49,256 bases of DNA from Gammaproteobacteria bacterium. GTDB lineage: Bacteria; Pseudomonadota; Gammaproteobacteria; SZUA-229. The notes beneath the pieces were generated by a model. The model searched no databases and was not told where the DNA came from. It was given only the letters and a program-made list of their open reading frames with translations. The DNA lies in NCBI GenBank assembly GCA_026195895.1, contig JAPHRO010000037.1, forward strand, positions 1-49,256. The letters are read 5' to 3'. A program made the translations under genes and the position numbers. Below, in pieces: positions 1 through 49,256 of the stretch (positions within the stretch are counted from its first letter, which is position 1; every line of letters starts with the position of its first letter).

Positions 1-1779
1 ATTTAATTGTTGCAGGGATTTGGCCAGTTCTGCGGTATGTTTGAGGCTGGTAACAGCAACGCTTTCCTTAACTTCAAAAATCAGACTGTTTTGAGGAACA
101 TTGTATTTTTTAATCTGTTCCTTTAGCCAGTTCATCAGGTTGGTGTCTTTTAAGGATGTAGCTGTTAGCTTGACGAAAAACAGGGTGCGTTTACCGTCCT
201 TCCAGCGTTTGGTCAGGGTGGTGATGGTGTTGAGTAAAACCCAGCGATCTATTGCTAGTGACATACCGGTTCGTTCTGCTGCGGGTAAAAAGTCATTAGG
301 CATAACAATATTGCCATCCTTGTCCAGCATTCGAACAAATACTTCATAACGTTCATCAGTATCACCGTGCAGGCTAATAACAGGCTGAAAATATAATACG
401 AATCGATTGCTGGTAACTGCTTCTTTGAGGTCGGCAACTACTTTGGCATCAATTTCTTTTTGCGTTAATTCACCTTCTTTAGGTTGGTAGACGACCTGAT
501 GGTTGGTGCCTTTTCCTTCAGCTTCTTTGACAGCTCGTTCTGCACGCAACAAAATTTCACCTGTGTCTGGCGCATTTTCATCAATGATACTAATGCCAAT
601 GGTGCAGGTGGAGTTTATTGATTGGCCATTAATATTGGCAATATAGTCCTGTACAGATTTACCAAGTTTTTTGGCATAGGCTTCAACTGATGTTTGCGTT
701 TGTCCGAGGGCTATGACGGAGAATATGTTGCCTTCAAAATGCGCAAGTATATCCTTTGCGCCAATGGTTCCCTCAAACTTCCGTGAAATTTCGTTTAAAA
801 ATTTATCACTACCGACTACGCCGGCAGATTGCTTAATGTCATTAAAGCTATCTAAATGAATTAATAATGCAGCAGCAGTAAGTTTTTTCTCCTGTGCGGC
901 TGTTACTGTTTTTTCCAGTGATTCCAGGAAGTACTGTCGATTATATAAGCCAGTGACAGAGTCTTTCTGGCTCATCAGAGCCAGTTGTTTTTCCAGCTCC
1001 TTGCTATCTACCTGGTTGCGGATGATGACCTGTATGCAGGGTTCTCCTTCGATGCTGGCAGGTGAGAATTCCATTTCGCCTTTAAATTCAGTGTTATCAG
1101 CGTTGCGTAAATCCAGTTCCAGTTTTTCAGATTTGCAGGTGCCGTCTTTGCAGTTTTCGCGCAGGAATTTTTTAAATTTGTCACGGTCCTCTGTTCCTAC
1201 CATATCCAGAATAGGCATGCCTTCCAGATCTTCGGAAGCCTGAAAGCCAAATAATTCCAGGTAGGAAACATTTGAATAAACATGCATGCCTTCATGGATA
1301 TAGGCAATTGCGTCGCGAGATGAATCGAGCAGGGCCTCGCAGCGTTTTTCGGTTTCTATATTGGATTTTTCCAGCTTAAATAATTTTTTTATTCTGCTAT
1401 GCGCTTCAATTTCACGCTCGATAACCAGTTCAAGATGGCTTTGCGCATCATAGCTTGTTAAGTCTTTGGCGCCTGCACGCATGACTTTAACAATATCGGA
1501 TTCATGATTGGGTCGATTTACAGCAATAACAGGAACCGGTTCTTCGGCATTTTTCTCGAGACAGGCAATAGTTTCCTCAAGTGAAATGAGTTCCATGCCT
1601 ATTGAATAAAGCAAAACGTCCGGATTTTTTTTAGCCAGTGCTTCCAGTAAGTCTTCTTCATCTTCAACACGAGTGGTATGGGCCGCGTACCCAGCAGCGC
1701 GCATCAATTTAACAACTGCTTCTTCGTTATTGAATGAATCATCAATAATAAAAAGATTTACTTTATTTTCTTTATCCAC
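1..1779 (-). CDS. fimX: FimX-like REC-PAS-GGDEF-EAL protein with degenerate motifs (3' end cut by window edge)
   Basis: The open frame runs 593 codons from a GTG at 1779 to the window edge, so the end of the EAL domain is missing. An in-frame stop lies ten codons upstream of the GTG. Domains in order are a receiver-like fold (about 7-120), a PAS domain (about 145-255), GGDEF (about 268-430) and EAL (from about 445). All signature sites are altered. The receiver aspartate position reads YS (S59 where Asp is expected), GGDEF reads EGNIF (349-353), and EAL reads EVF (479-481). Pseudomonas FimX shows the same pattern of a degenerate GGDEF and EAL pair; there the protein binds c-di-GMP without turning it over and promotes type IV pilus assembly at a pole. 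I infer the same role here. The adjoining PilZ-like gene, lying 38 bp upstream on the same strand, and fimV elsewhere in the window fit this. The symbol is by similarity only. Confidence 0.8.
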   Translation of the reverse strand, partial: MDKENKVNLFIIDDSFNNEEAVVKLMRAAGYAAHTTRVEDEEDLLEALAKKNPDVLLYSIGMELISLEETIACLEKNAEEPVPVIAVNRPNHESDIVKVMRAGAKDLTSYDAQSHLELVIEREIEAHSRIKKLFKLEKSNIETEKRCEALLDSSRDAIAYIHEGMHVYSNVSYLELFGFQASEDLEGMPILDMVGTEDRDKFKKFLRENCKDGTCKSEKLELDLRNADNTEFKGEMEFSPASIEGEPCIQVIIRNQVDSKELEKQLALMSQKDSVTGLYNRQYFLESLEKTVTAAQEKKLTAAALLIHLDSFNDIKQSAGVVGSDKFLNEISRKFEGTIGAKDILAHFEGNIFSVIALGQTQTSVEAYAKKLGKSVQDYIANINGQSINSTCTIGISIIDENAPDTGEILLRAERAVKEAEGKGTNHQVVYQPKEGELTQKEIDAKVVADLKEAVTSNRFVLYFQPVISLHGDTDERYEVFVRMLDKDGNIVMPNDFLPAAERTGMSLAIDRWVLLNTITTLTKRWKDGKRTLFFVKLTATSLKDTNLMNWLKEQIKKYNVPQNSLIFEVKESVAVTSLKHTAELAKSLQQLN

Positions 1780-1817
1780 AAATTTGCCCAGGAATATGTT
1801 GTTTCATTTGTATTGAG

Positions 1818-3665
1818 TTAAAGTGATGACCAGATTGAATCGAAGTTATCTGGATTCGAATCTTTTTTGTTTTTGCCACCATTGCTATTGTCGTCGTCCG
1901 GATTTTCATGCCCAGACAATTGGGAAAACTGAAATTGTGTAAATGAGCCGGTGTGTTCTCGTATTGTGCCCAATTTTATTTCCATGTCCCGTTCATAGAC
2001 ATGGATTTTTAGTGTATTGCCTTTTCTGAAAGCGTGAGCCGGTAATAATAGTGTTGATGGCTGCTGAATAGGTTTTATACCAGGCAGCATCAAACAGTTA
2101 AAGGGATCTTCATTTTTTCTTTCTATACGTTGCACGGTGCAGGAAATAACTTTAGGCGAAAGAATCTGCACACCAATTTCCAGGCCATGTTCTCTGGTGT
2201 ATTGCATCCAGCGAATCACGCCGACTCGCCACTGATATGTATGGTCCGGTTCCCTTTCACGAACGCCTAATAGTTCACCTACCTGGGCTCTGGATGTGTT
2301 ATCTGAATTCCAGCGTAAACAATAACCACCGGCACTCACATTGGTTACTTTCCAGTGTAAATCTGGCGCTTCTTTGTTGAGCTCACCCAGTTCGCTGTCA
2401 TGCTCCTGTAACTCCTTGGCATAACTTTCAGTAAGTGTTCTGCCCTTGGCTACCATATCCCATGCGCCGGCTGCGGATTCCTGCGACTGCTTCATTTCCG
2501 GATGGGTAATGAAAAAAGCGGGATCCTGTTTGGCAAAAACATCTCTGTCGGCTCTTGCGCTTTCCGGAATGGCCTCGAGGGAAAACATGCTGCCCTGTCT
2601 TTTTTTCTTTTTTTCGGGTCCAGGTGGAGTGACTTCTACATTTAAAGCTTCATAGATAGGTGAAAGGCCAATAGATACTTTAATATTGCCTTCACGTTCC
2701 GCTCGAGAAAAGCGGCGTTTTGCACACAGGCTCCAGGAGCTTATCAGTGTGCGCAGTGTTTCCTGCGAAACCTGATCACCAATGGCGACTGCATTTGCCA
2801 GTGAATCATTGTCGGTTTCCTGCTTGCGTAAATGACCTACCAGCACAGATGTGTCGATGGCGCGAAAATTTTTGATTTCTTTTAAGTCTTCTTCCGAAAT
2901 ACAGTTGGGCGGTAAATCGCTGTCCATTTTACTGCAAAAATAACGATTTAGTTTATTGTGTGTCAAATCAGAACTGAGGCTGGTGAGGCCAGTCCAGTCA
3001 TGCAAATTTTTATACAGACGTTCGGCATCACTTTGGCGCAGCGCATTCGGTCGTGCCAGGGAAAATAAAATGATACGTTTGTAATAGTCTTCCGGGGTAA
3101 TAGTTTTTTGCGCAACTTCCGAATCTTTGACCTTTTTTTTATGCAGGTTTTTCAGTTCAGCGTAGGCATAAATATGATGAATGTCCCACCAGGTGCCTTT
3201 GGGTAATTCTGTGTAAATCTGGCTGGAACGTAGTAATAATTCTGATAGATAGTGCAGACTGCGTTCACAGGCAAATAATAATGCTTTACTGTCAACTTTG
3301 TTTAAATCATTAGAGGCTTCAAAAATGAGGATTTTATAACCGGTGGCCATTTCATTTAACAGGGCCTGATTAAGATTAATAATTTTCAGACTTTTGTCTG
3401 GCAGGGGTAAGGTTCGATTGACGAAATGTTTATGGAGTTGATCAAATATGTGTCGCGTAGGATTGCGCAATAATTCCATATTTTCCAGACGATATTTTGC
3501 CGGCATAGACTGGCGATTGAGGTGCATCAGGCCATTATAAATTTGTCGGGTATATTCGCCCATGTTGGCCTGTTTTAGTTCGGTTAGCCATTTTTTCAGC
3601 TTGCGTGGATGATTGGGGAAATCATCCGTACCAGGCTCTATTTGTTCTGGAATATTTAATTTCAT
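1818..3665 (-). CDS. PilZ-domain-like protein with a split PilZ signature, upstream of the FimX-like gene
   Basis: This is a 615-residue protein with no signal peptide or membrane segment. Residues 1-300 are helical and match no family I recognise. Two halves of a PilZ c-di-GMP signature can be seen but far apart: an RxxxR motif at 317-321 (RRFSR) and an NxSxxG motif at 442-447 (NVSAGG), followed by beta-rich sequence to about 510. About 120 residues lie between them, including a lysine-rich stretch near 352-356, whereas in ordinary PilZ domains the two motifs are about 20-30 residues apart. The tail from about 590 is polar and disordered. Its position directly upstream of the FimX-like gene on the same strand, with 38 bp between them, suggests an operon and a shared role in c-di-GMP control of type IV pili. 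The PilZ assignment is from the motifs alone; the N-terminal function is unknown. Confidence 0.75.
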   Translation of the reverse strand: MKLNIPEQIEPGTDDFPNHPRKLKKWLTELKQANMGEYTRQIYNGLMHLNRQSMPAKYRLENMELLRNPTRHIFDQLHKHFVNRTLPLPDKSLKIINLNQALLNEMATGYKILIFEASNDLNKVDSKALLFACERSLHYLSELLLRSSQIYTELPKGTWWDIHHIYAYAELKNLHKKKVKDSEVAQKTITPEDYYKRIILFSLARPNALRQSDAERLYKNLHDWTGLTSLSSDLTHNKLNRYFCSKMDSDLPPNCISEEDLKEIKNFRAIDTSVLVGHLRKQETDNDSLANAVAIGDQVSQETLRTLISSWSLCAKRRFSRAEREGNIKVSIGLSPIYEALNVEVTPPGPEKKKKRQGSMFSLEAIPESARADRDVFAKQDPAFFITHPEMKQSQESAAGAWDMVAKGRTLTESYAKELQEHDSELGELNKEAPDLHWKVTNVSAGGYCLRWNSDNTSRAQVGELLGVREREPDHTYQWRVGVIRWMQYTREHGLEIGVQILSPKVISCTVQRIERKNEDPFNCLMLPGIKPIQQPSTLLLPAHAFRKGNTLKIHVYERDMEIKLGTIREHTGSFTQFQFSQLSGHENPDDDNSNGGKNKKDSNPDNFDSIWSSL

Positions 3666-3830
3666 ATTAAATCAATGCCAACATTCAGCTTAGTATCCGT
3701 TTGTTGTTACTAAATCCTACTTGTAACAGAATTTCCTAAGTCTATCCTATTTCCCTGTAAATCTTAAGATTTTTAATAAAAACAGTAACATGCCATGGTT
3801 TTTTAATCTACTACATGGCTTATTAGAGTT

Positions 3831-4859
3831 TTATAGCCCAAATACAGGGGTTTTGCTGTTCTCTCCCGGCTTTTCACGCACTAGCCTTGGGATCAGGTAG
3901 CCAGGCAACAGACTTCTTAGCTGGTCCATCAGTTGAATAGCCTTCTGCTCACTGGTTTCGAAATGGGCGGCACCTGCGACGGGGTCAAGCAGGTGTAGAT
4001 AATAGGGGAGGACGCCGTTGGCATATAAAGTTTCACAAAGTTCTTTCTGGCTCTGGATGTCATCATTAATTCCTTTAAGCAACACACTTTGATTCAACAG
4101 GGTAATGCCGGCCTTATGCAGAGCTTTAAGTGCTTTACATTCTGCCGATTTGATTTCATTGCCATGGTTGGCATGAATAACAATACAGACTTTTTGCGGC
4201 ATGGTTTTTAGTATGTGGATTAATTCATCGGTGATTCTGTCGGGTAGAACCACGGGCAGGCGAGTATGGAGACGCAGGCGCTTTAGATGCGGAATGTTAC
4301 CTAGTTTGTCTAGCACGGCGGCCAGTTTCTGGTCGGAAAGTATCAGTGGGTCGCCACCACTCAAGATGACTTCAGTGATATCTGCTCGTTGTTCTATATA
4401 GGCCATGGCATCCTGCCACTGGTCACGTCCAGGGGAATTATTACTATAGGGAAAATGGCGACGAAAACAATAACGGCAATGAATGGCGCAGGCGCCGGTG
4501 GTTACCAGTAGCACGCGTCCCTGGTATTTGTGCAGCAGACCAGGAATGGGCATCGCAGCAAGATCGCCGACGGGATCCTGTTTGAAACCGGCTATTTTCT
4601 CCAGCTCAAAACCTGTCGCCATTACCTGCAGCAATAGCGGGTCGTTGATATTGCCAGGCTGTATTTTTTCTACATAACTGCGGGGGATTTTTAATTGAAA
4701 ATCATGACTCGCTTCTTGGCACTGGGGGAAATGCTGGCTATCTATTTCAAGCATCTTGAGCAATTGCAGTGGATCGGTAATTGCCTGGGATAGCTGCTGT
4801 TGCCAGCCGGCGGGTATGGGTTGAATGCTGGAGACCGAAATGGGGACAGTTTTTGGCAT
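3831..4859 (-). CDS. epmB: EF-P (R)-beta-lysylation protein EpmB (lysine 2,3-aminomutase)
   Basis: EpmB (YjeK) is a radical-SAM, PLP-dependent aminomutase that turns L-alpha-lysine into (R)-beta-lysine, the group that EpmA attaches to elongation factor P. The 342-residue protein has the radical-SAM cysteine triad CxxxCxxC at C124, C128 and C131, the GGDP motif that helps bind SAM, and a C-terminal SKTPVF segment whose lysine (about K336) is the likely PLP anchor. Length matches the short EpmB type and lacks the C-terminal extension of clostridial lysine 2,3-aminomutase. The gene diverges from efp, with 65 bp between start codons, so the whole EF-P modification set is in one place. Identity is firm from motif plus context. 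Confidence 0.95.
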
Positions 4860-4924
4860 TTACTGGGTTAAACGCGTATTATATGCGCTGCTTATTCAGG
4901 GGTTTATCTTCAAGGTTTATATAC

Positions 4925-5494
4925 ATGGCATCATACAGCACAAACGAATTTCGTGGCGGACTTAAAATATTATTAGATGGGGATCCATGCTCGATCACTG
5001 AAAATGAACTGGTTAAGCCGGGTAAAGGTCAGGCATTTAATCGGGTTAAGTTACGTAATTTAAAAACCGGTCGCGTACTGGAAAAAACATTCAAGTCAGG
5101 GGAGTCGGTGGAAGCTGCTGATGTTATGGATCAGGATATGGAATTCTCCTACAGTGATGGTGAGTTCTGGTATTTTATGGATCCCAATACCTTTGAGCAA
5201 ATTGGTGCGCCAGAAAGTGCGGTGGCTGATGTGGTTTTATTGTTGAAGCCACAGGAACAGTGCACGGTGACGTTGTGGGATGGCGTGCCATTGGCGGTCA
5301 GCCTGCCTAATTTCGTAGAGTTGCAGGTGGCGCAAACAGATCCCGGTCTGAAAGGTGATACCGCGCAGGGTGCAACCAAACCGGCCACGCTGGAAACCGG
5401 TGCGATCGTAAAAGTGCCCCTGTTTATAGAAGAAGGCGAAATGCTTAAAATCGATACCCGAACCAGTGAGTATGTTTCCCGAGTCAAAGAATAA
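4925..5494 (+). CDS. efp: Elongation factor P
   Basis: EF-P binds between the P and E sites of the ribosome and rescues stalling at consecutive prolines. The start chosen is the ATG at 4925, giving 189 residues, the usual family length; an in-frame upstream start would add 48 residues that belong to no EF-P domain and would overlap epmB. The modification loop is KPGKGQA at residues 31-37, with K34 as the lysine that receives beta-lysine. The three EF-P beta-barrel domains (KOW-like, central, C-terminal OB) follow in order. The 3' end overlaps epmA by 23 bp, which suggests translational coupling. Lysine at position 34, together with epmA and epmB next door, shows that this EF-P belongs to the beta-lysine class and not the rhamnosylated-arginine class. 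Confidence 0.97.
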
Positions 5495-6461
5495 CTGGAC
5501 GCCTTCAGCTTCGCTGGAAGCAATTAAATCGAGAGCCCGAATGCTGCAAGGTATCCGGGCTTTTTTTGCTGAGCGCGACGTGCTGGAGGTCGATACGCCG
5601 GTATTGTCCGCGGCGGCTATTACCGAACCCCATTTGCAGAGTTTTTATACCCGCTATTTAGACCAGCGCTATTTTTTACACACATCCCCCGAATTTTTTA
5701 TGAAGCGTCTGCTGGCATCAGGCAGCGGTGATATTTACCAGATCTGCAAAGTGTTTCGGGATGATGAGCAGGGCCGTCATCACAATCCCGAGTTCTCCAT
5801 GCTGGAGTGGTATCGACTGGGTTTTGATCATCATCGACTGATGGATGAAATGGAGCAATTACTAAAGCAATTAGCAGATATTTCGTTCAGTAAAATTCAC
5901 TGGCACGCTGTTACGCGACTGTCTTATCAGCAGGCGTTTATTGCGGCTATGGGTATAGATCCGTTAGCGGCAAACGCGGGTGATTTAAAACAGGCGGCGC
6001 AGCAACAGGGTATCGAAATTCCACAGGGCATGAATGAAGATGATAAAAACATGTGGCTGGACTGGCTGATGACCCAGAAAATTGCGCCCTCGTTTTCGAA
6101 AACCGGCTTTACCTTTTTATTTGACTATCCGGCGTCGCAGGCAGCACTGGCCCGGGTGAGTAAAAATGATCCGCGAGTCGCACACCGTTTTGAAGTGTTT
6201 TTCGGTGAGCTGGAGCTGGCCAATGGTTTCTATGAGCTAACCAATGCCGCTGAACAGCGCCAGCGATTTGAGACTGAAAATATGCTTCGGTCTCAGCGGG
6301 GGCTGAAAGCAGTGCCTATCGACGAAAACCTGTTAGCGGCACTGGAAAGTGGTCTGCCGGATTGTGCCGGTGTCGCCATTGGGCTGGATCGCCTGCTCAT
6401 GGTCTTGCTGGGTGAAATCCATATTTCCGAGGTAATAGGATTTAGTGTCGATAAGGTTTAA
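5472..6461 (+). CDS. epmA: EF-P--(R)-beta-lysine ligase EpmA (GenX/PoxA)
   Basis: EpmA is a lysyl-tRNA synthetase paralogue without a tRNA-binding domain; it adenylates (R)-beta-lysine and transfers it to K34 of EF-P. The protein has class II synthetase motif 2 ([19 protein letters not shown]) and motif 3 (GLDRLLM near the C terminus), and at about 329 residues it has the family length with no N-terminal OB fold. I place the start at the ATG 5472; a GTG two codons upstream at 5466 is possible. Either start lies inside the end of efp. The C terminus meets psd tail to tail with a 4-bp overlap. Confidence 0.95.
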
Positions 6462-7309
6462 TTAGTAAACGATGCTAATGCCTGACCTAATCTTACCGTG
6501 TTGCCATGGCTTATCAATTCGTCCAGTTCGACATGTTCACCCAGCAACATAATTACCGTTGACCCCAGATTAAAGCGACCCATCTCGGCGCCTTTATCTA
6601 GCTGGATATCGACAGTTTCGTACTGGCTGTGGATGATTCTGTTTTTACTGGGCGGGGTGACGGGGCCAGCCCATACCGTATCAATGGCGGACACATTGAC
6701 GGCACCGACCAGTACCATAATCATCGGGCCGGAAGCGGTATCAAATTTACACACCAGACGCTCGTTACGTGCAAACAGGCGGGGGATGTTTTTTACCGTA
6801 TGGGGAGCGACACTAAACAAACGACCCGGCACATAAACCATATCGGTGAGCTTGCCAGCGAGTGGCATATGAATACGATGATAATCTCTGGGTGATAAAT
6901 ATAGCGTGGCAAATTTTCCATTTACAAAAGGAGCGGCCAGTTCATCAATGCCGCCGACCAGTTCCAGCAGACTGTAATCATGGCCTTTGGCCTGAAAAAT
7001 ACGGCCGTTGTCTATTTTCTGTGCCTGACTGACCCTGCCGTCTACCGGGCAGAGGAGGGTGTTGCTATCTTCGGCAAAGGGTCGGGCAGCATCTTTTAAC
7101 TGACGGGTGAAGAAGGCGTTCAGGTTTTTGTAGGCATAGGGGTTGGGTTCCACTGCTTCTGTCATGTTGACTTCGTGCAACGACAGATAAATATCCAGCA
7201 GGAGTTTTTTCACCGGCGCATATTCAATGCGCGCCAGATGAAAAACAATCCATGACATTGCATGGTGCGGGAACACATAAAAAATCTGTGATTTTAAAAA
7301 ATCTAGCAT
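6458..7309 (-). CDS. psd: Phosphatidylserine decarboxylase proenzyme
   Basis: Psd makes phosphatidylethanolamine from phosphatidylserine at the inner membrane. It is made as a proenzyme that cleaves itself at an LGST motif to give a beta chain and an alpha chain with an N-terminal pyruvoyl group. Here LGST is at residues 248-251, so S250 would become the pyruvoyl. The conserved HRIHMP motif is at 144-149, where the catalytic histidine lies. The 283-residue length fits the bacterial type I form. It lies 33 bp downstream of the copper-chaperone gene on the same strand and may be cotranscribed with it. Confidence 0.95.
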   Translation of the reverse strand: MLDFLKSQIFYVFPHHAMSWIVFHLARIEYAPVKKLLLDIYLSLHEVNMTEAVEPNPYAYKNLNAFFTRQLKDAARPFAEDSNTLLCPVDGRVSQAQKIDNGRIFQAKGHDYSLLELVGGIDELAAPFVNGKFATLYLSPRDYHRIHMPLAGKLTDMVYVPGRLFSVAPHTVKNIPRLFARNERLVCKFDTASGPMIMVLVGAVNVSAIDTVWAGPVTPPSKNRIIHSQYETVDIQLDKGAEMGRFNLGSTVIMLLGEHVELDELISHGNTVRLGQALASFTN

Positions 7310-7342
7310 AGGTATTTCGTTAACATGATTGAGTGTAGGGGC

Positions 7343-7768
7343 TTATTTAACGGCAATGGATTTGGTAAATTTTTCGCCATTACCCAGGGTGAAGGTAAAC
7401 TCGGCAGTGTCGCCTTTTTTCAGTCTTTTCTGCGGCCGGAATAGCATCAGGTGGTAACTGCCTGGTTTTAGCATCAGTTTACCTTTGGCTGGAATCACCA
7501 ACTGGGATTGCGGCAGCATTCTGGCGACGCCATTTTCTTCTTTCGACAAATGCATTTCTATGGCGCCGAAATCTCTGCTCTCAACGGCAATAATATAGAC
7601 GGTATCACTGGCGTGATTGTCGATGTCCATGAAGGCGGCCAGTACTTTGCTAACGGGCGGAGCTTCGCGTATCCAGGCGTTGTTGATTTTTATATGATCA
7701 GCCAATGACAACGGCGATAGACTGGATAAAAATAAAATGAGTAGCAATTGTGTGGTACGCAATGTCAC
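7343..7768 (-). CDS. Periplasmic copper chaperone, PCuAC family
   Basis: PCuAC proteins carry Cu(I) in the periplasm and deliver it to the CuA site of cytochrome c oxidase or to efflux systems. I choose the GTG at 7768: GGAG lies 7 bases upstream, and the first 20 or so residues then form a signal peptide (hydrophobic core LLLILFLSSLSP, cleavage after SLA). The longer frame from 7939 adds an implausible leader that runs over the divergent promoter region. The mature domain has a Met-His pair (EMH in AIEMHLSKEE), a downstream Met and the late HLM pair in PGSYHLMLF, which together make the family's His/Met copper site. Size is 141 residues. No copper oxidase genes are visible nearby. Confidence 0.88.
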   Translation of the reverse strand: MTLRTTQLLLILFLSSLSPLSLADHIKINNAWIREAPPVSKVLAAFMDIDNHASDTVYIIAVESRDFGAIEMHLSKEENGVARMLPQSQLVIPAKGKLMLKPGSYHLMLFRPQKRLKKGDTAEFTFTLGNGEKFTKSIAVK

Positions 7769-7840
7769 GGGTGTCTCCAGGATGAATAATCGTTTGGGAT
7801 TATAGGCAGCCTCGTCTATCATGAAAAGCATTAACCTGAA

Positions 7841-7890
7841 TATTTCATGGGAAGGCAGGATTTTTCCAAAAACTGCATTCCCATGAAATA
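7841..7890. promoter_or_regulatory. 13-bp perfect inverted repeat in the PCuAC/prmB divergent region
   Basis: The arms TATTTCATGGGAA (7841-7853) and TTCCCATGAAATA (7878-7890) are exact reverse complements separated by 24 bases. They lie between two divergent start codons (7768 and 7932). The geometry suits a pair of operator half-sites or a long hairpin. No regulator is identified. Confidence 0.5.
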
Positions 7891-7931
7891 ATCGAGTTAA
7901 GCAGTGATAAAAAATATTAACGGATAGCCCG

Positions 7932-8858
7932 ATGGACAAAATTGATCAACTGGCCGATGAGCTGAACACGATAAGAGACTGTATTCGCTGGGGGGTTAGT
8001 CGGTTTAATGAGAGTGAGATTTATTATGGTCACGGCATGGAGTCTGCGCTGGATGAAGCGGTTTATCTGACCCTGTTTGCCCTGCATTTGCCCCATGATT
8101 TCTCCACCGACTATTTCGATTCTGCACTCACCTATGATGAAAAAAAACAGGTGCTGTCCCTGCTGATGCAGCGTATCCATAAGCGACAGCCAGCGGCTTA
8201 CCTAAGCAACGAAGCTTGGTTCTGTGGCCTCAAATTTTATGTTAATGATCAGGTGCTGGTGCCACGCTCACCAATTGCCGAACTGATTGAACATCAGTTT
8301 GAACCCTGGGTAGAGCCGGAGCATGTCGATAGTATTCTGGATCTTTGCACCGGTAGCGGCTGCATTGGTATTGCCTGCGCCTATGCCTTTGACTGGGCGG
8401 ATGTGGATGCTACCGATATTTCCCCCAATGCCCTGCAGGTGGCAAAACGCAACGTGGAAGATCATCAGTTGCAGGATCGGGTGACACTGATTGAATCGGA
8501 TTTGTTCAGTGCAGTGCCACCCAGAAAATACGACATTATTGTCAGCAATCCACCCTATGTGGATGCAGAGGATATGGCAGATTTACCGGATGAATATTTA
8601 CATGAGCCGGAACTGGGGCTGGCCGCCGGTGATGATGGTCTGGATCTGGTTATACCCATGCTGCAGCAGGCGCGGAATTTTTTATCGGATCGCGGGATTC
8701 TGGTAGTCGAAGTGGGTAATTCCCAGTTTGCCCTGCAGGAACGTTTCCCAGAGGTGGGATTTTACTGGCTGGAATTCGAGCACGGCGGTCACGGGGTGTT
8801 TTTGCTGACCGCAGAACAGCTGGATGAATATCAGTCCCTGTTCGATGCGGCGGGCTAA
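7932..8858 (+). CDS. prmB: Ribosomal protein uL3 N5-glutamine methyltransferase PrmB
   Basis: PrmB methylates a glutamine of ribosomal protein L3 using S-adenosylmethionine. The 308-residue protein has a helical N-terminal domain (1-100) that recognises substrate, a SAM-binding motif DLCTGSGCIG at 137-146, and the catalytic NPPY motif at 206-209. Its sister PrmC/HemK (release-factor methyltransferase) shares these motifs; the N-terminal sequence and the length above 300 favour PrmB. In many Gammaproteobacteria prmB lies just upstream of aroC. Here a two-component gene on the other strand separates them. Confidence 0.9.
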   Translation: MDKIDQLADELNTIRDCIRWGVSRFNESEIYYGHGMESALDEAVYLTLFALHLPHDFSTDYFDSALTYDEKKQVLSLLMQRIHKRQPAAYLSNEAWFCGLKFYVNDQVLVPRSPIAELIEHQFEPWVEPEHVDSILDLCTGSGCIGIACAYAFDWADVDATDISPNALQVAKRNVEDHQLQDRVTLIESDLFSAVPPRKYDIIVSNPPYVDAEDMADLPDEYLHEPELGLAAGDDGLDLVIPMLQQARNFLSDRGILVVEVGNSQFALQERFPEVGFYWLEFEHGGHGVFLLTAEQLDEYQSLFDAAG

Positions 8859-8899
8859 CAGAATGGGTGGTGTAAGACTCAATGCCAGTGAGTTAAGCA

Positions 8900-8968
8900 A
8901 ATCGCGATCTAAAGATAGGCTCCTACAGCATTGTTTATACAGTTAGGAGCGACCGTAAGGTCGCGATT
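8900..8968. repeat. REP-like inverted pair (BIME-like)
   Basis: Two imperfect copies of a short element face each other. The left copy (8900-8926) read on the minus strand and the right copy (8943-8968) read on the plus strand share TAGGAGC and TCGCGATT around a variable middle. The right copy has its own small hairpin, GCGACC-gtaa-GGTCGC at 8949-8964. This is the form of repetitive extragenic palindromes seen in many Pseudomonas-like genomes. It lies between the converging ends of prmB and the kinase gene and could act as a terminator or mRNA stabiliser. Confidence 0.7.
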
Positions 8969-9014
8969 GAATCTGGTAATCAGCTTGCCTGACTGGCATT
9001 GGTATAAGACTGAA

Positions 9015-10109
9015 CTACACCGGTTTCAGTTTAAAACGGGGCAGGCTAAACCAGAAAGTTGCCCCCCGGTCTTTATTGTTGAGGGCGCCAATGCGGCCGT
9101 CATGTTTCTCGATTAACTGTTTACAGACAGGCAGGCTTAAGCCGTTGCTTGATTCAGCGACATCGGCTGTGTTGCCTGCGGCGATATCTTGTTCAAACAG
9201 CTTGTCCAGTTCTGCATCGGTTAGTCCAGGGCCGGTATCGCTTATCTCAACACAGATATGATCCGCCATCTTTCTGGCTGACACGGAAATGATATCAGCG
9301 GCCGTGCAAAATTTGATGGCATTGCCCAGACAGTTGTCCAGCACCTGGGCAATGCGGGATTTATCCGCTTCCACGATCAGTTGCCCCGGGCCGTATTTGC
9401 TGATCAGGCTGATTTTCTTTTCATTGGCGCGTTCCCGGTGACGTTCGATGGCCTCATTAATCAGTTGATCCAGATGTACCGGTGACCTGGTCAGGCGTAT
9501 CTGGCCAAAGCCCGATGCCTGCATATCCAGCACGCATTCTGTAATGTTCTGCATGTAGTGGGCGGATTGCTTGATCAGGGATAAATCGGCGAGTGCTGTT
9601 TGCGGGTTGTAGTCCTGGCCTGTGGTTAATTTGTGCAGGGCCTGTGCGGTCACATCCTGAATGACCGCCAGCGGTTTGCGTAAATCATGACTGGCGGTGG
9701 CGATAAATTCCGTGTTCAGCGCGGACAGTTGTTTCAGGCTGAGTTGTGTTTGCAGGCGGGCGGTCAAGATCGGAAAATTAATGGGTTTGGCAACATAATC
9801 GTTGGCGCCCAGTTCCAGTGCCCGCACGATGCGCTGGTCTTCATCGATAGCGGTTACCATGATAATCGGCAGCTCAACCATGGAATAGGTCTGGCGCAGC
9901 GTATGCAGCACCTGCAGGCCCATGATTTCTGGCAGCATGATGTCCAGCAGAACCAGGTCAGGTTTCTTTTCGGCAACCATATCGAGTGCCTGTTGACCGT
10001 CAACGGCAAAACGCAGGGTATGGGCCGTGGATTCGAGTCGCCTGGCCATGATGTCCCGATTAAATTCCTCATCTTCGACAATGAGAATATCCGGTATGGT
10101 GAAAGTCAT
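9015..10109 (-). CDS. Hybrid response regulator-histidine kinase
   Basis: This is a soluble 364-residue signalling protein. It begins with a receiver domain (1-120) whose acidic pocket (E12, D13), phospho-acceptor D56 and lysine K108 are all present. A HisKA dimerisation domain follows with H141 in the H box (ASHDLRKPL), then a HATPase domain with a DTGPGL box and a degenerate second G box (SNGLSLPV). There is no membrane segment or sensor domain, so input probably arrives by phosphotransfer to the receiver. Such REC-HK proteins often act with a partner hybrid kinase, but no partner gene is next to it. The signal and output are unknown. Confidence 0.88.
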   Translation of the reverse strand: MTFTIPDILIVEDEEFNRDIMARRLESTAHTLRFAVDGQQALDMVAEKKPDLVLLDIMLPEIMGLQVLHTLRQTYSMVELPIIMVTAIDEDQRIVRALELGANDYVAKPINFPILTARLQTQLSLKQLSALNTEFIATASHDLRKPLAVIQDVTAQALHKLTTGQDYNPQTALADLSLIKQSAHYMQNITECVLDMQASGFGQIRLTRSPVHLDQLINEAIERHRERANEKKISLISKYGPGQLIVEADKSRIAQVLDNCLGNAIKFCTAADIISVSARKMADHICVEISDTGPGLTDAELDKLFEQDIAAGNTADVAESSNGLSLPVCKQLIEKHDGRIGALNNKDRGATFWFSLPRFKLKPV

Positions 10110-10225
10110 ATTTTATAGTTTTATTATGCCCACTCCGACTATATCGGTTTAATACCCCGGCTGACAAGACGGCTGGTTATTCATTTGCTAAGATTCGGCC
10201 AGAAATATAAATGAGGCGATAACAC

Positions 10226-11335
10226 GTGTCCGGAAATACCATAGGTAAATTATTCACTGTCACTACCAGTGGCGAAAGCCACGGCCCTGCTTTACTGGCT
10301 ATAGTGGATGGTTGCCCGCCAGGGCTTGAGCTGACGGAGGCGGATTTGCAGCATGATCTGGACCGCCGTCGTCCCGGTACTTCACGTCATACCACGCAGC
10401 GTCGTGAGCCCGATCAGGTAAAAATTCTTTCCGGCACATTTGAAGGCAAAACCACCGGTACACCCATCGGTCTGATGATTGAAAATGTGGATCAGCGTTC
10501 TAAAGACTATGGCAATATCGCTGAGACATTCCGGCCCGGTCACGCCGATTACACTTACACCCAGAAGTACGGTTTTCGTGATTACCGCGGCGGCGGGCGT
10601 TCGTCTGCCCGGGAAACCGCTATGCGTGTGGCAGCGGGCGCCATTGCAAAAAAATATTTAAAGGATACTTACGGTATCCAGATTCGCGGCTATCTGTCGC
10701 AGTTGGGGCCGATCAAGGCTGAACAACATGACTGGGATCAGGTGCATGAAAATCCCTTTTTCTGTCCCGATGCCGACAAGGTGCCGGAAATGGAAGCCTA
10801 CATGGATGAGCTGCGCAAAGAAGGCAACTCGGTAGGCGCCAGAATTTCAGTGGTGGCCGAAGGTGTACCACCGGGACTGGGAGAGCCGATTTTTGACCGT
10901 ATGGATGCTGAGATTTCCTATGCGATGATGAGTATCAACGCGGCCAAAGGCGTCGAAATCGGCGGTGGTTTTGGCTGTGTTGAAGCCAAAGGCACGGAGT
11001 TTCGTGATGAAATAACCCCGCAGGGTTTCCTGACCAATCACGCAGGAGGCATTCTTGGTGGGATTACCTCCGGCCAGCATATCGTGGTGCATACGGCATT
11101 CAAGGCGACCTCCAGTATCCGATTACCCGGTCGCAGTGTCGATATCAACGGTGATCCAATGGAGGTGGTGACCCACGGACGCCATGATCCCTGTGTTGGT
11201 ATCCGGGCTACGCCGATTGTTGAAGCCATGCTGGCACTGGTGTTGATGGATCATATGCTGCGCTATAAAGCCCAGTGTGGTGATGTGCAATGCGCGACGC
11301 CGGTGATACCTGCACAAGCGCCAGACACCGAATAA
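10226..11335 (+). CDS. aroC: Chorismate synthase
   Basis: AroC performs the last step of the shikimate pathway, 5-enolpyruvylshikimate-3-phosphate to chorismate, using reduced FMN. The start is a GTG at 10226 with GAGG about ten bases upstream. Signature motifs are [18 protein letters not shown] near the N terminus, RRPGTS with the following RREPD, and [11 protein letters not shown] in the middle. At 369 residues it has full length. Chorismate also feeds the tryptophan genes trpFBA later in the window. The MFS gene begins 7 bp downstream and is probably cotranscribed. Confidence 0.97.
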
Positions 11336-11341
11336 CATTCC

Positions 11342-12502
11342 ATGCCAGAGTCCGATGTCTCAAGGCCCGTTCCCTACTGGCGTATATCCGGCTTCTATTT
11401 ATTTTATTTTGCCTCGCTGGGTGTCATCGTGCCTTACTGGGGGCTTTATCTCCAGTCGCTAAATTTCGATGCCCGTGCCATCGGAGAGCTGATGGCGGTC
11501 ATTATGGCGACCAAAATTGTGGCGCCCTACTTATGGAGCTGGATGGCGGATCATTCCGGTCGAAGTATGCGTATCATTCGCATTGGTAGTGTCTGTGCCG
11601 CGCTGGTCTTTGCCGGCGTGTTTTTAAATTCGGGATTCTGGTGGCTGGCGTTGGTGATGGCGCTGTTCAGCTTTTTCTGGAATGCAACCCTGCCCCAGTT
11701 TGAAGCCAATACAATGAACCATCTGGGTAAGGATACCCATCATTACAGTGTAATCCGCCTGTGGGGCTCACTGGGTTTTGTGCTCGCGGTCGTTGTGCTG
11801 GGGCAGGTGCTGGATACCGTCGGCTATTCGCTGGTGCCCAGTGCAGTCTTTGTGCTGTTTATTGCCATTGGAATATTCAGCTTTCTTGTTCCCGAAGCGC
11901 CTGCCCAGCAACATGAGGCGCGTCATGGCTCTATGCTGGGCATGCTTAAGCAGCCGGTAGTCATCGCATTATTGCTGGTATGTTTCCTGGTGCAAATGAG
12001 CCATGGCCCGTATTACACTTTTTATTCTATCTTTCTAAAGCAGCAGGGCTATGACAGCAGCACTCTGGGCTGGTTGTGGGCGCTGGGTGTGGTGGCAGAA
12101 ATCATCGTGTTTCTATATATGCACAAACTCATGCCAAGGTTTGGTTCCCGACCATTGTTAATCGCGGCATTGTTACTGACTTCGGTGCGCTGGTACCTGA
12201 TCGGACATTTTGTTGACAGTTTCCCGATTATTCTGCTGGCACAGGTGTTACATGCGGCCAGTTTTGGCCTGTATCACGCTGTATCTATTGAGTTGTTTCA
12301 TCGCCTGTTCAAAGGCAGGCTGCAGGGGCGTGGCCAGGCGCTGTATTCCAGTATCAGTTTTGGTGCCGGCGGCGCGGTGGGTAGCTATGCCAGTGGCCTG
12401 ATGTGGGATATGTATAGTCCCGAACTTATTTTTAATCTGGCGGCACTGGCGGCCCTACTGGCATTTTTTATCGCCTGGCGATTTGTCAAAGTGGCCAGTT
12501 AA
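11342..12502 (+). CDS. MFS transporter, MFS_1-like / HcaT-type
   Basis: This is a 386-residue integral membrane protein with about 12 hydrophobic segments and short polar ends. The first segment (YLFYFASLGVIVPYWGLYLQ) and the loop WSWMADHSGR, a variant of the MFS cytoplasmic loop between helices 2 and 3, fit the HcaT / nucleoside-proton-symporter-like branch of the major facilitator superfamily. The substrate cannot be read from sequence. It starts 7 bp after aroC, and the pair occurs together in other Gammaproteobacteria as far as I recall, which may mean an aromatic or phenylpropionate-like substrate; that is inference. Confidence 0.85.
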   Translation: MPESDVSRPVPYWRISGFYLFYFASLGVIVPYWGLYLQSLNFDARAIGELMAVIMATKIVAPYLWSWMADHSGRSMRIIRIGSVCAALVFAGVFLNSGFWWLALVMALFSFFWNATLPQFEANTMNHLGKDTHHYSVIRLWGSLGFVLAVVVLGQVLDTVGYSLVPSAVFVLFIAIGIFSFLVPEAPAQQHEARHGSMLGMLKQPVVIALLLVCFLVQMSHGPYYTFYSIFLKQQGYDSSTLGWLWALGVVAEIIVFLYMHKLMPRFGSRPLLIAALLLTSVRWYLIGHFVDSFPIILLAQVLHAASFGLYHAVSIELFHRLFKGRLQGRGQALYSSISFGAGGAVGSYASGLMWDMYSPELIFNLAALAALLAFFIAWRFVKVAS

Positions 12503-12746
12503 GGGTGTTGGGATTTTTTACAGAAAGCTGGGCTGGAAAGGATGTTGTAAGGTGGTGACTAAGTTCAGTTGGCTCTATCTTTTTGATATTAATAAAAAAT
12601 TATGTATCCAGGCGCGGTTTGTGCTTTTTGTTGGTATTAAATATTGCTGCGAAAAAATATAGCAGCTCAACAATAATATTGTAATATTCGGTTACAGTAA
12701 TAAATAGATTCAATAATTGGGAATGTTGTATAAGGAGTGCATTAAA

Positions 12747-13592
12747 TTGATTACAAAAAATCTTGTTGCAGTGAGTGGTGTAGCCGCTCTATCGCTACTA
12801 ACAATGTCATCGGCATCAGCAGTGTCATTATCTGTGTTTACCTCGGCAGGTACGGTGAGTGACAGCCAGGGTCCTGTCACTACGGGTGCTCTGAATTCAC
12901 TGACTACAGATTCGGAAGGCTCTGATTTTAGCTGGGCTGGTCCAGCCCAGGCACAGGCAGCCGCAGATGATACCGGTCGGAGTGCCGTTTCTGCTGAAGG
13001 CCTGTATGCCTGTGGCTCATGTGAATTTGACCTGGTTGCTGAGAGCCTTTTTGCGACCAGCTATACCAATAACACCTCGGGCTCGGTTAACTTTACATAT
13101 GATTTTTATATCAATGGTCCAACCGTGGAAGTGGTTGATTATGCCAATGTCGGTCCAGCATCAGGTCTGAGTGCAGAAGCCTATGTCGATGTCTGGATGT
13201 CCACCAGTGGGGGCGCAAGTGATACGATGGGTGTGTCGGCCCAGTTATTTGGTGGCGATGCCGGTCACGACTTCTATTCATACGGTAGCACCGCGAGCTA
13301 TTTCGAAAATGGTGGTATTTTTGGTTATACATTGAATGACGTGTCTGGTTCTTTCTCAGGTGTGCTGGCTGCGGGTGAAACTGCCTACATAGATACTGAA
13401 ATGTATGCTGCAATTTTCGGCCCTGGCTGGGAGGTAGGCGCCAGAGCCAGTATTGGGGATCCAAATGATCTGTCGGCCGGTCCCGGATTTTCGGGTGATT
13501 TTACTGTCTCGGCGGTACCGGTACCTGCCGCGGTCTGGTTGTTTGGTTCGGGCCTGATTGGTTTGATCGGTATTGCCAGACGTAAAGCATAA
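12747..13592 (+). CDS. Secreted VPxPA-CTERM (PEP-CTERM-like) sorting-domain protein
   Basis: I choose a TTG start at 12747 because AAGGAG lies 8 bases before it and the product then opens with a clean signal peptide (cleavage after SSASA). An in-frame ATG at 12723 is an alternative. The body (about 230 residues) is rich in Gly, Ser, Ala and Thr, with two cysteines in CGSC, and matches no enzyme family I know. The last 26 residues carry the sorting signal: VPVPAAVWLFGSG, a hydrophobic stretch and a terminal RRKA. This is the VPLPA-CTERM variant of the PEP-CTERM system, processed by an exosortase. Such proteins are exported and tied to the envelope or exopolysaccharide. No exosortase gene is in this window, so it must be encoded elsewhere. 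Confidence 0.85.
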   Translation: MITKNLVAVSGVAALSLLTMSSASAVSLSVFTSAGTVSDSQGPVTTGALNSLTTDSEGSDFSWAGPAQAQAAADDTGRSAVSAEGLYACGSCEFDLVAESLFATSYTNNTSGSVNFTYDFYINGPTVEVVDYANVGPASGLSAEAYVDVWMSTSGGASDTMGVSAQLFGGDAGHDFYSYGSTASYFENGGIFGYTLNDVSGSFSGVLAAGETAYIDTEMYAAIFGPGWEVGARASIGDPNDLSAGPGFSGDFTVSAVPVPAAVWLFGSGLIGLIGIARRKA

Positions 13593-13611
13593 CTTGCATG
13601 GTAGGCTTATG

Positions 13612-13643
13612 AAAAAACGGCGGCCTGAGGTCGCCGTTTTTTT
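13612..13643. terminator. Bidirectional intrinsic terminator
   Basis: AACGGCGGCCT and the matching TCGCCGTT form a strong GC-rich hairpin, with an A-run on the left and seven T on the right. It lies between the converging ends of the VPxPA-CTERM gene and the lysR gene and can end both transcripts. Confidence 0.85.
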
Positions 13644-14511
13644 ATTTATTGGTTTGCAGTAATTTTAATAACATTTTTCCTGCATTCGATAAGGTGCGGC
13701 CACTGTGATAGACAGCGCCCAATAAACGTTCCATCTTAATTCCTTCAATCTCGATAGATATTAACTCTTCATCCAGCATGGAGACAGGCAGCACGCTCCA
13801 GCCCAGTCCAATAGAAACCATCATTTTAATGGTTTCCAGGTAATTGGTTTCCATGGCAATATTGAGTTTGCCAGTATCCAGACCAAATGCCTGCTCCAGC
13901 AGGGCGCGAGTGAAGGTGCTCTGCGATGGCAGAATCGCCGGCTGTTGCATGAGCATATTGAGATCTACCCGCTTTTCATCGGCCAGATCATGGTTTTTGC
14001 CGACCACTATGCCCAGTGGATCATGCCAGATGATATTTTCCGAAAGCTTGTCGATGGGCTGTTCGGGCAGGGTTGCTATGGCTAGCTCCAGCTCTCCCTT
14101 CAATACCGCTTCGCAGGCGGCTTCGGAATCCATGAACTGAATATCCAGATCCACGTCCGGGTATAGCGCGGTATAGTTGCGCAGTACGGGGGGGAGCCGA
14201 TGCAGGCCGATATGGTGGGATGTGCCTAGTCGCAAGGAGCCGCCGATATGGCCGCTGAGATTACTGATAGCGCGACGGCTTTCATCGAGTTCCGCAAGAA
14301 TGCGTTGGGCGCCGGGTAACAGAGCCTGGCCGGCTTCAGTCAAGCGGACTTTTTTGCCAATGCGATCAAACAGGCTCGCATCCAGTTGTCGTTCCAGTGT
14401 CGAGATGCGTTTACTGACAGCCGGTTGGGTCAGGTGTAGCTTTTCAGCCGCTTTGGAAAAAGAGCCAGTTTCACTGACACTGATAAAAGCAGACAGGTTC
14501 TGTATGTCCAC
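13642..14511 (-). CDS. LysR-family transcriptional regulator, divergent from leuC
   Basis: This is a 289-residue LysR-type regulator. The N-terminal winged helix-turn-helix (1-60) has the family pattern SFSKAAEKLHLTQPAVSKRISTLE, and a periplasmic-binding-like effector domain spans about 90-285. It diverges from leuC with 115 bp between starts, the usual arrangement of a LysR regulator and its target. A perfect palindrome in that gap (14582-14601) is the best operator candidate. I infer control of the leuC-leuD-leuB operon, probably responding to a leucine-pathway intermediate, but the effector is not known from sequence. Confidence 0.88.
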   Translation of the reverse strand: MDIQNLSAFISVSETGSFSKAAEKLHLTQPAVSKRISTLERQLDASLFDRIGKKVRLTEAGQALLPGAQRILAELDESRRAISNLSGHIGGSLRLGTSHHIGLHRLPPVLRNYTALYPDVDLDIQFMDSEAACEAVLKGELELAIATLPEQPIDKLSENIIWHDPLGIVVGKNHDLADEKRVDLNMLMQQPAILPSQSTFTRALLEQAFGLDTGKLNIAMETNYLETIKMMVSIGLGWSVLPVSMLDEELISIEIEGIKMERLLGAVYHSGRTLSNAGKMLLKLLQTNK

Positions 14512-14581
14512 ATTTCTCCCCTTTTTGGTGCATGTATTACCAATAGGAATAGTTTATATGAAAAAGATGAATTTGTTTTAT

Positions 14582-14601
14582 ATTTTATCAGAGGATAAAA
14601 T
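14582..14601. promoter_or_regulatory. Palindromic candidate LysR operator upstream of leuC
   Basis: ATTTTATC-AGAG-GATAAAAT is a perfect 8+8 inverted repeat, 26 bases before the leuC start and within the lysR/leuC divergent region. Its AT-rich dyad form suits a LysR-type site. Confidence 0.5.
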
Positions 14602-14626
14602 GTAGCCATAAACTGGAGATAGGTAA

Positions 14627-16036
14627 ATGTCAGGCAAAACTCTTTACGATAAATTATTTGATGCCCATGTGGTGCGCACAGAAGACGATGGTACGGCTTT
14701 ATTGTATATCGATCGTCATCTGGTGCATGAAGTCACATCCCCCCAGGCTTTCGAAGGATTGCGTCTGGCAAATCGTCAGCCCTGGCGGGCTGATGCGGCA
14801 CTGGCGGTGCCTGATCATAATGTACCGACAGATGTGGCCGAGCGCGCCAAAGGCATTACCGACCCGGTAGCCAAAAAGCAGGTTGAGGCGCTGGACAATA
14901 ATGCCAGAGAATTTGGTATTACCGAATTTGATATGAATGATATTCGCCAGGGTATTGTGCATGTCATTGGACCTGAGCAGGGGGCTACCTTACCGGGTAT
15001 GACCCTGGTCTGTGGTGATTCCCACACGGCGACTCATGGCGCATTTGGCGCGATGGCCTTTGGTATTGGTACCTCGGAAGTCGAGCATGTACTGGCCACC
15101 CAGTGCCTGATTCAGAAAAAAATGAAAAATATGCGTATCAATGTGGAAGGCACATTAGGTACGGGCGTGACTGCCAAAGACATTGTACTGGCGATAATTG
15201 GTGAAATCGGCACTGCCGGCGGTACGGGCTATGCGATAGAATTTGCCGGTTCGGCCATTCGCGGCCTGTCGATGGATGGTCGCATGACCATTTGCAATAT
15301 GGCTATAGAAGCTGGTGCGCGCGTGGGTCTGGTGGCGGTTGATCAAACCACCATTGATTATGTTAAAGGTCGGCCTTATGCGCCCAAAGCTGAGTTATGG
15401 GAGCGGGCGGTCGCGGCCTGGTCAGCGCTGGTGAGTGATGACGATGCGAAATTTGATAGCGAAATCATGCTTGATGCGGCCAGTATCAAACCCCAGGTCA
15501 CCTGGGGCACATCCCCTGAAATGGTGGTGGCGATTGACGATACTGTGCCAGATCCAGCGCAGGAATCCGATGAGGTGAAATCCAGTGGCATGGAAAAAGC
15601 ACTGGATTATATGGGACTGAAAGCGGGTACCCCGATGAACGAAATCAGTATCGACAAGGTCTTTATAGGCTCCTGTACGAATTCACGTCTTGAAGACCTG
15701 CAGGAAGCGGCTAAAGTTATCAACGGTCGTAAACTCGCCGAGAATGTGAAACTGGCGCTAGTGGTACCGGGCTCCGGTCTGATAAAACAGCAGGCGGAGC
15801 AGCAAGGACTGGATAAGATTTTCTCTGATGCCGGTTTTGAATGGCGTGAGCCAGGTTGTTCCATGTGTCTTGCCATGAATGCTGATCGGCTGGAAGCGGG
15901 AGAGCGATGCGCCTCCACCTCCAATCGTAATTTCGAAGGTCGTCAGGGGCAGGGGAGTCGTACTCATCTGGTGAGTCCTGCAATGGCAGCGGCTGCTGCA
16001 ATCGCTGGACATTTTGTTGATGTTAGAAACTTTTAA
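14627..16036 (+). CDS. leuC: 3-isopropylmalate dehydratase large subunit
   Basis: LeuC is the aconitase-type large subunit of isopropylmalate isomerase, which converts 2-isopropylmalate to 3-isopropylmalate in leucine synthesis together with LeuD. The 469-residue length is typical. The [4Fe-4S] cluster cysteines are visible in FIGSCTNSR and in the GCSMC motif of [11 protein letters not shown]. The motif [13 protein letters not shown] near residue 130 is also conserved. A small lipoprotein gene sits between leuC and leuD, so the two subunits are not directly adjacent. Confidence 0.97.
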
Positions 16037-16048
16037 GGATTTGTAACT

Positions 16049-16183
16049 ATGAAAAAAATAATTGCGTTGATGCTGGTGCTAGGTTTTATATCTGTTACCG
16101 GTTGTAGCGGTACCCTGGAAGGCATGGGTAAGGATATCGAAAAAATGGGTAAATCCATACAGGGCCAGGACAGTTCTGAATAG
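16049..16183 (+). CDS. Small entericidin-like lipoprotein
   Basis: This 44-residue ORF starts at ATG 16049, 12 bases after the leuC stop, with an AAGGAT ribosome-binding site before it. It begins with a lysine pair and a hydrophobic stretch (IIALMLVLGFISV), then a lipobox VTGC with the acylated cysteine at position 19. The mature peptide of 26 residues contains two GK(D/S)I repeats (EGMGKDIEKMGKSIQ). This is the pattern of EcnA/EcnB entericidin lipoproteins, which are small envelope lipoproteins sometimes discussed as an antidote/toxin pair. Only one copy is present. Position inside the leu operon suggests cotranscription with leuCDB. Confidence 0.82.
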   Translation: MKKIIALMLVLGFISVTGCSGTLEGMGKDIEKMGKSIQGQDSSE

Positions 16184-16207
16184 AGAGTGTTGAATTAGCT
16201 TAAATAC

Positions 16208-16240
16208 GCGAAGCAGGCCGATATGCGGTTTTTGCTTCGC
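16208..16240. terminator. Hairpin between the lipoprotein gene and leuD
   Basis: GCGAAGCA (16208-16215) pairs exactly with TGCTTCGC (16233-16240) across a 17-base loop and is followed by TGTTTTGC. It could be a partial terminator or a processing hairpin that lowers leuD output relative to leuC and the lipoprotein. Confidence 0.45.
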
Positions 16241-16277
16241 TGTTTTGCTACCTGTGAACACAGTTAATGAGAGAAAA

Positions 16278-16913
16278 ATGGAAAAATTTACAACAGTGAC
16301 GGGTATTGTTGCGCCATTGGATCGACCCAATGTTGACACTGATGCCATCATTCCGAAGCAGTATTTGAAGTCTATCAAACGCAGTGGCTTTGGTCCCAAT
16401 GCATTTGATGACTGGCGCTATCTTGATCCGGGCGAACCGGATATGGATAACAGGAGCCGCCGCGTCAATAAAGATTTTGTGCTGAATCAGCAACCCTATG
16501 AACAGGCCGTCATTTTACTCGCCCGTGAAAACTTTGGCTGTGGCTCATCGCGAGAACATGCGGTCTGGGCGCTGGAAGATTTTGGTTTTCGTGCCGTAAT
16601 TGCGCCCAGTTTTGCTGACATCTTTTTTAATAACAGTTTTAAAAACGGCATGTTACCGATTGCGCTTGATGCCAATGTGGTTGAAGATTTATTTAACAAG
16701 GTCAATGGTAAAAAAGGTTATCAGCTTACGATTGATCTGGCATCGCAAAAAATCATCACCGAAGAGGGTGATGAAATCGAGTTCGATGTTGATGAGTTTC
16801 GCAAATACTGCTTATTGAACGGTCTCGATGATATTGGCTTAACCTTAAATCATGCAGATGATATTCGTGCCTACGAAGAACAACGTAAGCAATCAGCACC
16901 CTGGTTATTCTAA
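16278..16913 (+). CDS. leuD: 3-isopropylmalate dehydratase small subunit
   Basis: LeuD is the swivel-domain partner of LeuC. I use ATG 16278, which begins [22 protein letters not shown] and gives 211 residues; the frame extends back to 16245 but without a fitting start signal. Family features are the [16 protein letters not shown] segment near the N terminus and [11 protein letters not shown], the loop that contacts substrate. The C terminus PWLF is typical. Confidence 0.96.
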
Positions 16914-16920
16914 ATTTGTG

Positions 16921-16938
16921 GCTCAGCAGATGCTGAGC
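16921..16938. other. Intercistronic hairpin leuD-leuB
   Basis: GCTCAGCA-GA-TGCTGAGC is a perfect inverted repeat in the 43-base gap between leuD and leuB. The leuB ribosome-binding site (AAAAGG) follows it directly, so the hairpin could affect mRNA decay or leuB translation. Confidence 0.5.
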
Positions 16939-16956
16939 TACTAAAAGGTTTTTAAC

Positions 16957-18033
16957 ATGACACAAAAAATTGCCATATTACCTGGTGACGGTATCGGCCC
17001 GGAAATAGTCGCCGAAGCGGTAAAAGTTATTGAGTTTTTAAAGCAGCAAGGCTCACTTGATGTTGAGCTGGAAGAAGCGCCGGTGGGTGGTGCAGGTTAT
17101 GATGCCGCAGGCGAGCCATTGCCTGAAGCCACCTTGAATCTATGTAAAGCATCTGACGCCATTTTACTGGGTGCAGTCGGTGGTCCACAGTATGAATCGC
17201 TACCCCGCGAAAAACGTCCGGAAAGAGGTTTGCTGGGTTTGCGCTCGGAGCTGAATTTATTTTCGAATTTGCGTCCGGCTATTTTATATTCGCAACTGGC
17301 GGATGCGTCATCGTTAAAAGCAGAAATTGTGGCCGGTCTGGATATTATGATTGTGCGCGAGTTAACCGGTGGTATTTATTTTGGTCAGCCGCGCGAAATT
17401 ACTGAAAAAGATGGTGAGCGTTATGCTTATAACACTGCCGGTTATAAAGAAAGCGAAATTGAGCGTATTGGTCGTTCGGCATTTGATATTGCCATGAAGC
17501 GTGACAAACGCGTGTGTTCGGTTGATAAGGCCAATGTGCTGGAAGTATCAGAATTGTGGCGTGAAGTTATGGAACGGGTCGCCAGGGATTATCCCGAAGT
17601 CGAGCTGACACATATGTATGTTGATAATGCCGCCATGCAACTGGTGAAATGGCCGAAGCAGTTTGATGTGATGGTGACCAGTAATTTATTTGGTGATGTG
17701 TTGTCTGATGCGGCTGCCATGTTGACCGGTTCGATCGGCATGTTGCCTTCGGCCTCGCTGGATGCAAATGGTAAAGGCATGTATGAGCCCATTCATGGTT
17801 CGGCGCCCGATATTGCTGGTAAGGGTGTGGCGAATCCGCTGGCAACCATTTTATCAGTATCGATGATGTTACGTTACAGCCTGAATAATCCAGATGTTGC
17901 GCAACGTATTGACGATGCCGTAAGTAAAGTCCTGGATCAGGGATTGCGTACACCGGATATTATGTCTGCGGGATGTAAAGAAGTCGGTACGGCAGCTATG
18001 GGTGATGCTGTAGTAGCGGCATTGAAAAATTAA
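16957..18033 (+). CDS. leuB: 3-isopropylmalate dehydrogenase
   Basis: LeuB oxidises and decarboxylates 3-isopropylmalate to 2-oxoisocaproate with NAD+, the third committed step of leucine synthesis. The 358-residue protein opens with [14 protein letters not shown] and has the substrate-binding arginines in [19 protein letters not shown], the Mg-binding [15 protein letters not shown] and the NAD-binding [20 protein letters not shown] lies 8 bases before the ATG. The product chemistry completes the leuCDB set; leuA is not in the window. Confidence 0.97.
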
Positions 18034-18120
18034 TTACTGATGCAGGGTTGATAAAGTTATTTACAAAAAACTCTGTGCCTCTGCATCAAAATTATTAAGA
18101 ATTAAATTAGGACAAAAGTT

Positions 18121-19143
18121 ATGAGCAAAACATACGATGTTGCAGTAGTCGGTGCCACTGGTGCAGTGGGTGAAACTATGCTGTCTATTTTGGCCGAAAG
18201 AAATTTTCCCGTTGGTAAAGTTTATCCATTAGCTTCTGAGCGTTCAGCAGGTAAAAAAGTTGAATTTGGTGACAAGATGCTAACGGTGGAAAACCTGGCG
18301 GATTTTGATTTTTCAAAAGTCCAGATTGGTCTGTTTTCAGCAGGCGGTTCGATTTCTAAAGAATTTGCCCCCAAAGCGGCGGCGGCAGGTTGTGTGGTTA
18401 TCGATAATACCTCCGAGTTTCGTTATGTGGATGATATTCCGCTGGTGGTGCCCGAGGTGAATCCGCACGCGATTGCCAATTATAAAACCAGAGGCATTAT
18501 TGCCAATCCAAACTGTTCAACTATTCAGATGCTGGTAGCGTTGAAGCCTATTCAGGATGCAGTAGGTATTTCACGTATTAATGTGTGCACGTATCAGGCT
18601 GTTTCAGGTACCGGCAAAGAGGCCATCGAAGAGCTGGCAGGCCAGACAGCGAAATTATTAAATTGCAAACCGGTTGAATGTGAAGTTTACCCAAAACAGA
18701 TTGCCTTTAATGTGTTGCCGCATATTGACGTCTTTCAGGACAACGGCTATACCAAGGAAGAAATGAAAATGGTCTGGGAGACTAAAAAGATAATGGAAGA
18801 CGACAGTATTCTGGTTAATCCAACGGCTGTTCGTGTCCCCGTGTTTTATGGTCACTCAGAAGCGCTTCATATCGAAACTCGTAAAAAAATGACGGCTGAT
18901 GAATGCCGTGATTTGCTGTCCAGATCACCAGGCATACAGGTGATGGACGAACGAAAAGACGGTGGCTATCCCACTGCAGTGACCGAAGGTGCCACCACGG
19001 ATCCAACGTATGTCGGTCGAATTCGTGAAGATATTTCCCATGAAAATGGGCTGGATTTATGGGTTGTGGCCGACAATGTCCGTAAAGGTGCTGCATTAAA
19101 TAGTGTTCAAATTGCAGAAATTTTGATAAAAGACTATTTATAA
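18121..19143 (+). CDS. asd: Aspartate-semialdehyde dehydrogenase
   Basis: Asd reduces aspartyl phosphate to aspartate semialdehyde, the branch point to lysine/diaminopimelate, methionine and threonine. The 340-residue protein has the NADP motif GATGAVGE at 11-18 and the active-site cysteine C132 in NPNCSTIQM. The downstream histidine lies in the GHSEALHIET segment. The leuB-asd-fimV order is shared with Pseudomonas. It supplies the diaminopimelate of peptidoglycan and the homoserine branch used by MetZ later in the window. Confidence 0.96.
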   Translation: MSKTYDVAVVGATGAVGETMLSILAERNFPVGKVYPLASERSAGKKVEFGDKMLTVENLADFDFSKVQIGLFSAGGSISKEFAPKAAAAGCVVIDNTSEFRYVDDIPLVVPEVNPHAIANYKTRGIIANPNCSTIQMLVALKPIQDAVGISRINVCTYQAVSGTGKEAIEELAGQTAKLLNCKPVECEVYPKQIAFNVLPHIDVFQDNGYTKEEMKMVWETKKIMEDDSILVNPTAVRVPVFYGHSEALHIETRKKMTADECRDLLSRSPGIQVMDERKDGGYPTAVTEGATTDPTYVGRIREDISHENGLDLWVVADNVRKGAALNSVQIAEILIKDYL

Positions 19144-19160
19144 CCTATAGTTACACCTGC

Positions 19161-19213
19161 ATGCTAAAGTTCATTCTTAGCATTGTGGCCGAAGTGGGGG
19201 GTCGTCTGCCCCC
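19161..19213. other. Two hairpins in the asd-fimV gap
   Basis: ATGCTAA (19161-19167) pairs with TTAGCAT (19177-19183), and GGGGG (19196-19200) pairs with CCCCC (19209-19213) across TCGTCTG allowing for one extra G. Neither has a T-run, so they look like leader structure before fimV and not a standard terminator. Confidence 0.4.
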
Positions 19214-19263
19214 TGGTTTGGATCAAAATAACACCTTGAGGACATGAATTGAGGGGAATACCG

Positions 19264-22200
19264 GTGCGGAAACTGACCATAAGCCTGGCTGTGATGGCTG
19301 CATTATTACCAGGTCGCGGATACCCATTAGGTTTGGGTGAAATTGAGCTGAATTCTGCGCTCAATCAAGAACTAAATGCGCATGTAGAAATATTATCGGC
19401 GGCGCCGGAGGATACGCAGCAGCTCATTGTAAATCTGGCTGACCGAGAAGCCTTTGTTCGTGCGGGCATCGATAGACCATTTCTGCTGCAGCAATTAAAA
19501 TTCAAGATTATCACCAAAGATAGTAAACCCTATATTCAGGTTTACACCCAGAAGCCGGTGCGCGAGCCGTTCCTGAGTTTCCTGGTGGAAATAGACTGGC
19601 CGCAGGGGCATTTACTCCGCGAATATACCCTGTTACTGGATCCCCCTGTTTTCTCCGGCGCATCAACCGCGCAGCAGAAGCCAGCATCCATGGATTCCCG
19701 CCCTTTTATTGATCCGGCTGACCAGCAGGTACAACAGGTTCAGTCGGATGCCGGAAGTCCATGGGCACAACAGGATGCGCGTCCGGCCCAGAGCTCTTAC
19801 CAGGCAGCAGCGCCGACACAGGCTGCTCCTGTAGTTATTGAATCCGATGACCGGCAGGGCCAGGTGACCTATCGGCCGATGCAGCAATATAGCCAGGTTA
19901 GTGGCAGCTATCGAGTCAAACAGGATGATACGCTGTGGAGTCTGGCGAACAGGATGCGTCCGGATGCCTCGGTTTCTGTCGAGCAGATGATGCTGGCTCT
20001 GGTGCGTGAAAATCCCGAATCATTTATTGAGCAGAATATCCATGGCGTTAAGCGTGGTTATATTTTGCGTATGCCGGATCGTGCGGCTATTACCGCCGTT
20101 GACCGCCAGACCGCTTTGGCCCAGGTAAAAGATCATACTTCCCTATGGCGAGAATATCGTCAGGCACAAACCGGTGCGACACCAGCTTCTGCGATGGAAG
20201 CGGAAGATAGTGCCGCCGCTGCTACTGATATGGCGGAGCACCAGGCAGGTGAAGGCCAGTTATCTATTGTGAGCGCCAGTGGTGATGAGGGCAGCGAAAC
20301 CGCAGCATCCGGACAGGATCCAGAGGCAGAGCTGAGTCGGCTGAAACAGCAGCTGTCGCTGGCTCAGGAATCGCTGGAATCAGAGCGCCTGGAAAAAGAA
20401 GAATTACGTGCCCGTCTGGCAGATCTGGAGCAACGGGTACAAAACGTTCTGCAGATGGATGATGGTGAGCTGGCGAAACTGCAGCAGGATCTGGCGGGTG
20501 TAGAGCCTGAGATGCCTGTAGCTGAAGAGCCGGTTGTTGCTGAAGAAGTTCCGGCTGAACAGCCCGTTGACGAGCTTGTTACAGATGAAACGTCGCCAAT
20601 GGAAGACATGGCGGCTGAAGAATCTGTCATGGAAACAACAGAGCTCGCTGCCGAAGCAGATAGCATGGTAGAGGCGCCAGGTGAAGAATCCGTATTTGTT
20701 GATGAAGCTGCGGAACCAATGGCGACTGACGAGGGCATGGTCGCTGAAGAGCCAATGCCTGTAGTTGAAGATCAGATTATTGTTCCTGAATTTGCGCGTC
20801 CCAGGCCGAAGACTTTTATCGAAAGTTTGCTTGAAGATCCCAAAATGCTGGCTGCCATTGGCGGTGGTATAGCGGCAATATTCGTTCTCATTGGTTTGCT
20901 CTTACGCAAACGTCGTAAATCCGCGGCTGCGGAAGAAGAAGACTGGACTGCCGATGACGATATGTCGGCCAGCCTGGAAGACGTGGCTGAAGAGGCTGAT
21001 CAGGCAACCGTCAAGATTCAGACCGAAGACGACATGGGTGCGACGGCCGAGATGGAAGCCGAAGGTTTCGATGATACCCAGATTGAAGCGCCCGATGAGG
21101 AAGAATCCCTTGAAGACACGGTTTTCAATCTGGACGGTGCCGAAGAGGCGGAAGCGCCTGCCGAAGATGAGCGTGATGATGTTATCGCGGAGGCGGATGT
21201 TTATCTGGCGTACGGTATATATCAGCAGGCCGAGGAATTACTGGGCGATGCCATAAAACAGAATCCGGAACGGGACGATTACCGGATGAAACTGCTGGAA
21301 ACACATTTTGCGGCCAAAAATGCAGATGCGTATGCCACACTGGCCGAGGAAGTCCAGGGGCGTAAAGCGAATGACAAGGCTTACTGGGATCGAGTGGTTG
21401 TGATGGGGCGTGAACTGTGTCCTGACAATACCATGTTTAGTTCCAGTGATGTTGAGGCGTTAGCTGATTTCGATACTGATGAGCTGTTACCGCAGAAGCC
21501 CGAGACGACCGATCTGGAATTAGATGCCGGTGAAGCTGAAGTGGATCTGGGTGATCTGGATCTGGGCTTTGATGAGGAACCGGTAGCTGACGATGCGGAT
21601 GCCACAATGGTTCTGAGTGAGCCAGTGGATCTGGATGCGGGTACGGAGGACGCTCTCGCACTGGACGACGATTTAGATCTTGCGGGTGAGCTGGAAGATA
21701 TCACGGATGAAATTGAAGCACCGGCAGAAGAAGCGGAAGCTGATTCGGATCTTGAATTTGACCTCGGCGATTTCGAAGCTGAATTAGAAGAAGCGGATGG
21801 CAGTGCTGCGGAAGTAGAGACTGATGAATCGTCAGAACTCGATATTGACGAAGATTTCTCGCTTGATTTTGAAGCCGCTGACCTGGGCTTTGAAGACGAA
21901 ACAGAGACTACGGATGAAAGCGCTGGGGAAGCCTCTGAAGCAGTCGCGGATATAGATGAAACTGAAGATTTAACAGCCGAACTGGATCTGGATGAAGATC
22001 TTGATCTGGCGATTACCGAGGACGTACCAGAGCTGGATACGGCGACTACTGAAGAATCCGCCGAATTAGATATGGATATGGACGAACTGGGGGCTGAACT
22101 GGATTTAGTCGATGAAGCTGAGCCTGCGGAGGAAATATCGGCGCTTGCTGGCGATGAGGATGATGATTTCGATATATCTGAATTGTCCGATGATGTTGAT

Positions 22201-22347
22201 GAAGTCAGCACCAAACTGGACCTGGCTAAAGCCTATATTGATATGGGCGATAACGAAGGTGCCCGGAGCATTCTTGAAGAAGTTAAGCAGGAAGGTAATG
22301 ACGCGCAGCAGCAGCAGGCTGATGAGTTACTAGAACGGGCAAGTTAA
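19264..22347 (+). CDS. fimV: FimV/HubP-type polar hub protein
   Basis: FimV organises the cell pole and is needed for type IV pilus and type II secretion assembly. I use GTG 19264, which has AGGGG 7 bases upstream and starts a signal peptide; a TTG at 19249 lies just before it. The roughly 1027-residue protein has the conserved FimV N-terminal domain (to about 130), a LysM peptidoglycan-binding domain (about 215-270, YRVKQDDTLWSLANRM), a coiled coil (about 353-410), one transmembrane segment (about 527-548, ending in RKRRK), a TPR-like helical region (about 640-710) and a long Asp/Glu-rich cytoplasmic stretch. The last 45 residues form the FimV C-terminal domain (TKLDLAKAYIDMGDNEGAR). Together with the FimX-like protein this supports type IV pili. 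Confidence 0.95.
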   Translation: MRKLTISLAVMAALLPGRGYPLGLGEIELNSALNQELNAHVEILSAAPEDTQQLIVNLADREAFVRAGIDRPFLLQQLKFKIITKDSKPYIQVYTQKPVREPFLSFLVEIDWPQGHLLREYTLLLDPPVFSGASTAQQKPASMDSRPFIDPADQQVQQVQSDAGSPWAQQDARPAQSSYQAAAPTQAAPVVIESDDRQGQVTYRPMQQYSQVSGSYRVKQDDTLWSLANRMRPDASVSVEQMMLALVRENPESFIEQNIHGVKRGYILRMPDRAAITAVDRQTALAQVKDHTSLWREYRQAQTGATPASAMEAEDSAAAATDMAEHQAGEGQLSIVSASGDEGSETAASGQDPEAELSRLKQQLSLAQESLESERLEKEELRARLADLEQRVQNVLQMDDGELAKLQQDLAGVEPEMPVAEEPVVAEEVPAEQPVDELVTDETSPMEDMAAEESVMETTELAAEADSMVEAPGEESVFVDEAAEPMATDEGMVAEEPMPVVEDQIIVPEFARPRPKTFIESLLEDPKMLAAIGGGIAAIFVLIGLLLRKRRKSAAAEEEDWTADDDMSASLEDVAEEADQATVKIQTEDDMGATAEMEAEGFDDTQIEAPDEEESLEDTVFNLDGAEEAEAPAEDERDDVIAEADVYLAYGIYQQAEELLGDAIKQNPERDDYRMKLLETHFAAKNADAYATLAEEVQGRKANDKAYWDRVVVMGRELCPDNTMFSSSDVEALADFDTDELLPQKPETTDLELDAGEAEVDLGDLDLGFDEEPVADDADATMVLSEPVDLDAGTEDALALDDDLDLAGELEDITDEIEAPAEEAEADSDLEFDLGDFEAELEEADGSAAEVETDESSELDIDEDFSLDFEAADLGFEDETETTDESAGEASEAVADIDETEDLTAELDLDEDLDLAITEDVPELDTATTEESAELDMDMDELGAELDLVDEAEPAEEISALAGDEDDDFDISELSDDVDEVSTKLDLAKAYIDMGDNEGARSILEEVKQEGNDAQQQQADELLERAS

Positions 22348-22372
22348 CCAGCACGATTGATATTTGCACCAG

Positions 22373-22403
22373 AAGAAACCTCTGACTGGATCAGGGGTTT
22401 CTT
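22373..22403. terminator. Hairpin terminator between fimV and truA
   Basis: AAGAAACC (22373-22380) pairs exactly with GGTTTCTT (22396-22403), with CTGA/TCAG pairing further in. The T-rich end is short, so termination may be partial. Confidence 0.6.
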
Positions 22404-22427
22404 CGTTATTAGAGATAGAAAATAGAC

Positions 22428-23210
22428 ATGCGTGTAGCTCTGGGAATTGAGTACGATGGCAGTAAATTCTGTGGCTGGCAAATGCAGAGCCATGGTACCC
22501 GTACGGTGCAGGAAGCCGTAGAAAAAGCCCTGTCTGTTGTTGCGGATGAGCCAGTCCAGGTGACTTGTGCGGGTAGAACCGATACGGGTGTGCATGCTAC
22601 CGGGCAGGTCGTGCATTTTGATACTGTATCCAGTCGTCCGGAAAAAGCCTGGATCATGGGCGTGAATGCCCATTTGCCAGATGACGTGGCGTCTGTTTGG
22701 GCACATCAGGTCAATGATGATTTCAGTGCGCGATTCACCGCCACGGCCAGGCAATATCGCTACGTTATTCTGAATCGAAAGGCCCGCGCGGCTATTCTAA
22801 ATAATCGCGTCACCTGGCGGCATGGTCCTGTTGATGAAACCGCCATGCATGCCGCGGCTCAGATATTGATTGGCGAACAGGACTTTTCGTCGTTCCGCTC
22901 TGCTGCCTGTCAGGCTGAACATGCGCGACGCAAAATCCATTATGTGAATGTGCATCGTAAGGGTGATTTTATTTATGTGGATATTGAAGCCAATGCTTTT
23001 CTGCATCATATGGTGAGAAATATCGTCGGTTCTCTGTTAATGATTGGGGCGGGTGAAAAACCGGTAGCCTGGATGGCGGAGTTGCTGTTACAGCAGGATC
23101 GTACTCTGGCAGGTCCTACAGCGCCGGCGGCTGGATTGTATCTGGTGAAAGTGACGTATCCCGATGAATATCAGATTCCGATATATCGCTATGTGCCAGA
23201 GTTTATTTAA
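22428..23210 (+). CDS. truA: tRNA pseudouridine(38-40) synthase
   Basis: TruA converts uridines 38, 39 and 40 of the tRNA anticodon arm to pseudouridine. The 260-residue protein has the catalytic aspartate D52 in CAGRTDTGVHA and the conserved NAFLHHMVRNIVGSL segment in the C-terminal half. Order fimV-truA-trpF is conserved in Pseudomonas-like genomes. The function has no relation to its neighbours. Confidence 0.96.
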   Translation: MRVALGIEYDGSKFCGWQMQSHGTRTVQEAVEKALSVVADEPVQVTCAGRTDTGVHATGQVVHFDTVSSRPEKAWIMGVNAHLPDDVASVWAHQVNDDFSARFTATARQYRYVILNRKARAAILNNRVTWRHGPVDETAMHAAAQILIGEQDFSSFRSAACQAEHARRKIHYVNVHRKGDFIYVDIEANAFLHHMVRNIVGSLLMIGAGEKPVAWMAELLLQQDRTLAGPTAPAAGLYLVKVTYPDEYQIPIYRYVPEFI

Positions 23211-23304
23211 TGCCATGGTCAGTTTTTTTGGTAGGAGAATCGGCAGGGATTTTCTGTTAAAATCAGCGGCTTGTTTTTAATCCTGATGTGATTAGGGCTT
23301 CTCA

Positions 23305-23946
23305 TTGAATTCACGTACATGTGTTAAAATCTGTGGCATAACCCGGCCGGAAGATGCTGCTGAGGCAGCGCGTCTCGGTGTCGATGCCATTGGCCTGGTG
23401 TTCTATGAGAAGAGTCCTCGCAATGTGAGTCTGGGTCAGGCCAGGGCGGCATGTGAATCCCTGAGTGGATTTGTTACCGTGGTATCACTGTTTTTAAATC
23501 CCGAAGCAGCACTGGTTGAAAAGGTGCTATCCGAATTGCCAGTAGACCTGATTCAATTTCATGGCAAAGAAACGGCGGATTTTTGTCGATCCTTTGGTCG
23601 ACCCTATATCAAGTCGCTGGGTATGGCAGAAGGTGTTGATCTGGCAAGCCAGGCTAGACATTATTCTGATGCCAGAGGCCTGTTGCTGGACAGCCATGAA
23701 ACGGGTGCCGCTGGGGGTACGGGTAAAACGTTTAACTGGGATGCCATACCCGCAGAATACAGATCGTCTGTGATTTTGGCGGGTGGTTTAAAACCAGCGA
23801 ATGTAGCGCAGGCTATTCGTACTGTGAGACCCTATGCGGTAGATTTAAGCTCCGGTGTTGAAGCTGCACCCGGTATCAAGGACGCTGCGCTGATGGCGCA
23901 ATTAATGAAAGAAATTAAGCAGGTCGATTGCGAGTTGAGTGAATGA
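23305..23946 (+). CDS. trpF: Phosphoribosylanthranilate isomerase
   Basis: TrpF opens the ribose ring of N-(5-phosphoribosyl)anthranilate by an Amadori rearrangement. The start is a TTG at 23305 with AGGG upstream, giving 213 residues. The beta/alpha-barrel has the catalytic cysteine in [12 protein letters not shown], a catalytic aspartate in LLLDSHE and the phosphate-binding loops GGTGKTFNW and [10 protein letters not shown]. It overlaps trpB by 4 bp (ATGA), indicating coupled translation. Confidence 0.95.
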
Positions 23947-25160
23947 GCAAAACTGAATGTAAAGATTACTATGCCATGCCCGATGATCGTGGGCATTTTG
24001 GTATTTATGGTGGCAAGTTTGTCGCTGAAACACTGATGGAGCCGATTGAAGAGCTGCGTCAGGCGTATGAAAAAGTTAAAGTCGATCCAGGTTTCCAGGC
24101 GCAGTTCGATAAAGATCTGGCCGATTACGTCGGACGTCCCAGTCCACTGTATCATGCAGAGCGTTGGTCGCGAGAGCTGGGTGGCGCACAGATTTATCTG
24201 AAGCGTGAAGATCTGAATCACACTGGCGCGCACAAGATCAATAACACCATCGGCCAGGGGTTGCTGGCAAAGTTCATGGGCAAAACCCGGGTTATTGCGG
24301 AAACTGGTGCCGGCCAGCATGGTGTGGCTACGGCTACTGTCGCCGCTCGTTTCGGTATGGAGTGTATTGTGTACATGGGTGAAGAAGACGTTAAACGTCA
24401 GGCGCCTAATGTATATCGCATGAAATTGCTGGGTGCCAAGGTCGTGCCGGTCACCTCTGGGTCCAGAACCCTGAAAGACGCCCTGAATGAAGCCATGCGC
24501 GACTGGGTGACCAATATCGATAATACGTTTTACATCATTGGTACGGTGGCCGGTCCCCATCCTTATCCGGCCATGGTACGTGATTTCCAGACCATTATCG
24601 GTCGTGAAGCCAGGCGTCAGATTATGGAACAGGCGGGGCGTTTGCCCGATGCACTGGTAGCCTGTGTGGGTGGCGGCTCCAATGCGATTGGCCTGTTTCA
24701 TCCATTCCTGGCTGACGAGGACGTTGCCATCTACGGTGTTGAAGGCGGTGGCGACGGTATTGCATCCGGTCGCCATGCCGCACCCTTATGTGCCGGTGAG
24801 CCCGGTGTGTTACATGGCAATCGTACTTATCTGATGGAAGATAAGGATGGGCAGATTATTGAAACCCATTCGATTTCGGCCGGGCTGGATTACCCTGGTG
24901 TCGGCCCAGAACACGCCTGGTTGAAGGACTGCGGTCGCGCTAGCTATGTGGCGATTACTGATAAAGAAGCGCTGGAAGCATTCCATATAGTGACCCGAAC
25001 AGAAGGTATCATTCCCGCGCTGGAATCTTCCCATGCGTTAGCCTATGGTGCCAAACTGGCGAAGACCATGGACAAAGACCAGATTATTATTGTTAATCTG
25101 TCGGGACGTGGAGACAAAGATATCAATACAATTGCGGACATCGAAGGTATAAGCCTGTGA
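23943..25160 (+). CDS. trpB: Tryptophan synthase beta chain
   Basis: TrpB condenses indole with serine using PLP. The 405-residue protein has the PLP lysine K98 in HTGAHKINN, the glycine-rich phosphate loop GGGSNAIG and the [10 protein letters not shown] substrate loop. It overlaps both trpF (4 bp, ATGA) and trpA (4 bp, GTGA), so trpFBA is a tight translational unit. In Pseudomonas the trpBA pair lies elsewhere, so its presence between trpF and accD distinguishes this genome's order. Confidence 0.97.
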
Positions 25161-25960
25161 GTCGATTATCAACAACATTTGCAGCGCTAAAAACAGATGG
25201 TCGGACGGCGTTAATTCCGTTTATTACCGCGGGAGATCCGCAGCCATCAGTCACAGTAAATCTGATGCACGATATGGTGAAAGCCGGTGCCAATATACTC
25301 GAGCTGGGTGTGCCATTTTCTGATCCTATGGCCGAAGGCCCGGTGATTCAGGCCGCCTGTGAACGTGCGCTTGAACATCATGTTAGCCTGCGCGATGTAT
25401 TAGGCATGGTAAAAGAATTCCGCCAGCAGGATAATAAAACACCAATAGTATTAATGGGCTATCTGAATCCAGTTGAAGTCATGGGTTATCAGGCTTTTGC
25501 CGATGCGGCATCGGAAGCAGGCGTCGATGGTACTATCCTGGTGGATCTGCCGCCTGAAGAAGGCGGTGAACTGGATGCGATTTTAAAATCAAAAGATATC
25601 GATCCGATATTTTTGCTGGCGCCGACCAGTACCGATGAGCGCATGGAGCTAATCTGTAAACAGGGCAGTGGTTTTGTTTATTATGTTTCATTAAAAGGTG
25701 TGACCGGCGCGGCGCATCTGGATGTGCAAAGTGTGGTGGAGAAAGTAAATCAAATTCGAAGTCATACCGATATTCCTGTCGGCGTAGGCTTTGGTATTAG
25801 TGATGCGGAAACCGCCGCCAAAGTTGCTGCGGTATCCGATGCGGTTGTCGTCGGTAGTGCGATTGTTAAGCGGGTGGCTGAAAACGCCCATGATCCGAAA
25901 AAGATTAGTGAACAGGTTTGTGGTTTGATTGCTGCTATGCGTCAGGCCATGGATGCTTAA
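25157..25960 (+). CDS. trpA: Tryptophan synthase alpha chain
   Basis: TrpA cleaves indole-3-glycerol phosphate to indole, which passes through a tunnel to TrpB. The start is a GTG at 25157 inside the end of trpB. The 267-residue barrel has the catalytic glutamate in [19 protein letters not shown], the aspartate in [11 protein letters not shown] and the phosphate loops GVGFGIS and VVVGSAIV. The stop codon is part of a palindrome that begins the trpA-accD gap. Confidence 0.97.
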
Positions 25961-26027
25961 GGAATCATTGATTCCTTAAAACGCAAAATTAAAAATTAAT
26001 TAAACACACATTTAAAAATGTGTGTTT
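25957..26027. terminator. Two tandem perfect hairpins between trpA and accD
   Basis: The first is TTAAGGAATC-ATT-GATTCCTTAA (25957-25979), which includes the trpA stop codon and is followed by AAAA. The second is AAACACACATTT-AA-AAATGTGTGTTT (26002-26027), followed by an A-rich stretch. The second is AT-rich with a 12-bp stem. They may separate trpFBA from accD transcription or stabilise the 3' end of the trp message. Confidence 0.65.
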
Positions 26028-26048
26028 ATAAAAAAACAGAGAAGTCCT

Positions 26049-26909
26049 ATGAACTGGTTTGAGAAATTAATGCCTTCCCGTATTCGTACTGAAGGTAGTG
26101 ATAAGGGGTCTGTTCCTGAAGGTCTATGGACCAAATGTGATTCATGTAATGCCGTTCTGTATCGAGCAGAGCTGGAGCGTAACCATGAAGTTTGTCCCAA
26201 GTGTAGTCACCACATGCGCATGGGCGCACGCAAAAGGCTGGAGGGTTTCCTCGATGAAACGCCGCGTGAAGAAATTGCTGCCAATCTGCAGCCGGTGGAC
26301 ATGCTGAAATTCAAAGATAGCAAAAAATATAAAGACCGAATCACCCAGGCGCAAAAAGCAACTGACGAAAATGATGTGCTGATTGCCATAAAAGGACAGG
26401 TTAAGTCTGTGCCATTAGTGGCGGCTGCTTTTGAATTTAAGTTCATGGGTGGTTCCATGGGGTCGGTGGTAGGCGAGAAATTTGTGCGTGCAGCCAATGT
26501 TGCCCTGGAACACAATATTCCGCTGGTATGTTTTTCAGCTTCTGGCGGCGCACGTATGCAGGAAGCCCTGTTTTCACTGATGCAGATGGCTAAAACCAGT
26601 GCCGTGTTGCAGAAAATGTCCAAGCGTGGCATTCCTTTTATTTCGGTGATGACCGATCCAACCATGGGTGGTGTGTCCGCCAGTTTGGCCATGCTGGGTG
26701 ATATCAATATCGGCGAGCCCAATGCATTGATTGGTTTTGCCGGGCCGCGTGTTATCGAGCAAACGGTACGCGAGACATTACCCGAAGGTTTTCAGCGCAG
26801 CGAATTCCTGGTCGAGCATGGTGCGATTGATATGATTGTTGATCGTCGTGATATGCGTGACCGTCTGGCCAGTCTGTTAACCATGATGCAGAATAAGCCC
26901 GCCGCTTAA
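26049..26909 (+). CDS. accD: Acetyl-CoA carboxylase carboxyltransferase subunit beta
   Basis: AccD, with AccA, moves the carboxyl group from biotin to acetyl-CoA to make malonyl-CoA. I use ATG 26049 (product [12 protein letters not shown]...), because the frame upstream runs through the second hairpin. The 286-residue protein has the four-cysteine zinc ribbon CDSC...CPKC at about 29-51 and the oxyanion/acyl-CoA loops in [12 protein letters not shown] and [12 protein letters not shown]. The accD-folC-dedD-cvpA-purF order is the same as in E. coli. Confidence 0.97.
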
Positions 26910-26953
26910 AAAATCGTTTGGGCTTTGTCCGTACCAGGTGAAATTCTTTTCCA

Positions 26954-28228
26954 GTGAAATTCAATACACTTCAAGATTGGCTCAACTGGCAGGAGAGTCT
27001 TAATCCCAAAGAAATAGATCTGGGTCTGGAACGAGTCGCGCAGGTCTTAACATCATTAAAACTGACTGCTGATTTCCCTGTCCCGGTGATTACTGTAGCC
27101 GGTACCAATGGCAAAGGTTCCTGTGTCGCCATGCTGGAATCAATTTTACTGGCGGCCCATTATTCTGTTGGCTGTTACACCTCACCCCATCTGTTTGAAT
27201 ATAACGAACGTATTCGCGTCAATGGTCAGAGTATCGATGACAATAGTTTGTGTGAAGCCTTCGAGCAGGTCGATCAGGCGCGGGGCGATATTCCGCTCAC
27301 CTATTTTGAATTTGGTACGCTGGCAGCACTGGTTTTATTCGCCGAAAAAAAACTGGATGTTGTCGTGCTGGAAGTCGGTCTGGGTGGTCGGCTGGATGCG
27401 GTCAATGTGATTAACCCCGATGTCGCCCTGGTTACTTCGGTGGCGGTTGATCATGTAGACTGGCTGGGGGCTGATATAGAAACCATAGGTCGGGAAAAAG
27501 CGGGTATTTTTCGATCCGGGAAACCGGCGATATATGGTGGCCTGCAGATGCCAGAATCTATCTCTCAGGTGGCTGATAGCACCGGGACACCGTTGTTGCA
27601 GGCTGGCAAAGATTACCTGTTTCAGGGGGTAAATGCCAACGGCTGGCAATTGAATGGTGCTGATTTTCGATTTGTCGAACTACCTCTGCCAGCGTTGAAA
27701 GGTGGTTTTCAAATGCAGAATGCTGCGGCGGCGATTGTCGCATTGCATCAGCTACGCGCACAGCTTCCCATTGATGCACCCGCCATAGCCACCGGACTGC
27801 AACAGGTGTCGCTTGCTGGTCGCTATCAATGTATTCTGCAGGCACCTCGTATCATTGTTGATGTGGCGCATAACGCCCAGGCAGCAAAATCGCTGGCCGA
27901 ATTACTGGCTGATGACCCGGTCGATGGTCGCACCCTGGCTGTAGTGGCCATGTTGGCGGACAAGGCCGTGGAGGATGTGGTGCAGCTCGTTTCATCTGAG
28001 GTGGACGAATGGTTTTGCGCAGGGCTGGATGTGGCCCGCGGACTAAGTGCAGAATTAATGGCAAAAACGGTGAATGCACATCAGGCAGATGTTAAACTTG
28101 AGCCCGCGAATTCTGTCGAAGATGCTTGTCGGCAGGCGTTACAGAAGGCGGACGAGAACGATCGTATTATAGTGTTTGGATCCTTTCATACGGTATCCCG
28201 GGCCTGTAAATATTTTAAGCTTAATTAG
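26954..28228 (+). CDS. folC: Bifunctional dihydrofolate synthase/folylpolyglutamate synthase
   Basis: FolC adds glutamate to dihydropteroate and then further glutamates to folates. The GTG start at 26954 gives 424 residues. The Mur-ligase-like P-loop AGTNGKGS is at 49-56, followed by the CYTSPHLFEYNERIR segment that holds the folate-binding loop. The late sequence VDVAHNAQAAKSL matches the Mur-ligase C-terminal domain DxAHNxxxxxxL pattern. A GTGAAATTC repeat occurs twice around the start (26938 and 26954), so initiation could shift only out of frame; the second is the usable one. Confidence 0.95.
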   Translation: MKFNTLQDWLNWQESLNPKEIDLGLERVAQVLTSLKLTADFPVPVITVAGTNGKGSCVAMLESILLAAHYSVGCYTSPHLFEYNERIRVNGQSIDDNSLCEAFEQVDQARGDIPLTYFEFGTLAALVLFAEKKLDVVVLEVGLGGRLDAVNVINPDVALVTSVAVDHVDWLGADIETIGREKAGIFRSGKPAIYGGLQMPESISQVADSTGTPLLQAGKDYLFQGVNANGWQLNGADFRFVELPLPALKGGFQMQNAAAAIVALHQLRAQLPIDAPAIATGLQQVSLAGRYQCILQAPRIIVDVAHNAQAAKSLAELLADDPVDGRTLAVVAMLADKAVEDVVQLVSSEVDEWFCAGLDVARGLSAELMAKTVNAHQADVKLEPANSVEDACRQALQKADENDRIIVFGSFHTVSRACKYFKLN

Positions 28229-28264
28229 GGTGGTAGTTCGCCGCCGTCTTTGTTGGCTGAGTAA

Positions 28265-28786
28265 TTGGTGGGCAGTGCCTGCCCTACGGATAAACATTTG
28301 GATCGAGCGCTGAAACAACGATTATTGGGGGCTGTCATTCTGGCGGCACTGCTGGTTATCCTGGTGCCGGAATGGCTGGATGGCTCAGGGCATAAATCCC
28401 GTTACCCCCAGCATATTGATATACCACAGGAACCCGAGTTTAAGCCCATGACAGAATTGATGGGGCAACCGGAGTCTGCCGAAGCAACAGACTTATCTCG
28501 TAACAACATAGCTGCGGATAAACCGGTAACCAAAACCCCCGACGCATCGATTCATGCCTGGGCACTGCAGGTTGGCAGTTTTTCAGAGCAGGCCAATGCT
28601 CAGGTATTGCGGGATAAATTGCGCGCCAAAGGTCATCCCGCGTATGTGGATGTGCAGAAAAGCCCGGGCAGGAAAAGTTATCGGGTTCGCATAGGTCCGG
28701 AGCTGGATCGTTCGCGGGTGGATAAACTGAAACAGGAAATACTGGCTAGCGAAAAGCTCAAGGGCATAGTGGTGAATCATCCGTGA
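28265..28786 (+). CDS. dedD: SPOR-domain protein DedD
   Basis: DedD is a septal-ring protein: an inner-membrane anchor with a periplasmic SPOR domain that binds denuded glycan at the division site. The 173-residue frame starts at TTG 28265; a later start at the TTG near 28298 (LDRALKQRLLG) is equally plausible, as neither has a strong ribosome-binding site. A transmembrane segment LLGAVILAALLVILVP follows a basic stretch, then a proline-rich linker, then a SPOR domain (about 97-170, WALQVGSFSEQANAQ...YRVRIGP). The position between folC and cvpA matches E. coli dedD. Confidence 0.88.
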   Translation: MVGSACPTDKHLDRALKQRLLGAVILAALLVILVPEWLDGSGHKSRYPQHIDIPQEPEFKPMTELMGQPESAEATDLSRNNIAADKPVTKTPDASIHAWALQVGSFSEQANAQVLRDKLRAKGHPAYVDVQKSPGRKSYRVRIGPELDRSRVDKLKQEILASEKLKGIVVNHP

Positions 28787-28841
28787 TGCTGTCAATTAGC
28801 AATTCTGGTATGATCCCCACCTTTGAGTGCAGGAGCTCTGA

Positions 28842-29333
28842 ATGACGATTATCGACTTTGGCATAATTTCGATTATTAGTATTTTGTTAGTCCTTGGATT
28901 GATCTGGGGATTTGTCAAAATAGCGATCGCACTCGGTACATGGATCGCAGCCAGCATTATCTCATTCAGTTTTGCACCTAACCTGGCGGCTTCATTTCTA
29001 CAGAATTCCATTAGCTCACCGGCGATGCGGCTGGCGGTGGCTATGGGTATTCTGTTTATCCTGACTATAATGTTAGGTGCGCTCATCAGTTTCCTGATTC
29101 GGCAATTTATTAGCAAGACGGGTTTAAGTGGTCTTGACCGTGTACTGGGAATGATTATTGGTGCTTCACTGGGATTGATTGTGGTGGTGGCACTGGTGTT
29201 TGTTGGCGGCTTAACGCCAGCGCCGGAATATGACTGGTGGCAGTCATCCATGTTGATCGAACGGTTTGAAGTGCTTGCCGTCTGGCTGCAAGGCTATTTG
29301 CCCGATGATGTTTCAAAATACTTTTCTTATTAA
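28842..29333 (+). CDS. cvpA: CvpA family inner-membrane protein
   Basis: CvpA is a four-helix inner-membrane protein first linked to colicin V production and now to envelope stress tolerance. The 163-residue protein has four hydrophobic segments, with the conserved glycine-rich GLDRVLGMIIGASLG motif between the third and fourth. A GGAG site precedes ATG 28842. It lies 30 bp upstream of purF, the standard arrangement. Confidence 0.9.
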   Translation: MTIIDFGIISIISILLVLGLIWGFVKIAIALGTWIAASIISFSFAPNLAASFLQNSISSPAMRLAVAMGILFILTIMLGALISFLIRQFISKTGLSGLDRVLGMIIGASLGLIVVVALVFVGGLTPAPEYDWWQSSMLIERFEVLAVWLQGYLPDDVSKYFSY

Positions 29334-29363
29334 TTGTTTTCAAGGCTAAGGCCTGAGGTTTTT

Positions 29364-30878
29364 ATGTGCGGTATTGTCGGTATTGTTGGCCGAGGCCCTG
29401 TCAATCAGTTGTTATACGACGCTCTGACTTTGTTACAGCATCGCGGCCAGGACGCTGCAGGAATTGTGAGCTGTGATGGTAACAAGTTTTATTTACGCAA
29501 GAACAATGGACTGGTCAGCGACGTTTTTCGTACCGAACATATGGTGCAGTTGATGGGTAATATGGGCATCGGTCATGTGCGTTATCCCACGGCAGGCTGT
29601 TCATCATCGGCGGAAGCACAGCCCTTCTATGTGAATTCTCCCTATGGTATTGCCATGGCGCATAATGGCAACCTGACCAATGCGGATGAATTAAAAGATC
29701 AGCTTTATAAAGATGATTTGCGGCATATTAATACCGAGTCCGATTCAGAAGTTCTGTTGAATATTTTTGCCCATGAATTGCAAATTCAGAACAAGCTCGA
29801 AGTTACCGAAAAAGAAATTTTTACCGCCGTCAGCGCGGTACATAAACGCTGTCGTGGTGGTTATGCGGTTGTCGCAACTATTGTTGGAAAAGGAGTGTTT
29901 GCTTTCCGTGATCCTTTTGGTATTCGCCCAATTGTTTATGGTAAACGGGAAACGAAAAAAGGCACTGAATACATGGTGGCATCCGAGAGTGTCGCCCTGC
30001 ATGCGCTGGGTTTCGATCTGGTCAGAGATATCTCGCCAGGTGAAGCAATCTTTATTGATGCTGATGGTAATCTCCATACCCAGCAATGTGCGGAACATCC
30101 ACGAAGCCATCCCTGTATATTTGAATACGTCTATTTTGCGCGTCCCGACTCCATTATTGATAACGTATCGGTTTATAAAGCGCGTCTGCGTATGGGGCAG
30201 AATCTGGTGGCGAAATTACTGCGTCAGATGCCGGATCACGATATTGATGTGGTCATACCTATTCCCGATACCAGTCGAACCTCAGCATTAGAAGTTGCCT
30301 ATCATCTCGGGGTGAAGTACCGGGAAGGCTTTATCAAGAATCGTTATATTGGGCGTACCTTTATTATGCCGGGTCAGAAGCAGCGCAAAAAATCAGTGCG
30401 CCAGAAACTGAATGCGATTGACCTGGAATTCAAAAATAAAACAGTGCTTCTGGTCGATGACTCTATTGTCCGTGGCACGACTTCAAAACAGATTATTCAG
30501 ATGGCCAGGGAAGCCGGCGCCAAAAAAGTTTATATGGCATCGGCGGCGCCAGCCGTTCGTTTTCCTAACGTATATGGTATCGATATGCCCTCGCCAAAAG
30601 AGTTCGTTGCCGATAATCGTACGGATGAAGAAATCGCCAGGGAAATTGGCGCTGACTGGCTAATTTATCAGGATCTGGATGACCTGATTGATGCAGTGCA
30701 CAAGGGAAATATTTCCATTAGCAGTTATGATTGTTCCTGCTTCGATGGTAAATATATTACCAATGATGTCGATGATGCTTATTTTGCACACATCGATAAA
30801 TTACGTTCCGATGCGTCAAAAAGCAAACGAGAACATGCAGATAATCTGGCCGGTATCGATCTGTACAGCAGTCAGTAA
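29364..30878 (+). CDS. purF: Amidophosphoribosyltransferase
   Basis: PurF makes 5-phosphoribosylamine from PRPP and glutamine, the first step of purine synthesis. I use ATG 29364 because removal of Met exposes the nucleophile Cys (MCGIVGIVG) and GAGG lies 5 bases upstream; an upstream start in the same frame would bury the cysteine. The 504-residue protein has an N-terminal Ntn glutaminase domain and a phosphoribosyltransferase domain with the PRPP motif [14 protein letters not shown]. The E. coli-type form lacks the iron-sulfur ligands of the Bacillus enzyme. Confidence 0.97.
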
Positions 30879-30880
30879 TT

Positions 30881-31759
30881 ATGGGATTGAAAAATACAAA
30901 TTACAGCGTGCAATTTTTTGCCACTTTAGTTTTATTGTTTAGTTCGATTATTGCAGTAGCTAAAGACGCTGCGCCGGTCGACGACTATCAACAGTTTAAA
31001 CAGGCGGTGACCTTGAGTCAGCAGGGGAGCTGGCAACAGGCAGCAGAAATTTTTGCAGCCATTGCCGAGCGCAACCCGTCCTGGCCCGAGCCCAAAAATA
31101 ATCTGGCCGTTAGTCAATTAAATATGGGACAGGTGGAGCAGGCGAAATATGCGCTCGAATCCGCAGTCACCAGTTTGCCCAGTTTTAAAACTGCCCAGGA
31201 TAATCGCCAGCGACTTTATGATCATCTTGCCGCAGTGGCTTACAGCAAGGCACTGGGGATAGAAGAAAAGCAAAAACTTCCCGCTTTGGATTTGTTAACT
31301 GAAATTAAGCTTGCCGAGAAACCCAAACCAGAACAGCTTGTGGTAGAGAAAATCGTTGAAGTACCTGTGACTGCCATTGCTTCGGACGATTCTGATGTTG
31401 ATCACGTAAATAAAATCAGGCAGGGTTTGTTGAGCTGGTCCAGTGCCTGGTCGCAGGCGGATACTGATAATTATTTGTCCGCATATTCCACTCGTTTTCA
31501 GCCATCTGATCAGAGAAAAGACTATACTCAATGGCGTAACATACGCCGTGCTCGTTTGAAATCATCCAGTAGCACACAGGTTGAGCTGGAGAATATCAAG
31601 GTGTATCTGGATACTGACAATAGCCAGGCGCTGACCGAGTTTATCCAGCACTATAAATCGGCCAGTTATCAGGATAAGGTGCTCAAACAAATGCATCTGG
31701 CACTGGAGAATGGCCAGTGGTTAATTTTGTCGGAACGCGTGATACAGCAGTTAGATTAA
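30881..31759 (+). CDS. Exported TPR protein with NTF2-like (Csd6-type) C-terminal domain
   Basis: This 292-residue protein begins 2 bp after purF. It has an N-terminal signal peptide (hydrophobic core FFATLVLLFSSIIAV, cleavage after AVA or nearby), a helical TPR-like repeat (about 35-115, with NPSWPEPKNNLAVSQLNMG) and a linker. The C-terminal domain (about 177-290) begins IRQGLLSWSSAWSQAD and shares a pattern of W, YLS-YS, D, W and R residues with the C-terminal domain of the next protein. That domain resembles the NTF2-like tail of Csd6, an L,D-carboxypeptidase. There is no YkuD catalytic domain here, so I infer a non-catalytic periplasmic partner that binds the same ligand or a cell-wall target. 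No assigned function. Confidence 0.75.
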   Translation: MGLKNTNYSVQFFATLVLLFSSIIAVAKDAAPVDDYQQFKQAVTLSQQGSWQQAAEIFAAIAERNPSWPEPKNNLAVSQLNMGQVEQAKYALESAVTSLPSFKTAQDNRQRLYDHLAAVAYSKALGIEEKQKLPALDLLTEIKLAEKPKPEQLVVEKIVEVPVTAIASDDSDVDHVNKIRQGLLSWSSAWSQADTDNYLSAYSTRFQPSDQRKDYTQWRNIRRARLKSSSSTQVELENIKVYLDTDNSQALTEFIQHYKSASYQDKVLKQMHLALENGQWLILSERVIQQLD

Positions 31760-31761
31760 TT

Positions 31762-32967
31762 ATGGTAAGACTACTCACTTACATCTGTTTTTTAATTACA
31801 TTGATAGCTGGCCATTCAGTATATGCCAGTCAGCGTCCAGAGCAGCGTCTCCTCGATGCTCTGCAGCTCATTCAATCCGCGCAACCTGCCAGAGCTGAAC
31901 AGCTACTAAAAAATCTTATTGATGATGAGCCGGAATTCAAGCTGGCGCATATGCTGTATGCTGATTTACTGAAAGCCAGAACCGGGCCACTTGATCATGC
32001 CGGTATGGGATTGTCTGCCGATGAAGAATTACAGCAGTTGTTGACTGAAGTTAAAAAACGCTGGCAGGCCAGTTTGCTGGAAGTTGATGAGCAAAATAAA
32101 ATACCCGCTGTATTGACCCGGCTGGATGATAATTATTTCCATGCGATTGCCGTCGATTTAAAACAGTCGCGACTGTTTGTTTTCGAAAATTACAATGGTT
32201 ATCCAAAACAGGTCGACGACTTTTTTATATCTATGGGGCGAGGTGGCCCGAAGAAGCAGAAAGAGGGTGACCTGAGAACACCGCTGGGTGTGTATTTTGT
32301 GCAATCCTATATTCCACCGCAGAAACTTGCCGATAAGTATGGCTCTGGTGCCTATCCGATCAATTATCCTAATGCCTGGGATTTGTTCAAAGGACGCACT
32401 GGTAATGGTATCTGGTTACATGGCACGCGCAGTGGAACCTACAATCGTCCGCCACTGGCATCGGAAGGCTGCGTGGTTCTGCCAAATGACGATTTGCTGG
32501 AAGTCGGTTCCTATATCAATCTGGCACAAACACCGGTACTTATTGGCTACGATTTAAAATGGTTGAGTCGGGAACAATGGCAGGCACAGAAACAGCAGGT
32601 GTCCGATATTTTCAACCAGTGGGTGGCGGATTGGCAAAGCCTGAATACGGAAAGCTATTTGAGTCATTATTCAAAAGATTTTAGTAATGGAAAAAAAGAC
32701 TTTAATCACTGGGTAGCGCATAAGCGCAGAGTCGCACAGCACAAAACATTTGTGGAAGTGGAAGCATCCGATGTAAGTTTGTTAATGCATCCAAATGAAG
32801 ATGTTCTGGTCGCGACTTTTAACCAGAAATATGCCAGTGATAATTACCGTAGTCAGTCATGGAAGCGCCAGTACTGGCACAAAGAAGATGATGGCAAATG
32901 GCGAATTATTTTTGAAGGTGAAATTTCTGCGCCAGCAACTCCGCAATTAGCAAAGCGTTCACTCTAA
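31762..32967 (+). CDS. Exported YkuD L,D-transpeptidase-fold protein with NTF2-like tail (Csd6/Pgp2-like)
   Basis: ATG 31762 gives 401 residues with a signal peptide (to about YAS, residue 23). Residues 24-115 are helical. The YkuD domain spans about 126-262, with H220 in WLHGT and the nucleophile C237 in SEGCVVLPN, the two residues used to acylate and attack peptidoglycan stem peptides. The C-terminal domain (about 280-390) is NTF2-like and shares its pattern with the preceding gene. The YkuD plus NTF2 architecture is that of Helicobacter Csd6 and Campylobacter Pgp2, which act as L,D-carboxypeptidases that trim tetrapeptides and set helical shape; an L,D-transpeptidase role is also possible. 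The 3' end overlaps the carboxypeptidase gene on the other strand by 9 bp. Confidence 0.88.
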   Translation: MVRLLTYICFLITLIAGHSVYASQRPEQRLLDALQLIQSAQPARAEQLLKNLIDDEPEFKLAHMLYADLLKARTGPLDHAGMGLSADEELQQLLTEVKKRWQASLLEVDEQNKIPAVLTRLDDNYFHAIAVDLKQSRLFVFENYNGYPKQVDDFFISMGRGGPKKQKEGDLRTPLGVYFVQSYIPPQKLADKYGSGAYPINYPNAWDLFKGRTGNGIWLHGTRSGTYNRPPLASEGCVVLPNDDLLEVGSYINLAQTPVLIGYDLKWLSREQWQAQKQQVSDIFNQWVADWQSLNTESYLSHYSKDFSNGKKDFNHWVAHKRRVAQHKTFVEVEASDVSLLMHPNEDVLVATFNQKYASDNYRSQSWKRQYWHKEDDGKWRIIFEGEISAPATPQLAKRSL

Positions 32968-33861
32968 CTGTTTATGTCGAGCTATACTTTCCGTTGATGA
33001 GTTAAGTGGCTCAAGGCCATTTGTTCTCGGAATGTTTCTTTTTAGCCAGCCCACCATATCGATCCATATGCGTGATATTTCCTGCTTGCTCGGCATGATG
33101 CCAGCATAGGGAAGTTCTACCGTTATCACGGGTATGTTCAATTGCTCGCCGGCAAAATTACCCAGTGACCCGGGATAAGTGCCTAACAGATTCAGGTACA
33201 GTGGCCCCAGATTTTTTGGTGGATGCGGTGGGCCATCAAAATCAACAATACCAAAGGGCGCGTGAACAGACACAATCGCGTCGGGTTTGAACTCATTAAT
33301 GAGCTGATACACCCATTGGGTCTCCGATTCGGACAGAGGCTCAGTACCGGGGTATTTGCGGGCATTGCTCCAGGCTTTTGTTTTCCAGAAGTCGAGGCTG
33401 GCATTTGCACTGCTTCCATTTGGAAAATTGCGGTTAAGATCTACGCCATTGGCGTTCATGCGCTGGGATTTTCTTTGTAATAAGCCGTCAGGGTTAACCA
33501 GGGGCGCAACTTTCCAGTGGAAAAGACCACTGTGATATTTATCCAGAATAGCCATCCATTTGAACATGATTGTTACCGAAGAATATTCGTCACCATGAAT
33601 ACCGCCGAGCATAAGAATGCGCGCCTGTGGTTGGCGTTGATTTAATGGCGGGTATTCTTTAATCAGTAATGCAGACTGTTTTTCCGAATGAAATCCCGAA
33701 GTGATCAGCTTTCGATCAAGGCATTCTGTAAGTGTGACGCTGGACAGTTTTTTGGCAATGCGATGACATTCATCGGTTGCCTGGTTGGCCAGCGATGTTG
33801 AACAAGCCAACATAAATGTGAGCCGGCACAGAAAGCTGAATAGATGTTTGGTAATAGTCAC
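32959..33861 (-). CDS. Exported M14-family zinc carboxypeptidase (murein peptidase-like)
   Basis: This 300-residue protein has a signal peptide (cleavage after SLA, about residue 25). The M14 zinc ligands are H89 and E92 in GGIHGDEYSSV and H200 in SVHAP, with catalytic E249 in TVELPY. NPDG (123-126) and NRNFP (143-147) are the usual substrate-binding motifs. The GIHGDE form is closest to MpaA- and Csd4-type peptidases, which cut at diaminopimelate in muropeptides. Convergent with the YkuD-NTF2 gene and divergent from a second YkuD gene, it sits inside a cell-wall set, so peptidoglycan stem peptide or recycled muropeptide is the likely substrate. A periplasmic location favours a Csd4-like role over cytoplasmic MpaA-like recycling. 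Confidence 0.88.
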   Translation of the reverse strand: MTITKHLFSFLCRLTFMLACSTSLANQATDECHRIAKKLSSVTLTECLDRKLITSGFHSEKQSALLIKEYPPLNQRQPQARILMLGGIHGDEYSSVTIMFKWMAILDKYHSGLFHWKVAPLVNPDGLLQRKSQRMNANGVDLNRNFPNGSSANASLDFWKTKAWSNARKYPGTEPLSESETQWVYQLINEFKPDAIVSVHAPFGIVDFDGPPHPPKNLGPLYLNLLGTYPGSLGNFAGEQLNIPVITVELPYAGIMPSKQEISRIWIDMVGWLKRNIPRTNGLEPLNSSTESIARHKQLE

Positions 33862-33907
33862 ACTATGAGCATATCATAAGACGGAATTAAATTTGGAATC
33901 AGACTTA

Positions 33908-34390
33908 ATGACTCGGCAAGTAAAATTGCAGATAGATGTAGCATGTCAGCAAATGACCGTGCTAGATGATCAGGGCAATATTTTAAAGCAATATCCTGTG
34001 TCCACATCCCGCTATGGAACTGGCAGTGAACACGGCAGTTTTAAAACGCCCCTGGGTCAACATTGTATAAAAGAAAAAATCGGCGATGGTGAGCCAGTTA
34101 ATCAGGTGTTTGTTGGTCGGCAAGCTATTGGTGTGCTGGGCGAGCTTGATGCCGAAAATTTGCCGGAAGATATTATTACCAGTCGCATCCTGCGACTAGA
34201 GGGGCAGGATAAAGGTGTCAACCAGGGAGGTACTGTAGACAGTTATCAACGCTACATTTATATTCATGGCACGGATGAAGAAAACAAAATAGGTACACCC
34301 GCATCCCATGGGTGTATTCGAATGCGCAATAAAGATGTGATCGAATTATTTGATCTTGTAGAACCGGGTTGTCCGGTAATTATTGAATAG
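33908..34390 (+). CDS. Leaderless L,D-transpeptidase (YkuD) family protein
   Basis: This small YkuD protein is about 160 residues from ATG 33908 (165 from TTG 33893; both have a GGA-type site upstream). It is a single YkuD domain with HGT and SHGCIRM motifs, the histidine 16 residues before the catalytic cysteine. There is no signal peptide or membrane segment, unlike most periplasmic L,D-transpeptidases. Only 31-46 bp separate its start from that of the divergent carboxypeptidase, so promoters must overlap coding sequence or each other. metZ follows 8 bp later, suggesting cotranscription. Related leaderless proteins occur in Pseudomonas-like genomes; their location and role are unclear to me. 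Confidence 0.85.
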   Translation: MTRQVKLQIDVACQQMTVLDDQGNILKQYPVSTSRYGTGSEHGSFKTPLGQHCIKEKIGDGEPVNQVFVGRQAIGVLGELDAENLPEDIITSRILRLEGQDKGVNQGGTVDSYQRYIYIHGTDEENKIGTPASHGCIRMRNKDVIELFDLVEPGCPVIIE

Positions 34391-34398
34391 GAAGGGCG

Positions 34399-35592
34399 AT
34401 GAGTGATTTTGATGACATAGATTTTGATGAGCCGCCGGGTTTTGATACAAGAGCTGTTCGTGCGGGTCAAATACGCACCCATGAAAACGAACACAGTGAA
34501 GCGATTTTTCCTACCTCCAGCTATGTGTTCAATTCTGCTGCCGAAGCGGCTGCACGATTTTCCGGGGAACAGCCGGGCAATATTTACTCGCGTTTTACCA
34601 ATCCGACGGTGCGCACGTTTGAACAGCGACTGGCTTCCCTGGAAGGTGCGGAATGTTGCGTGGCTACGGCATCAGGTATGTCAGCCATATTATCGACCTG
34701 TATCGGTTTATTAAAAACCGGTGACCATATTATTTCGTCACGCAGTATTTTTGGCACTACCACGGTACTGTTTACGAATTTTCTGGCCAGGCTGGGAATT
34801 GAAACAACGTTTGTTAATTTATCGGATCTGGATGACTGGAAGGCTGCGATACGTCCAGAGACAAAATTATTTTTTCTGGAAACGCCTTCGAATCCACTGA
34901 CCGAACTGGCCGATATAAAAGCGCTGGCGGTGCTGGCGCAGGAACACGATTGCCTGCTAGCGGTTGATAACTGTTTTTGTACACCGGCACTGCAGCGTCC
35001 CATCGAACTGGGTGCAGATATAGTGATTCACTCGGCAACAAAATATCTGGATGGTCAGGGGCGTTGCATGGGGGGAGCAGTCTTGGGTAGGCAAGATATT
35101 GTGGGTACTGATGTTTATGGCTTTTTACGTACTGCTGGTCCTAGTATGAGTCCGTTCAACGCCTGGGTGTTTTTGAAAGGACTGGAAACCTTGCAACTCA
35201 GAATGAAAGCCCATACGGCAAATGCACTGGAGTTGGCGCAATGGCTGGAACAACAGGATTGTGTAAAGCGTGTGTACTATCCCGGACTTGAAAGTCATCC
35301 GCAGCATGAACTGGCTAAAACCCAGCAACTGGGCTTTGGTGGCCTGCTGTCATTTGAATTGAAGGGCGGCAAGGAAGAAGGCTGGAAACTGGTTGATGCG
35401 ACTCGGATAGTTTCCATTACTGCCAACCTGGGTGATACCAAAACCACCATTACCCATCCGGCGACCACGACCCATGGTCGATTGACGCCAGAACAAAAAC
35501 AGGAAGCCGGCATTTCAGATGGGCTTATTCGTGTGGCGGTCGGGTTAGAGGATATCGATGATCTGAAAAAAGATTTATCCCGGGGCATGTAG
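34399..35592 (+). CDS. metZ: O-succinylhomoserine sulfhydrylase
   Basis: MetZ makes homocysteine directly from O-succinylhomoserine and sulfide, bypassing cystathionine. The 397-residue Cys/Met-metabolism PLP enzyme has the PLP lysine K215 in HSATKYLDGQG and the N-terminal YSRFTNPTV motif that contacts PLP phosphate of the neighbouring subunit. Position downstream of purF (here with the cell-wall cassette between) matches Pseudomonas, where purF and metZ are adjacent; that context is why I choose MetZ over MetB or MetC. Direct sulfhydrylation fits an organism with sulfide at hand. Confidence 0.92.
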   Translation: MSDFDDIDFDEPPGFDTRAVRAGQIRTHENEHSEAIFPTSSYVFNSAAEAAARFSGEQPGNIYSRFTNPTVRTFEQRLASLEGAECCVATASGMSAILSTCIGLLKTGDHIISSRSIFGTTTVLFTNFLARLGIETTFVNLSDLDDWKAAIRPETKLFFLETPSNPLTELADIKALAVLAQEHDCLLAVDNCFCTPALQRPIELGADIVIHSATKYLDGQGRCMGGAVLGRQDIVGTDVYGFLRTAGPSMSPFNAWVFLKGLETLQLRMKAHTANALELAQWLEQQDCVKRVYYPGLESHPQHELAKTQQLGFGGLLSFELKGGKEEGWKLVDATRIVSITANLGDTKTTITHPATTTHGRLTPEQKQEAGISDGLIRVAVGLEDIDDLKKDLSRGM

Positions 35593-35684
35593 CAGCAAAA
35601 TAGTAAGGCTCTGATAAACTTAAAAGATCGACCGAATTAATACATAGTGAATTTATGGTGTTAGAGAATCACACGGAGCTGGTT

Positions 35685-37757
35685 ATGGCAGAGCGGGATA
35701 CCCCGCTGCTGTTAATTGTGGACGATGATATTGTCATTCGTTCGATGCTGAAAAAAGCACTGGAACGCCAGGAATACGAAGTCATGGAAGCAGTCAATGG
35801 TGCTGAAGCGGTGGAACTGTTTCGTCAGCAGCGTCCCGATATGGTCTTGCTCGATGTACTGATGCCGGTAATGAATGGCTATCAAGCCTGTGAAATTATG
35901 CGCCAGATGGATCCCGAGCGTACCGTGCCAGTTATTATGCTTACCGGGCTTGATGATATTTCCTCTGTTGATCGTGCCTTTGAAGCAGGGGCCACTGATT
36001 TTATTACCAAGCCTATAAACTGGAGCCTGTTTACACAACGAGTGCGCTATTCGCTGAAAGCACGCAATATGGATCTGGCGTTGCGAAAAAGTCAGCACCG
36101 TATTAATCATGCATTAAAAGTCGCCATGCTGGGCTACTGGGACTGGGATCTGGTCAATGATCAGTTTCAGATGCCTGATCAGGTTCTAAAGATGTTAGGC
36201 ATAGAAAACAGCAATACGCTTGGTGTTGCTGAATTCATCGAGTATGTTCCTGAAGAAGATAAAGATCGGGTACAACATGCTTTTGATGACGCCAAAGTTC
36301 GCGGTACACGGTTTGTGCTGGAGCATCGCATAAAACTTTCTGATTTATCTGAGCGTTATGTTTACCAGCAATGTGATGTGGTTATGGATGATGCTGGCAA
36401 ACCGATGCACGCATTGGGCACGATTCAGGATATTACTGCCTTAAAACGTGCCGAAGATATGATTCTACATCAGGCATATCATGATCTGTTGACCGATCTG
36501 CCTAATCAAACGCTGTTTAAAGAACGTTTGACCCATGCGATTAAAGTGGCTGAACACTCGGGTAACCAGGTGGCGATTATCATGATGGATATTGATCGCT
36601 TTCAGGTGATCAATGATAGCCTGGGGCATGATGCTGGCAACGAATTGCTGGTTGCCTTTGCGGGTTTTCTGGGGCGATTTACACAGGAGGGTGATACCAC
36701 GTCACGCATCAGTAGCAACGAGTTTGCGATATTGCTGGAAAGCCCGAAGTCGATGGATGAAATTTCAGATGTGATTCGTAATATTCGAATCGCACTGCAT
36801 ACGGAAGCGTTTGAGCTGGCTGGTGAACAGGTGGTCGTTTCCCTGGGTATGGGGATTGCTATTTATCCAGATGATGAACTCGATGCTCAGAGTCTAATGC
36901 AGTGTGCCAATGCGGCAATGCGGAAAGCCAAGGCACAGGGTGGTGATCAGGAACATTTTTATACCAATGATATGAATCGTCGTGTGCATGATCGTTTGCG
37001 TATGGAAAGTGACTTGCGCAAGGCGGTGGATGAAGGTGGCATGGAAATTTATTATCAGCCACAGGTTGATGTTAGAACACGAAAAATTATTGCCATGGAA
37101 GCATTGGTGCGCTGGAATCATCCTGAGCACGGTATAGTATCTCCCATCCGGTTCATTCCGCTGGCAGAAGAAACCGGGTTGATTAAACCGTTGGGTCAGT
37201 TAGTGTTAAAACAGGCGATAAGCCAGACCAAGCAATGGCACGATAAAGGTTTTCCGCTCAAGGTAGGGATCAATCTTTCGGCGCGACAGTTTATGCAGCC
37301 GGATCTGGTGAATCAGGTGGAAGAATATATTCAATCCTGTGAATTGCAGCCAGAATATATTGATCTGGAAATAACGGAAACCATTGCCATGCAGGATGCT
37401 GAAAATAGTATTCAGAAAATGCATCAGCTAAAACAGTTGGGTGTGCATTTGTCGATGGATGATTTTGGTGCCGGTTATTCTTCGTTAAGTTATTTGCATC
37501 AGTTTCCACTGGATGTGCTTAAGATTGATCGATCATTTGTTATGGATATCGGTGAAAAGGGAGGGGATGGTGCTATTGCACGTGCGGTTATTGCGATGGC
37601 CCATAGTTTGAATCTAGAAGTTATTGCGGAAGGTGTGGAGAATGAAGAGCAATATACTTTTCTAAAAGAGCATGGTTGCAATACCATTCAGGGCTATTTG
37701 ATATCCCGACCGGTAACTGCAGAAGAGTTTGAAAAGTTATTACAGGTAGAAAAATAA
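35685..37757 (+). CDS. Response regulator with PAS, degenerate GGDEF and intact EAL domains
   Basis: I use ATG 35685, with GGAG 6 bases upstream, giving 690 residues; ATG 35655 is in frame but lacks a good site. The receiver domain has D57 as acceptor in DMVLLDVLMP and a KPINW lysine. A PAS domain (about 145-260) precedes the GGDEF domain, whose signature reads SSNEF, so cyclase activity is unlikely. The EAL domain keeps EALVRW, the DDFGAGYSSL metal site, the KIDRSF lysine and the AEGVE glutamate, so it is predicted to hydrolyse c-di-GMP to pGpG when the receiver is phosphorylated. No membrane segment is present. It sits between metZ and the flagellar fliK locus. Confidence 0.92.
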   Translation: MAERDTPLLLIVDDDIVIRSMLKKALERQEYEVMEAVNGAEAVELFRQQRPDMVLLDVLMPVMNGYQACEIMRQMDPERTVPVIMLTGLDDISSVDRAFEAGATDFITKPINWSLFTQRVRYSLKARNMDLALRKSQHRINHALKVAMLGYWDWDLVNDQFQMPDQVLKMLGIENSNTLGVAEFIEYVPEEDKDRVQHAFDDAKVRGTRFVLEHRIKLSDLSERYVYQQCDVVMDDAGKPMHALGTIQDITALKRAEDMILHQAYHDLLTDLPNQTLFKERLTHAIKVAEHSGNQVAIIMMDIDRFQVINDSLGHDAGNELLVAFAGFLGRFTQEGDTTSRISSNEFAILLESPKSMDEISDVIRNIRIALHTEAFELAGEQVVVSLGMGIAIYPDDELDAQSLMQCANAAMRKAKAQGGDQEHFYTNDMNRRVHDRLRMESDLRKAVDEGGMEIYYQPQVDVRTRKIIAMEALVRWNHPEHGIVSPIRFIPLAEETGLIKPLGQLVLKQAISQTKQWHDKGFPLKVGINLSARQFMQPDLVNQVEEYIQSCELQPEYIDLEITETIAMQDAENSIQKMHQLKQLGVHLSMDDFGAGYSSLSYLHQFPLDVLKIDRSFVMDIGEKGGDGAIARAVIAMAHSLNLEVIAEGVENEEQYTFLKEHGCNTIQGYLISRPVTAEEFEKLLQVEK

Positions 37758-37777
37758 ACCAGCCGCTGGCGGTTTTT
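37756..37777. terminator. Intrinsic terminator after the REC-PAS-GGDEF-EAL gene
   Basis: AAACC-a-GCC-gct-GGC-GGTTT forms an 8-bp stem with one bulged A, followed by TT and an AT-rich region. It lies between converging gene ends (37757 and 37795). Confidence 0.7.
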
Positions 37778-37794
37778 AGAAATTACTGAATATT

Positions 37795-38076
37795 TTATGA
37801 ATTAAAATTTTTCGGAAATTTACCAGTAAGAATATAAGCAAAGGCAATCACTTCGGCGACGGCACGATACAGGTTTTCAGGGATTTCATCTCCCAGATTT
37901 ATTTGGGTTAATACGTCAACCAGGCCTTCATCTTCCTGTAAAGGTATGCCATGTTCATTGGCAATGGTTATTATCTTTTCAGCCAGATCCCCGGCGCCTT
38001 TGGCGGTTACTTTAGGTGCGCTTTCGCCATCATATTCCAGGGCTACGGCAATTCTTTTCTGTGGTTTGGCGATCAT
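37795..38076 (-). CDS. fhlB: FlhB C-terminal-like protein (FhlB/EscU cytoplasmic domain)
   Basis: This 93-residue protein matches the cytoplasmic domain of FlhB, the export-apparatus switch, from the IAVALEYD strand to the end (about residues 8-86), with KVTAKGAGDLAEKI and EIPENLYRAVAEVIAFAY in place. The autocleavage motif NPTH, which precedes this region in FlhB, is absent: the aligned residues read KPQK. There is no membrane part. Stand-alone FhlB proteins of this kind can stand in for the FlhB C-terminal fragment. It overlaps fliK by 4 bp, so the pair is a translational unit and a role in substrate switching with FliK is likely. Confidence 0.88.
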   Translation of the reverse strand: MIAKPQKRIAVALEYDGESAPKVTAKGAGDLAEKIITIANEHGIPLQEDEGLVDVLTQINLGDEIPENLYRAVAEVIAFAYILTGKFPKNFNS

Positions 38077-39407
38077 GCGTTTTCATCCAGAATGTGAGCG
38101 CTTTCTGGAACATCCCGGGGTTTAATAATATCCCCCCGGCTAACATCCAGATTGATGACATTGAGTCCGGCATTTTTGAAGGCGGTATCCAGTAAATTAA
38201 TTTGCTGTCGTATGCTGTTGGCGGTGCTTTCTTTTTCTGCGCGGAAGCGGGCGGCAATCCTGTCATTAATAAGATGCAGGCGTGCCTCAATTGGCCCCAG
38301 TATTTTAAAGTTAAAATTCAGCGTCACGACCCAGCTCGAATTTTTCTGTTCATTTGCAGATTTTTCCTGTTCCAGTCGGAACTGGATCAAATGCATTTCA
38401 TTTTTATCTTTTAAATGTAAATCAAATAAAAGCAGCAAAAGGTTGTCGCCATCACGTACAAAAGGGGTTAATTGTTGAGCAGTGATTTTAGCCAGTGCAT
38501 TGTCAACCGAAGTTTTTAATTCCTGTAATTGGGGCAGGTTTTTTAATAAACTGATCAGGTTTTCCAGCATTTGTTTTGAGCCGGCCTGATTTTGTAAGTA
38601 ATTGACTAATGTAGTGAAGATATTGAGCAGTTGTTTCGGCAGTAGTGTTTTATCTGCTGTACTCAGAGCCTGTTGAATGAGTTGGATCTGGCTTTTGGGT
38701 AGCAGGCTGACTAACAGACCAGAGAGCTGTTTAAGATTAAGATTACCGCTGGTAAATTGTTGTAGTGCCTGTTGTAAATCCTTGATTGTTGCTTCGGCAG
38801 TTGGGATTCTCTGGGCTGTGGTCAGTTCAGGTAGTGTGTTGCGTAACTGATCGCTAATTCTGAGTAACTGACTTTTGATATCCTGTGGCAGGTTTTCTGC
38901 TGGTCGTTGGGCCAGGCGTGATTCAAGAAATATACCGCTATTCTGAATGATGGATTTCAATGTTGCTGGACGTGTTGCCTGTTCCATATTGGGTATTTGT
39001 CGGACAAGCTCAATGAGTTGCTGTTTTACGGTTTTAGGAATAACCGGGTTATCAATTATTTTCTGAGCAAGTTGTAGTAAACCCGTCAGATCCCTCTGCT
39101 GGGCAATGAAAGTTTTCAGGTTCTGGCTGGCAATATGGGCTGTACTGGCGGTTGTCTGGATATTGAGCAATGGCGTATTACCAAGGGATTTGACCAGCAA
39201 TTTGAGCTGATCACCGGTTTTCAGATCAATGGGGGTGCGGGTTTCCAGGATATGCTGACCAATACGTAACAGTGCCTTGCCCTGGGCATCGGCATTAGTT
39301 TCGGCAGTGGCATTCAGAACCTGGCCAATTTTCCAGGTTTTGCTGACATCGGGTAATAGTTCAGTCCGAATTTCACTGCTCGATCGTATGGGCGGGATGT
39401 TGATCAT
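38073..39407 (-). CDS. fliK: Flagellar hook-length control protein FliK (divergent)
   Basis: FliK measures hook length and switches the flagellar export gate from hook to filament subunits. The 444-residue protein is Gln- and Leu-rich, with repeated helical stretches for most of its length, which is typical of the poorly conserved ruler part. The C-terminal Flg_hook domain (about 350-430) contains LNFNFKILGPIEARLHLIND and the LDTAFKNAGLNVINLDVSRGD segment. An exact sigma-28 -10 element (GCCGATAA) precedes the gene. Being next to fhlB and opposite fliL supports the name; sequence alone would leave it as a FliK-like protein. Confidence 0.85.
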   Translation of the reverse strand: MINIPPIRSSSEIRTELLPDVSKTWKIGQVLNATAETNADAQGKALLRIGQHILETRTPIDLKTGDQLKLLVKSLGNTPLLNIQTTASTAHIASQNLKTFIAQQRDLTGLLQLAQKIIDNPVIPKTVKQQLIELVRQIPNMEQATRPATLKSIIQNSGIFLESRLAQRPAENLPQDIKSQLLRISDQLRNTLPELTTAQRIPTAEATIKDLQQALQQFTSGNLNLKQLSGLLVSLLPKSQIQLIQQALSTADKTLLPKQLLNIFTTLVNYLQNQAGSKQMLENLISLLKNLPQLQELKTSVDNALAKITAQQLTPFVRDGDNLLLLLFDLHLKDKNEMHLIQFRLEQEKSANEQKNSSWVVTLNFNFKILGPIEARLHLINDRIAARFRAEKESTANSIRQQINLLDTAFKNAGLNVINLDVSRGDIIKPRDVPESAHILDENA

Positions 39408-39435
39408 TATTTGTTCTGTGTTGACCTTTTACCAA

Positions 39436-39462
39436 TTATCGGCAGTATGCCAAAAAACTGTC
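39436..39462 (-). promoter_or_regulatory. Sigma-28 (FliA) type promoter for fliK-fhlB
   Basis: Read on the minus strand, GACAGTTT (39462-39455), 11 bases and GCCGATAA (39443-39436) match the flagellar sigma-28 consensus TAAAGTTT-N11-GCCGATAA at 6 of 8 and 8 of 8 positions, with exact spacing. The -10 ends 28 bases before the fliK ATG. Confidence 0.78.
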
Positions 39463-39690
39463 GCGGTATTCACTGCGGTTTCAGCGGGGTGGAGCCAATT
39501 CGTTGGCCCTTGTTATTTTCAGTGCTAGCTGAATAGTTTAGATAGTCTAATATTATTTATTGGATATACGATAGCTATTAAATGCCCAGTCTTTTTCAGG
39601 TAAAAAGATGAAGTTTATCTATCTTATTGAATTATAATAAATTAAATGCTGTGCTTACGGGCTGGCATTGAGGCTTTAATGTATCTATAT

Positions 39691-39706
39691 GGGGCAATAT
39701 TGCCCC
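39691..39706. promoter_or_regulatory. 16-bp perfect palindrome upstream of the fliL sigma-54 promoter
   Basis: GGGGCAATATTGCCCC is a perfect palindrome that ends 26 bases before the -24 GG of the fliL promoter. The position suits an enhancer-binding or repressor site. A T-run is absent, so it is not a terminator. Confidence 0.5.
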
Positions 39707-39732
39707 GTTATGGCAAGGCTTGACCCAGGAAC

Positions 39733-39746
39733 GGCACAGTCTTTGC
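39733..39746 (+). promoter_or_regulatory. Sigma-54 (RpoN) type -24/-12 promoter for fliLMNOP
   Basis: GGCAC-AGTCT-TTGC matches the sigma-54 consensus core TGGCAC-N5-TTGC with the required 12-base step from GG to GC (the base before GG is C instead of T). A start site near 39758 would leave about 18 bases before the fliL ATG, with its ribosome-binding site GAGG in that leader. Confidence 0.75.
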
Positions 39747-39775
39747 TTTAAACATAACAAAACGAGGAATCGAGA

Positions 39776-40324
39776 ATGGCTGAAGAAGACGAAAACCAGG
39801 AAGCAGTGACGGAGAAAAAAGGTGGTGGGATGATGAAAATCATCCTGATTGTAAATGCCGTCATACTGGTTATAGGTATTGCTGTGGGTATTACTGTGTT
39901 CATGATGTCCGGCGACGATAGTGAAAAGACTGCAGAGCAACAGGATACCGAAGTCATCGAAGGGGCGGAAGATGACGCGGGTGGTGATACTGCTTCATCC
40001 GGTGGCACACCTATTTATGTTCCTTTACATCCGGCATTCGTGGTGAATTTTGAAAACCAGGAGCAGGTGAGTTTTCTGCAGGTTGATATTCAGGTGATGA
40101 CCTTTGATCCGGCAGTTGAAGAAGCATTAAAAGTACATATGCCAGTGGTTAGGAATGAACTGTTATTGCTGCTGGGTGGCAAGCAATACCATGAAATTAA
40201 TAACCGGGAAGGTAAGCGTCGTTTGAGCCAGGAGGCAATACAGGAAATCCAGCGGGTATTGAAAGAATCGGGGTCGCCGTCTTCAGTCGAGGCACTCTAT
40301 TTTACAAGTTTCGTAATGCAGTGA
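39776..40324 (+). CDS. fliL: Flagellar basal body-associated protein FliL
   Basis: FliL is a single-pass inner-membrane protein whose periplasmic SPFH-like domain surrounds stators and raises motor torque. The 182-residue protein has a short charged N terminus, one transmembrane segment (about 20-45, MMKIILIVNAVILVIGIAVG), an acidic linker and a C-terminal domain (YVPLHPAFVVNFENQEQVSFLQVDIQVM). It is the first gene of the fliLMNOP operon and is preceded by the sigma-54-like promoter. Confidence 0.93.
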   Translation: MAEEDENQEAVTEKKGGGMMKIILIVNAVILVIGIAVGITVFMMSGDDSEKTAEQQDTEVIEGAEDDAGGDTASSGGTPIYVPLHPAFVVNFENQEQVSFLQVDIQVMTFDPAVEEALKVHMPVVRNELLLLLGGKQYHEINNREGKRRLSQEAIQEIQRVLKESGSPSSVEALYFTSFVMQ

Positions 40325-40338
40325 TGTGATGAATTAAC

Positions 40339-41349
40339 ATGGCAACAGCAGACGTACTCAGTCAAGACGAAATCGATGCCCTGTTACACGGGGTAGACGG
40401 TGGTGATGTTGAAACGGAATCGGACGAGCAGTTAAATGATGGCGTTGCTCGGGAATTTGATTTCCAGTCGCAGGATCGCATCGTGCGTGGGCGTTTGCCG
40501 ACGCTTGAAATGATTAATGAACGTTTCGCGCGTAACTTCCGTGTCAGCATGTTTAATATGTTGCGCCGCCAGGCTGAGATTGCCGTCGGTGGCGTGCAAA
40601 TGCTCAAGTTTGCCGAATACATTCATAGTCTGTATGTACCCACCAGTTTGAATCTGGTGAAGATTCATCCGCTACGTGGAACTGCGCTGTTTGTGATTGA
40701 CCCCAAGCTGGTCTTTATTGTGGTTGATAATTTCTTTGGTGGTGAAGGACGGTTTTATAACAAGATTGAGGGCCGCGAATTTACGCCCACCGAGCAACGT
40801 GTTATCAGTATGCTGCTGGGTAATATTTTTAAAGATCTTTCGAATGCCTGGAATCCGGTTAAACATCTGGAGTTTGAATATCAATCTTCAGAAGTTAATC
40901 CGCATCTCGCCAATATTGTGAGTCCAACGGAGGTGGTCGTCGTCAGCACCTTCCGTATCGACCTGGAAGGCGGTGGCGGTGATTTTCACGTCACCATTCC
41001 CTATTCAATGATCGAGCCTATTCGTGATTTACTGGATGCGGGTGTGCAATCCGATGTTACCGATGTGGACTCGCGCTGGATGGTGTCCTTAAGGGATGAA
41101 ATATTTGAATCGCAGGTGGAAGTTAAAAGTAATTTGATCGAAAAAGAAATGAATTTATCACAGATTAAAAATTTTAAAGTCGGCGATATTATTCCTTTCG
41201 ATATGCCAGATACAGTGGTACTTGAAGCAGAAGAAATACCGCTATTCAGGGGTACTTTGGGTGTGTCCCGTGGAAATGCGGCAGTGAAAATAACCGAACG
41301 AGTAACGCGCGCCGCGCTTAATATTAAACCCGATGATGAAGTAGAGTAA
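40339..41349 (+). CDS. fliM: Flagellar motor switch protein FliM
   Basis: FliM forms the middle of the C ring and binds phosphorylated CheY. The 336-residue protein has the CheY-binding peptide LSQDEIDALL at residues 7-16, a linker, the CheC-like middle domain (about 45-230, with RNFRVSMFNMLRRQAEI) and a C-terminal SpoA domain (about 250-325). It follows fliL by 14 bp. Confidence 0.97.
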   Translation: MATADVLSQDEIDALLHGVDGGDVETESDEQLNDGVAREFDFQSQDRIVRGRLPTLEMINERFARNFRVSMFNMLRRQAEIAVGGVQMLKFAEYIHSLYVPTSLNLVKIHPLRGTALFVIDPKLVFIVVDNFFGGEGRFYNKIEGREFTPTEQRVISMLLGNIFKDLSNAWNPVKHLEFEYQSSEVNPHLANIVSPTEVVVVSTFRIDLEGGGGDFHVTIPYSMIEPIRDLLDAGVQSDVTDVDSRWMVSLRDEIFESQVEVKSNLIEKEMNLSQIKNFKVGDIIPFDMPDTVVLEAEEIPLFRGTLGVSRGNAAVKITERVTRAALNIKPDDEVE

Positions 41350-41353
41350 AGCC

Positions 41354-41749
41354 ATGAGTGAAGAAGACAACGCAGAAGATCCATGGGCAGAAGCATTGGA
41401 AGAACAGGCTGATGCAGAAGCGGCTGCCGGAGCGGAAACGGCCAGGCCATCATTTGATGAATTACAGGATGATGCTATTGGCAGCCTGGATGTAAACCTG
41501 GATGTTGTACTCGATATTCCGGTAAACATATCCATGGAAATCGGCAGAACAAAAATCAGTATTCGCAACCTGCTGCAATTGAATCAGGGGTCAGTAGTCG
41601 AGCTGGATCGGCTGGCGGGCGAGCCAATGGATGTACTGGTTAACGGTACCCTGATTGCGCGCGGTGAAGTGGTCGTGGTTAACGAAAAATTTGGTATTCG
41701 TCTTACCGATATTATCAGTCCTGCCGAGCGAGTTAAAAAGCTTAAGTAA
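41354..41749 (+). CDS. fliN: Flagellar motor switch protein FliN
   Basis: FliN forms the base of the C ring with FliM. The 131-residue protein has an acidic, alanine-rich N terminus (1-45) and a SpoA domain (about 52-128) with LDVVLDIPVNISMEIGRTKI and the conserved LNQGSVVELDRLAGEPMDVLVNG loop. It begins 4 bases after the fliM stop. Confidence 0.97.
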   Translation: MSEEDNAEDPWAEALEEQADAEAAAGAETARPSFDELQDDAIGSLDVNLDVVLDIPVNISMEIGRTKISIRNLLQLNQGSVVELDRLAGEPMDVLVNGTLIARGEVVVVNEKFGIRLTDIISPAERVKKLK

Positions 41750-41754
41750 ACAAG

Positions 41755-42162
41755 ATGACAATGATACGCCACAGCTTTTTATTTTTATTTTTTAGCATGC
41801 CCGTCCGCCTGATTGCAGACACGGCTGAAAAAACCAGTCGTTTTAATACCGTAGAAACTTTTTCCGTTATGAACATGTTAAACATGATCATGGGACTGGT
41901 TGTTGTCATTGCTCTGATTCTCGGACTCGCCTGGATTTTAAGAAAGTATGGGCGTCTACCTGCTAACAATCAGGTGGATATGAAAGTGCTCGGAGGACTA
42001 TCGCTAGGCACGCGCGAACGGGCCGTACTGGTTCAGGTCGAGGGCCGGCGTTTATTGTTGGGGGTTGCGCCGGGCAGAGTGGAAACATTGCATGTCATGG
42101 ATGAGCCATTAGAAAATTCGTTTGATTCAAAACTTGGCCAGGCCATTGAGGATCAGAAGTGA
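41755..42162 (+). CDS. fliO: Flagellar protein FliO
   Basis: FliO is a membrane protein that helps FliP assemble into the export gate. The 135-residue protein has a hydrophobic N terminus that may be a signal peptide (to about ADTAE), a transmembrane segment (about 43-62, [20 protein letters not shown]) and a cytoplasmic domain with LRKYGRLP and [23 protein letters not shown]. It overlaps fliP by 4 bp (GTGA). Confidence 0.92.
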
Positions 42163-42905
42163 ATTTCCAGAAAATAATACTGGCTATCTTTTTATTCCTG
42201 TTTACTACTTTAGTTGCTGCGGAACCCAGTTTGCCTGCTGTGGTGATAGAAAATACCACCAGTGGTGGCAAAACCTATTCCTTATCGATTCAGGTACTGG
42301 TGTTAATGACTCTGCTGTCTTTATTGCCAGCATTGTTATTAACCATGACTTCTTTTACCCGAATTATTATTGTGCTGTCGATATTGCGTCAGGCTCTGGG
42401 TACAGCGCAAACACCATCCAATCAGATACTCATTGGACTGTCATTGTTTTTAAGTTTGTTCATTATGTCACCGGTATTTAATCAGGCCTATGAAGAAGCT
42501 TATAAGCCCTATATTGCCGAACAAATCAGTGCCGATGCGGCACTGGAAAAATTAAAACAGCCGTTCCATACATTTATGATGGCGCAGACCCGGGAAGATG
42601 ATATTGGCCTGTTCGCTCGGATTGCCAATGATGAGCCTTACCAGACACCCGAGTCGGTGCCATTTACTGTGCTGATGCCCGCCTTTTTAACATCGGAATT
42701 AAAAACCGCTTTTCAGATTGGCTTTATGTTGTTCATCCCGTTTTTGATTATTGATCTGGTGGTTGCCAGCGTACTCATGGCCATGGGTATGATGATGTTA
42801 TCCCCGCTGATTATTTCCCTGCCTTTCAAGCTGATGCTATTCGTGCTGGTCGATGGCTGGACGCTGGTTATTGGCACGCTGGCCGCCAGTTTCGTTGTAT
42901 CCTGA
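42159..42905 (+). CDS. fliP: Flagellar type III export pore protein FliP
   Basis: FliP forms the core of the flagellar export gate. The GTG start at 42159 overlaps fliO. The 248-residue protein begins with a cleavable signal peptide (to VAA), as known for FliP, then four membrane helices with the [24 protein letters not shown] motif and the [26 protein letters not shown]-terminal motif. In most Gammaproteobacteria fliQ, fliR and flhB follow directly. Here the operon stops at fliP and an unrelated gene (grxC) comes next. Confidence 0.97.
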
Positions 42906-42917
42906 TATAATTCCCGG

Positions 42918-42952
42918 ATAATCCACGAATGCTTAATTCGATTATGGATTAT
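42918..42952. terminator. Hairpin between fliP and grxC
   Basis: ATAATCCA and CGAAT (42918-42930) pair with ATTCG and TGGATTAT (42936-42952), with ATTA bulged on the right. GTTTGTTG follows. It probably marks the end of the flagellar transcript. Confidence 0.55.
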
Positions 42953-42979
42953 GTTTGTTGAATATTATCTGGAGATGTT

Positions 42980-43234
42980 ATGCCGAAAGTTCTGATGTAT
43001 TGCACCAGGTCCTGCCCTTATTGCCTGCGCGCCGAAAAGCTGCTGAAAAAGAAGGGTGTCAAACTTGAAATTATTGATGTGGGTGGCAAGCCCAGCCTGT
43101 GGAAAGAGATGGAACAACGCACCGGGCGCAATACCGTGCCGCAAATATACATAGATGACTACCATGTTGGTGGTTTTGATGACCTGTCTGATCTGGACAT
43201 GGCAGGCAAACTGGATAAGTTGCTGGCCGGTTAG
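42980..43234 (+). CDS. grxC: Glutaredoxin 3
   Basis: GrxC is a small dithiol oxidoreductase that uses glutathione. The 84-residue protein has the active site CPYC at 12-15, the cis-proline in TVPQIYI and the glycine pair in HVGGFDDL that binds glutathione. GGAG lies just before ATG 42980. It may protect cytosolic thiols or serve ribonucleotide reductase. There is no evident operon partner. Confidence 0.95.
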   Translation: MPKVLMYCTRSCPYCLRAEKLLKKKGVKLEIIDVGGKPSLWKEMEQRTGRNTVPQIYIDDYHVGGFDDLSDLDMAGKLDKLLAG

Positions 43235-43327
43235 TCTTCTTCCCCTTAAAGAGATATAGACCGCTGATTAATACCTGACTAAACTGCCCGGTTATTTTTC
43301 CGGATTTAACTTTTCGAGGATTCCGCT

Positions 43328-44752
43328 GTGGATTTTCTACCTATTTTCGTCAATATCAAACAGCAGCCCTGCCTGGTCGTGGGGGGCGGTGAAGTTGCCG
43401 CTCGCAAGGTCTCGCTGCTGCTTAAAGCTGGCGGCGATGTAACCGTGGTTGCGCCGGAACTGGCGCGTGAACTGAGGGACATGGCGAGCAATGGCGATAT
43501 CCAGCATGTCGCCCGTGATTTCGAAGATGCCGATATTAATGCGCCGGTGCTGGTTATTGCGGCAACGGATGAACGCGAAGTCAACGAAAAGGTCTCAGCC
43601 CTGGCCAAAGCGCGAGGTATTCCCGTTAATGTGGTGGATAATCCGGCCCTGTGCAGTTTCATCATGCCGTCCATTGTCGATCGTTCACCGGTACAGATTG
43701 CTATTTCAACCGGTGGTGCATCGCCGGTGCTGGCACGGATGATTCGAACCAAGCTGGAAGGTTGTATTCCCGCCGCTTATGGCAGGCTGGGCGCGCTGGT
43801 TAGCGGTTTCAGGGAGAAAGTGAAGGCCAGATTTTCCAATGTGGAACAACGCCGTATGTTCTGGGAAAAGGTGCTGGAAGGTACCGTCGCTGATCGCGTG
43901 TTCTCGGGCCATGAAGATGACGCTGCCGTGGAACTGCAGAAAGCCATTGATGCAGGTGATGCGGATGCTGATTTCCAGGGTGAAGTCTACCTGGTGGGTG
44001 CGGGTCCCGGTGATCCGGATCTGTTGACCTTCCGCGCGCTGCGCCTGATGCAGGCAGCGGATGTGGTGGTATATGACCGTCTGGTGTCACCGGCCATTCG
44101 CGAACTGGTGCGGCGTGATGCTGAAATGATTTATGTCGGTAAAGAGCGCGACAAACATACCATGCAACAGGAAAATATTAATGAATTGCTGGTGCGTCTG
44201 GCGAAGGAAGGCAAGCGGGTATTGCGGCTTAAAGGCGGGGATCCCTTTATCTTTGGTCGTGGCGGTGAAGAAATCGAACTACTGGCCCAGGAGGGTGTGC
44301 CGTTTCAGGTGGTGCCCGGCATTACGGCAGCAGCGGGTTGTGCTTCCTATTCCGGTATACCACTGACCCACCGCGATTATTCCCAGGCCTGTGTATTTGT
44401 CACCGGGCATTTAAAGGATGGGTCAATTGATCTGAACTGGCCGGCATTGGCGCAACCGAATCAGACTGTTGTGTTCTACATGGGCCTGCATGGCGCACCA
44501 ACATTGTGTCGGGAGATGATTGCCCATGGCATGCCGCCATCAACGCCAGTGGCGCTGGTTCAGAAAGGCACGACGCCTGAACAGAAGACAATTATTGCTT
44601 CGCTGGAGACGCTGGAAGAAACGGTTAAAAGCCACGAGTTCAAGCCGCCGACCCTCATTATCGTGGGTGAAGTGGTGAAAATGCGCGAGAAGCTTAAGTG
44701 GTTTAATCCGGATGCCCCGCAGGGTAGAGCCATCAAGTCCAGTAAGTGGTAG
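43328..44752 (+). CDS. cysG: Siroheme synthase
   Basis: CysG makes siroheme from uroporphyrinogen III in three steps. The GTG start at 43328 has GAGGA upstream. The N-terminal half (about 1-205) is the NAD-dependent precorrin-2 dehydrogenase/ferrochelatase with GGGEVAARK at 20-28, an aspartate-rich middle and the serine-bearing STGGASP loop. The C-terminal half (about 215-460) is the SAM uroporphyrinogen methyltransferase with VGAGPGDPDLLT and LRLKGGDPFIFGRGGEE. At 474 residues it has full length. Siroheme serves sulfite and nitrite reductases, including the Dsr enzyme, which fits the qmoA gene downstream. Confidence 0.96.
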   Translation: MDFLPIFVNIKQQPCLVVGGGEVAARKVSLLLKAGGDVTVVAPELARELRDMASNGDIQHVARDFEDADINAPVLVIAATDEREVNEKVSALAKARGIPVNVVDNPALCSFIMPSIVDRSPVQIAISTGGASPVLARMIRTKLEGCIPAAYGRLGALVSGFREKVKARFSNVEQRRMFWEKVLEGTVADRVFSGHEDDAAVELQKAIDAGDADADFQGEVYLVGAGPGDPDLLTFRALRLMQAADVVVYDRLVSPAIRELVRRDAEMIYVGKERDKHTMQQENINELLVRLAKEGKRVLRLKGGDPFIFGRGGEEIELLAQEGVPFQVVPGITAAAGCASYSGIPLTHRDYSQACVFVTGHLKDGSIDLNWPALAQPNQTVVFYMGLHGAPTLCREMIAHGMPPSTPVALVQKGTTPEQKTIIASLETLEETVKSHEFKPPTLIIVGEVVKMREKLKWFNPDAPQGRAIKSSKW

Positions 44753-44797
44753 CTTAAATCAGTAATTAGCCAGCCCTTATTCCTTTATTCAAAACGA

Positions 44798-44911
44798 ATG
44801 ATTCATACATGTTCTGATCCTGAAGCAGTACACCGCGTGAAGCGCTTTTATAAAAAGCCGGGCTTTGAGCATGTTGGCGGCGAATATATGGCCAGGAGGC
44901 CAGCCGCATGA
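44798..44911 (+). pseudogene. GNAT acetyltransferase C-terminal fragment
   Basis: A 37-codon frame contains RVKRFYKKPGFEHVGGEYM, which matches the last conserved motif of GNAT acetyltransferases (the FYxKxGF pattern of motif B). The acetyl-CoA-binding motif A and the rest of the domain are missing, and no other part of the gene is seen upstream. I read it as the remnant of a deleted gene. Confidence 0.6.
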
Positions 44912-45033
44912 GTTTGCCTGGTAATTTTCTTTAAAAAAATCCTTATTTATTCACTGTTTCAGGCCATTTTCCGGTATGATATGCGCCTTTTTAGACGAAT
45001 CAGCTCAACAGTGCTGGCCGGTTTCCCAAAATC

Positions 45034-45057
45034 CATCTGATAAGATGCTTCAAGATG
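45034..45057 (+). other. Small hairpin with alternative pairing in the EF-G2 leader
   Basis: CATCT (45034-45038) can pair with AGATG at 45043-45047 or at 45053-45057. It lies about 40 bases before the larger terminator-like hairpin, so the two may form a switch, but the evidence is only base pairing. Confidence 0.3.
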
Positions 45058-45093
45058 TTGATTTTTAAGGGAATGTCTGCGCAGTTGGCGAAG

Positions 45094-45136
45094 TAGGCCG
45101 TATTGATGTAATTCTTCGATCAATGCGGCCTATTTT
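45094..45136 (+). terminator. Terminator-like hairpin (possible attenuator) upstream of fusA
   Basis: TAGGCCGTATTGAT (45094-45107) pairs with ATCAATGCGGCCTA (45119-45132), with one G-U pair and an 11-base loop, and is followed by TTTT. It ends 40 bases before the EF-G2 start, so either it closes an unseen upstream transcript or it attenuates fusA. Confidence 0.6.
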
Positions 45137-45176
45137 AATGTATTAAATTTTTTAAAGCTTATAGACGAGAAAAACC

Positions 45177-47264
45177 ATGGCAGCAGATCTCTCACTCTAC
45201 CGAAATATCGGTATTTTCGCCCACGTGGATGCGGGTAAAACCACCACCACTGAGCGTATCCTGAAACTTACCGGTAAAATTCATAAACTCGGTGAAACAC
45301 ATGACGGTGAATCAACCACTGACTTCATGGAACAGGAAGCAGAGCGTGGTATCACGATTCAGTCTGCTGCGACTACCTGTCACTGGGATGGTCATCAGAT
45401 GAATATTATCGATACTCCCGGACACGTTGACTTCACTATCGAAGTATATCGTTCATTGAAGGTTCTTGATGGCGGCGTGGGTGTATTCTGTGCGTCAGGT
45501 GGTGTTGAACCGCAGTCTGAAACCAACTGGCGTTATGCCAACGATTCTGAAGTTGCTCGTATTATTTTCATCAACAAACTGGACCGTCTGGGTGCAGATT
45601 TTTATCGCGTTGTTAAGCAAATTGAAGATGTACTGGGCGCTAATCCACTGGTTATGGTTCTACCGATTGGTGTTGAAGATAGCCTGAAAGGTGTGGTTGA
45701 CCTGCTGACTCGTAAAGCATGGGTCTGGGATGAATCAGGTGATCCAACGGCTTACACTATCGAAGACGTGCCAGCCGATATGGTTGACCAGGTTGAAGAA
45801 TGGCGTGAAAAACTCATCGAAACTGCTGTTGAGCAGGATGATGATCTGATGGAAAAATATCTGGAAGGTGAAGAGCCTTCTATCGAAGACCTTAAGCGTT
45901 GTATTCGTAAAGGTACCATCGCACTGGACTTCTTCCCAACTTACACGGGTTCAGCGTTTAAAAATAAAGGTGTTCAGCTGGTACTGGATGCGGTTGTAGA
46001 TTACCTGCCTTGCCCAACGGATGTGCCACCTCAGCCTGAAGTGGATATGGAAGGTAATGAAACAGGTGAATTCGCCATTGTTGATGCAAGCAAGCCTGTT
46101 CGCGCACTGGCATTTAAAATTATGGATGACCGTTTTGGTGCCCTGACTTTCGTTCGCATTTACTCGGGTACTATCAATAAAGGCGATACACTGGTTAATA
46201 CCTTCACCGGTAAAACCGAACGTATTGGCCGTATGGTAATGATGCATGCGGACCAGCGAGAAGAAATCGATTCATGCCAGGCCGGTGATATTGTTGCATT
46301 CGTTGGACTGAAAAATGTTCAAACCGGTCATACCCTGGCGGATGTGAAAAACCCAGCCACGCTGGAGCCGATGGTATTTCCTGATCCCGTTATTTCTATC
46401 GCTATTTCACCTAAAGATAAAGGTGGTTCAGAGAAAATGGGTATTGCGCTGAGCAAAATGGTTGCCGAAGATCCATCGTTCTATGTTGAAACAGACGAAG
46501 ATTCTGGTGAAACCATCCTGAAGGGTATGGGTGAGCTGCATCTTGATATCAAGATCGACATCCTGAAACGTACTCATGGTGTAGATGTAACTGTTGGTAA
46601 GCCTCAGGTGGCTTATCGTGAAACGATTACCCAGCGTATTGAAGATTCTTATACGCATAAGAAACAGTCAGGTGGTTCAGGTCAGTTCGGTAAGATTGAC
46701 TATATTGTTGAGCCAGGTGAGCCCGGTTCCGGCTTTGAATTTGAATCGAAGGTTACCGGTGGTAACGTTCCGCGCGAATTCTGGCCTGCAGTTCAAAAAG
46801 GCTTTAATTCAATGATGGACACGGGTGTACTGGCTGGCTTCCCATTGCTTGATGTTAAAATCACGCTGATGGATGGTGCTTTCCATGCCGTTGACTCCTC
46901 TGCTGTAGCGTTTGAGATTGCGGCTAAAAGTGCATACCGTCAGTCTATTCCAAAAGCGGGTCCGCAGTTAATTGAGCCGATCATGAAGGTTGATGTATTC
47001 ACACCAGAAGATCACGTAGGTGATGTTATTGGTGACCTGAACCGTCGTCGCGGCATGATTCTGGGTCAGGAAGCAGGGCCAACCGGTGTTCGGATTAAAG
47101 CTGAATGTCCTTTGAGCGAAATGTTTGGTTACATCGGTGATCTGCGTACCATGACTTCTGGTCGCGGTCAGTTTTCTATGGAATTCTCGCACTATCTGCC
47201 ATGTCCTAGTAACATTGCGGAAGAAGTTATTAAGGAAGTTAAAGAGCGCGAAGCGAACAAATAA
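45177..47264 (+). CDS. fusA: Elongation factor G, EF-G2 type
   Basis: EF-G is the GTPase that moves tRNAs and mRNA through the ribosome, and with RRF splits it for recycling. The 695-residue protein has all G motifs: P-loop [18 protein letters not shown] and the effector loop RGITIQSAA. All five EF-G domains are present. Wording such as [26 protein letters not shown] and [12 protein letters not shown] is closest to the second EF-G found in Vibrio and Pseudomonas, not the str-operon copy, and no rpsL, rpsG or tuf gene is adjacent. It is therefore probably a paralogue (fusA2/fusB). Codons here are richer in T-ending and A-ending choices than in neighbouring cysG. Confidence 0.9.
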
Positions 47265-47287
47265 TATTTATTTGTTGTGTTCTGATG

Positions 47288-47317
47288 AAAAAGCCGGGCT
47301 TTGACCTGGCTTTTTTT
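47288..47317 (+). terminator. Intrinsic terminator after fusA
   Basis: AAAAAGCCGGG pairs with CCTGGCTTTTT across a 6-base loop and is followed by more T. It ends the EF-G2 transcript 24 bases past its stop codon. Confidence 0.85.
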
Positions 47318-47359
47318 ATGGGTGGATTTATACGTGCTAGTTTTTATAACTTTGTTGTT

Positions 47360-47408
47360 TCGCCGTGATGGCGACTTACTTCTTTGTCAGCAGCGACAAA
47401 GAAGTAAG
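47360..47408. repeat. Two adjacent perfect hairpins in the fusA-qmoA gap
   Basis: TCGCC-gtgat-GGCGA (47360-47374) is followed directly by CTTACTTCTTTGTC-AGCAGC-GACAAAGAAGTAAG (47375-47408), a 14-bp perfect stem. A short GC-rich stretch follows. The wording, in particular the CTTACTT...AAGTAAG stem followed by AACGCCGCCCC, resembles a dispersed repeat family seen in other Gammaproteobacteria genomes. Whether it recurs in this genome cannot be seen here. Confidence 0.6.
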
Positions 47409-47446
47409 CAAGAAAACGCCGCCCCATATCACAAGCTCTGCGGGGT

Positions 47447-47524
47447 GAAAACACAAAGATAATTTCGGTTTAAAGGTAAATTAAACAGTAATAAATGAGT
47501 TGCCATCAAGGCGAAAACACAAAG
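47447..47524. repeat. Direct repeat GAAAACACAAAG, two copies
   Basis: The 12-mer occurs at 47447-47458 and again at 47513-47524, 66 bases apart start to start, just downstream of the double hairpin. The meaning is unclear; it may be the trace of a duplicated segment. Confidence 0.4.
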
Positions 47525-47691
47525 TGACAAAAACTCTAAAAGCTCAGCTTGATGAAAACAGTTTTGCTGGTGTTCAGCGATGTAAAAAACGATTCTTCAG
47601 GTAAATAAACAAATAATCACCAAAAACTAATAATAACAATTCTCATTAACAATCCGATTATATAAGTATATTAACAACTATTCATTTTTTG

Positions 47692-47705
47692 TTGATAAAC
47701 ATCAA
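47692..47705. promoter_or_regulatory. FNR/ANR-type box upstream of qmoA
   Basis: TTGAT-AAAC-ATCAA matches the FNR consensus TTGAT-N4-ATCAA at all ten fixed positions. It is centred about 265 bases before the qmoA ATG. A TATAAA at 47719-47724 lies downstream, but a class II start at -41.5 would need a -10 nearer 47728-47733, so the exact promoter is not settled. Confidence 0.6.
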
Positions 47706-47877
47706 AAAAATTAATCCGTATAAAAGTTTTCTATTCGCGTATCGGAAACTTCGATTTAAAACCGACTGATTTCCCTAGAGAAATAACCCGCAAAGGAGTA
47801 TCTTTACAGCCCTGTATATGTACTGTATCGTCGTTACGCTTCTTACTGGCGTTCGCTAACAGCACAAAGAATTTTCA

Positions 47878-47919
47878 AACGCAGTTTTTCGGATGTTTTT
47901 TAATAAAAATTGCTGCGTT
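47878..47919. other. Leader hairpin before qmoA
   Basis: AACGCAG (47878-47884) pairs with CTGCGTT (47913-47919), extended by T-run/A-run pairing inside. It ends 32 bases before the strong qmoA ribosome-binding site (GGAGG at 47952-47956). The remaining sequence from 47525 to 47877 is AT-rich and holds no gene that I can support. Confidence 0.4.
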
Positions 47920-47963
47920 AATCGATTTGTAGAAATCAATCTATCCGCTTCGGAGGAATATCA

Positions 47964-49241
47964 ATGACGGATGTAGTCGCAACCAATGAGACCATCCTGG
48001 TAGTAGGTGGAGGCGTGAGTGGTATGACCACTGCGTTGGAAGCTGCTGAAGCTGGCAAACAGGTTATCCTGGTCGAAAAACGACCTTATGTAGGTGGCCG
48101 TATTACCCAGCTTCACAAGTACTTTCCAAAACTATGCTTCCCTACCTGTGGCCTGGAAATTAATCAACGTCGTACTAAACAAAATCCAAATATCACTGTG
48201 CTGACTATGGCGGAAGTATCGAGCCTGACTGGTAATGAAGGTGATTACACCGCGACTGTTAAAATCAGCCCACGTTATGTGAATGACAACTGCACAGCAT
48301 GTGGCGCCTGTGAAGATGCTGTTGAAGCGGAATTTGACGATGAACATAACTATGGAATGTCGAAGCACAAAGGCGCTTACCGTGCTCACCGTATGGCTTA
48401 TCCAGAGCGTTATGTTATTGACCCAGCCATGATCGGCACAGACGATGCGAATAAGGCGAAAGAAGCCTGTAAGTTTGATGCCATTGATCTGGATATGCAG
48501 GAAGAAACGGTTGAGCTGAAAGTCGGTGCAGTTGTTTATGCAACGGGCTGGAAACCTTATGATGCAAACAAGATTCAGCCTTATGGTTATGATCGTTACA
48601 AAAACGTCATTACTTCGGTCGAGTTTGAGCGCATGAATGATCCTATGGGTCCTACCGGCGGTAAAATTTTACGTCCATCGGATGGTAAAGAAGCCAAAGA
48701 TATTGCGTTCATCCAGTGCGCCGGTTCACGTGACCGTAATTACCTGAAGCACTGCTCACGTATCTGCTGCATGGCCAGTCTGAAACAGACCACCTATGCG
48801 TCTGAAGCTGGTGCAAAATCAACGATTTATTACATTGATATTCGTGCCATTGACCGCTTTGAAGATTTCTACAAAAACGTACAGAATGATGAAAATGTAA
48901 CCTTCATTAAATCCAAGGTGGCTAACATCACTTTAGATAATGAAACGCAGAATCCTGTCCTGCAGGGTGTGGATACTGAAGGTTATAACCGTTACGCAAC
49001 GCCTCATGAGCTGGTTGTGCTGGCCGTGGGCATGGAACCAAGCATTGATGCTGCTACCTTGCCGGAAGGCCTGAGTATTAATGAGCATGGTTTCATTGAG
49101 AATGATGGTACGAATGGCGGCATTTTTGCAGCCGGTTGTGCATCTGATGCGCTGGATGTGAACCGTGCGGTTCAAAGTGCAACAGCATGTGCATTGAAAG
49201 CCATCCAGGTTGTTAACCGCGTTGCTGGATCGGAGGGCTAA
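47964..49241 (+). CDS. qmoA: Quinone-interacting membrane-bound oxidoreductase subunit QmoA (HdrA-like flavoprotein)
   Basis: QmoA is a soluble FAD protein related to HdrA of heterodisulfide reductase. With QmoB and QmoC it links APS reductase to the quinone pool; in sulfur oxidisers electrons flow from APS reductase to quinone, in sulfate reducers the other way. The 425-residue protein has the FAD motif VVGGGVSGMTTA at 13-24, the CFPTC pair at 58-62, a CTACGAC cluster motif near 112-118 and the HdrA-type segment HCSRICCMASLKQ. GGAGG stands 7 bases before ATG 47964. The next reading frame begins 3 bases after its stop, as expected for qmoB. Direction of electron flow cannot be read from this gene. 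Confidence 0.9.
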   Translation: MTDVVATNETILVVGGGVSGMTTALEAAEAGKQVILVEKRPYVGGRITQLHKYFPKLCFPTCGLEINQRRTKQNPNITVLTMAEVSSLTGNEGDYTATVKISPRYVNDNCTACGACEDAVEAEFDDEHNYGMSKHKGAYRAHRMAYPERYVIDPAMIGTDDANKAKEACKFDAIDLDMQEETVELKVGAVVYATGWKPYDANKIQPYGYDRYKNVITSVEFERMNDPMGPTGGKILRPSDGKEAKDIAFIQCAGSRDRNYLKHCSRICCMASLKQTTYASEAGAKSTIYYIDIRAIDRFEDFYKNVQNDENVTFIKSKVANITLDNETQNPVLQGVDTEGYNRYATPHELVVLAVGMEPSIDAATLPEGLSINEHGFIENDGTNGGIFAAGCASDALDVNRAVQSATACALKAIQVVNRVAGSEG

Positions 49242-49244
49242 ACA

Positions 49245-49256
49245 GTGGCAGACGAA
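49245..49256 (+). CDS. qmoB: Start of the next gene, probably qmoB (cut by window edge)
   Basis: GTG at 49245 opens a frame of four codons (V/M-A-D-E) before the window ends. GGAGGG lies 7 bases upstream, overlapping the end of qmoA. The name rests on gene order only: qmoB follows qmoA in known qmo operons. Confidence 0.5.

Follow-up and report, generated by a model that had tools for sequence, protein, structure and literature searches.

Three adjacent genes in the 31-34 kb region of the window, at positions 30881-33861, probably encode a two-step module for trimming peptidoglycan stems in the periplasm, together with a TPR-NTF2 partner that binds peptidoglycan. The window is the whole 49,256-nucleotide stretch of contig JAPHRO010000037.1 (Gammaproteobacteria bacterium, GCA_026195895.1), and the linked trio that it carries is widespread in gammaproteobacteria and unstudied there. 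The sequence supports the module through assignment to known families, conservation of catalytic and pocket residues, secretion signals judged by eye and linkage across families; that the two reactions follow one another, that the TPR protein acts as an adaptor and that cell shape is affected at all are inferences.

Table 1. Genes of the trio and its flanks, in window coordinates
Feature	Position	Strand	Evidence and remarks
purF	29364..30878	+	Left boundary; ORF; position beside trio kept in relatives
TPR-NTF2 protein gene, 292 aa	30881..31759	+	Pfam Cds6_C and TPR_6; no catalytic domain
YkuD-NTF2 LD-carboxypeptidase gene, 401 aa	31762..32967	+	Pfam YkuD and Cds6_C; PDB phmmer Bd1075
M14 zinc peptidase gene, 300 aa, MpaA-type	32959..33861	-	Pfam M14; NCBIfam and PDB MpaA
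ElsL-like YkuD gene	33908..34390	+	NCBIfam ElsL; between M14 gene and metZ
metZ	34399..35592	+	Right boundary; ORF; adjoins purF in outgroup families

The purF stop codon lies 2 bp ahead of the start of the TPR gene, so the two are likely to be co-transcribed. The LD-carboxypeptidase and M14 genes are convergent, and their stop ends share 9 bp (32959-32967), as the earlier note had described. Only two genes in the 3.33 Mb genome match YkuD, the YkuD-NTF2 gene and the ElsL-like gene, and the only M14 match is the trio member.

By its domains and conserved residues, the YkuD-NTF2 protein is a member of the Csd6/Pgp2/Bd1075 LD-carboxypeptidase family. Its open reading frame starts at ATG 31762; the numbering used in the alignments begins one codon later, so that H220 and C237 of the 401-aa protein appear there as H219 and C236. 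Pfam matched YkuD (3e-17) and Cds6_C (“Cds6 C-terminal NTF2-like domain”, 3e-24), both above the curated cut-offs, and the best phmmer match in the PDB was Bd1075 of Bdellovibrio bacteriovorus (7O21, 4e-38), with Csd6 of H. pylori (5e-22) and Pgp2 of C. jejuni (1e-21) behind it and alignments covering both domains. This bears out the earlier reading of a secreted YkuD protein with an NTF2-like tail, its residues H220 and C237 included, and places it with Csd6, Pgp2 and Bd1075 and not with YcbB/ErfK. The catalytic His-Gly-Cys triad (H220, G221, C237) is invariant in 138 of 138 homologues, as are K165, Y193 and W218, which PDB alignments map onto Csd6 Lys107 and the D-Ala pocket residues Tyr133 and Trp158; Y133, W158, H160, C176 and K107 of Csd6 are essential, or diagnostic of D-Ala carboxypeptidation (PMC4599014, PMC10653827). 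In addition, the Pgp2 NTF2 pocket residues Y233, F242, K257, K307 and E324, required for peptidoglycan trimming or binding (PMC8038945), correspond to Y299, F307, K321, K368 and E385, with conservation of 85 to 100%. Csd6 E110 and H155 are not strictly conserved among the homologues; the window protein has E and N at these places, and the H155 position also differs in Pgp2 and Bd1075 in the PDB alignments.

The window enzyme resembles Csd6 and Pgp2, whose genes are known for shaping helical cells, in its YkuD-NTF2 architecture, D-Ala pocket Tyr and Trp, catalytic H-G-C and NTF2 pocket; the N-terminal dimerisation domain is known from Csd6 and Pgp2. In the genomes of H. pylori and C. jejuni, csd6/pgp2 are located apart from csd4/pgp1. 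Bd1075 is an LD-carboxypeptidase whose NTF2 domain targets it to one cell face and which curves the cell; its gene is described as monocistronic and single, with no TPR-NTF2 partner or linked M14 gene in the available portion of that description (PMC8938487). PMC4398505 names Aeromonas AHA0618 as a Csd6 homologue; this smaller YkuD protein was not counted as evidence.

The TPR-NTF2 protein, secreted as judged by eye, is probably a peptidoglycan-binding partner without a catalytic domain. Pfam matches to Cds6_C (1.2e-17, above the curated cut-off) and TPR_6 (6.7e-7) confirm that a TPR protein carries the same NTF2-like tail, and in its structural model (pLDDT 88) the NTF2 part is matched best by Bd1075, Pgp2 and Csd6. 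Equivalents of Pgp2 Y233, K307 and E324 are kept, K257 is replaced by Arg, a Phe stands at the place of F242 (by eye), and the pocket residues are conserved across 121 homologues. No literature was found on a TPR-NTF2 partner.

The third protein is predicted to be a secreted, MpaA-type gamma-D-Glu-mDap (DL-)carboxypeptidase. Pfam detected M14 (9.7e-13), every metal and catalytic residue is present, and H89, E92, R134, N143, R144, H200 and E249 are conserved among homologues, four of which (H89, E92, H200, E249) had been read correctly from the sequence as those of a secreted M14 peptidase; signal-like N-terminal sequences were seen by eye in the homologues. Its designation as Csd4-like did not hold at the level of family and survives only in the predicted bond, which is that cut by Csd4. 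Profile searches of the PDB gave MpaA (5hxd, 3.6e-22; 4axv, 1.8e-20) against 0.53 for Csd4, MpaA was rank 1 in Foldseek, and the metal motif is HxxE in 51 of 51 homologues, whereas QxxE is strictly conserved in Csd4 homologues (PMC4220969). Csd4, of 438 aa, joins beta-barrel and Ig-like domains to its M14 domain (PMC4220969), both missing from the window protein, a single folded M14 domain whose residues 280-300 have very low model confidence. The Csd4 family label was thus rejected on motif, missing domains and profile score. The 50 entries listed by VIA-align for the M14 model include animal carboxypeptidases and carboxypeptidase T, with neither MpaA nor Csd4 among them.

The NCBIfam MpaA match (1.8e-22, 79.5 bits) falls below the equivalog cut-off of 157, which indicates a related subfamily and not MpaA itself. 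The HGDE and DLNR motifs and the active-site His and Glu are common to the window protein and MpaA (5HXD, 4AXV); the window protein differs in being apparently secreted, in an extra N-terminal region and in its linkage to a periplasmic LD-carboxypeptidase gene. MpaA of E. coli is cytoplasmic and acts on free tripeptide, so activity on the sacculus is a prediction for a secreted enzyme of the MpaA type. Csd4/Pgp1 is a secreted M14 enzyme, and for the M14 protein here we predict cleavage of that same bond once the LD-carboxypeptidase has acted; both MpaA and Pgp1/Csd4 convert tripeptides to dipeptides (PMC3310789, PMC4220969).

In the module that we propose, the LD-carboxypeptidase would take the terminal D-Ala off tetrapeptide stems, leaving tripeptides, and the convergently encoded M14 enzyme would take mDap off those that are uncrosslinked, leaving dipeptide stems unavailable for crosslinking. 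By its NTF2-like tail the LD-carboxypeptidase would bind peptidoglycan, and this tail would pick the trimming site. The TPR-NTF2 protein, with the same pocket, may also bind peptidoglycan, and its TPR part may dock the LD-carboxypeptidase or another envelope protein, making it a targeting or clustering partner.

Linkage was surveyed in 369 Gammaproteobacteria genomes. Cds6_C is carried by 33 of the 38 genomes with a trio-type M14 gene, compared with 60 of 369 overall (Fisher p 2e-25, in a test that ignores shared ancestry); this co-carriage spans 21 families, and the genes are adjacent in 25 of the 33. In 114 of 120 pairs the LD-carboxypeptidase gene is immediately preceded by the TPR gene on the same strand, and a 3' overlap of 19 or 22 bp between the convergent genes is conserved in many loci. 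In one family, M14 was found in 16 of 17 genomes with the LD-carboxypeptidase and in none of those without it. Of the loci that hold the TPR-LD-carboxypeptidase pair, about half have no M14 gene nearby, so the second trimming step would be optional. The trio occurs in purF-elsL, cvpA-folC, argC-bactofilin and ubiA/recG contexts with its gene order fixed and its ends often overlapping, and a bactofilin gene adjoins trio genes in three other families. Mirror distances (LD-carboxypeptidase with M14, r 0.86; with TPR, r 0.83) are no proof of partnership, because any co-inherited genes would give them. Carriers include lineages that NCBI classes as Betaproteobacteria.

The earlier note had the cassette put into a conserved purF-metZ order. 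Outgroup families do have purF and metZ side by side; an ElsL-like gene, however, also sits at this site in nearly all family members examined, and the trio was probably there early in the host's family and lost once, and not newly added to this genome. In relatives without the trio, no trio remnants were found in the purF-elsL gap, which holds other variable genes. The ElsL-like gene is a second YkuD gene that had been missed. Its best family match is NCBIfam ElsL (1.1e-42, 145.6 bits against an exception cut-off of 270), and its product, without a signal peptide by eye, resembles ElsL of Acinetobacter baumannii, a cytosolic recycling LD-carboxypeptidase (PMC8649774). The elsL-metZ adjacency is kept in the family whether the trio is present or absent, and ElsL is rarely near the trio outside the purF-elsL context. 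The gene is a neighbour of cell-wall recycling type that stands outside the mobile trio.

Other readings of these genes were weighed against the two-step module. It is unlikely that the M14 enzyme scavenges released murein tripeptides in the periplasm, in the manner of cytoplasmic MpaA, without editing the sacculus, leaving the LD-carboxypeptidase and TPR protein to act there alone. Its MpaA relatives, the closest that are solved, the ElsL-type recycling enzyme next door and the many genomes that have the pair without M14 favour such a role, but its gene co-occurs strongly with that of a sacculus LD-carboxypeptidase across 21 families and usually lies next to it in convergent orientation, which argues against this role, as does the scarcity of ElsL near the trio elsewhere. 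A chance neighbourhood in this genome is scarcely credible: the flanking gene sets do differ between families, yet the trio stays together in these unrelated contexts with its order and overlapping ends, and the linkage claimed earlier stands.

For the YkuD-NTF2 protein, a DpaA/YafK-like amidase activity that detaches lipoprotein from peptidoglycan is very improbable. DpaA has the same fold, and NCBIfam gave a weak LdtF/DpaA/YafK match (2e-4, 20.5 bits against a cut-off of 365), but DpaA has Met at the D-Ala-pocket Trp of the carboxypeptidases (PMC10653827), whereas W218 and Y193 are invariant here. The window protein also has an NTF2 domain, which DpaA/YafK proteins lack, and the assembly holds no other YkuD gene able to be the LD-transpeptidase that attaches Lpp. 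An ordinary LD-transpeptidase forming 3-3 crosslinks, which the YkuD domain with intact His and Cys would allow, is more doubtful still, as its closest structures across the two domains come from three characterised LD-carboxypeptidases, and the C+2 residue is V, A, I, T or S in the 138 homologues and never the Arg that PMC8938487 gives as typical of transpeptidases.

Trimming of the Csd6/Pgp2 type is familiar in helical Campylobacterota and in Bdellovibrio, and relatives of the LD-carboxypeptidase give Bdellovibrio, Helicobacter and Campylobacter cells their curved or coiled form. A role of the trio in shape is plausible. Most carriers are MAGs, and among the carriers are organisms normally regarded as straight rods. 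The spiral Methylospira mobilis reportedly has no csd genes (PMC6956133), so helicity and the LD-carboxypeptidase family need not coincide.

Finally, we tentatively suggest that the trio could be an unrecognised, widespread gammaproteobacterial morphogenesis module, in which a dedicated, peptidoglycan-binding TPR-NTF2 partner would site the LD-carboxypeptidase on the sacculus and a secreted trimmer of the MpaA type would act second. Working with bactofilin, a neighbour in several families, such a module might curve the wall or loosen it locally in bacteria that are not regarded as Csd users. The findings also suggest that the role of Csd4 has passed here to an enzyme of the MpaA type, in which case a two-step scheme would have come about with second enzymes of different kinds. 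Across Gammaproteobacteria, one cassette encodes this type of enzyme with its fixed partner and often an enzyme for the second step, and through the TPR-NTF2 gene the locus gives a single site at which to study how such enzymes are directed to a restricted region of the wall.

Four genes rather than three lie between purF and metZ in the window (see table). The earlier note had placed a three-gene Csd6/Csd4-like peptidoglycan-trimming cassette here; that gene set is present, and a fourth gene encodes a short YkuD protein resembling ElsL, the cytosolic recycling LD-carboxypeptidase. As gaps of just 2 bp separate purF from the TPR gene and the TPR gene from the larger YkuD gene, these three are likely carried on one transcript. 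Both NTF2-like tails matched a single Pfam family, Cds6_C (the Cds6 C-terminal NTF2-like domain), over its cut-off. Searching the whole assembly, estimated to be 99% complete, yielded these two Cds6_C domains only, a single M14 gene and the two YkuD genes alone, and thus no further YkuD-type LD-transpeptidase.

Genes of the purF-metZ interval and its flanks
Feature	Position	Strand	Remark
purF	ends 30878		left flank of interval
TPR+NTF2 protein	30881-31759	+	
YkuD+NTF2 protein	31762-32967	+	LD-carboxypeptidase
M14 peptidase	32959-33861	-	
ElsL-like YkuD protein	33908-34390	+	short, no signal peptide, cytosolic type
metZ	34399-35592	+	directly after ElsL-like gene

The YkuD+NTF2 protein matched Bd1075 of Bdellovibrio (4e-38; structure 7O21, PMC10653827), Csd6 (5e-22) and Pgp2 (1e-21), each across both domains. 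In these alignments, K165, Y193 and W218 correspond to Csd6 K107, Y133 and W158, positions that tell D-Ala LD-carboxypeptidases from DpaA or transpeptidases, and all three are invariant across 138 homologues together with the catalytic residues H220, G221 and C237. The Pgp2 pocket residues Y233, F242, K257, K307 and E324, mutation of which harms helical shape or trimming (PMC8038945), correspond to Y299, F307, K321, K368 and E385, conserved at 85 to 100%. The position of Csd6 H155 is occupied by Asn, and Pgp2 and Bd1075 also lack that His. By nearly every sequence feature tested, this protein is a member of the Csd6/Pgp2/Bd1075 family, in agreement with the Csd6-like label.

The Csd4-like label did not hold for the M14 protein. 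Csd4 is defined by a QxxE motif and also has two domains beyond M14 (PMC4220969), all absent from the window protein, and profile searches favored MpaA (3.6e-22) over Csd4 (0.53), with E. coli MpaA also ranking first in Foldseek; Csd4 was therefore rejected as its identity. Because MpaA and Pgp1/Csd4 both convert tripeptides to dipeptides (PMC3310789), the M14 protein may nonetheless do the job of Csd4. Its metal and catalytic residues (H89, E92, H200, E249; R134, N143, R144) are kept throughout the homologue alignment with one exception. This copy (L161:5422-6375), from a genome with neither Cds6_C nor the LD-carboxypeptidase, has Lys where His200 would bind zinc, a change suggesting that the protein is decaying or has taken on a new role without the partner enzyme.

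The TPR-NTF2 protein combines a signal-like N-terminus, TPR repeats and the second Cds6_C domain. The NTF2 part of its AlphaFold model (mean pLDDT 88) gave Bd1075, Pgp2 and Csd6 as first Foldseek matches, and a second structure comparison aligned Csd6 with Z 16.8 over 119 residues at 2.3 Å, other NTF2 folds following close behind. Each of its pocket residues W186, W190, Y198, K269 and E285, and likewise R222 where Pgp2 has K257, is shared by 118 to 121 of the 121 homologues. We infer a non-catalytic peptidoglycan-binding partner; a literature search for a TPR-NTF2 protein found no paper describing one.

Linkage of these genes extends beyond chance association in one genome, the outcome that the earlier note had set against its own reading. 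Among 369 Gammaproteobacteria, Cds6_C is present in 60 and M14 (over 200 bits) in 38; both occur in 33 genomes from 21 families (Fisher p 2e-25, not ancestry-corrected), adjacent in 25 of the 33. Of 120 pairs, 114 have the TPR gene immediately upstream of the LD-carboxypeptidase gene in the same orientation; in six Oceanospirillaceae-type loci it is downstream and convergent. In Amphritea, Neptuniibacter and Marinobacterium records (L249, L250, L256, L259, L265, L280), the downstream, convergent gene encodes a larger protein (about 500 aa). At 19 loci (including L207, L210, L215, L219-L222, L226, L229, L243-L246 and L248), the LD-carboxypeptidase and M14 genes converge with an overlap of exactly 19 or 22 bp, a fixed antisense arrangement in which, because the stop ends overlap, both proteins have their final residues (EGPA and AGPS) encoded by the same bases. 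Cds6_C is not confined to this class: further classes of the phylum have the family as well, frequently in a pair of adjacent genes as here.

Within the window's own family, the LD-carboxypeptidase was found in 17 of 49 genomes searched, and M14 in 16 of those 17 and no others. The ElsL-like gene adjoins metZ nearly everywhere in this family, with or without the trio (the TPR-NTF2, LD-carboxypeptidase and M14 genes). In the metZ tree, the 24 genomes lacking the trio group together in a single clade (SH-aLRT 98) that arises from within the carriers, which makes one loss within the family the simplest reading. The purF-elsL gap is a variable site, since trio-less family members hold other small genes there; those in L141, L142, L144 and L151 encode a secreted protein (about 230 aa) and a membrane protein (about 220 aa). 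No gene separates purF from metZ in outgroup families (L156, L162, L164-L167).

The genes shift between sites as a block: the trio lies between purF and elsL in the window's family, between cvpA and folC in L208, and between argC-DUF6776 and bactofilin-erpA in L219, L221, L222, L226 and L229, where L205 has the TPR-LD-carboxypeptidase pair only. Bactofilin was Pfam-confirmed in five of these last six loci. The DUF6776/bactofilin placement occurs in three families other than the window's, and the window's own genome keeps an intact argC-bactofilin-erpA cluster at another site without the trio. L234 likewise has an LD-carboxypeptidase and an ElsL-like gene in its purF-metZ interval, and the TPR-LD-carboxypeptidase pair is found 1 to 4 kb from metZ-purF in many betaproteobacterial records. 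As the bactofilin CcmA works with Csd proteins in Helicobacter, this neighborhood is suggestive of a link with the trio, not proof. A secreted bacterial SH3-domain protein recurrently adjoins the TPR or LD-carboxypeptidase gene (L205, L208, L209, L211, L217, L220, L222, L229, L258) and could be an additional member of the set.

Among named organisms, the LD-carboxypeptidase occurs in records of Neptuniibacter, Amphritea, Marinobacterium, Aromatoleum, Pseudothauera, Gallionella and Sideroxydans, among others, and several named carriers are usually described as straight rods. A spiral methanotroph has been reported without csd genes (PMC6956133). Given both, gene presence alone is no basis for inferring a helical or curved shape. 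The gene observation of the earlier note is thus confirmed and its interpretation stands in part, with a Csd6-type LD-carboxypeptidase and without a Csd4; the most likely function of the trio is two-step periplasmic stem trimming with a targeting partner.
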